Source: Bacteroidota bacterium (GTDB lineage: Bacteria; Bacteroidota; Bacteroidia; 2-12-FULL-35-15). Taken from it: a stretch of DNA of 33,363 nucleotides. The notes under the pieces are model-generated. The model was not told where the DNA came from. It made no database searches and saw only the letters and a program-made list of their open reading frames with translations. Shown here one piece after another: positions 1 through 33,363 of the stretch. The position numbers were made by a program, and so were the translations under genes. Every line of letters starts with the position of its first letter. Position 1 is the stretch's first letter. The stretch is from positions 1 to 33,363 of the forward strand of contig JAHEXZ010000057.1 in the NCBI GenBank assembly GCA_023251835.1. The letters are read 5' to 3'.

Positions 1-356
1 TTATTTTTGATGGCTTTCCCCGTACTATTGCTCAGGCTGAAGCATTAGATTTTTTTCTAACTAAAAAAGGTCAATCTATCTCTGTTATCCTTTCGTTAGA
101 AGTAGAAGAAAATGAGTTGCGCAATCGACTCACAGAGAGAGCCAAATCATCAGGCAGACCGGATGATGCTAACCCCGAAGTAATTCAAAAACGTATTGAT
201 GTATACAAAAATGAAACATTACCGCTAAAAAAACATTTTAGTGCACAAGGTAAGTATCAGGGTATTAATGGAATTGGTGAAATAGATACTATATTTAACG
301 CTCTGTGCGAAAAAATAGATCAGGTAAAGAATTCGATTGTAAATGTCAGAAAGTAA
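1..356 (+). CDS. adk: Adenylate kinase, C-terminal part (5' end outside window)
   Basis: The frame is open from base 3 and gives the last 117 residues of adenylate kinase, the cytosolic enzyme that interconverts ATP + AMP and 2 ADP. The fragment opens on the AMP-binding motif DGFPRT. It continues with the arginine-rich segment around [16 protein letters not shown] and then [15 protein letters not shown], which matches the region after the lid. The lid itself is the short type without a zinc-binding insert, usual for Bacteroidota. The stop codon overlaps the start of obgE by 14 bases, so the two genes are probably translated together. The N-terminal P-loop lies outside the window. Family identity is certain from the motifs. 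Confidence 0.95.
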
Positions 357-1380
357 TTTTGTTGATTATGTAAAAATATGTTGCCGTTCCGGCAAAGGAG
401 GAGCAGGTTCTGCACACCTGCATCGCAACAAATTAACTGCGAAAGGAGGGCCTGACGGAGGAGATGGTGGACGGGGAGGACATATTATAGCCCGCGGAAA
501 CAAACAATTCTGGACACTTATCCACTTAAAGTACCGTAAACATGTTATTGCAGCAGACGGGGAAAAAGGAGGAAGCCAGCGAATGACAGGTGCCGAAGGA
601 AAAGATGAACTATTGGAAGTGCCACTTGGTACAATAATCAGGGATGCAGAAACAGGAGAAATTGAAGGTGAAATAACCGAAGATGGCCAGGAGATAATTA
701 TTGTATCCGGTGGCAGAGGAGGACTCGGCAATGAACATTTTAAATCATCTACTAACCAAACACCACGTTTTGCACAACCAGGAGAAAGCGGACGTAGTGA
801 ATGGAAAATTCTTGAATTGAAGATTCTGGCTGATGTTGGTCTTGTAGGCTTCCCAAATGCAGGCAAATCAACACTTTTATCAGTAGTATCTGCTGCTAAA
901 CCCGAAATAGCCAATTACCCTTTTACAACACTTGTTCCCAACCTGGGAATTATTAAATACCGCGATTACCAATCATTTGTAATGGCCGATATACCGGGTA
1001 TTATTGAAGGAGCCAGTGAAGGGAAAGGACTGGGAATACGCTTTCTCAGGCACATCGAACGAAACTCTATCTTATTATTTTTGGTTCCGGCTGATAGCAG
1101 TGATGTTATTAAAGAATATAAAATCCTGCTAAATGAGTTGGATTTATACAACCCTGAATTATTGCATAAAAAACGTATTCTGGCTATTTCTAAATGTGAT
1201 CTTATGGATGCCGAACTGTTGGCAGAACTCAAAAAAGATATTAACAAACGCTTCAAAGAAAAGAAAACGGTGCCTGTTGTATATTTTTCCTCTCAAACCG
1301 GCCAGGGTCTTGTGGAATTAAAAGATGAATTGTGGAAAGTACTGAATAATAAAAAAGAAGGTACGGGGTTTGATTATTAA
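343..1380 (+). CDS. obgE: Obg-family GTPase (ObgE/CgtA)
   Basis: Obg is a ribosome-associated GTPase linked to 50S assembly and the stringent response. The 345-residue protein has the glycine-rich Obg fold at about residues 5-160 ([26 protein letters not shown]). The G domain follows with G1 GFPNAGKS at 169-176, a G3 motif [10 protein letters not shown] near 216 and a G4 of the SKCD type in place of NKxD. The ATG at 343 lies inside the end of adk, an arrangement that suggests translational coupling. The protein ends soon after the G domain and lacks the C-terminal OCT domain found in some Gram-positive Obg proteins. Identification is secure. Confidence 0.97.
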
Positions 1381-1422
1381 TTCAGCTTTTCGTATTCGAT
1401 TGTGTGGTAGTTTTTAATAATT

Positions 1423-1516
1423 TTGGCTAAAGTCCAATTACCATTAATGTTTTAATAGCCCCGACCTTAAGGTCGGGGCAAATATAAAACCCCAATTGCC
1501 ACGGGCTTTAGCCCAA
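1423..1516. repeat. Nested palindromic intergenic repeat
   Basis: In the 257-base gap after obgE there is a perfect 22-base palindrome at 1458-1479 with arm GCCCCGACCTT. It is enclosed by a second pair of inverted arms, TTGGCTAAAGTCC at 1423-1435 and GGGCTTTAGCCCAA at 1503-1516, which match with one gap and one G-U type mismatch. No T-run follows the inner stem, so it is not a classic terminator. The architecture is that of a REP/MITE-like element. No protein is encoded here. Confidence 0.7.
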
Positions 1517-1637
1517 CAGAACAAAACATACTGAGCGAATGAGTTTGTAAGTTTTGCAAACGGTTTGACTGAGCTCACCGAAGCCTCATTCAGCCGAAGT
1601 ATATTACCGAAATATGGTTATTTCTAAATTTATTTAA

Positions 1638-2219
1638 TTGAATAGTATAAATAATATAAATGACTTAGATACTGAGCTGTTTCTTTTTTTTAACAGCAAG
1701 CACAATGCTTTTTTTGATGTTATCATGTATTGGTCAAGCCATAAACTATTCTGGATTCCTCTTTATATACTTTTCTTTTACCTTGCTTATAAGCAGGTTG
1801 GCAAACGTATATGGTTAGTTGCAATTGCCGCAGGATTGCTTATTTTATTGAGTGACCAGTTATCTGTTCATGCATTCAAAAATGTTTTCCTGAGATTACG
1901 CCCCTGCCATGAACTTGCACTGCAAACAAAAGTACACCTGCTCAATGGCCATTGTGGCGGCACTTATGGATTTATTTCTTCACATGCTTCCAATACTTTT
2001 GCGTTGGCCATGTTTCTGAGCTTATTTTTTGGAGGAAGAATCAAATACCTTACACCTCTCCTTTTTATTTGGGCTATATTTGTGGCATATAGCCGTATAT
2101 ACAGTGGAGTGCATTATCCAGGTGACGTGTTGGGTGGGACAATTGTTGGAATGGGTATTGGAATAACAGTATATAAAATATACCATTATAGTAATAACAG
2201 AATATTTAAAGAAGAATGA
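1638..2219 (+). CDS. PAP2-family membrane phosphatase
   Basis: This is a 193-residue integral membrane phosphatase of the PAP2 (phosphatidic acid phosphatase type 2) superfamily, likely acting on a lipid or undecaprenyl phosphate at the outer face of the inner membrane. Three signature blocks are visible: KNVFLRLRP (KxxxxxxRP), FISSHASNT (the SxH block, SSH here) and [17 protein letters not shown] (SR(x5)H(x3)D). Several hydrophobic helices surround them. No ATG fits the N-terminus and the frame begins at TTG 1638, which I accept because the coding signal starts at once. Its end overlaps the next PAP2 gene by four bases (ATGA). The substrate cannot be told from sequence. Confidence 0.85.
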
Positions 2220-2809
2220 AATACCTTATACTTCCTTTTATTTTTTTTACCACCACTCTGTTAAAGGCACAAAATGCAGATATTAATCTTTTAAAAAGTA
2301 TTAATCAGAATCGAAATAAGAATTTAGATAATACATTTATAGCTCTAAGTAATTCAGTGGCTCCTGCCAGTGCTATTGTTCCACTGAGCGTATTAGGTAC
2401 GGGAATAATAATGCATGACAGCACTATAAAAAATAAAGGAATTGTTATTGGGGCTTCTGTTGCATTAACGCTTGGAGTAACAGCAGGATTAAAATACGGT
2501 GTTAACAGAACACGCCCGTATGATACCTATACAACTATTGATAACGTTGTACATGAAGGTACTCCTTCTTTTCCATCGGGCCATACATCAATGGCTTTTT
2601 CAACAGCAACATCACTATCATTAGCTTTTCCAAAATGGTATGTAATTGCTCCCTCCTATTTATGGGCTTGTTCCGTAGGTTATTCAAGAATGGATTTAGG
2701 GGTACATTACCCCAGCGATGTGTTAGCTGGTGCTGTTATCGGTGCAGGTTCGTCTTACTTATGCTATAAAGCAAACAAATGGTTACAAAAACGCCCTCGT
2801 AAAAAATAA
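2216..2809 (+). CDS. PAP2-family phosphatase, secreted or periplasmic
   Basis: This is the second PAP2 protein in tandem, 197 residues, starting at ATG 2216 inside the stop of the first. It differs from its neighbour in having a cleavable-looking signal peptide at residues 1-18 (ending LLKAQ). The signature blocks are [20 protein letters not shown] (SGH) and [17 protein letters not shown], all with the catalytic residues intact. Sequence similarity between the pair is limited to the motifs, so this is not a recent duplication. The four-base overlap implies one transcript and perhaps a shared phospholipid or undecaprenyl-pyrophosphate pathway. The substrate is unknown. Confidence 0.87.
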
Positions 2810-2921
2810 TAGCCTTATATTTGTGTTTACAATGGGCGTTCAGCAAATTTCCCTTTGCATAAGAATGAATAAAAATGTTAAGAAGGCGTACTGTTAGTTA
2901 AAAATATTATTCAATTAACAC

Positions 2922-3287
2922 ATGAATAACCTGCTATTGGTATTTTTAGGAGGGGGTATAGGCAGCATTACCCGGTTTGGAATTGCAACATTTGTTCAAT
3001 CGAATTTCAAAACTATTTTTCCGGTTGCAACACTTTGTTCAAATATCATCAGTTGCCTTGTATTAGCCTTAACCATAACATTATTAAACCAAAAACTAAT
3101 GATTAACCCCAACATTAAAACATTTGTTTTAATTGGGTTTTGTGGCGGCTTTAGCACATTTTCCACATTCAGTTATGAAACCGTTGAACTGATACGTTCA
3201 GGAAATATCCTCATTGCAACTGCAAATATTGTATTAAGTGTTTCTCTCTGTGTTACATTGATTTATTTTTTAGCCAAACAAGTATAA
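2922..3287 (+). CDS. crcB: Fluoride ion channel CrcB/Fluc
   Basis: Fluc proteins form dual-topology dimers that export fluoride passively. The 121 residues carry the conserved N-terminal GGGIGSITRFG (10-20), Asn41 in the second helix and the signature GFCGGFSTFSTFSYE at about 72-86, which holds the phenylalanine ladder and sodium-site region. Four transmembrane segments are apparent, the family's normal size. ATG 2922 starts the first helix directly. The 112 bases upstream do not fit the fluoride riboswitch consensus as far as I can judge. It stands alone, with spacers on both sides. Confidence 0.93.
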   Translation: MNNLLLVFLGGGIGSITRFGIATFVQSNFKTIFPVATLCSNIISCLVLALTITLLNQKLMINPNIKTFVLIGFCGGFSTFSTFSYETVELIRSGNILIATANIVLSVSLCVTLIYFLAKQV

Positions 3288-3395
3288 TAACTCATGTTAC
3301 GCAAAGAAAAAGATTTAAAAATGATAGGCTTTTATATACCAAACATAGTCAGGTGTGCGAATTTCTTATGAAGCAAAACTGACGTACGATTGGTT

Positions 3396-3437
3396 ATGCC
3401 GCAACTTAGGTTTGGAAAACCTAAGTGCCTGCGGTAT
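3396..3437. repeat. Long nested hairpin repeat
   Basis: The 403-base gap between crcB and the next gene has no convincing ORF but holds two palindromic elements. This one has a perfect 10-bp stem (ACTTAGGTTT at 3404-3413, AAACCTAAGT at 3417-3426, loop GGA). It is extended after a small bulge by ATGCCGCA at 3396-3403 pairing with TGCGGTAT at 3430-3437. No T-run follows. It looks like a REP-type element rather than a terminator. Confidence 0.65.
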
Positions 3438-3534
3438 ACTTGTAATGGACAAGAGAATTGATAAAGAGAGAAGAGTAATTTTTTCAAAAAGACAATAAAC
3501 GTGACTGCTTTAAAAAATTCATAATCACTATCAT

Positions 3535-3616
3535 TGTCATTTCGAATCTTGCTGAAAGCAGGAAGAGAAATCTTTGCAATTGATTAATAAGATTTCTCAC
3601 TGCGTTCGAAATGACA
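3535..3616. repeat. REP-like inverted repeat, copy 1
   Basis: The outer arms TGTCATTTCGAA (3535-3546) and TTCGAAATGACA (3605-3616) are perfect inverses. The inner arms GAGAAATCTT (3565-3574) and AAGATTTCTC (3589-3598) are also perfect. The same four arms recur at 4766-4843, so this is a dispersed palindromic repeat family. Confidence 0.8.
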
Positions 3617-3690
3617 GGTGGAAATATAGAGATATTCTGAATTAGATATAAATTTTGCGTAACATCAGTAATAACATAAAAAAATTTAAA

Positions 3691-4677
3691 ATGAAAAAAT
3701 TAATCCTTACTCTTTCTGTTGTGTCTTTGTCTTTTGCATTGCTATCATGGGGAACATTCGGGCATGAGCATATCAATAAAGCAGCAGTGTTTGCTTTACC
3801 TTCCCCTCTTCAGATTTTTTTCTATAACCATATAGACTTTATAACACAGGAATCAACTGTTCCTGACCTTCGCAAATATACATTGGGTGACAAATCTGAA
3901 AATCCACGTCATTTTATTGATCTTGAAAACTTTGGCTCAGTAGATAGTTTACCAAAAAACCTTGCAGAAGCAAAAACAAAATATGATGAAAAGTTTTTAC
4001 AACAAAATGGCATTCTGCCCTGGTATGTGGAAGAGCTGATGGATAAGCTTACTAAAGCATTCAGGGAAAAGAAAAAAACAGAAATACTTTTCTTAGCATC
4101 TGATCTCGGCCACTATATTGGAGATGCCCACATGCCATTGCATACTTCTGCTAATTATGATGGACAGATGACCAATCAAAAAGGTATTCATGCTTTATGG
4201 GAATCACGCCTGCCGGAAGTATTTGGAAAGAATTATAATTTTCACGCTGACGATGCAACGTTTATTGATGATGTGAGAAAAGAAACATGGAGAATGGTTA
4301 TGGCATCGCATAAATTGGTGGATACTCTTTTAAACACAGATAATGAGCTGAGAAAAAAATTCGTAGACAAAAAAGTATTCAGAACCGACCCTGAAGGAAA
4401 AATAATTAAAAGCAAATATGGCGCACAAATTTTTTCTGAAGAGTATACCAAACAGTTTCATGCAGCATTAAACGGAATGGTAGAGAAACAAATGAAACTC
4501 TCCGTTACAGCTACAGCCAATTTTTGGTATACTGCATGGGTAAATGCCGGTAAACCTGATTTAAATGATTTGGATCCATCTGAATTGACAAAACGTAACG
4601 CACCTCTTCTTGAGGAAGAATTACAACTTTGGAAAGAGGGAAAACTTTTTGGAGTAGAGAGTGAAAAGGAATTTTAG
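3691..4677 (+). CDS. Secreted zinc-dependent phospholipase C / S1-P1 nuclease superfamily protein
   Basis: This is a 328-residue exported hydrolase of the fold shared by bacterial phospholipase C and S1/P1 nucleases. ATG 3691 is chosen over TTG 3655 because it opens a signal peptide (MKKLILTLSV...). Cleavage after Ser19 would expose Trp20; in this superfamily the mature N-terminal Trp ligates zinc. Other likely metal ligands are H25, H74 (PRHFIDLE), H141 and D145 (GHYIGDAHMPLH, with H147 and H151) and H167 (GIHALWE). The spacing of HxxGDxHxPLH and HxxWE fits three-zinc enzymes. Whether it cleaves phospholipid or nucleic acid cannot be decided. Two copies of a REP-like palindrome flank the gene. 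Confidence 0.82.
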   Translation: MKKLILTLSVVSLSFALLSWGTFGHEHINKAAVFALPSPLQIFFYNHIDFITQESTVPDLRKYTLGDKSENPRHFIDLENFGSVDSLPKNLAEAKTKYDEKFLQQNGILPWYVEELMDKLTKAFREKKKTEILFLASDLGHYIGDAHMPLHTSANYDGQMTNQKGIHALWESRLPEVFGKNYNFHADDATFIDDVRKETWRMVMASHKLVDTLLNTDNELRKKFVDKKVFRTDPEGKIIKSKYGAQIFSEEYTKQFHAALNGMVEKQMKLSVTATANFWYTAWVNAGKPDLNDLDPSELTKRNAPLLEEELQLWKEGKLFGVESEKEF

Positions 4678-4765
4678 AACTTTAATTTTTCTGCCACAGA
4701 TTCCACAGATTTACACAGAACTTAGCAATGAACAATAAAAACAAATTCCTGATATTTACTCTTCC

Positions 4766-4843
4766 TGTCATTTCGAACAGAGTGAGAAATCTTCTTCATT
4801 GATTGGCAAGATTTCTCACCCACTTTCAGCGGGTTCGAAATGA
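4766..4843. repeat. REP-like inverted repeat, copy 2
   Basis: This has the same arms as the element at 3535-3616: TGTCATTTCGAA at 4766-4777, GAGAAATCTT at 4784-4793, AAGATTTCTC at 4808-4817 and TTCGAAATGA at 4834-4843. The internal loops differ. A reading frame that starts in this repeat at 4803 runs into pafA, but repeats are not coding and the true start is ATG 4866. Confidence 0.8.
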
Positions 4844-4865
4844 TAACAAAACAAATTATCTACCT

Positions 4866-6506
4866 ATGAAATATATTCTCAGCATCCTTACAACAGCTCT
4901 TTCAGCACAGCTCTTTGCACAAACTACAGTAAAACCGGCATCTCCACAACCAAAACCAAAATTGGTTGTAGGAATTGTTATTGATCAAATGCGGTATGAC
5001 TATATCTACCGCTTTTGGAATAAATTCGGAAATGATGGTTTCAGGCGGTTAGTAAATGAAGGATTCTTTTGCAGGAATACTAATTACAATTATGTTCCAA
5101 CATATACAGGCCCCGGTCATGCCTCTATATATACAGGCACAACGCCAATGGTACATGGCATTATCGCCAATGACTGGTATGATAAAACAACCGGAAAAAA
5201 TTTATATTGTGTTGAAGACCACAACACAACCAGTGTTGGAACAACTGCAAGTGAAGGCAAACGTTCACCTGTAAATATGCTTACAACAACAATAACGGAT
5301 GAACTGCGTATTTCCAGCAATATGAAATCCAAAGTTATTGGAGTAGCGTTAAAAGACCGTAGTGCCATACTTCCGGCAGGTCATGCTGCTAATGCAGCTT
5401 ATTGGTATGATGGCAGTATTGGCGGCTTTATTTCAAGTGCTTATTACCTGAAGGAATTGCCGCAATGGGTGCAGGAATTTAATAAAAAGGAACTGGCTCA
5501 GAAATATTTAAACCAGCCCTGGAACACGTTAATTCCTATTGAGCAATATACAGAGAGTGTTGCTGATGACAACAAATATGAGTTTATTGCCAAAGGTGAA
5601 ACAAAGCCGGTGTTTCCACATAACCTGCCTGAGCTGATGAAAGCAAACGGAGGGTTAAATATCATTCGCAGTACACCATTTGGAAACAGCTTAACCAAAG
5701 ATTTTGCAATAGCAACTATAAAGAGTGAAAATCTTGGAAAGTCGGAAACTACAGATTTTTTGGCCGTTTCCTTTTCCTCACCGGATTATATTGGCCATGC
5801 TTATGGTCCTAACTCGGTGGAACAGGAAGATAATTATATCCGTTTGGATAAAGACCTCGCTGAACTTATAGCCTTCATTGACACGCAGGTTGGTAAAAAT
5901 AATGCATTGATCTTTTTAACAGCAGACCATGCAGCCCCGGAAGTCCCCAATTATTTAAAAGATTTAAAAATTCCGGCTGGGTATATCAATGAAAAGAAAA
6001 TGACAGATACTTTAAAAAAATTTTTACTCAAAACCTATGGTGATACATTAATGCTCTCATTTTCTAACCAACAGGTATTTTTAAATCATCAGGCAGCGGA
6101 TGCAAAAAGGCTCGACTTAAAACAGGTAGAAGAAGCTATTGCTGAATTTGTGCAGCCTATGACTGGAATAGCAGAAGTTTTAACAGCCAACACACTAAAC
6201 ACTGCCTCATTTACTGAAGGTTCACGTTATCTGATGCAAAAAGGATTTAATTCAAAACGTTCCGGTGATGTGCTTATCAATTACCAGCCGGGGTGGATGG
6301 ACTATATGCCTGTTGGAACTACACATGGATCGCCATATAGCTATGATACACATGTTCCTTTAATTTTTTATGGATGGAATATTAAACCGGGAAGTTCTTC
6401 GGAGCAGGTCTATATTACTGATATAGCCGCTACATTAGCCATGATGTTGAATATTCAGTTTCCGAATGGTTGTACGGGAAAACCAATACCATTCCTGGTG
6501 AAATAA
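4866..6506 (+). CDS. pafA: Alkaline phosphatase, PafA type
   Basis: This is a 546-residue periplasmic phosphomonoesterase of the alkaline phosphatase superfamily. ATG 4866 begins a signal peptide (MKYILSILTT, ending about LFAQ at residue 19). An in-frame upstream start falls in a palindromic repeat and is rejected. Asp40 in VVGIVIDQM is a metal ligand. Thr79 in NYVPTYTGPGH is the nucleophile, at the same number as in the characterised Elizabethkingia PafA. N102 and the K163-x-R165 pair (ALKDRSA) match the PafA phosphate-contact residues. Further metal-site blocks are SSPDYIGHAYG, LTADHAAPEV and GTTHGSPYSYDTHVP. It probably releases phosphate from organic esters for uptake. The neighbouring gene on the other strand converges, 30 bases away. 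Confidence 0.93.
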   Translation: MKYILSILTTALSAQLFAQTTVKPASPQPKPKLVVGIVIDQMRYDYIYRFWNKFGNDGFRRLVNEGFFCRNTNYNYVPTYTGPGHASIYTGTTPMVHGIIANDWYDKTTGKNLYCVEDHNTTSVGTTASEGKRSPVNMLTTTITDELRISSNMKSKVIGVALKDRSAILPAGHAANAAYWYDGSIGGFISSAYYLKELPQWVQEFNKKELAQKYLNQPWNTLIPIEQYTESVADDNKYEFIAKGETKPVFPHNLPELMKANGGLNIIRSTPFGNSLTKDFAIATIKSENLGKSETTDFLAVSFSSPDYIGHAYGPNSVEQEDNYIRLDKDLAELIAFIDTQVGKNNALIFLTADHAAPEVPNYLKDLKIPAGYINEKKMTDTLKKFLLKTYGDTLMLSFSNQQVFLNHQAADAKRLDLKQVEEAIAEFVQPMTGIAEVLTANTLNTASFTEGSRYLMQKGFNSKRSGDVLINYQPGWMDYMPVGTTHGSPYSYDTHVPLIFYGWNIKPGSSSEQVYITDIAATLAMMLNIQFPNGCTGKPIPFLVK

Positions 6507-6535
6507 CTCAGCAGTTGTCAAAATCACAGGATTTG

Positions 6536-7861
6536 TTATTTTCCCCGAATATACTTTTCATAGCTATTCATTAAAGCCTGATAAAACAAATTGCCCTGTA
6601 TCTGGTATCCCTTTGCATTAAAATGTACCTTATCTTTGGCTGAAAGCTGTGCTGTAAACCATTTTGCCATAGCTCCGTAACCACCCATTATTTCATACAA
6701 ATCCCAATAAGGCAGATTGTGCTGCAAACAATAATTAATGATGGTTGCCCTGGCTTCCTGCATGTCAGGGTTTTTGACTCTTCCTTTTTTTGACCTACGG
6801 AAAGAATCAGCAGGAGTTGTTAACAAGAGGGTAGCATTGGGGCAGACTGCCCTGATGCTTGTAACCAAAGTATCAATATGATGATAAAATAATACTTTGT
6901 CAAAATCAGCAGCAAAAGCTTCATTGGTACCCATTGAAAGAATTACAAGGTCTGCATTCAGATAAGACAATTGCTGCGTGAAATATTTCGATTTTGAATA
7001 ATGTTGGTACTCCGCACCATTCACTCCAATCATGTTATAAAGTATACCGGATGAATCATTTTCAAGCAACATTCCATAAATGCGGGTTCTTTTTTTCAGC
7101 GTATCGGTACTTTTATTTCGTAATATAATCTGGCGAATGGGCTTATCAAATTTCAGCTCTGAAATAAAACTATTGTTAGAAGTATCAACAGATTTAAACA
7201 ATCCTCGTTCACAATTAAATTCATCACAAATAGTAATGTCGTAATTTTGTAATCCTTTTTCCTGAAACAATGTGAATTTAGTAAAGGCGTATCCTAAACC
7301 CTGCTGGTCTTTAACAGTTAAGTTTATCTCAGCTGCTGAATCAGCTGTTTCAATAGTAAACCCGCTTACACCTATTGGTAAAGGTTTTTCATAAAAAACA
7401 TTTCGTTTTGCATCCCAAATAACATTGGTTGTTGTTTTATAAGACAACGGTTCATTACTTTTTGCAGCTCTGTATGGAAATACCAATCCTCTGCCTGCAT
7501 TGCCAAAACGCAATTGCAATTTTTGTCGTATAATTCCCGAAAAATGGTCTGCCTGAATATGTGAATCGCCAATATGTACAATATCTACACGTCCTTTTTT
7601 TGTATCCTGTAACTCATATAACTTTTTATAAAAAAAGTACATTGTCATACTATCATTCTCAAGTTTATTCAGCTCTCCTTTTATAAATGAATATTGTTTG
7701 TACGAAAGCGAATCGGCAGTCTGGCCATGGGCATTGCTACAAAAGCCTTTCAACAAGAAAAGGATACTATAAACCGGTATGATAAAAGAATAGTTCTTCA
7801 AGTAGGGCTTGTTATTATTATTATTTACAAACAAATAGCTTTTAATTTTTTTGCTGCGCAA
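6536..7861 (-). CDS. SGNH/GDSL-fold hydrolase, exported
   Basis: This is a 441-residue protein with an SGNH esterase domain. Block I is VDIVHIGDSHIQADHFSG with the nucleophile serine in GDSH, followed by GNAGRGLVFPYRAAK. Block III-like LSMGTNEAF and block V DKVHFNAKGYQ (catalytic D and H) are present. The N-terminus has a hydrophobic export segment at about residues 25-40. The only early start is TTG 7861, inside the end of the upstream gene (20-base overlap); the first ATG would remove 72 residues. Paired SGNH proteins of this kind in Bacteroidota often act on acetylated polysaccharide or peptidoglycan beside an MBOAT acyltransferase, but no such gene is present here. Substrate unknown. Confidence 0.8.
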   Translation of the reverse strand: MRSKKIKSYLFVNNNNNKPYLKNYSFIIPVYSILFLLKGFCSNAHGQTADSLSYKQYSFIKGELNKLENDSMTMYFFYKKLYELQDTKKGRVDIVHIGDSHIQADHFSGIIRQKLQLRFGNAGRGLVFPYRAAKSNEPLSYKTTTNVIWDAKRNVFYEKPLPIGVSGFTIETADSAAEINLTVKDQQGLGYAFTKFTLFQEKGLQNYDITICDEFNCERGLFKSVDTSNNSFISELKFDKPIRQIILRNKSTDTLKKRTRIYGMLLENDSSGILYNMIGVNGAEYQHYSKSKYFTQQLSYLNADLVILSMGTNEAFAADFDKVLFYHHIDTLVTSIRAVCPNATLLLTTPADSFRRSKKGRVKNPDMQEARATIINYCLQHNLPYWDLYEIMGGYGAMAKWFTAQLSAKDKVHFNAKGYQIQGNLFYQALMNSYEKYIRGK

Positions 7862-9284
7862 GCGTTTTATTCGTTCCTAAGGAAGATAAAGTAACGTTTG
7901 ATATACGCTTATTATATTTATGATACTCACTCATCAATTCAGTAAACAGCATTTTACCAGCCTTATGAGCACCTTTAAAATTAAAATGTGTATAGTCTTT
8001 ATTTGCCAGAACAGTATCTCCTTCTACCCATTTAACCATAGAGCCATTGCCTCCCATAGCATCGTACAAGCTCCAAAATGCAACTTTGTTATTTTTTGCC
8101 ATTCGTTTTTGCGCTTCTACTAATATTGGTACACTGGGATCTGTTTCATAAACACCATTATTGCGGTAACTTTTATCACCAACACTAATCAGCAGAATAC
8201 TTGTTTCAGGAAAACTTGCCTGCAAATGTTTAATCACATTATCCATGCCTTTTTCATACCATGAATAATCAGTAACTTTTGAATTTACAGCATTTAAACC
8301 GTATTCCAATATAATAAGATCGTAGTCAAGATATTTGTTAGTTCCGGAATATATGCTCTGTAACACTTTAGTGATAGGCATTCCGGAATTTCCTCTAAAG
8401 GAAAAATTGTCGACAAATACTCCACTATCGCTTTCCATACTGAAACCAAAAACATCAACTGGTGTTTTGCATTGAAATATAGCATTGATACACTGAGAAC
8501 CGGCAGGTGCAATAATGGTAAGCTCATTCACAGAATTTTTTCCTTTAAGTGAATACCTATAACCATTAATTGTAACATAGTTCTCTTCATCACTTTTTCC
8601 ATAGAGCAATTTAGCCTCATAAAATCTGCTAATATGTTTCTGATTAACAGTTACATATTTTACCCAACTTCCGCTACCAGTACCCGATGTATCACCAGTG
8701 CTTATTGTATCAGGCACAAATCCATATCCTGAAATACCTAATACATGGTTTGCAGGGGGCGGGGTCAAAAGATGGTATGTTTCCCAATTACCAAAAGAAT
8801 GGATAACGGTGCTTCTAAAACCCGCAACAATGGAAGTAATAGGAACAAACCCAACACCACAACCTCCAAAGCTATCCTGCATACAACTTCTAAGATCCTG
8901 GCTAATTAAATCGCCCTCAATCATTGAATCTCCAAAGTAAGCAATCCGTGTTTTATTCTTTTGTTTTTTAGTTAAATTTAATGCATCAAAAAAATGTGCT
9001 AAGGCACAGGCCGTATCTGTTCTATTAAAATCAATAATATCAGATGATGCAATTGTTGCTGATGGCAAAATGCTATCCTTACCTATAACAGAATCAGTTG
9101 CTATTGGTATACTTGCGGAATCTTCATTTAAGTCTGCTGACAGAATATCTGACAATAGGTTTACAGGCTTAGTTTCCCACCCGGAAATAGTTGTTTTGGT
9201 ATCAAACCGGGATGCAATAAGAAGTATAATGGAAGAAGCAAGAACCATTATAAAAGGTTGTACATGCCTGTTTTTACTATTCAT
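7842..9284 (-). CDS. SGNH/GDSL-fold hydrolase, membrane-anchored
   Basis: This is a 480-residue SGNH protein. ATG 9284 is preferred to TTG 9347, because it starts directly at MNSKNRHVQPFIMVLASS followed by one transmembrane anchor (about residues 10-25), and the extra 21 residues from TTG would overlap the divergent promoter region. Block I is TRIAYFGDSMIEGDLI, followed by GGCGVGFVPITS. ILEYGLNAVN corresponds to the block III asparagine, and DYTHFNFKGAHKAG to block V. It is co-transcribed with and overlaps the second SGNH gene downstream. The two share the catalytic layout but are divergent, so they are old paralogues. Probably a cell-envelope carbohydrate esterase; substrate unknown. Confidence 0.8.
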   Translation of the reverse strand: MNSKNRHVQPFIMVLASSIILLIASRFDTKTTISGWETKPVNLLSDILSADLNEDSASIPIATDSVIGKDSILPSATIASSDIIDFNRTDTACALAHFFDALNLTKKQKNKTRIAYFGDSMIEGDLISQDLRSCMQDSFGGCGVGFVPITSIVAGFRSTVIHSFGNWETYHLLTPPPANHVLGISGYGFVPDTISTGDTSGTGSGSWVKYVTVNQKHISRFYEAKLLYGKSDEENYVTINGYRYSLKGKNSVNELTIIAPAGSQCINAIFQCKTPVDVFGFSMESDSGVFVDNFSFRGNSGMPITKVLQSIYSGTNKYLDYDLIILEYGLNAVNSKVTDYSWYEKGMDNVIKHLQASFPETSILLISVGDKSYRNNGVYETDPSVPILVEAQKRMAKNNKVAFWSLYDAMGGNGSMVKWVEGDTVLANKDYTHFNFKGAHKAGKMLFTELMSEYHKYNKRISNVTLSSLGTNKTLAQQKN

Positions 9285-9362
9285 AGAGGTATCGAAAATC
9301 GGCAATAAAGATAGTATTTTAAAGGAAATTCCCCTTATCTTAGCCAATGGTAATTGAATAGT

Positions 9363-9818
9363 ATGAAATTTTATAAATCCTGTCCGGCAATCATTATTGG
9401 AATACCCTTTACGGTTAGCTTATTGCTTTTTTCCTGTAATAGTGATAGCTCAACCAACAATCCGATAGCTATCGAGTCGCAACAAACCGGAAATAATTCC
9501 TCTGATTCTGCCCGGTCTGACCATGCCAATACACCTGTTGTACAAGCTCCACAAATTAATATAGAAAATATAGAAGTAAAAACTTATGAAGTAAAGGATA
9601 ATGAAGGCAAATCTCAGGGCTGGGGATATGATATTTATATAAACGACAAAAAATTAATACATCAACCAATTATTCCTGCTATACCTGGTAACAATCCGTT
9701 TAAAACAGAGAAAGATGCGCTAAAAACAGGATTATTAGCAGTTGATAAAATGAAAAAAAGTGGCTCCCTGCCCACCCTTTCAGTTAAGGAATTAGACAGT
9801 TTAGGAATAACCCGATAA
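9363..9818 (+). CDS. DUF4907-family lipoprotein
   Basis: This is a small lipoprotein of 151 residues from ATG 9363 (a TTG three codons upstream is less likely). The signal peptide ends in the lipobox LLFSC with Cys25 as lipid attachment site. A Ser/Asn/Gln-rich linker follows. Then comes the conserved block IEVKTYEVKDNEGK, WGYDIYINDKKLIHQP, PAIPGNNPFKTEKDA and the C-terminal LSVKELDSLGI, a pattern I recognise as DUF4907. The function of the family is unknown. It is divergent from the SGNH pair and lies 13 bases upstream of the kinase-like gene, so it may share that transcript. Confidence 0.8.
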   Translation: MKFYKSCPAIIIGIPFTVSLLLFSCNSDSSTNNPIAIESQQTGNNSSDSARSDHANTPVVQAPQINIENIEVKTYEVKDNEGKSQGWGYDIYINDKKLIHQPIIPAIPGNNPFKTEKDALKTGLLAVDKMKKSGSLPTLSVKELDSLGITR

Positions 9819-9831
9819 ACAAATCAATTAC

Positions 9832-10812
9832 ATGTCTTTTTTTCCGGTTGAATATTCCACTTTATCCTCACAAGATCTGCTGCGGCTGATTACGGACAAT
9901 TATATTATTCCTGCAGATACATCCATAACCTTTGTAAAAAGGGGCTTTAATGATACATATCTTATCAGGGGAGCAGAACATAAATTTATTCTACGTGTAT
10001 ACAAACATAACTGGCGCAGTATGGAAAGCATTGAAACCGAGCTGCAGCTAATAGAGTATTTAAAAAAAAATGGTATCTCCGTTTCTTATCCTATTCCTGA
10101 CAAACAGGGCAATTTTATTCATTCGCTAAATGCACCGGAAGGCCTGAGACATTTTGTTTTATTTTCTTTTGCAGAAGGTATACAAGTCAGGAAACTATCC
10201 ATAGAACAAGCTTATCTGTTAGGTATTGAAACAGGAAAAATACACACGCTGACACAAAACAAATCGTTTGGCATTCCGGCACATGATTATGCTATTGAAA
10301 CACAGTTTGAAATTACTATTACTGCTTTAAAATCTGTGTTAATAGCTTTTCCCGAACATTATAATTATATTTTACAATTACGAAACGAATTTATTACTCT
10401 ATTCAGCAGCATTAATAGTTGCGAATTACAAACAGGCATTTGTCATGGGGATTTACAGGCCGAAAATTTTCACATAACGCCAGACAACCGGTTTACATTT
10501 TTTGATTTTGACTTTCTTGGCACTGGTTATTTAGCTTATGATATTGGTGTTTTCAGATGGTACGACCATAAAAACAAAACTCCTCAGATTATGGATGCTT
10601 TTTTGAAAGGCTATTGTACTATCAGAATGTTATCATCATCGGAATTAAAATTAATTCCTTATTTCAGTATGTTGCGGGCGCTATTTCAAATGACTTTATA
10701 CTGCAAGATAAGCGATGGACAACAATTACCTTTATGGCCAGCCCAACAGGTTGCCGACTTTATTGGTAAAGTAAAAAAATGGCATTCGAAGTATAAATTG
10801 GAAGATCTATAA
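9832..10812 (+). CDS. APH-fold small-molecule phosphotransferase
   Basis: This is a 326-residue protein of the aminoglycoside phosphotransferase / choline kinase fold. Visible motifs are FVKRGFNDTYLIRG (nucleotide-binding loop), FILRVYKH with the ATP-contacting lysine replaced by Arg-Val-Tyr-Lys, the Brenner motif ICHGDLQAENFHI with catalytic Asp, and the metal motif FFDFDFLGTG. The overall layout resembles homoserine-kinase type II and related metabolite kinases rather than resistance enzymes. ATG 9832 is the start. It follows the DUF4907 gene by 13 bases. The substrate is not predictable. Confidence 0.8.
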   Translation: MSFFPVEYSTLSSQDLLRLITDNYIIPADTSITFVKRGFNDTYLIRGAEHKFILRVYKHNWRSMESIETELQLIEYLKKNGISVSYPIPDKQGNFIHSLNAPEGLRHFVLFSFAEGIQVRKLSIEQAYLLGIETGKIHTLTQNKSFGIPAHDYAIETQFEITITALKSVLIAFPEHYNYILQLRNEFITLFSSINSCELQTGICHGDLQAENFHITPDNRFTFFDFDFLGTGYLAYDIGVFRWYDHKNKTPQIMDAFLKGYCTIRMLSSSELKLIPYFSMLRALFQMTLYCKISDGQQLPLWPAQQVADFIGKVKKWHSKYKLEDL

Positions 10813-10838
10813 TAATAAAAAAACAAGTACAAAAGCAG

Positions 10839-11354
10839 CTAAACCCCAATCTGCTCTTTTACGAACCGGGCCAGCTCATTCACATTCAAATCTTTACCTT
10901 TCACAATATAATGAGCCTGGTGATAAGCATCCTCTCTTTTTTCAAGCTGGCTGGCAATAAAAGTACGTAATTCATCTTCTGTTTTATTTTCAAGCAACGG
11001 ACGGCTATCTTTTGTATTTACCAACCGACTGATCAGCATATCGGTACTCATTTTGATGTAGATAGTAACTCCATTCCGGTTCATCAACTCCATATTATCA
11101 TAGTAACATGGAGTACCACCACCACAGGCTATAACCACATTATTTTTTTGAATGACCTTTTTTAGCGCATTGTGCTCCATTGCCCTGAATTCTTTTTCAC
11201 CTTTAGTGGTAAATATTTCCCGGATGCTTTGATGGTAATCGGTTTCTATCAAATGATCCAAATCAATAAAATTATATTTTAACTTAGCAGCAAGCTGTTT
11301 ACCAATGGTAGATTTGCCGCTACCCATATAACCAACTAAAAAGAATTTTGCCAT
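10839..11354 (-). CDS. aroK: Shikimate kinase
   Basis: This enzyme phosphorylates shikimate at the 3-OH in the aromatic amino acid pathway. The 171-residue protein has P-loop GYMGSGKS (8-15), the shikimate-binding Asp33 in DLD, an Arg in FRAMEH (R57), the GGGTP Walker-B-like loop at 78-82 and the lid arginine in SRPLL. Length is normal. Its ATG shares one base with the stop of the upstream gene (TAATG), so the pair is co-translated. It converges on the kinase gene, 26 bases apart. No other aromatic pathway gene is nearby. Confidence 0.96.
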   Translation of the reverse strand: MAKFFLVGYMGSGKSTIGKQLAAKLKYNFIDLDHLIETDYHQSIREIFTTKGEKEFRAMEHNALKKVIQKNNVVIACGGGTPCYYDNMELMNRNGVTIYIKMSTDMLISRLVNTKDSRPLLENKTEDELRTFIASQLEKREDAYHQAHYIVKGKDLNVNELARFVKEQIGV

Positions 11355-11812
11355 TAATTTTTAAGTATTAATACCTGTGAATCGAGTAAAGGCTTACAAT
11401 AATTGATAGAAACCAGCTTATTCCTTTCGAAATAAAAATCAATATTGGCTTCATCAAAACTCAATCGTTTTTCGCCCCAATCATGTTGCTCAGACTCAAA
11501 GATAACGATTCCGTTAACTTTAAATAGCTCTATTATTTGTTTTTCCTTTAAATCAAATATCTTTTTCCCAAAAAGCTGTGCTCCAGAATTGTCAATTTCT
11601 GCACAGTTAAACAACTGTTTATTCTTTTCATCGAAAAACAATGTAAAACCATTACTCCAATAATGCCATACTGTAGTTTGGAATTCTTCTATATCATCAA
11701 TCAGCTGTGTATCTTCAGGCAGGCCAAATATCTTTTTAGCTTCAGCCATTGAAGCCCCAAAAAGAAGCGATGAAAGTCCAATTCCAGGTTTTATTTCCAG
11801 CAGTATATGCAT
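11354..11812 (-). CDS. Conserved-looking protein of unknown function
   Basis: This is a 152-residue soluble protein with no signal peptide or membrane segment. The sequence alternates hydrophobic beta-type stretches (TVWHYWSNGFTLFFDEK, IDFYFERNKLVSINY) with acidic and aromatic residues. It begins with KPGIGLSSLLFGASMAEAKKIFG, a small-domain pattern also seen in immunity-like and DUF proteins, but I cannot place it in a family. The TAATG overlap with aroK shows that it is translated upstream of shikimate kinase in one operon. Function unknown. Confidence 0.7.
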   Translation of the reverse strand: MHILLEIKPGIGLSSLLFGASMAEAKKIFGLPEDTQLIDDIEEFQTTVWHYWSNGFTLFFDEKNKQLFNCAEIDNSGAQLFGKKIFDLKEKQIIELFKVNGIVIFESEQHDWGEKRLSFDEANIDFYFERNKLVSINYCKPLLDSQVLILKN

Positions 11813-11952
11813 TTCTGGCAGGTTGATTTACAATTATAATACATTTTTTAATTCCACAATAGAAAAACAATAATAAAATAACCACAAACACAAAAAACAA
11901 TACACTGAAAATCAATGAAAAAGAAAAAAAATAAGATTATTTTTAAAAAGGT

Positions 11953-11983
11953 TTTGTAAAAAAAAATATTGCTTCTATATTTG
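11953..11983 (+). promoter_or_regulatory. Promoter of tRNA-Lys
   Basis: TTTG at 11953-11956 and TATATTTG at 11976-11983 are separated by exactly 19 bases, the Bacteroidota -33/-7 consensus. Transcription would start about 35-40 bases before the tRNA. Neighbouring DNA is AT-rich. Confidence 0.8.
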
Positions 11984-12026
11984 CACTCCCAATTTTAAAG
12001 ATGGGACTACATAAAAGTGTAGATTA

Positions 12027-12099
12027 GATTCCGTAGCTCAGCTGGTAGAGCATTACACTTTTAATGTAGGGGTCCTGGGTTCGAATCCCAGCGGGATCA
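12027..12099 (+). tRNA. tRNA-Lys (anticodon UUU)
   Basis: This is a 73-base tRNA. The acceptor stem GATTCCG pairs with CGGGATC (one G-U pair), with discriminator A at 12099. The D arm is GCTCAGCTGGTAGAGC. The anticodon stem TTACA/TGTAG encloses the loop CTTTTAA, so the anticodon is TTT. The T arm is CTGGGTTCGAATCCCAG. CCA is not encoded. A promoter at 11953-11983 and a terminator at 12146-12175 make it a self-contained transcript. Repeats just downstream suggest that its 3' end may have served as an integration site. Confidence 0.97.
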
Positions 12100-12136
12100 C
12101 TGATAAAGTGGTCAACTTGTTGAAAATAAGCTGCAA

Positions 12137-12257
12137 AGGTAACCGAAAGGGCTGGTAATTCAGCCCTTTTTGTTTTCCCCAAAACCATACACCTGTATGA
12201 TTTTATTCTAATTCGGTTGCATATTCGGTTACACTATTCGTTTGATTCGGTTACACA
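12137..12257. repeat. Short TTCGGTTAC repeats next to tRNA-Lys
   Basis: Three direct copies of ATTCGGTT(A/G)CA start at 12211, 12223 and 12245. An inverted copy (GTAACCGAA) lies at 12139-12147. Clustered 9-12 base repeats beside a tRNA 3' end can be integrase arm sites, but no second tRNA-end copy was found in this window. Confidence 0.5.
12146..12175 (+). terminator. Rho-independent terminator after tRNA-Lys
   Basis: Stem AAAGGGCTG (12146-12154) pairs with CAGCCCTTT (12161-12169), the loop is GTAATT, and a T-run follows at once. It lies 47 bases after the tRNA. Confidence 0.85.
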
Positions 12258-12266
12258 AAACCTTCT

Positions 12267-12659
12267 CTACCTCCAATGTCCCCAAAAAATCATAGTTGTC
12301 ATGGCAATAGCCATAGCTGTTACCATTGTCCCTACAGCCCAACCTATACCCATACCCATACCCGTGTGCTTCATATTATAGTCACTATGCCGAAACATTT
12401 GACCTGATACAAATTTCTCAGGATTCTTTAAGAAAACCTTCTGACATTCTTCTGTATCAAAATAGTATGTACGTCCATTATAATCAGTTTTAAAGGCAGT
12501 GGAAGCTTCTACTTTCATCCCACAAACCGGATCAATGAAAGAACTGAAATTCTGAGGCTCCTGAATCCGGTTAATTGTTATGCAGGATGTAAACAACGAA
12601 CAAACAACTGATAAAAAGAGTATCTTAATTATGCTCAAATATCTTTTTTCTCTTTTCAT
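12267..12659 (-). CDS. YHS-domain lipoprotein
   Basis: This is a 130-residue lipoprotein. ATG 12659 is preferred over TTG 12665. The signal peptide ends in LFTSC (Cys26). The YHS domain follows: DPVCGMKVEASTAFKTDY, YYFDTEECQKVFLKNPEKFV, with both cysteines kept; this metal-binding module is common beside copper and other heavy-metal genes. The C-terminus is Met/Gly-rich (KHTGMGMGIG) and then a hydrophobic helix (VGTMVTAMAIAMTTMIFWG). It is the downstream partner of the methionine-rich lipoprotein gene, 33 bases away, divergent from the ArsR-rhodanese operon. A role as an envelope metal sink is plausible but not proven. Confidence 0.85.
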   Translation of the reverse strand: MKREKRYLSIIKILFLSVVCSLFTSCITINRIQEPQNFSSFIDPVCGMKVEASTAFKTDYNGRTYYFDTEECQKVFLKNPEKFVSGQMFRHSDYNMKHTGMGMGIGWAVGTMVTAMAIAMTTMIFWGHWR

Positions 12660-12692
12660 TCTCAAAGCTAATTTATCATTAAAAATCCCACT

Positions 12693-13151
12693 TTATTTTG
12701 TCTTTTCAATACCATCCATATTCATTTTTCCGGGCGTTGGACACCCCATTCCATCATTCATCACATTATTTTTCCGCTGATTCATACTCTGCATCATCAT
12801 TTTTATATGCTCATTGTTCATCATTTCTACACACATCCTTTTACATATTGAGGAATCTTTTGCCATTTTATCCATCATATTCCCCATCGTCATTTTACAC
12901 ATGGAGGTATCAGTCATCATCATATTCATCATCACCTGATGCTTGCTCATCACGTCACTATTGCTTTTCATCATATATGCCATAAACTGTTCTAAGTGGA
13001 TAGAATCATTGTAAATAGCATTGAAAATTTCTTCCCGTTTTACAGAATCTTTAAGCATTTGAGCTACATTTTGTTGCTGTGCCTCAGTATTGCAGCTACT
13101 TATTGCTGCTAACAACAGGAAACATTTTGATAAGATGATTAATTTTTTCAT
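12693..13151 (-). CDS. Methionine-rich lipoprotein, possible metal binding
   Basis: This is a 152-residue lipoprotein with signal peptide and lipobox AAISSC (Cys20). There are 28 methionines, many in MMxM-type clusters such as HQVMMNMMMTDTSM, TMGNMMDKMA and IKMMMQSM, plus cysteines in ICKRMCVEM and GMGCPTPGKM. Met clusters of this density are typical of periplasmic Cu(I)-binding proteins, so copper sequestration is the leading inference. I recognise no defined family. It is the first gene of a pair with the YHS lipoprotein and diverges from the ArsR-rhodanese gene across a 172-base control region with two palindromes. Confidence 0.75.
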   Translation of the reverse strand: MKKLIILSKCFLLLAAISSCNTEAQQQNVAQMLKDSVKREEIFNAIYNDSIHLEQFMAYMMKSNSDVMSKHQVMMNMMMTDTSMCKMTMGNMMDKMAKDSSICKRMCVEMMNNEHIKMMMQSMNQRKNNVMNDGMGCPTPGKMNMDGIEKTK

Positions 13152-13207
13152 TGTACCTAAATAAAATAGTTTTGATTAATAAATGTATTTCAAAAGTTTT
13201 GCCCGAT

Positions 13208-13227
13208 GGAATGAACTTTGTCATTCC
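13208..13227. promoter_or_regulatory. Inverted repeat, candidate operator
   Basis: GGAATGA (13208-13214) and TCATTCC (13221-13227) are perfect inverses with a six-base spacer. They lie between the divergent Met-rich lipoprotein and ArsR-rhodanese genes, where a repressor could govern both directions. Confidence 0.5.
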
Positions 13228-13258
13228 GCTACAATGATAAAAGTCGTTTATTCTTTAG

Positions 13259-13301
13259 TATTCAATTATTTTGTTGAATAGTTGAAAAGATAGTATATTT
13301 G
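13259..13301 (+). promoter_or_regulatory. Promoter with overlapping palindrome, ArsR-rhodanese operon
   Basis: TATATTTG at 13294-13301 is a perfect -7 box, with TTTG at 13270-13273 20 bases upstream. TATTCAA (13259-13265) and TTGAATA (13274-13280) form a perfect inverted repeat with an 8-base spacer that covers the -33 box, as expected for an ArsR autorepressor site. The start codon is 22 bases after the -7 box. Confidence 0.65.
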
Positions 13302-13323
13302 TATCCGAATAAACAATTTGACA

Positions 13324-13980
13324 ATGTCTGAAACTTCATTGAAAGAAAAGGTTTACCAGGAACTTTCCAGGATAACACATGCAATATCCAATCCTAAACG
13401 GATGGAACTGATAGACATACTTTCTCAAAAAAAACACACAGTAGAAGAACTCTCTAAGAAAATTTCTATATCCATAGCCAGTACCTCACAGCATTTGCAG
13501 GTATTGAAATCAGCCAAACTGGTAGAAACAAAACGCAATGGCAATTTCATCATTTACAGCATTTCTGATGACAGTGTGCTAAGGCTGGTATCGTCAGTAA
13601 AAGAATTAGGTTTTCGCAAAATAGCCGAGATAGAACGTCTTATTAATGATTTTAAGAGTGATAAAAACATATTGGAATCCATCACCCTCGATGACCTGTT
13701 TGCCCGTTCTAAAAAGGAAAAAATACTGTTGATCGATGTTCGTCCGGCAGAAGAATATGAATCCGGGCACATTAAGGACGCTGTTTCTATACCGCTTGAC
13801 CAGTTAAAAAAACGCCTTAACGAATTACCAAAAAGCAAAACTATAGTAGCCTATTGCCGGGGGGCTTTATGCGTGATGGCTGCTGATGCAGTGAAATTAC
13901 TGCAATCTAAAAAATTTAAAGCCATTCGTATGGAAGATGGTTATGTAGAATGGAAACTTAAACAACAAGAACAGAATTAA
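13324..13980 (+). CDS. ArsR-family regulator fused to a rhodanese domain
   Basis: This is a 218-residue two-domain protein from ATG 13324 (TTG 13318 is less likely). Residues about 8-95 form an ArsR winged helix (ISNPKRMELIDILSQ, recognition region ISIASTSQHLQVLKSAKLV). Residues about 125-215 form a rhodanese domain (LLIDVRPAEEYESGHI, active loop C178-RGAL-C183, MEDGYVEW). Rhodaneses bind sulfane sulfur at the loop cysteine, so the fusion can be read as a sensor that responds to persulfide, metal or arsenic stress; this is inference. It is the first gene of the operon with the SQR-like protein, 13 bases apart, and probably represses its own promoter. Confidence 0.92.
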   Translation: MSETSLKEKVYQELSRITHAISNPKRMELIDILSQKKHTVEELSKKISISIASTSQHLQVLKSAKLVETKRNGNFIIYSISDDSVLRLVSSVKELGFRKIAEIERLINDFKSDKNILESITLDDLFARSKKEKILLIDVRPAEEYESGHIKDAVSIPLDQLKKRLNELPKSKTIVAYCRGALCVMAADAVKLLQSKKFKAIRMEDGYVEWKLKQQEQN

Positions 13981-13993
13981 ACTTTTTCAGAAT

Positions 13994-15172
13994 ATGACAA
14001 AAACAATATTAGTATTAGGTGGCGGATGGGGTGGTTTAACCGCAGCCCATGCCCTGCGTGGAATGCTTCCGGCAGATTACCGGGTAGCAGTAATTGAAAA
14101 AAGAAAATCGTTTGTTTTTTATCCCTCATTCCTCCGGGCAATGATCGGAGAAAAAAAGGATTTAACTCACATTGAGAGTCCGCTTAAAAATCTTTTGCGA
14201 AAAGATCTTGAAATTATCAATGAAGAAGTAATCCGCATTGACCCTGCGAACAAGACCGTTTATACCTCTGCACAAACCATACAGGCAGATTTCATTGTAA
14301 TAGCAATGGGTGCTGAGCTTTATCCCGCAACCATCCCCGGCTTTAATGAATATTGCCTGAACCTGTATGATACCAAAGGTGCATTTGACATTTATGAGAA
14401 ACTAAAGAATTTCACCAAAGGAAAAATCACCATTTTGGTTACACGTACACCGTTCCGTTGTCCGCCAGCTCCCTATGAAGCTGCATTTTTAACCGATTGG
14501 TTCATGCGTGAAAAGGGAAACAGAAAAGATATAGAAATATCCGTTTACTCTCCCGAAAAATATCCAATGCCATCGGCTGGATCACAAGTAGGTGAGCTGT
14601 TTGTACAAATGCTCAAAGGGCACAATATTAATTTTTATCCTGAACACAGTATAAAAAGCATTGGAGCAAATAAAATCTCATTTGCAAACAACACAGAAAT
14701 AACCTATGATTTACTTATTGGTATTCCGCCACATGGTGCACCAAAAGCAGTTGTTGATTCAGGCTTAACCGATACAAGCGGGTACATTCCTGCACATCCT
14801 CAAACCATGCAGGTTTTGGATAGTGTTGATGAATTGACAACAAGATATTCCGGAATATTTGCCATAGGTGATACAGCCGCTATCCGATTGCTCAATGGTG
14901 CTTTTCTCCCCAAAGGAGGTGTATTTGCCGAGGAAGAAGCTCATACAGTGGCAAGAAATATAGTTGCACAAATCAAAGGAGAAAAAGCAGCAGCGCAATT
15001 TAACGGCAAAGGCGTTTGTTATGTTGATGTTGGAGACGAAATGGCTGCAGAAGGTTCAGGAGATTTTTATGCATATCCGGCTCCCATAGTGAGCCTTGAA
15101 CCACCTTCAAAAGAAAGCAGAAAAGCCAAACATGAATTTGAACGCATTTTTGAAACATGGTTTAATCAATAA
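13994..15172 (+). CDS. Sulfide:quinone oxidoreductase-like flavoprotein
   Basis: This is a 392-residue FAD-dependent oxidoreductase of the SQR/flavocytochrome-c family. The Rossmann motif is LGGGWGGLTAAHA (8-20), there is an FAD loop IVIAMGAEL (101-109), and the FAD-phosphate motif is FAIGDTAA (289-296). C121, C156 (in PFRCPPAPYE) and C342 (GKGVCYVDVG) have nearly the spacing of the three functional cysteines of classical SQR (128, 160, 356 in the Acidithiobacillus enzyme), which supports sulfide oxidation to polysulfide. It has no signal peptide, and the C-terminal helix may touch the membrane. Downstream of the rhodanese regulator and ahead of a methyltransferase, it fits a sulfide detoxification operon. 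Electron acceptor not shown. Confidence 0.83.
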   Translation: MTKTILVLGGGWGGLTAAHALRGMLPADYRVAVIEKRKSFVFYPSFLRAMIGEKKDLTHIESPLKNLLRKDLEIINEEVIRIDPANKTVYTSAQTIQADFIVIAMGAELYPATIPGFNEYCLNLYDTKGAFDIYEKLKNFTKGKITILVTRTPFRCPPAPYEAAFLTDWFMREKGNRKDIEISVYSPEKYPMPSAGSQVGELFVQMLKGHNINFYPEHSIKSIGANKISFANNTEITYDLLIGIPPHGAPKAVVDSGLTDTSGYIPAHPQTMQVLDSVDELTTRYSGIFAIGDTAAIRLLNGAFLPKGGVFAEEEAHTVARNIVAQIKGEKAAAQFNGKGVCYVDVGDEMAAEGSGDFYAYPAPIVSLEPPSKESRKAKHEFERIFETWFNQ

Positions 15173-15173
15173 T

Positions 15174-15812
15174 ATGGAAAATGTTTTCGAAGATAACGCT
15201 TTGGAATACGATGAATGGTATGAGCGCCATTCCACCATTTATCAATCAGAAATAGCAGCTCTGCGTAAAGCCATTCCGGCAAATAAAAAGGGAATCGAAA
15301 TCGGTACAGGCACTGGCCGCTTTTCTACTCCGTTCAGCATTGCTATCGGTGTTGAACCATCTGCAAATATGGCTAAGCTGGCAGAAGAAAAAGGAATAAC
15401 TGTAATAAATGCAGTTGCAGAAAATCTTCCCTTTCATAATGAGAGCTTCGATTTTGTATTGATGGTTACAACAGTTTGTTTTCTCTCTGATATTCCAAAA
15501 GCGTTTAATGAAGCATTCCGAATCCTGAAAGATCAGGGCAAAATAATTCTTGGCATCATTGATAAGAACAGCGCTTTGGGTAAAGAATACGAACGGATGA
15601 AAAATGAAAATAAATATTTTGTCAATGCTCATTTTCATTCTACTGAAGAAATCACTGCCCTACTTAAAGGTGAAGGTTTTATCAAATTCGATTACTGGCA
15701 AACGTTGATAAATCTCCAAAAAAATTCCGTTGAAGAACCACAGCATAATTATGGAAAGGGGAGTTTTGTAGTGATTCAGGCTACTAAAGAAATTATTGAA
15801 GACGTTGAATAA
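15174..15812 (+). CDS. Class I SAM-dependent methyltransferase
   Basis: This is a 212-residue methyltransferase. ATG 15174 is chosen: it follows the stop of the SQR-like gene by one base, whereas an upstream in-frame ATG would overlap it by 77 bases. Motif I is IEIGTGTGRF (41-50), followed by IGVEPSANMAKLA. The post-motif LPFHNESFDFVLMV and CFLSDIPKAFNEAFRILK are typical of the Methyltransf_11 group. Homologues often sit beside arsenic, thiol or sulfide genes; a small thiol, sulfide or metalloid substrate is a guess. It is co-transcribed with the genes before and probably after it. Confidence 0.85.
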   Translation: MENVFEDNALEYDEWYERHSTIYQSEIAALRKAIPANKKGIEIGTGTGRFSTPFSIAIGVEPSANMAKLAEEKGITVINAVAENLPFHNESFDFVLMVTTVCFLSDIPKAFNEAFRILKDQGKIILGIIDKNSALGKEYERMKNENKYFVNAHFHSTEEITALLKGEGFIKFDYWQTLINLQKNSVEEPQHNYGKGSFVVIQATKEIIEDVE

Positions 15813-15876
15813 GGGGTTGCAAAGTGCCACATTTCGGCTGATTTGAAAATGAAAAATAACTTAAAAGCAATAAAAC

Positions 15877-16230
15877 ATGAAGACTCTAATCATTATTAAT
15901 GACACGCCATACGGCTCAGAAAAAGCGTATAATGCTTTACGTATTGCAAATCAATTAAACAAAGAGCATGAAACGGTTGAAGTTCGGATATTCCTGATGG
16001 CTGATGCAGCAAACTGCGCAATATCCAATCAGGTAACACCTAACGGTTATTATAACATTGAAAGAATGTTGAAACTGGCCATAATAAAAGGAAGCAAAGT
16101 AAAAATTTGCGGAGGTTGTGCTGATGCAAGGGGATTGAAAAATATTCCGCTGATTGAAGGTGCTGAAATCAGCAATATGAGCGAACTTACAAATTGGATT
16201 GTAAGCAGCGATAAAGTTCTTGTTTTCTAA
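15877..16230 (+). CDS. DsrE-family sulfur-relay protein
   Basis: This is a 117-residue DsrE/TusD-like protein with the alternating beta-alpha pattern of the family (MKTLIIINDTPYGSEKAYNAL, VEVRIFLMADAANCAI). It has three cysteines, C47, C78 and C81 in KVKICGGCADARG. The CGGC pair sits where the sulfur-carrying cysteine of DsrE proteins lies. It probably accepts persulfide sulfur from the rhodanese or SQR products, inferred from context. A 64-base gap separates it from the methyltransferase, with no terminator seen, so it likely belongs to the same operon. Confidence 0.86.
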   Translation: MKTLIIINDTPYGSEKAYNALRIANQLNKEHETVEVRIFLMADAANCAISNQVTPNGYYNIERMLKLAIIKGSKVKICGGCADARGLKNIPLIEGAEISNMSELTNWIVSSDKVLVF

Positions 16231-16274
16231 TTATCATTATGCTTCGGCTGTGGAAATTAAGTTACTTTTGAAAA

Positions 16275-17435
16275 GTGAAAATAATAACAAAAAATATCTG
16301 GATACTTTCATTAGTAAGTTTATTTACGGATGTAGCAAGTGAAATGTTGTATCCAATTATGCCGGTTTATTTAAAAACCATTGGTTTTTCTATTGTTTTA
16401 ATTGGTGTATTGGAAGGTTTTGCAGAAGCCACAGCAGGGTTAAGTAAAGGTTATTTCGGAAATTTAAGTGACAATAAAAGGAAGCGGTTGCCATTTATAC
16501 AAGCCGGATACTCTTTTAGTGCTATTTCAAAACCAATGATGGCTTTGTTCTCTTATCCTTTATGGATTTTCTTTTCGAGAACAATGGACAGGTTAGGTAA
16601 AGGAATAAGAACAGGTGCAAGAGATGCTCTATTGTCTGATGAGGCAACTCCTCAAACCAAAGGAAGGGTATTTGGCTTTCATCGTTCAATGGATACATTG
16701 GGTGCAGTAATAGGCCCTTTATTGGCTTTGGTTTATTTGATTTATTATCCCAACGACTATAAAACGCTTTTCATTGTTGCATTCTTTCCGGGTATCATAG
16801 CGATAGCATTCACCTTTTTTATTAAGGAAAAGAAAAAAGAAGTACCAATACAAAAAGCGAAGATTGGCTTATTGGATTTTATAAAATACTGGAAAGAAAG
16901 CCCTGCAATCTATCGCAAATTAGTTGGAGCATTATTAGTCTTTACGTTGTTCAACAGCTCCGATGTGTTTTTACTCCTGAAAATTAAGGAAGCGGGGTTT
17001 AACGATACAACGGTTATTGGTATATACATATTTTATAACATGGTATATGCATTGCTCTCTTATCCTTTAGGAATTTTAGCCGATCGAATCGGGATGAGAA
17101 AAATATTTACCTCAGGTTTAATTTTTTTTGTAACTGTATATCTGGGAATGGCATATGCAGAGAATAAAGTAGTGTTTATGGCACTATTTTTTATATATGG
17201 AATATATGCTGCTGCAACCGAAGGAATAGCGAAGGCCTGGATTACTAACATCTGTAAAAAAGAAAATACAGCAACTGCAATAGGCACTTATACTGCATTT
17301 CAAAGTATTGCTACAATGCTTGCAAGTTCATTGGCCGGTGTGATTTGGTTTTCATTCGGTGCTTCTGCCACATTTATTATTACAGGTATTATGGTATTTG
17401 GTGTAACCATTTATATTGCACAAATTAAAAACTAA
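16275..17435 (+). CDS. MFS transporter
   Basis: This is a 386-residue major facilitator with about 12 membrane segments. The start is GTG 16275, since the first helix (IWILSLVSLFTDVASEML) must be kept. The conserved loop after helix 2 reads GNLSDNKRKRLPF (GxxxDRxxRR type), and the motif DRLGKGIRTGARDALL in the second half of the N-terminal domain matches MFS groups often found near metal or multidrug loci. The segment TACTTTTG at 16263-16270 resembles a -7 box just before the start, without a clear -33 box. The substrate is unknown; export of a metal, arsenic or sulfur product would suit the operon. Its stop overlaps that of the convergent CotH gene. Confidence 0.82.
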   Translation: MKIITKNIWILSLVSLFTDVASEMLYPIMPVYLKTIGFSIVLIGVLEGFAEATAGLSKGYFGNLSDNKRKRLPFIQAGYSFSAISKPMMALFSYPLWIFFSRTMDRLGKGIRTGARDALLSDEATPQTKGRVFGFHRSMDTLGAVIGPLLALVYLIYYPNDYKTLFIVAFFPGIIAIAFTFFIKEKKKEVPIQKAKIGLLDFIKYWKESPAIYRKLVGALLVFTLFNSSDVFLLLKIKEAGFNDTTVIGIYIFYNMVYALLSYPLGILADRIGMRKIFTSGLIFFVTVYLGMAYAENKVVFMALFFIYGIYAAATEGIAKAWITNICKKENTATAIGTYTAFQSIATMLASSLAGVIWFSFGASATFIITGIMVFGVTIYIAQIKN

Positions 17436-19009
17436 TTTATTATCAACTTTGCCATTCCTAATCTGCCATCAGCAGATTGTTTTGTAAGCAAATAAATACC
17501 GGATGATATTCCTTCAAGCGATAGGGTAAAATAATTGCCTTCCATAATTTGATAATCAGTAACAAGGCTTAACTTGCCGGTAAAATCATACAAACTGAAT
17601 TGAGCATAGTCAAAAGCGGTTAAATTGTTTGTTATGTTTACCTGGTTAGATGCAGGATTAGGATATACAGACAAATTATAAATGGAGTTGTTTTCAATAG
17701 AACAGTCGTGTCCCCAAGCATGCATTTGTTCTACAGCCCATTCCCGTTGCGTTTGAATAAACGGAAAAATACCAGGATAAGTGATACGAAGAACATAAGC
17801 GGAATGGGTTAAGAAAACCTCATCTTTATTATCTTCCGTTAACGAACCCTGAAAAGATTCATACGAATTATATCTATAAACATCCGCTTTATAAGCCTCA
17901 TCTATAAGACTGTGCATATCTGCACTATATTTTCCTAAATAATCTGTATTGAATTTTGTATGAATTAACTCACACACATTATTTAAATATTCCTTTTTGT
18001 ACTCCTCTATTTCAAATATCCTCTTTAGCAATGGCCGCGAGTCAAACTGAGGTGTTGGTATTAGATACCCGTTCAGCAATGAAGTACCGCTCAACATTTT
18101 AACATCCTGAAAGGTTTCATTCATATCCCACGGTATCCATCTTATTTTACCATCAGGATGCTCATATAAGTAAAAATTATTACCTCCACCCCAATAGCTG
18201 TCCCAGCTTTTTACACATTTTTCAATAGCAAGTATTTTCAGGTAAGTATGTACATCAAAACTGTTCTCAAACTGTTGTTTAAAATCTGCATCCTGGTGGT
18301 TATTCAGCAGATTTACAAAATTTATGAATCTGCTCCAGTCGTCTGTGCTTTCATTGGTTGTTAATTTTAATTTCTGTGCTTTATATGCCGCAGGGTCTGT
18401 ACCCAGCCACTCAAGGGTAACGGAAGCACCACGATCTGTTTTATACAAATTACCATCATTCTGACTGCTGCCGAATGTGAATTTCAGAAAGGTTTTATCC
18501 ACATTTTCTATTACTAAGTAGAGGCCAATGTATTCACCATTTACCCATAGCTTAGTATATGATGTTCGTGGAGCGGGGATACCTGCATCACGCATAAGCT
18601 TAAATGAAAGTGCATCATGAAGTAAAGAAGGGTCATTGGTAAAATTATTCAGATTTATTTTTTTTAAACCATCTAATCTCTGGTCAGAAAACTCATCAAA
18701 TGCTATTTTCAGAGGCTGCTTCTTCCCGAAACTGACAAATAAATTAGATGCATTTCCTTTTTCCCTGAAGCCGCAATCATTGAGCATAATACCATCCCAG
18801 ATAACTTTACATTTATGATATCTTTCAGGATAAAGTTGAGGATTTAACAAATTATTATCAAAATCCTGCTCAAGTGTATCAAACCAGCTGACAAGGTCTG
18901 TTTCAATAACTAAGCTGTGCAACAAGGTATCATTAAACACCAAATCTCCGGTTTGGGAATAGCCGGTAATGCTAAAACACATTAAAATATAAAGAATAAC
19001 CTTTTTCAT
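17432..19009 (-). CDS. CotH-kinase-family secreted protein with T9SS sorting domain
   Basis: This is a 525-residue secreted protein with a signal peptide (MKKVILYILMCFSITGYSQ). The CotH domain lies in the middle: LLHDALSFKLMRDAGIPAPRTS, VNGEYIGLYLVIENVDKTFLK, GNLYKTDRG and IPWDMNETF hold the conserved residues of this protein-kinase-like fold. CotH of Bacillus spores phosphorylates coat proteins; bacterial homologues are widespread and uncharacterised. Residues from about 447 form a type A T9SS sorting domain (YPNPASNQVNI, FSLYDFTGKL, ISSGIYLL...). So it is exported across the outer membrane and perhaps cell-attached. A four-base overlap with the upstream lipoprotein gene (ATGA) implies an operon. 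Confidence 0.9.
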   Translation of the reverse strand: MKKVILYILMCFSITGYSQTGDLVFNDTLLHSLVIETDLVSWFDTLEQDFDNNLLNPQLYPERYHKCKVIWDGIMLNDCGFREKGNASNLFVSFGKKQPLKIAFDEFSDQRLDGLKKINLNNFTNDPSLLHDALSFKLMRDAGIPAPRTSYTKLWVNGEYIGLYLVIENVDKTFLKFTFGSSQNDGNLYKTDRGASVTLEWLGTDPAAYKAQKLKLTTNESTDDWSRFINFVNLLNNHQDADFKQQFENSFDVHTYLKILAIEKCVKSWDSYWGGGNNFYLYEHPDGKIRWIPWDMNETFQDVKMLSGTSLLNGYLIPTPQFDSRPLLKRIFEIEEYKKEYLNNVCELIHTKFNTDYLGKYSADMHSLIDEAYKADVYRYNSYESFQGSLTEDNKDEVFLTHSAYVLRITYPGIFPFIQTQREWAVEQMHAWGHDCSIENNSIYNLSVYPNPASNQVNITNNLTAFDYAQFSLYDFTGKLSLVTDYQIMEGNYFTLSLEGISSGIYLLTKQSADGRLGMAKLIIN

Positions 19010-19737
19010 TTCCTGTATATCCTATGTTCCTTGTTAAGTACCTCATAATACTTTTTAAAATTTCTTTTCATAAAATGAAAGCCTATAGTGACACTTACTC
19101 CTGTTTGATTGTTCTTATTTAACAAATTTTTCTGGAATCCTAACTTAAAGTGAATACGACAACGTTCATTTAACTTTTTCTCAAAGCCCGTAAAAGGCTC
19201 AAATGTAATTTGTGAACCATTATTGTGTTTTACATTCATGAGATTGATTTCATAACCGATAAAAAAAGAATTATCTTTCAGATAAGTGCTTTTACCCAGA
19301 TAACGCTGAAATCCAACACCTAATTTATTCATAGTATAAGGCTTATCAGGCAGCAATAAAAGAGTCAGATAACAAAGTTTCATACCTCTGCCTGCTATAC
19401 CTGCTTTGTATTGTATTCCAATGTTTTCAGCTGTCAAGGATTCATTTCTGAATACAGAAAAATAAGGGGCTTTGTAATAGCCTGAATTTGCACCAAACCA
19501 TAAGGTTTTATACTTTTTACCAATAACAGTATCAATGCTTCCCCATGGAATAACCAGCTTAGACTCATCCACCTTCTCCAGCTTCAGGCTCACAGAATCA
19601 CTCTGCAAAATAGTTCCTGTATGCGAATTGCCATCTTTCAGAACTACTTCGTCTGTTATGAGTCTTTTGTAGTTTGTACAGGCATTAAATATCAGAAACA
19701 ATAAAATGTAGAGAAAAGGATTGATGTAGGATTTCAT
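19006..19737 (-). CDS. Lipoprotein of unknown function, upstream of CotH
   Basis: This is a 243-residue protein with a lipobox at LIFNAC (Cys20). The first third reads like a beta-rich domain with LITDEVVLKDGNSHTGTILQ and SLKLEKVDESKLVIPWGSIDTVIG, a pattern seen in many Bacteroidota lipoproteins that bind a short ligand; the rest alternates polar and aromatic residues and ends in FKKYYEVLNKEHRIYRK. No family recognised. Its end overlaps the CotH gene start by four bases, so it may be a partner in its export or activity. The gene diverges from fic; its promoter lies in the 180-base gap. Confidence 0.7.
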   Translation of the reverse strand: MKSYINPFLYILLFLIFNACTNYKRLITDEVVLKDGNSHTGTILQSDSVSLKLEKVDESKLVIPWGSIDTVIGKKYKTLWFGANSGYYKAPYFSVFRNESLTAENIGIQYKAGIAGRGMKLCYLTLLLLPDKPYTMNKLGVGFQRYLGKSTYLKDNSFFIGYEINLMNVKHNNGSQITFEPFTGFEKKLNERCRIHFKLGFQKNLLNKNNQTGVSVTIGFHFMKRNFKKYYEVLNKEHRIYRK

Positions 19738-19822
19738 TAATTTACATTTTTTATACCAGTTTTAACTGTTATAACGAAGATACATATTTGTATAGATAAT
19801 ACCTTATAAAAGCCCACAGATG

Positions 19823-19896
19823 TTTCTCATGTAAACATTTTATACATGAGAAAGTTATCATGTAAATATTTTGTCATTATCTTTACATGACAAAAT
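19823..19896. promoter_or_regulatory. Two perfect inverted repeats before fic, candidate operators
   Basis: Box 1 has 11-bp arms (TTTCTCATGTA 19823-19833, TACATGAGAAA 19843-19853) with a 9-base spacer. Box 2 has 10-bp arms (ATTTTGTCAT 19868-19877, ATGACAAAAT 19887-19896), again with a 9-base spacer. The centres are 44 bases apart, close to four helical turns. CATGTAAA and TTTACATG also recur between them. The region directly precedes the Fic start at 19918 and could bind its winged-helix domain. Confidence 0.65.
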
Positions 19897-19917
19897 CATC
19901 AGGTAAAATTTCTTTAT

Positions 19918-21024
19918 ATGGAAAAAAAGACTGCGATTTCTAAAAACAATAACGATAACCCTTTCAATGAACTTCCTTTTTTGCCCCCGGTGCGGGGTAA
20001 AATTGAAACAGTAAAGGTTCTTCGCCAGCTTGTAAAAGCTTCTGTAGCTTTGGCTGAATTGAAAGGCATGGCCAAAATTCTGCCCAATCCGGATATTTTA
20101 CTGAATGCCATTATTTTGAAAGAAGCCCGTGCCAGTTCCGAAATTGAGAATGTAATTACCACCCAGGATAAATTATACCAGGCATTATCTGCCAAAGGTA
20201 TACAGGTTGATAGTTCCACTAAAGAAGTATTACGTTATCGCGAAGCGATGCTTTATGGGTTTCATTTTATAAAGCGGAAAGACTTTCTAAGTGTCAATGC
20301 TATTATTGAGATACAAAGGATACTAGAAGAAAATGCTGCCGATATCCGTAAACTGCCTGGTACAGCCCTCCGCAATGCAGCGACCGGAAAAGTAATTTAT
20401 ACTCCACCCGATAATCAGAAAAGTATCAACCGCTTAATGCGCAATCTGGAACAATACCTGAACAGCCAGGATGAGATTTCTTCTTTAATAAAAATGGCAG
20501 TACAGCATTACCAGTTTGAAAGCATACATCCTTTTTATGACGGAAACGGACGTACCGGAAGAATTATTAACGTATTGTATCTTATTTTGAACCACCTACT
20601 TGAAAATCCGATACTTTATTTGAGTGCTTACATTATTGACAATAAAGCAGACTATTACCGCTTACTTCAGGAAGTGCGAATAAAAGATAACTGGGAAGGT
20701 TGGGTGCTATATATGCTGAAAGGAATAGAACAAACAGCAAACGAAACCATTGTCCAGATGAAAGACATTAGTGAACTGTTTGCTCAAACGCAGGAACTGG
20801 TGAAAAAAAAAGCTCCAAAAACATATAGCAAAGAGTTGATTGAGTTATTATTTGAACATCCTTATTGTAAAACCGAATACTTAGTTGACCGTTTTGGCAT
20901 TTCCCGTATAACGGCATCTAAATATTTAAAGGAGTTGGAAAAGATTAAAGTGTTACAATCCAAACAGGTTTGGAAAGAAACATTATACATAAACACTAAA
21001 CTGTTTGATTTGCTTAAAAAGTGA
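19918..21024 (+). CDS. Fic-family protein with inhibitory motif and winged-helix domain
   Basis: This is a 368-residue Fic enzyme, predicted to transfer AMP from ATP to a protein. The catalytic loop HPFYDGNGRTGR starts at His204 and is intact. An N-terminal inhibitory helix motif (S/T)xxxE(G/N) is present as S73-SEI-E77-N78, which makes it an intrinsically inhibited class II Fic with no separate antitoxin. A winged-helix domain from about residue 285 (KELIELLFEHP, LVDRFGISRITASKYLKELEK) suggests DNA binding, and two strong palindromes lie just upstream. Fic proteins with this architecture are common in bacterial genomes. The target is unknown. Confidence 0.9.
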   Translation: MEKKTAISKNNNDNPFNELPFLPPVRGKIETVKVLRQLVKASVALAELKGMAKILPNPDILLNAIILKEARASSEIENVITTQDKLYQALSAKGIQVDSSTKEVLRYREAMLYGFHFIKRKDFLSVNAIIEIQRILEENAADIRKLPGTALRNAATGKVIYTPPDNQKSINRLMRNLEQYLNSQDEISSLIKMAVQHYQFESIHPFYDGNGRTGRIINVLYLILNHLLENPILYLSAYIIDNKADYYRLLQEVRIKDNWEGWVLYMLKGIEQTANETIVQMKDISELFAQTQELVKKKAPKTYSKELIELLFEHPYCKTEYLVDRFGISRITASKYLKELEKIKVLQSKQVWKETLYINTKLFDLLKK

Positions 21025-21061
21025 GTTTTCGAGATACAAAAAAAGGGGCTACATCTCCAAA

Positions 21062-21211
21062 ATGCAAGGAAAAATATTAGGCCGACCAGCCGGAAGCAAA
21101 GATTCCAAGCAACGAAGAAAAAGCCGTTACATTCTTCGGCAGGCTAAAGAAAAAAAAGCTGTAAATGATGCTAATGGCAATTTTCAGCCTATTGAGAGTT
21201 ATTTGGATTAA
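21062..21211 (+). CDS. Small basic protein with AT-hook-like motif
   Basis: This is a 49-residue protein from ATG 21062, 37 bases after fic. It begins MQGKILGRPAGSKDSKQRR; the GRPAGS core resembles an AT-hook (GRP in a basic context). Basic residues are dense up to position 36 and the tail is polar (NDANGNFQPIESYLD). It could bind DNA minor groove. No function is established. It lies between fic and the DnaA-like gene and may share one transcript with fic. A chance frame cannot be excluded at this length. Confidence 0.5.
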   Translation: MQGKILGRPAGSKDSKQRRKSRYILRQAKEKKAVNDANGNFQPIESYLD

Positions 21212-21430
21212 ATCAAAAGCACTATATAAATTCGGAATAGATTCGTCCCAAAAATATAAACAATCCCTACTATGGATAATAATTAACCTTTTTGACTATT
21301 TAATTCTAAATTTCAAAATATCAGCCATTATTTTTATCAACATAAATATTTTTCCACATTTGAAAATCAGGTTGTTATTTCCTTGTTATTTGCAGTCCAA
21401 AATATTTTGAATTTATAGAATTATTTGAAC

Positions 21431-22237
21431 ATGGAAATCTGGAATAGATTTAAATCTTCGGTTTGCAACTTTCACACATTTGATAATTACTTCAATAGCC
21501 AACAGGAAGTTGAACAATTAAAAAACGATTATAATAATCCATTCGGTTATACCCAAACAGTAATTTCAGCAAGTCCTGGAAATGGCGTAACTCATCTTAT
21601 TAATGCTATTTGTAATAAATGGATTGGCAAAGGAAAAAACATCCTTAAAATAACAGGACAATCAATCGTTTATATTCTGAAAAAAATAAAATCACAAATT
21701 GAATTTGAAAATTTCCAATCATATTTAGTTTCCTTTGAAATGTTGGCAATTGATAACATACAGTTTTTTTATAATAAATCGGTACGGTTCAGCAAGTTTG
21801 TTTTGGAGTTAATTAACAAATGCAAGGAAATGAACAAACCCTTGTTTCTTGGGTGTAGTCAGCCGGAGAAGGATTTTACCAAATCAAAAAAATATTCAAA
21901 GCACTTTACCCTTAACAGAATTGAATTAAAGCCCCTTAATAGCATTAATGTTTTTAAGGTGTTGAAAAACCTTTGTGAGTACGAAAAAATGATTCCCGAA
22001 AATTTGATATATGCTATATCAGGTTATAATGGCTCCATTCAGGAACATATTAATTGTCTTATTTCTATCCGGTTTAAAAGTAAAGTGGAGGGAATAATAA
22101 TTAAATCTCTTTCACCAGAAGAAATAGAAGGACGGTTTAATATAAAGAACTATTTCCGCAAACAACAATTTAGGAAATGTTTTAAAAAAGACCAATTATT
22201 GTTGTGGGAACCGGAAGGCATATTCCAAATCCAATAA
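21431..22237 (+). CDS. DnaA-like AAA+ domain protein with degenerate ATP site
   Basis: This is a 268-residue protein that matches the AAA+ domain of DnaA. The Walker A segment reads ASPGNGVTHL at 47-56, where DnaA has GGVGLGKTHL, so the lysine is replaced by Val53. Walker B LAIDNIQFF (105-113) follows DnaA LLIDDIQFF. The sensor-1 region LGCSQPEKDF replaces SSDRPPKEL. The sensor-2 arginine of NVRELE is Gln204 (GSIQEHINCL). There is no domain IV helix-turn-helix, so it cannot bind DnaA boxes in the known way. This resembles Hda in layout but not in preserved nucleotide residues. It probably does not hydrolyse ATP; a regulator of DnaA or a relic are alternatives. ATG 21431 is chosen over TTG 21425. 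Confidence 0.72.
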   Translation: MEIWNRFKSSVCNFHTFDNYFNSQQEVEQLKNDYNNPFGYTQTVISASPGNGVTHLINAICNKWIGKGKNILKITGQSIVYILKKIKSQIEFENFQSYLVSFEMLAIDNIQFFYNKSVRFSKFVLELINKCKEMNKPLFLGCSQPEKDFTKSKKYSKHFTLNRIELKPLNSINVFKVLKNLCEYEKMIPENLIYAISGYNGSIQEHINCLISIRFKSKVEGIIIKSLSPEEIEGRFNIKNYFRKQQFRKCFKKDQLLLWEPEGIFQIQ

Positions 22238-22346
22238 ATTTTCATTAAACAATTCTCCCATAAATAATTAAGGCAGTAAAAAAGCCTTGGTTTTACTATT
22301 CATCCTCCGCTGTATTTCAGTATTCGAATAAACGGACGTTTGTTTG

Positions 22347-22790
22347 CTACTTCTTTAACTTATTACAAGTATTCTTTGTTACTTCAACAGTACCACTCCA
22401 CGAAACCGTGCCATCTGATGCGCCATAAACATATGTTCCAACATCTAATCCGTTGAAATTAGCGCAATCGCTTGTACCACATGAAGGGGTTGTTGCTTGT
22501 GAATCATTAATTGTTCTGGTTATGTTAACTCCATCAACATTTAATACAACTGATATAGGAATAACTCCCGAACAGCTATTACAATTCCAAAACATAACAT
22601 CTCCAGTCGCAGCATGAACTGTTATCGTCTTAGATGTTTCATTTTTCTTTTTTTCATTTTTTGAAAATGCTTCTAATTTGACTGTCAAAAATTCATCCCC
22701 ATCATCATCATTTGTGCTTAATTCAAGATTTGTTGCTGTGCTTGTTGATGGAGCGAATCCTGTTGTTAGTGGCAACCCTAAAAAGACCGT
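22347..22790 (-). CDS. Putative secreted-type protein fragment, N-terminus missing
   Basis: The frame is open from the stop at 22347 up to 22835 but has no ATG start near its beginning, and the first residues run into repeated DNA after about 22790. The last 140 residues look like an extracellular domain: acidic TNDDDGDEFLTVKLEAF, FWNCNSCSG, TTPSCGTSDCANF and a beta-strand tail (GTYVYGASDGTVSWSGTVEVTKN) with six cysteines. No signal peptide remains. The upstream boundary coincides with a mosaic of direct repeats, so I take it as a truncated gene. Function not assignable. Confidence 0.4.
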   Translation of the reverse strand, partial: TVFLGLPLTTGFAPSTSTATNLELSTNDDDGDEFLTVKLEAFSKNEKKKNETSKTITVHAATGDVMFWNCNSCSGVIPISVVLNVDGVNITRTINDSQATTPSCGTSDCANFNGLDVGTYVYGASDGTVSWSGTVEVTKNTCNKLKK

Positions 22791-22797
22791 TCTTCGT

Positions 22798-22886
22798 GGA
22801 CAGGAACGCAGGTAATTTGACACTTTCGGCAACAAAAAACGGGGGACAGGTTCTCACTTCGGGGACAGTTCCGCAGGTAATTGACA
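22798..22886. repeat. Direct repeats in mosaic region
   Basis: A 24-25 base unit beginning GGACAG and ending GGTAATT(T)GACA occurs at 22798-22822 and 22863-22886. A further GGACAG lies between. The units border the truncated frame to the left. Confidence 0.6.
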
Positions 22887-22938
22887 GCATAACCAATACG
22901 CAGGATAATTTTCGGCAAAGCCGTTTGGCTATCCCTTC

Positions 22939-23005
22939 GCAAAATGCAAAAGAGCCACACCTCTTTTTTATTTTTATTTTGGTGTGTGGCACATTTGCAT
23001 TTTGC
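22939..23005. repeat. Imperfect inverted repeat
   Basis: The left arm at 22939-22961 (GCAAAATGCAAA, then GCCACACC) is the inverse of the right arm at 22981-23005 (GGTGTGTGGC, then TTTGCATTTTGC), with a T-rich 19-base centre. There is no gene in this 258-base gap before the response regulator. The element may end a transcript or be a mobile palindrome. Confidence 0.65.
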
Positions 23006-23024
23006 CCTCACGCACAAAAAATGT

Positions 23025-23057
23025 TTTGTAGCCTTTGGTAATTAAAATATATCTTTG
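23025..23057 (+). promoter_or_regulatory. Promoter of the two-component operon
   Basis: TATCTTTG at 23050-23057 fits TAnnTTTG. TTTG at 23025-23028 is 21 bases upstream. The start codon of the response regulator lies 36 bases on. Confidence 0.55.
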
Positions 23058-23093
23058 GAAGAGAAATATAGGTCTCAAAAATGTTTTTAAATA

Positions 23094-23792
23094 ATGGACA
23101 ACTTAAAAATTCTTATTGTTGAAGACGAAGCTAAAGTTTTACAATTTATCAGGCAGGGCTTAGAAGAAAATAGCTTTGATGTAGATTTTGCGTACGATGG
23201 TGAGTGCGGAAAAAAATTAGCGTTATCGAAAGATTATGATATTATTATTTTGGATATAATAATACCACAGATGAATGGTCTTGAATTATGCAAGAGAATA
23301 AGAGAAAAAGATAATCGCGTAAAAATTTTAATACTTACCGCACTTGGCACACTTGACGACAAACTGGAAGGTTTTAAAGCCGGGGCAGATGATTACCTTG
23401 TTAAACCCTTCGATTTTCCCGAATTGCTCGCCAGAATTAAATCACTTGTAAAAAGAACAATTCAAACGGCAGATGATACCAAAAATACAGACCATATTAT
23501 AAAAGTAGCCGATTTAGAATTGAATACTAATAATAAAAGAGTTAAAAGAGGTGAAAAGGAAATCACATTAACTGCTAAAGAATTTGCCTTATTGGAACTG
23601 CTTGCTTTGAATAAAAATAAAGTATTGAGCAAAGTGGAGATTGCCGAAAAAATATGGAATATAACTTTTGATTCTGGTACCAATGTAATTGAGGTATATA
23701 TCAATTTTCTCAGAAAAAAAATTGATAAAGGTTATTCCATCAAGTTGCTGCATACTTTAGTAGGCATGGGTTATATTTTAAAAGATGACTAA
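23094..23792 (+). CDS. OmpR-family response regulator
   Basis: This is a 232-residue regulator with a receiver domain (residues 4-120: acidic D11-E12, phospho-acceptor D54 in IILDIIIPQM, T82 in ILTALG, K103 in VKPFD) and an OmpR/PhoB winged helix (130-232: ELNTNNKRVKRGEKEITLTAKEF, VYINFLRKKID, LHTLVGMGYILKDD). The histidine kinase gene starts three bases after its stop, so the two are partners. TTYTAA repeats with an 11-base period lie downstream of the kinase, before the TDT transporter, and are its likely target. It resembles the heavy-metal response group, but the signal is unknown. Confidence 0.95.
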   Translation: MDNLKILIVEDEAKVLQFIRQGLEENSFDVDFAYDGECGKKLALSKDYDIIILDIIIPQMNGLELCKRIREKDNRVKILILTALGTLDDKLEGFKAGADDYLVKPFDFPELLARIKSLVKRTIQTADDTKNTDHIIKVADLELNTNNKRVKRGEKEITLTAKEFALLELLALNKNKVLSKVEIAEKIWNITFDSGTNVIEVYINFLRKKIDKGYSIKLLHTLVGMGYILKDD

Positions 23793-23795
23793 GAC

Positions 23796-25163
23796 ATGAA
23801 AATAAGAACCCGATTCACTATATTATTTACAGTAATTGTAGGAGTTATTCTCTTTTGTTTTTCTTTTTCCATTTATTATTTGTCGGAAAATTACAGACAA
23901 AATGATTTTCATTCTCGTTTGCAGGATAGAGCAATAGCAAAACTTAAATTTATAGTAATCGCTAATGAAGAAACAGGGCGGTTTTTATTGAATAGCGTTG
24001 AAGCAAACAACCTCCACTCATTAATCAATGAGAATATTGTTATTTATGACAAAAACAAAAAACTTTTATACCGAGACACTGCTGCTGCCATTCCCTCTCC
24101 CAGTATTTTTAATTCAATAACAAGCGAAAAAGAATACACCTATTCCGTAGGAGACGCAGAATGTATTGGCTTTGTCTATCCATATAAAAAAAACACATAT
24201 ATTCTTTTTGCCTCTGCATCTGACAAATATGGAACGAACTATGTTAATAATCTAAAAAAAATACTCACTGTCAGGGGTTTTATTCTGCTTATTATTATTT
24301 TTTTTAGCGGATGGTTATATGCAGGACGCTTCTTAAAACCAATTTCTAAAATTATACAACAAACTGATAAAATTACCTATAGTAATTTAAACCAAAGACT
24401 GCATGCAGGTAATCCAAGTGATGAAATTGGGCAGTTGACAGCCACATTCAACAGGATGCTTGAACGATTGGAAACCTCGTTTAAAATACAAAAGAGATTT
24501 GTTTCAAACGCTTCTCACGAATTGCGAAATCCTTTGACCGCAATAAACGGTCAAATTGATGTAGCTCTTTTGAAGGATAGAGAGAAAGAAGAATATAAAA
24601 CAGTATTACAATCTGTTTCATCAGATATTAAAGGTTTAAGAACACTTTCCAATAATTTATTGGAATTAGCAAACAGCGAAGTAGAGACTCTATTTCAAAA
24701 CTTTGATGAAATGCGAGTGGATGAAATATTGTGGAATATACGGGATGAAATGGCTAAGCAAAAACCGGGATTCATTGTACACATCAACTTTGAAAAACTG
24801 ATGGATAACGAAAAATATCTCACCTGTAAAGGCGAAGAAAAGTTATTAAAAACCGCGTTCATAAATATCATAGACAATGCATGTAAATTTTCTGATAGCA
24901 AAACAGTAGAAATAAAAATAACATTTGAGAAAGCAAACATTATTTTATTTTTCACAGACAAAGGAATTGGCATGCCCGAAACATACCTGAAACATATTTT
25001 TGAACCTTTTTACCGGGGCAGTAACACACATGGCATTTCCGGAAATGGCATAGGTTTATCCCTTGTTCATAGAATTATCAAATTACATTCAGGGAAAATA
25101 TTTATACGCTCTAAGCTAAATGAAGGCACCACCGTAGAAGTAGTCCTCCCGAATTTAAGCTAA
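23796..25163 (+). CDS. Sensor histidine kinase
   Basis: This is a 455-residue membrane kinase: TM1 at about 8-28, an extracytoplasmic domain of about 125 residues, TM2 at about 158-178, HAMP at 179-232 (RFLKPISKIIQQTDKI), HisKA with His241 in FVSNASHELRNPLTAI, and an HATPase domain (NIIDNACKFSD, DKGIGMPETYL, FEPFYRGS, GISGNGIGLSLV). All boxes are intact. It acts with the response regulator three bases upstream. The small sensing domain has no family I can name; the transporters downstream suggest an anion, sulfite or metal signal. Confidence 0.95.
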   Translation: MKIRTRFTILFTVIVGVILFCFSFSIYYLSENYRQNDFHSRLQDRAIAKLKFIVIANEETGRFLLNSVEANNLHSLINENIVIYDKNKKLLYRDTAAAIPSPSIFNSITSEKEYTYSVGDAECIGFVYPYKKNTYILFASASDKYGTNYVNNLKKILTVRGFILLIIIFFSGWLYAGRFLKPISKIIQQTDKITYSNLNQRLHAGNPSDEIGQLTATFNRMLERLETSFKIQKRFVSNASHELRNPLTAINGQIDVALLKDREKEEYKTVLQSVSSDIKGLRTLSNNLLELANSEVETLFQNFDEMRVDEILWNIRDEMAKQKPGFIVHINFEKLMDNEKYLTCKGEEKLLKTAFINIIDNACKFSDSKTVEIKITFEKANIILFFTDKGIGMPETYLKHIFEPFYRGSNTHGISGNGIGLSLVHRIIKLHSGKIFIRSKLNEGTTVEVVLPNLS

Positions 25164-25284
25164 TTTTAATCCGCATTAAAGAAACACCGCTCTTTTTAAT
25201 CTCATTTTAAGTTTGAACCTTCCGGCAGTTCATTTTCGATGTTAAAAATTAATTCTTTTTAAGCCCATTCTAACTGCATTTTAA
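25164..25284 (+). promoter_or_regulatory. TTYTAA direct repeats, probable response-regulator sites
   Basis: TTTTAA lies at 25194-25199 and 25205-25210. TTTTAA, TTCTAA and TTTTAA lie at 25257-25262, 25268-25273 and 25279-25284. A weaker pair is at 25164-25169 and 25175-25180. All are spaced 11 bases apart, one helical turn, as for OmpR/PhoB-family dimers. They sit upstream of the TDT channel gene. Confidence 0.72.
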
Positions 25285-25290
25285 GTTTCA

Positions 25291-25312
25291 TAATTGAATA
25301 TTTGTTCAATTA
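25291..25312. promoter_or_regulatory. Palindrome just before the TDT gene
   Basis: TAATTGAA (25291-25298) and TTCAATTA (25305-25312) are perfect inverses with the spacer TATTTG. It ends six bases before the start codon at 25319. It may be an operator, or overlap a -7 box. Confidence 0.45.
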
Positions 25313-25318
25313 ATAATA

Positions 25319-26383
25319 ATGAAGCTTATTTCTCTACATACTTTCACAGATAATTTTAAAAAGGAAATCGCAAACCTTTTCCCTAGTTATTTTGCCTTGA
25401 CAATGGCAACAGGAATTGTTTCGATTGCGGCATTCCTGATGAAAATTCCTTTTGTCGCAGAAGTTCTTTTCATTTTTAACATAGTCGCTTATTGCATATT
25501 ATGGATACTTCTGCTCTGCCGATTAATATTCTATTTCCGAAATTTCCTAAAAGATATTTCCGATCATTCCCGAAGTCCGGGCTTTCTGACTATTGTGGCA
25601 GGAACAAATGTCCTTGGAAGTCAGTTTATAATTCTTGATCAAAACTATAAAATAGCTGCTTTACTCTATTATCTCGGGCTGGTTCTATGGGCTGTTCTAA
25701 TCTACTTCTTTTTTATTATGATAACGGTCAAACGGGGTAAACCTCCGCTTGAAGAAGGCATGAATGGAATATGGCTTCTTATGGTGGTCGCTACACAGTC
25801 TGTTTCCATATTAGGAACACTTTTAGTTAGCCACCTCCCTTTCCCGCAAGAAATAATTCTCTTTCTTTCTCTCATTCTTTTTCTAATCGGATGCATGCTC
25901 TATATTATTATCATCACATTAATATTTTATCGTCTTACTTTTTTTGAACTCCGTGCCGAAGAGTTTGCACCTCCTTATTGGATCAACATGGGAGCAGTTG
26001 CCATAATTACCCTTTCAGGTTCTATGCTTATCCTCAACGCAGATAAATGGGAGTTTCTCAACTCGCTCCAGAATTTCCTAAAAGGATTTTCACTTTTGTT
26101 TTGGGCTACAGGCACATGGTGGATTCCACTCATTATTATTCTCGGTGCATGGCGACACTTCTATCAACTTATTCCAATTGTTTATCATCCACAATACTGG
26201 GGAATGGTATTTCCTTTGGGCATGTACACTGTTTGTACTTATCGGTTGGCTCAGGCAACAAATATTCATTTCCTTTTTAATATTCCTTCATTCTTTGTTT
26301 ACATCGCTGTATTTGCATGGACCGTAACCTTTGGAGGATTAGTATATAAAATGATACGAAATATTATTTGGCAATCAAAATAA
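25319..26383 (+). CDS. TDT-family (TehA/SLAC1-like) anion channel
   Basis: This is a 354-residue membrane protein with about ten hydrophobic helices. The start of helix 1 is [19 protein letters not shown], the conserved opening of TDT proteins. Later blocks [20 protein letters not shown] and [24 protein letters not shown] carry the repeated ALxM/G-type helix pairs of TehA. The family includes TehA tellurite-resistance channels, plant SLAC1 anion channels and the fungal sulfite pump SSU1. Control by the upstream two-component system is suggested by 11-base spaced repeats in front of it. Sulfite export is attractive given the sulfur genes elsewhere in the island, but the substrate is unproven. 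Confidence 0.85.
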
Positions 26384-26404
26384 ACAAACTTTAAACCTTA
26401 TATC

Positions 26405-26917
26405 ATGAACTCAAAAACAATTACCATCGAAACACCATTAGCTCCAGATGAATTAGTGAGCAGGATGAGGGCAATGACTGTTACAGATTTTGCCAAGTTC
26501 CATGATTCACCTCTTGCTGTTTATTATGGAGAAATAACATCTCACGCATTCGACATTAAAAATGTGCGCTATAGCCCAATGAGTTCTGCCCCCAATATAC
26601 AAGGTGAAATTCAGGAAGGAGTAAATAATACAATGATAAAAGTGAAAATTGATATTAAAGAAATCTATCAGATAACACGCAGCATGTATTACAGCACACT
26701 TCTTCCAATCGGCATTATTGTTCTACTCCTTAGTATTTTGGTTCTTGGCGGTACTGAATATCAGTTGCAAGGATTTCTGTTTTCGGGTTTTTTTATTGCA
26801 TGTCCATTTTTATTTGTTGCAATTATAAAAGCAATACTCATAAGCATAAAAAAGAAGGAATTGAAAGAATTCACTTCAAGAATAAATGGACACATTGTCC
26901 CGGAAACAGCAGGATAA
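26405..26917 (+). CDS. Two-TM protein of unknown function
   Basis: This is a 170-residue protein with a soluble N-terminal part (about 1-92: KTITIETPLAPDELVSRMRAM, DFAKFHDSPLAVYYGEI, IQGEIQEGVNNTMIKVKI) and two adjacent membrane helices (about 95-115 and 122-145), and a charged tail. The arrangement recalls small DUF/YcxB-like membrane proteins, but I cannot assign a family. It starts 21 bases after the TDT gene and is likely in its operon, so it may be an accessory or regulator of the channel. Confidence 0.65.
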   Translation: MNSKTITIETPLAPDELVSRMRAMTVTDFAKFHDSPLAVYYGEITSHAFDIKNVRYSPMSSAPNIQGEIQEGVNNTMIKVKIDIKEIYQITRSMYYSTLLPIGIIVLLLSILVLGGTEYQLQGFLFSGFFIACPFLFVAIIKAILISIKKKELKEFTSRINGHIVPETAG

Positions 26918-27028
26918 AAATTCAAAATAATGAAGTCAAACTGTATAGCTTATAAAAGAGAAATTATCTAACGCATAAATAAAATAGGATACAATGAATA
27001 CTGAAAATAAACTAATTTATTCAAAAAG

Positions 27029-27454
27029 ATGCAACAAACCGCCTGCATAACATGTAACAATGACACTTGCCTTTTCAAAAACATTTCATCGGTGGAGTAT
27101 GTAAAGCAATTTTATTGCAAAGCCGGGCAACATATCTTCCTTGAAGTTATGCCTGTAAAAGGATTTTACATTGTACAGCATGGAGCCGTAGAAGAATTTT
27201 ACTTCGATTCTAACGACAAAAAAATAATAACGCACACAGCAATAGATGGTGAAATATTTGGTCACACTGATTATAGTGGTATTAAACATTCGCACAATGC
27301 AGTTGCGACTGAGAATACCGAAATCTGTTTTATTGGTAAAGACATTCTATATAAAGTGTGCAAGGCAAATCCCGAATTATCACTTAATCTCATGAACTTT
27401 TTTCTTGAACAATTCAATAAATCTGATATTAAAGGAGCCACATGGATAGCATAA
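27029..27454 (+). CDS. Crp/Fnr-type cyclic-nucleotide-binding domain, no DNA-binding domain
   Basis: This is a 141-residue protein that has the Crp/Fnr sensory domain (AGQHIFLEVMPVKGFYIVQHGAVEEFYF..., DGEIFGHTD) but stops where the helix-turn-helix should start; usual members have about 220 residues. The N-terminus has C6-x2-C9-x4-C14, similar to FNR-type iron-sulfur ligands, plus C30, C100 and C111. The stop codon overlaps the FNT gene by 13 bases, so it is translated with that channel. Either it is a genuine one-domain sensor that modulates transport, or a gene that lost its end to the overlap. The base composition matches its neighbours. Confidence 0.75.
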   Translation: MQQTACITCNNDTCLFKNISSVEYVKQFYCKAGQHIFLEVMPVKGFYIVQHGAVEEFYFDSNDKKIITHTAIDGEIFGHTDYSGIKHSHNAVATENTEICFIGKDILYKVCKANPELSLNLMNFFLEQFNKSDIKGATWIA

Positions 27455-28299
27455 AACCCTCAAAAATAATTTCAGAACTAATTCAAATGGGCGCTTATAA
27501 ATCCACCCTTTCTGCAAAACATATTCTAATACGAGGGTTTCTATCAGGAGCACTCTTAGGCTTCTCCACAGTGCTCGCTTTTACTGTGGCTATTCAGTCT
27601 CAACAATATTATCTTGGAGCACTTGCCTTTCCGGTAGGCTTCGTGATGATTGTGTTATTAGGATTAGAACTTGTAACAGGGAACTTTGCCACTGTACCAA
27701 TGGCTGTAATGGGCAAACAAACTTCGATGAAGAATCTTTTCTATAATTGGTTCTTCGCCTTTTTAGGAAATCTGTTGGGAAGTGTTTTTTTGGGCATAAT
27801 GTTTTTTATTTATGTTACCAAATGCGGACACACTTACGATTCCGATATTGTAAAAAAAATAATTGCAATTGCCCAGGAGAAGACTCTTGTATATAAAGAT
27901 CTCGGCTACACAGGATCTATTGTAGTGTTGGTCAAAGCCATTCTCTGCAACTGGATGGTAACATTAGGCGTAGTGATGGGATTAGTTTCTTCATCTACCA
28001 TTGGAAAAATTTGCGCCATTTGGCTGCCTATTTTTACTTTCTTCGCACTCGGACTGGAACACTGTGTAGTAAATATGTTCGTAATCCCAACAGCAATGAT
28101 GCTCAAAGCACCAATAAGTGTATCTGATTGGTGGTTATGGAATCAAATACCTGCAACAATTGGAAATATTATAGGAGGATTTTTTTTCACAGGAATATTT
28201 CTATTCATTACATATCACAAAAAAGGTTCTCATGAAGAAAATAATTTGCCGACTAATTCTGAAAAGAATGTTGTTGAAGTATCTGTTTCGGAGGAATAA
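27442..28299 (+). CDS. Formate/nitrite-transporter family channel
   Basis: This is a 285-residue FNT-family pentameric channel for small monovalent anions. Signature blocks are LELVTGN at 75-81, C169-N-W171 (ILCNWMVTLG) and GLEHCVVNMFVIP with H207 and N211. Six helices are evident. The family includes FocA (formate), NirC (nitrite) and HSC (hydrosulfide). Given the SQR and rhodanese genes, hydrosulfide or nitrite is as likely as formate; the filter residues do not decide. It overlaps the upstream Crp-like gene. The C-terminal tail is polar and not family-conserved. Confidence 0.9.
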   Translation: MDSIKPSKIISELIQMGAYKSTLSAKHILIRGFLSGALLGFSTVLAFTVAIQSQQYYLGALAFPVGFVMIVLLGLELVTGNFATVPMAVMGKQTSMKNLFYNWFFAFLGNLLGSVFLGIMFFIYVTKCGHTYDSDIVKKIIAIAQEKTLVYKDLGYTGSIVVLVKAILCNWMVTLGVVMGLVSSSTIGKICAIWLPIFTFFALGLEHCVVNMFVIPTAMMLKAPISVSDWWLWNQIPATIGNIIGGFFFTGIFLFITYHKKGSHEENNLPTNSEKNVVEVSVSEE

Positions 28300-28351
28300 A
28301 TATTATCATACTCGTAAATAAAAAACAAATAATCATTAAAAACAATCAACT

Positions 28352-29099
28352 ATGGCATCAACATCAGAAACAGGACACGCAAAAAATGTTGCAAACTTTG
28401 AAGATTTAATCTCATTTTGCACAGGTTACGGAACTGCCTACAATCCGTCAAAGGCATCAATCAAGATTCCTGCACTGAATACAACTTTCACAAGTGCCAA
28501 AGGAACGCTTACTGCAATCAACACCGCATTGCCACCCCATACAAATGCAGTTAATGCAAGGGATATAGTATTTTCTCCATTGAACAAATTAATTACAAGG
28601 ATTAATAATGCAGTCGGCTCAAGCAATGTTTCAAAACAAGTTATTGCAGACGCTAAAACAATCACAAGAAAACTTCAGGGAAAAAGAGCAAGCGATAAAT
28701 TACCTGTTGTTACTTCTGACCCTACAGCCCCAGTAGAGGAATCATCCAAAAGTATTTCATCCTCACAAATGAGTTTTGATAATCGCATAGAAAATTTGGA
28801 TAAACTCATTCAACTTTTAGCATCGCAGACGGGCTACGCACCAAACGAAACCGATTTAAAAGTTACCGCCCTGACAACTTTGTTGGCAGATATGCGGACA
28901 AAAAATACGGCAGCAGTCAACGCTTTCACGCCCCTAAGCAATGCACGCATCGCAAGAAATTCCGTTCTTTACGCAACAGGGACAGTGACTGATTGATGTG
29001 GCAGGTGATGTAAAAAAGTATGTAAAATCGGTCTTTGGCGGGACAAGTCCCCAATATAAACAGGTTAGCGGACTGAAATTTACTAAAGTCGGCAAATAA
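28352..29099 (+). pseudogene. Frameshifted protein of unknown function
   Basis: The first frame from ATG 28352 gives 214 residues to TGA 28994-28996 and is Ala/Ser/Thr-rich, with FEDLISFCTGYGTAYNPSK, QVIADAKTITRKLQGKRAS and DLKVTALTTLLADM. After the stop, the next frame continues plausibly (LIDVAGDVKKYVKSVFGG, SPQYKQVSGLKFTKVGK) to TAA 29097-29099. If the T at 28986 is removed, the two join as ATGTGLIDVAG without loss, so a single inserted base or sequencing error broke the gene. The intact product would have about 248 residues. It appears to be a small family often found near mobile DNA in Bacteroidota (recalled, not checked). Function unknown. Confidence 0.72.
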
Positions 29100-29230
29100 G
29101 ACACAGGAAACGCCCTACATTACTTTGGAAGTAAGCAGGTTCATTTAGGAAACTCTCACCTGACAGTTGGAGAAACACTACTGCACTTTGGACAAATGCA
29201 CCTGTAAAGTGGAAACTCTCACCTGACAGT
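29085..29230. repeat. About 63-base tandem repeats after the frameshifted gene
   Basis: GGAAACTCTCACCTGACAGT occurs at 29148-29167 and 29211-29230, a 63-base period. A more diverged copy precedes them from about 29085. Each unit contains small hairpins (TTACTT/AAGTAA, CACTTT/AAAGTG, CTCAC/GTGAG). From 29231 to 29435 I see no gene. A minus-strand frame here is only the repeats read as protein. Confidence 0.7.
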
Positions 29231-29496
29231 GAGCAAAAAAAAGTAGTTATTTGAAAATAATATTTACACTTTATTTTTAGTTGTAAATGTTTCACCATTG
29301 TTTCACCTTTCTTGTATTATAGCAATCAACTATCTGATTGTTAAATAAATACAACTTAATGAAGATTCCTCCGAGACAAAGAAAACGCATGTCTTAAAAG
29401 AGGTTATTGCTGATTATAATTTGTAGTATTCTGATGTCGACAGTTCTAATTATATTGGTGCGGAATCACTACTGGATGATCCTTTTTGAGTATTGT

Positions 29497-29518
29497 TTGT
29501 ATGCAAATTGTATGCAAA
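29497..29518. repeat. Tandem 11-base repeat in module copy 1
   Basis: TTGTATGCAAA occurs twice in a row (29497-29507, 29508-29518). Position and size fit an integrase binding site. The same pair occurs at 31548-31569. Confidence 0.65.
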
Positions 29519-29520
29519 TA

Positions 29521-29555
29521 AAAAAGGGTTACAACCGCCAACGTGTTGTAACCCC
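29521..29555 (-). terminator. Terminator hairpin, minus strand, copy 1
   Basis: GGGTTACAAC (29526-29535) pairs with GTTGTAACCC (29545-29554). Read on the minus strand, a T-run follows the stem. It lies directly after the tRNA-like sequence. Confidence 0.75.
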
Positions 29556-29565
29556 GTTTCTTCTG

Positions 29566-29645
29566 CTCCTTCTGCTGGACTTGAACCAGTGACCCTCTGA
29601 TTAATCCCGCACATGCGGGACTCTAACCAACTGAGCGAGTTTTTC
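29566..29645 (-). other. tRNA-Asn-like sequence, copy 1, anticodon arm remodelled
   Basis: On the minus strand the 3' half (TTAATCAGAGGGTC, then the T arm ACTGGTTCAAGTCCAG, then CAGAAGGAGCA) matches tRNA-Asn of Bacteroidota, and the D arm GCTCAGTTGGTTAGAG is present. The anticodon arm is replaced by TCCCGCATGTGCGGGA, a hairpin with no tRNA-type anticodon loop. The 5' acceptor strand (GAAAAAC) does not pair with AGAAGGA. It is therefore not a working tRNA, but rather an integration footprint or structured RNA. A protein frame read across it is an artefact. Confidence 0.65.
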
Positions 29646-29745
29646 TCCTGGGACAAATTCAGGATGGATTAAATTCTCAATTAGTTTTCTCGATTTTTAC
29701 TTTTTAATAAACCGTTCGATAATTAATGCTTCCCTTCTGTTATTT

Positions 29746-30302
29746 GCTGCGAAGCCAAAAACACCGGAACAAACTAAAGCAAAAGATTTTTGGTTTTTAG
29801 TTATGCTTGTAATGGCATGAATATAAAGGACATTGCATTGCTGAAATATGAGAACCTACAGGACGACAAAATAATATTTTACCGTGCAAAAACTATTAAC
29901 ACTTCAAAAACGGATTTAAAACCGGTAACAGTTTATCTAAATGATTTTTCCAAAACCGTAATTAAAAAATACGGAATTAAAAAAACTGATAAGGCCGATT
30001 ACATATTTCCGATAATATCCGATCAGGAAACAGAGGTTGTAAAACATAACAAGATTAAAAATTTCACCAAATTCATTAATCAAAATCTTAAAAAATTAGC
30101 GATTAGTGAATGAATAACAAGCGACATTTCAACTTATTGGGCAAGACATAGCTTTGCTACTAATTCTATTCGTAACGGAGCAAGTATGGAGTTTGTAATG
30201 GAAGCATTAAGCCACAACAATATGAAAACAACTGTTGGTTACTTTGCAGGATTTGAGGATAAAGACAAAAAAGAGTTTATGAAAAAATTAATGAATTTTT
30301 AA
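29746..30302 (+). pseudogene. Tyrosine recombinase/integrase remnant, copy 1
   Basis: The fragment starts at AAKPKTPEQTKAKDFW (29749-29793), which belongs to a phage-integrase catalytic domain. A one-base loss in the T-run 29794-29798 shifts the frame to SYACNGMNIKDIALLKYENL (from 29799). The second break is TGA 30111-30113, in-frame, where the family likely has Gly (ISE-stop-ITSDIS). After it, the catalytic box TYWARHSFATN and GYFAGFEDKDKKEFMKK follow to TAA 30302. The N-terminal half of the enzyme is absent. It is dead unless helped by another integrase. Confidence 0.82.
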
Positions 30303-30322
30303 GTACCCCGATAAAATAAAAG

Positions 30323-30330
30323 TAGATTTG
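30323..30330 (+). promoter_or_regulatory. -7 box of the DUF1016 gene
   Basis: TAGATTTG at 30323-30330 fits TAnnTTTG and precedes the start by 23 bases. No clear -33 box is seen. Confidence 0.5.
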
Positions 30331-30353
30331 TAAAACAGTAATCTATCAATATT

Positions 30354-31472
30354 ATGGAATTGCTTAAAGGAAAAAATTACACCCAATTAGTCAGTTCATT
30401 AAAACAACGCATTGCCGGTGCGCAAATTAAAGCTGCATTAGCTGCAAATACTGAATTAATCCATTTATATTGGGATATGGGTTGTATGATTTCTAAAGAA
30501 ATTAAAAGTCGAGGTTGGGGAGCTAAGGTAACGGAGCAAATATCTAAAGATTTAAAAGGGGAATATCCTGACATGGAAGGTTTATCAGACAGTAATCTTC
30601 GCTATATGAGGAGGTTTTCAGAAGTTTATCCCGATTTATTTCGCCCACAGCTTGTGGACAAATCTGTAATTCGCCCACAAGCTGCGGGCAAATTGAAAAA
30701 AGAAAATCAATCTTCAGTAGAAGCCTCATTCATAGGGCAAATCCCTTGGGGACATAATAGAGTATTGTTAGATAAATTAAACAATACCGAAGAACGCTTA
30801 TGGTACGCTCAACAAACAATTCAATACGGTTGGTCGAGGGTTGTACTTGAACATCAAATTGCAAGTGGATTATACGAAAGGCAAAGCAAATCAAAGAAAG
30901 CTACTAATTTCAAAAAATTATTGCCAAAAGCCCAATCCGAATTAGTGGAGCAAACATTGAAAGACCCATATGTTTTTGACTTTCTTAATCTCTCGAAAGT
31001 GCAGAAAGAAAAAAATATGGAGGATCAACTTACTAATCATATTACTAAATTCCTTATGGAGCTTGGGGTTGGCTTTGCTTTTGTGGGCCGACAATATAAT
31101 TTAAACATAGGCGGTGATGATTTTTTTATAGACCTTCTTTTTTATCACATTCACTTGAAATGTTATGTAGTGATTGAATTAAAAATGGAAAAGTTTAAAC
31201 CCGAATATGCCGGACAACTAAATTTTTACCTTACAGCTGTTGACGAACTATTAAAACGAAATGATGATAACCCCTCTATTGGAATTTTACTCTGTCCGAG
31301 CAAAAATCACATTGTAGCGGAGTTTTCCTTACGTAACATGAACAAACCAATTGGAATAAGCGAATACAAACTAACCGCAAAGGTTCCAACAAAACTGAAA
31401 AGAGATTTACCGATTGACAAATTAAAAGCGGAATTGGAAAACCGATTGAAAATGAATAAGAGTTCTGAATAG
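30354..31472 (+). CDS. PDDEXK nuclease-domain protein, DUF1016 / YhcG family
   Basis: This is a 372-residue protein with the N-terminal DUF1016 helical domain (about 1-175: LIHLYWDMGCMISKE, GWGAKVTEQISKDLK, LSDSNLRYMRRFSEVYP, IPWGHNRVLLDKLN, WYAQQTIQYGWSRVVLEHQI) and a C-terminal PD-(D/E)xK nuclease domain with D260, E275 and K277 (FFIDLL, YVVIELKMEKFKPEYAGQLNFYL). The family is found near mobile DNA and restriction loci; its substrate is not settled. A 10-residue direct repeat (RPQLVDKSVI, RPQAAGKLKK) interrupts residues 97-116, made by a DNA repeat. ATG 30354 follows the integrase remnant by 51 bases. Confidence 0.92.
   Translation: MELLKGKNYTQLVSSLKQRIAGAQIKAALAANTELIHLYWDMGCMISKEIKSRGWGAKVTEQISKDLKGEYPDMEGLSDSNLRYMRRFSEVYPDLFRPQLVDKSVIRPQAAGKLKKENQSSVEASFIGQIPWGHNRVLLDKLNNTEERLWYAQQTIQYGWSRVVLEHQIASGLYERQSKSKKATNFKKLLPKAQSELVEQTLKDPYVFDFLNLSKVQKEKNMEDQLTNHITKFLMELGVGFAFVGRQYNLNIGGDDFFIDLLFYHIHLKCYVVIELKMEKFKPEYAGQLNFYLTAVDELLKRNDDNPSIGILLCPSKNHIVAEFSLRNMNKPIGISEYKLTAKVPTKLKRDLPIDKLKAELENRLKMNKSSE
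30640..30693. repeat. Palindromic repeat inside the DUF1016 gene
   Basis: Two 24-base units begin TTCGCCCACA and end CAAAT (30640-30663, 30670-30693), with a 30-base period. Each is itself an imperfect palindrome (CCACAGCTTGTGG, CCCACAAGCTGCGGG). The period is a multiple of three, so the reading frame is kept. Confidence 0.75.
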
Positions 31473-31547
31473 TCAAATAATTGCAGTCGACAGTTCTAAT
31501 ATATATTGGTGCGGAATCACTACTAGATGATCCTTTTTGAGTATTGT

Positions 31548-31569
31548 TTGTATGCAAATTGTATGCAAA
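31548..31569. repeat. Tandem 11-base repeat in module copy 2
   Basis: TTGTATGCAAA occurs twice in tandem, as at 29497-29518. Confidence 0.65.
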
Positions 31570-31571
31570 TG

Positions 31572-31606
31572 AAAAAGGGTTACAACCGCCAACGTGTTGT
31601 AACCCC
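31572..31606 (-). terminator. Terminator hairpin, minus strand, copy 2
   Basis: It has the same stem GGGTTACAAC/GTTGTAACCC as copy 1, with the same T-run on the minus strand, next to the tRNA-like sequence. Confidence 0.75.
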
Positions 31607-31616
31607 GTTTCTTCTG

Positions 31617-31696
31617 CTCCTTCTGCTGGACTTGAACCAGTGACCCTCTGATTAATCCCGCACATGCGGGACTCTAACCAACTGAGCGAGTTTTTC
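31617..31696 (-). other. tRNA-Asn-like sequence, copy 2
   Basis: This is identical in all visible features to the copy at 29566-29645: intact T arm, altered anticodon arm and unpaired acceptor strands. The two copies being the same suggests a functional site or recent duplication rather than drift. Confidence 0.65.
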
Positions 31697-31882
31697 TCCT
31701 GGGACAAATTCAGGATGGATTAAATTCTCAATTAGTTTTCTCGATTTTTGCTTTTTAATAAACCGTTCGATAATTAATGCTTCCCTTTTGTTATTTGCTG
31801 CGAAGCCAAAAACACCGGAACAAACTAAAGCAAAAGATTTTTGGTTTTTAGTTATGCTTGTAATGGCATGAATATAAAGGAC

Positions 31883-32096
31883 TAATCAAAATCTTAAAAA
31901 ATTAGCGATTAGTGAATGAATAACAAGCGACATTTCAACTTATCGGGCAAGACATAGCTTTGCTACTAATTCTATTCGTAACGGAGCAAGTATGGAGTTT
32001 GTAATGGAAGCATTAAGCCACAACAATATGAAAACAACTGTTGGTTACTTTGCAGGATTTGAGGATAAAGACAAAAAAGAGTTCATGAAAAAATTA
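31883..32096 (+). pseudogene. Integrase C-terminal remnant, copy 2
   Basis: The frame holds the RHSFATN box and FAGFEDKDKKEFMKK, with the same in-frame TGA as copy 1. The 245-base deletion removes the central catalytic part. The last residues run in-frame into the receiver gene through the sequence ATGAAAAAATTA at 32085-32096. Confidence 0.75.
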
Positions 32097-32423
32097 TTGT
32101 GGTTAGATGATTACCGTGACCCATTGGTGGATAATTGGCTTACATATAGTCCAATTGAAAAGCCTTTTGATTTAATTTGGATTAAAAACCCTGACGATTT
32201 TAAAAAGTGGATTAATGAAAATGGATTGCCCGATGCCATTTGTTTTGACCACGATTTAGGCGAAACCGAAAGTGGCTTTGATTGTGCTAAATGGTTAGTG
32301 GAGCATTGTTTAGACAATAAATTAAGATTGCCAAAATATAATATTCAAAGCGCAAATCCTGTTGGTAAAGATAATATTGATGGTTTATTCAAATCGTTTA
32401 TAAAAAGTGGGCAGGGCTTTTAA
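32085..32423 (+). CDS. Cyclic-phosphate-processing receiver-domain protein
   Basis: This is a 112-residue protein from ATG 32085 (MKKLLWLDDYRDPLVDNW), with acidic pairs D8-D9 and the loop AICFDHDLGETESGFDCAKWL (D55, D57). The layout is that of the cREC_REC receiver-like domain associated with cyclic-phosphate processing. A longer frame to 31992 would add 31 residues of integrase tail, which belong to the upstream remnant; the common stretch ATGAAAAAATTA marks the junction. It may be a stand-alone signalling or nucleic-acid-processing domain. Function unproven. Confidence 0.75.
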   Translation: MKKLLWLDDYRDPLVDNWLTYSPIEKPFDLIWIKNPDDFKKWINENGLPDAICFDHDLGETESGFDCAKWLVEHCLDNKLRLPKYNIQSANPVGKDNIDGLFKSFIKSGQGF

Positions 32424-32464
32424 TATTAATAACCACCCGAAGAAAATAAAACAATTTTCTTGAT

Positions 32465-32488
32465 TATTTTCAATTTTTTTTGAAAATA
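32465..32488. repeat. Perfect inverted repeat before HigBA
   Basis: TATTTTCAA (32465-32473) and TTGAAAATA (32480-32488) form a hairpin with a six-T loop after the receiver gene. It could end its transcript or serve as a second operator. Confidence 0.55.
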
Positions 32489-32515
32489 TTTAACTTGCAA
32501 ATTGGAATCAATTTA

Positions 32516-32573
32516 AAGTTTACAAAAAAACTTCACTTTTTGTGAACTTTTTAATAAATATAACGTATATTTG
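32516..32573 (+). promoter_or_regulatory. HigBA promoter and operator
   Basis: AAGTTTACAAAAA (32516-32528) and TTTTTGTGAACTT (32537-32549) are inverted repeats of 13 bases with one mismatch and an 8-base spacer. A perfect -7 box, TATATTTG, is at 32566-32573, with the -33 region inside the repeat. Antitoxin binding here would block transcription. Confidence 0.7.
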
Positions 32574-32907
32574 TACGAGAATTCATTTAATCAAAGAACA
32601 AACGATTAGAAACTATGTTCAAGGGAATGCTAGCAGTAAGGCTTCTTTTGAAGATTGGTTAACTAAAATAAAATATGCGGATTGGAAAATACCGGAAGAT
32701 ATTCAAATGACTTTCAATTCTGCGGATTTATTGGGTAAAAGCTCTCACAGAGTTGTATTTGATATTGCAGGAAATAATTACAGAATGATTTGTAAATATG
32801 CCTTTGGAGAAAAAGAAGCCCATTTATTTGTTTGTTGGATTGGTACGCATGCAGAATATACCAAGGTATGTGGTAAAAATGAACAATATACAGTAACCTT
32901 ATATTAA
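32542..32907 (+). CDS. higB: HigB-type mRNA interferase toxin
   Basis: This is a toxin of the HigB family, which cleaves mRNA at the ribosome. It matches at ASFEDWLTKIKYADWKIPEDI, SSHRVVFDIAGNNYRMICKYAF and CWIGTHAEYTKV, the conserved core. GTG 32542 gives 121 residues but lies inside the operator, upstream of the -7 box, so translation likely starts lower. The family start before RIHLIKEQTI would fall at 32575, where the codon is ACG rather than ATG. So the start is doubtful: GTG, an unusual ACG or ATT, or a start lost by mutation. The antitoxin gene starts 11 bases after the stop. Confidence 0.83.
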   Translation: MNFLINITYICTRIHLIKEQTIRNYVQGNASSKASFEDWLTKIKYADWKIPEDIQMTFNSADLLGKSSHRVVFDIAGNNYRMICKYAFGEKEAHLFVCWIGTHAEYTKVCGKNEQYTVTLY

Positions 32908-32918
32908 TCCTAATTACA

Positions 32919-33363
32919 ATGGAAACATTAAAGTATAAAGTGGTCAGCTCCGAAAAACAATACTATAATTATTCTAAAATTTTGGAAGAATTGATTTTTG
33001 GCGCACCAAAAACACGGCAAGTAAAAGATGAAATCGCTTTACTCACACTTTTAATTGAAAAATGGGACCAAGGGCATAATATTTTTGAAACACTAGACCC
33101 TATTGAGTTATTAAAGTCTTTAATGAAAGATCACAAAATTAAATCATTTCAATTAGCTGAATTACTTGATGTAAGCGAAGGATTAGTTTCTGATATGCTG
33201 AACTATAAAAAAGGATTATCAAAAGAAACGATAAGAATCCTTGCGGATTATTTTAAGCTTAATCAAGAAACATTTAATAGACCATACAAATTAGTATCAC
33301 CATTAAATTCACATTTAAGGAATGCAAGTGTTATGAACACTTCCAAAAAACTTGTTGCGGCTC
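32919..33363 (+). CDS. higA: HigA-type antitoxin, XRE family, 3' end outside window
   Basis: From ATG 32919 the frame stays open to the window edge (148 codons). After an N-terminal part (METLKYKVVSSEKQY, TLLIEKWDQGHN) a helix-turn-helix is visible (LLKSLMKDHKIKSFQLAELLDVSEGLVSDMLNYKKGLSKE). This is the usual HigA plan, which neutralises HigB and represses the operon. The toxin-first order and 11-base gap are typical. The family normally ends close to this length, so only a few codons are missing. Confidence 0.85.
   Translation, partial: METLKYKVVSSEKQYYNYSKILEELIFGAPKTRQVKDEIALLTLLIEKWDQGHNIFETLDPIELLKSLMKDHKIKSFQLAELLDVSEGLVSDMLNYKKGLSKETIRILADYFKLNQETFNRPYKLVSPLNSHLRNASVMNTSKKLVAA

Follow-up and report, generated by a model that had tools for sequence, protein, structure and literature searches.

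In CIME and accretion arrays at tRNA genes, cargo lies between two att-type sites, and no working integrase accompanies it. A second kind of tRNA-associated system is known from phage T6, in which the free-standing GIY-YIG endonuclease SegB lies beside tRNA-Tyr and drives tandem amplification, and microhomology exists between the 3' end of its gene and the tRNA's 5' end (PMC13096335). The locus that we compare with these systems lies towards the end of a 33,363-base window, which is the entire contig C167 of a draft Bacteroidota genome (4.1 Mb, 171 contigs) and ends at position 33363. The remainder of the window looks chromosomal, with genes for Obg, a sensor kinase, and transporters.

Two copies of a module, both on the plus strand (the repeat proper at 29436 to 30293 and again at 31486 to 32099), start 2050 bases apart, and the order from left to right is module, DUF1016 gene, module, cREC receiver gene, HigB gene, and HigA gene. 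Over 613 aligned bases the copies differ by 7 mismatches and one 1-base indel (98.9% identity, gaps excluded), with low divergence in every segment of the module, and bases 29832 to 30076 of copy 1 (245 bases) are missing from copy 2 at 31882/31883. The original prediction of two near-identical modules, one of them 245 bases shorter, in the order module-cargo-module-cargo was therefore correct. The first cargo gene (30354 to 31472, plus strand) encodes an intact DUF1016/YhcG PDDEXK nuclease (Pfam YhcG_C, 2.8e-65; DUF1016_N, 1e-36; PADLOC candidate PDC-S02). Behind copy 2 and on the same strand are intact genes for a cyclic-phosphate-processing receiver (cREC; 32085 to 32423; PF20274, cREC_REC, 5.7e-22) and a HigB-like toxin (32542 to 32907; PF09907, HigB_toxin, 1.7e-23; PADLOC PD-Lambda-2_A), followed by a HigA-like antitoxin gene (32919 to 33363; HTH_26, 2e-6; PADLOC PD-Lambda-2_B) that is truncated at the contig edge. 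The receiver and HigBA genes had been predicted in the right order, but the receiver is of the cREC type and not of the two-component type. The contig stops in or just after HigA, ahead of any further gene of a PD-Lambda-2-type system.

In our judgment, the module is probably a dead composite scar of a tRNA-Asn integration hot spot that was duplicated once after it had decayed. The sequence shows that it is made of three pieces, carries the same lesions in both copies, and has the order of integrase and DUF1016 seen in a congener. In the left part lie the direct repeats TTTGTATGCAAAT and TTGTATGCAAAT (that is, TTTGTATGCAAATTGTATGCAAAT; 29496 to 29519), a right-end (arm-type-like) signature of tRNA-integrated elements. 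Five other genomes (L051 to L054 and L056) carry the same TTTGTATGCAAATTGTATGCAAAT repeat next to intact tRNA genes for Arg, Val, and Leu, at a distance of 30 to 70 nt from their 3' ends, and a related form lies beside tRNA-Asn in G015 and G030. Downstream of the tRNA-derived sequence, direct reading of the minus strand reveals a terminator-like hairpin (GGGTTACAAC...GTTGTAACCC; 29526 to 29554), and a similar hairpin follows the intact tRNA-Asn in G015, G024, and G030. We infer that the repeat and the terminator together may represent the right end of tRNA-integrated elements.

The tRNA-derived sequence itself is a tRNA-Asn(GTT)-like 3' half (29565 to 29604, minus strand), recognized by alignment with tRNA-Asn genes of relatives, and it supplies the kind of tRNA 3'-half core at which such elements attach. 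The resemblance to tRNA-Asn(GTT) extends over 29565 to 29636 of the minus strand, with TCCCGCATGTGCGGGA standing where the anticodon arm belongs. The arm is replaced by the palindrome TCCCGCACATGCGGGA (29605 to 29620; 31656 to 31671 in copy 2), which corresponds to a covarying hairpin in relatives. Overlapping it is the 3' end of a truncated GIY-YIG nuclease gene (29601 to 29740, minus strand; intact relatives belong to PF01541), whose final codons coincide with the tRNA D-arm and the palindrome. In copy 1 this tail reads ...ERFIKK, a stop, KSRKLIENLIHPEFVPGEKLAQLVRVPHVRD, and a second stop, and copy 2 has Q in place of the first stop. The window holds only this tail of a GIY-YIG gene, and no intact tRNA adjoins it there. 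ARAGORN predicted no tRNA gene at the module, and relaxed settings gave unconvincing structures that miss the tRNA-Asn-like stretch. Elsewhere in the same genome, the tRNA-Asn gene is at a contig edge (L050, G000:C71:1-200), where it is preceded by a second tRNA-like copy that has the palindrome TCCCGTATGTACGGGA and no T-arm.

The right part of the module (29741 to 30303, plus strand) is a dead C-terminal fragment of a tyrosine integrase, comprising about 183 of 415 residues (approximately aa 233 to 415), with an internal TGA at 30111 to 30113 and its end stop in copy 1 at 30303. Both copies read E-stop-I at the TGA, in contrast to E-G-I in integrase relatives, so neither holds an intact integrase. 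Direct repeats are present only at the right end; those of the left end are gone together with the integrase N terminus. The label "tRNA-like/integrase module" therefore holds for the integration-site parts (right-end repeats, terminator, and tRNA-derived sequence) but not for a tRNA gene, and the integrase is a C-terminal piece.

The fragment DNA is 80 to 87% identical to full-length integrase genes of G022, G027, and G003, and the family has Phage_integrase, SAM_5, and weak Arm_5 matches. Most of the inspected full-length relatives adjoin a tRNA 3'-half fragment, whose type was read by eye: Val beside the integrases of G022, G003, G006, G038, and G048, Lys in G027, and Arg in G086, while in the relatives L094, L098, and L100 the 3' half is that of tRNA-Asn. 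The full-length integrase of G022 has DUF1016 as its cargo, that of G027 has Abi_2 and a type ISP restriction-modification gene, and other relatives have, as judged by eye, excisionase-like and replication-type genes. Given these tRNA 3'-half positions and the cargo in G022 and G027, elements of this family can carry defense-type cargo at tRNA sites. The proposal of an att-like site with such cargo thus applies to the full-length relatives, which lie mostly at tRNA 3' halves and in two cases have cargo of this type.

The lesions common to both copies are the start point of the integrase, the TGA, the truncation of the GIY-YIG gene, and the palindrome. Because the integrase truncation, the stop codon, and the GIY-YIG truncation are shared, the repeat was in all likelihood duplicated after decay; separate working units would not share these lesions, and the idea that two cassettes were inserted independently is therefore rejected. 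The passage from copy 1 into DUF1016 is the same as that from the full-length integrase in G022:C987, with approximately 80% identity through both genes. The pieces of the module would have decayed and fused, after which the stretch comprising module and DUF1016 would have been duplicated once in tandem. The second unit would then have lost 245 bases inside the integrase and, by deletion across the 12-base ATGAAAAAATTA, its DUF1016 gene, joining the module to cREC-HigBA. This microhomology (32085 to 32096, plus strand) is common to the integrase tail and the start of cREC, which it joins, and a cREC relative in G003:C40 opens with the same 12 bases behind a different upstream gene. Since the join of integrase tail and cREC is in frame, it creates a 143-aa open reading frame (31992 to 32423). 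No microhomology is visible at the left boundary of the duplication or at the 245-base deletion, and neither the intermediate with two modules and two DUF1016 genes nor a preduplication state was found in any genome. The module that stands between the cargo genes is inactive by itself.

To the left of the locus, a gene at 28352 to 28996 encodes a 214-aa protein with no convincing Pfam family that is 51 to 58% identical to proteins of three congeners. The left flank was considered as a known integration site and rejected: in congeners the 214-aa gene has other contexts without tRNAs, and thus no integration site can be defined there. Likewise unsupported is an origin of the left-edge sequence GTCGACAGTTC from the tRNA-Lys of the window, as that tRNA lacks it.

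The main alternative to a single duplication is a CIME-like accretion, in which another integrase, acting in trans, would have integrated a circle of module and DUF1016 at the tRNA-Asn-like core beside a resident module-cREC unit. The anatomy of a CIME, with cargo bounded by two recombination-type sites and no integrase of its own, would fit DUF1016 here, which lies between two sites in direct orientation, each comprising a tRNA-Asn 3' half together with right-end repeats. As accretion would give, DUF1016 follows copy 1 without a break and the deletion is in the cREC-linked copy; integrases of the family occupy tRNA-Asn in other genomes, and integration of such a circle in trans would leave an identical structure. 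However, at E <= 1e-80 the genome contains only the dead fragment and no active member of the integrase family, no other such unit was found in the genome or in 98 relatives, and the core, being identical in both copies, is no guide to accretion. We therefore regard accretion as unlikely and retain the duplication of a decayed scar as the preferred account.

Far less probable is an active cassette array, as originally predicted, in which units with their own att site and defense cargo were inserted repeatedly. The order module-cargo-module-cargo and the defense-type cargo beside full-length integrases of the family agree with such an array, but both modules are dead with identical lesions, and no integron integrase or attC-like series was seen. 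An integron cassette array would comprise intI, attI, and a series of attC sites, whereas the integrase family here is tRNA associated and only two module copies exist in the genome (4.1-Mb draft in 171 contigs, with the contig edge at 33363). The module is absent from 98 relatives, among them 35 congeners, and had no match in plasmid and phage collections or, by an exact junction pattern, in viral contigs. Repeated insertion of units is thus not supported, and the situation that the original prediction had named as its own refutation, only two copies explained by one local duplication, is largely what this genome and the 98 relatives show. An assembly artifact joining two loci through a repeat at a contig end is just as improbable: although the repeat lies within the last 4 kb of a contig in a 171-contig draft, the copies differ by 7 bases, one indel, and the 245-base deletion, and copy 2 has unique sequence on both flanks.

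The GIY-YIG remnant belongs to a group of tRNA-linked genes that is apparently widespread in Bacteroidota and undescribed; no description of such a unit in this phylum was found in the open-access literature, including a paper on the GIY-YIG superfamily (PMC1564403). A GIY-YIG query trimmed ahead of the tRNA-like tail matched 79 loci in genome contigs, nearly all from Bacteroidota, and 60 of the 74 loci with more than 150 nt of upstream sequence have an intact same-strand tRNA-Asn, most often 30 to 66 nt ahead of the GIY-YIG gene. In a second search, 85 of 198 genomes of the class had a family member, and among the 28 best loci whose upstream sequence was long enough, 26 had a same-strand tRNA within 200 nt upstream (11 Asn, 4 Ala, 4 Met, 3 Val, and 1 each of His, Leu, Asp, and Ser). 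Intact relatives matched PF01541 at 1.4e-16 and 5.4e-12. Downstream of the GIY-YIG gene, a 3'-half copy of the same tRNA was found at 67 of 79 testable loci (49/54 and 18/25), a match being counted when it was better than any of 50 shuffles. Nothing in the phage collection matched the family, plasmids gave just three weak matches, all from Legionella, and Rfam searches of loci with the tRNA-like unit returned only tRNA, Flavo-1, and subthreshold matches, with no pseudo-tRNA family.

Tandem arrays of 4 to 10 GIY-YIG units exist, either behind tRNA-Asn or with tRNA-Met sequence, and the end of every unit is marked by a tRNA 3' half together with a palindrome. One array comprises three pseudo-tRNA units, one intact tRNA-Asn, and four GIY-YIG units (L212, G140:C9:623800-628200); another has ten GIY-YIG units behind tRNA-Met (L213, G140:C9:905200-912000), and a third has about eight GIY-YIG genes in tandem (L214, G195:C34:6000-11000). 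In a congener (L047, G025:C2:78000-97000), a tRNA-Asn, an intact GIY-YIG gene, and a pseudo-tRNA follow one another, and another tRNA-Asn 3' half lies 7 kb away, as if the pseudo-tRNA had served an element as an attachment site.

Direct reading showed that, in cases involving Asn, Ala, Val, Met, and Leu tRNAs, a hairpin takes the place of the anticodon arm in the copy behind the GIY-YIG gene. Among the tRNA-Asn copies, all 37 loci with both flanks preserved have a hairpin of 16 bases, a count that took only sequences chosen for TAGAG and TTAATCAGAG on either side and that includes related, nonindependent loci; its sixth pair is C-G in 22, A-T in 9, and T-A in 5 of the 37. The T-arm decays in these copies while the hairpin covaries. 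The palindrome TCCCG-N6-CGGGA has 10 sites in the genome studied here, compared with none for a reversed control, and four contigs (L035 to L038 on C9, C80, C81, and C102) carry a MITE-like repeat of approximately 110 nt (TATACCGA...TCGGTATA) with this palindrome in the middle, the L037 copy having one palindrome and a degenerate second one. Because it occurs elsewhere in the genome and also inside the MITE-like repeat, the palindrome may itself be an insertable element.

We tentatively suggest, with slightly less than even confidence, that the module's tRNA-like part is left over from widespread, undescribed, chromosomal tRNA-parasitic GIY-YIG homing units of Bacteroidota. Such units would sit directly behind a tRNA, would have the anticodon arm of their own tRNA copy (the presumed cutting site) swapped for a protective self-complementary hairpin, and would amplify in tandem, their pseudo-tRNAs providing spare attachment sites for integrative elements. 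The tRNA gene would be the target of the putative homing unit, and the palindrome would remove that target from its own copy. On the other hand, the intact upstream tRNA keeps its anticodon arm and would stay a target unless recognition needs flanking sequence.

Viewed as a cassette array, the locus is ordinary debris. What recurs is the arrangement of a tRNA, a GIY-YIG gene, and a tRNA copy with a hairpin, which involves at least eight tRNA types, with the hairpin read in five. If the homing reading is true, the unit would be a bacterial chromosomal counterpart of phage SegB, with a clear prediction of where the nuclease cuts, and it would account for the crowding of Bacteroidota tRNA loci by pseudo-tRNAs, which confuse both annotation and the mapping of islands.

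Compared with the tRNA-integrated tyrosine-recombinase elements of Bacteroidota (integrative and mobilizable elements, IMEs, or genomic islands), the module has the same integrase family, a tRNA 3'-half core, direct repeats at an end, and an integrase beside cargo, but what remains of its integrase is a fragment interrupted by a stop codon, and it lacks the left-end repeats. CIME arrays likewise have two att-type sites around their cargo and no functional integrase; here, however, both sites are probably duplicate scars. For the GIY-YIG unit, phage SegB is the nearest described relative. Both have a GIY-YIG gene directly beside a tRNA, a gene end that shares sequence with the tRNA, and tandem amplification of tRNA and nuclease. 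In contrast to SegB, the Bacteroidota genes are chromosomal, lie behind many tRNA types, and terminate in a tRNA-like copy with a covarying palindrome as its anticodon arm; none matched the phage collection.
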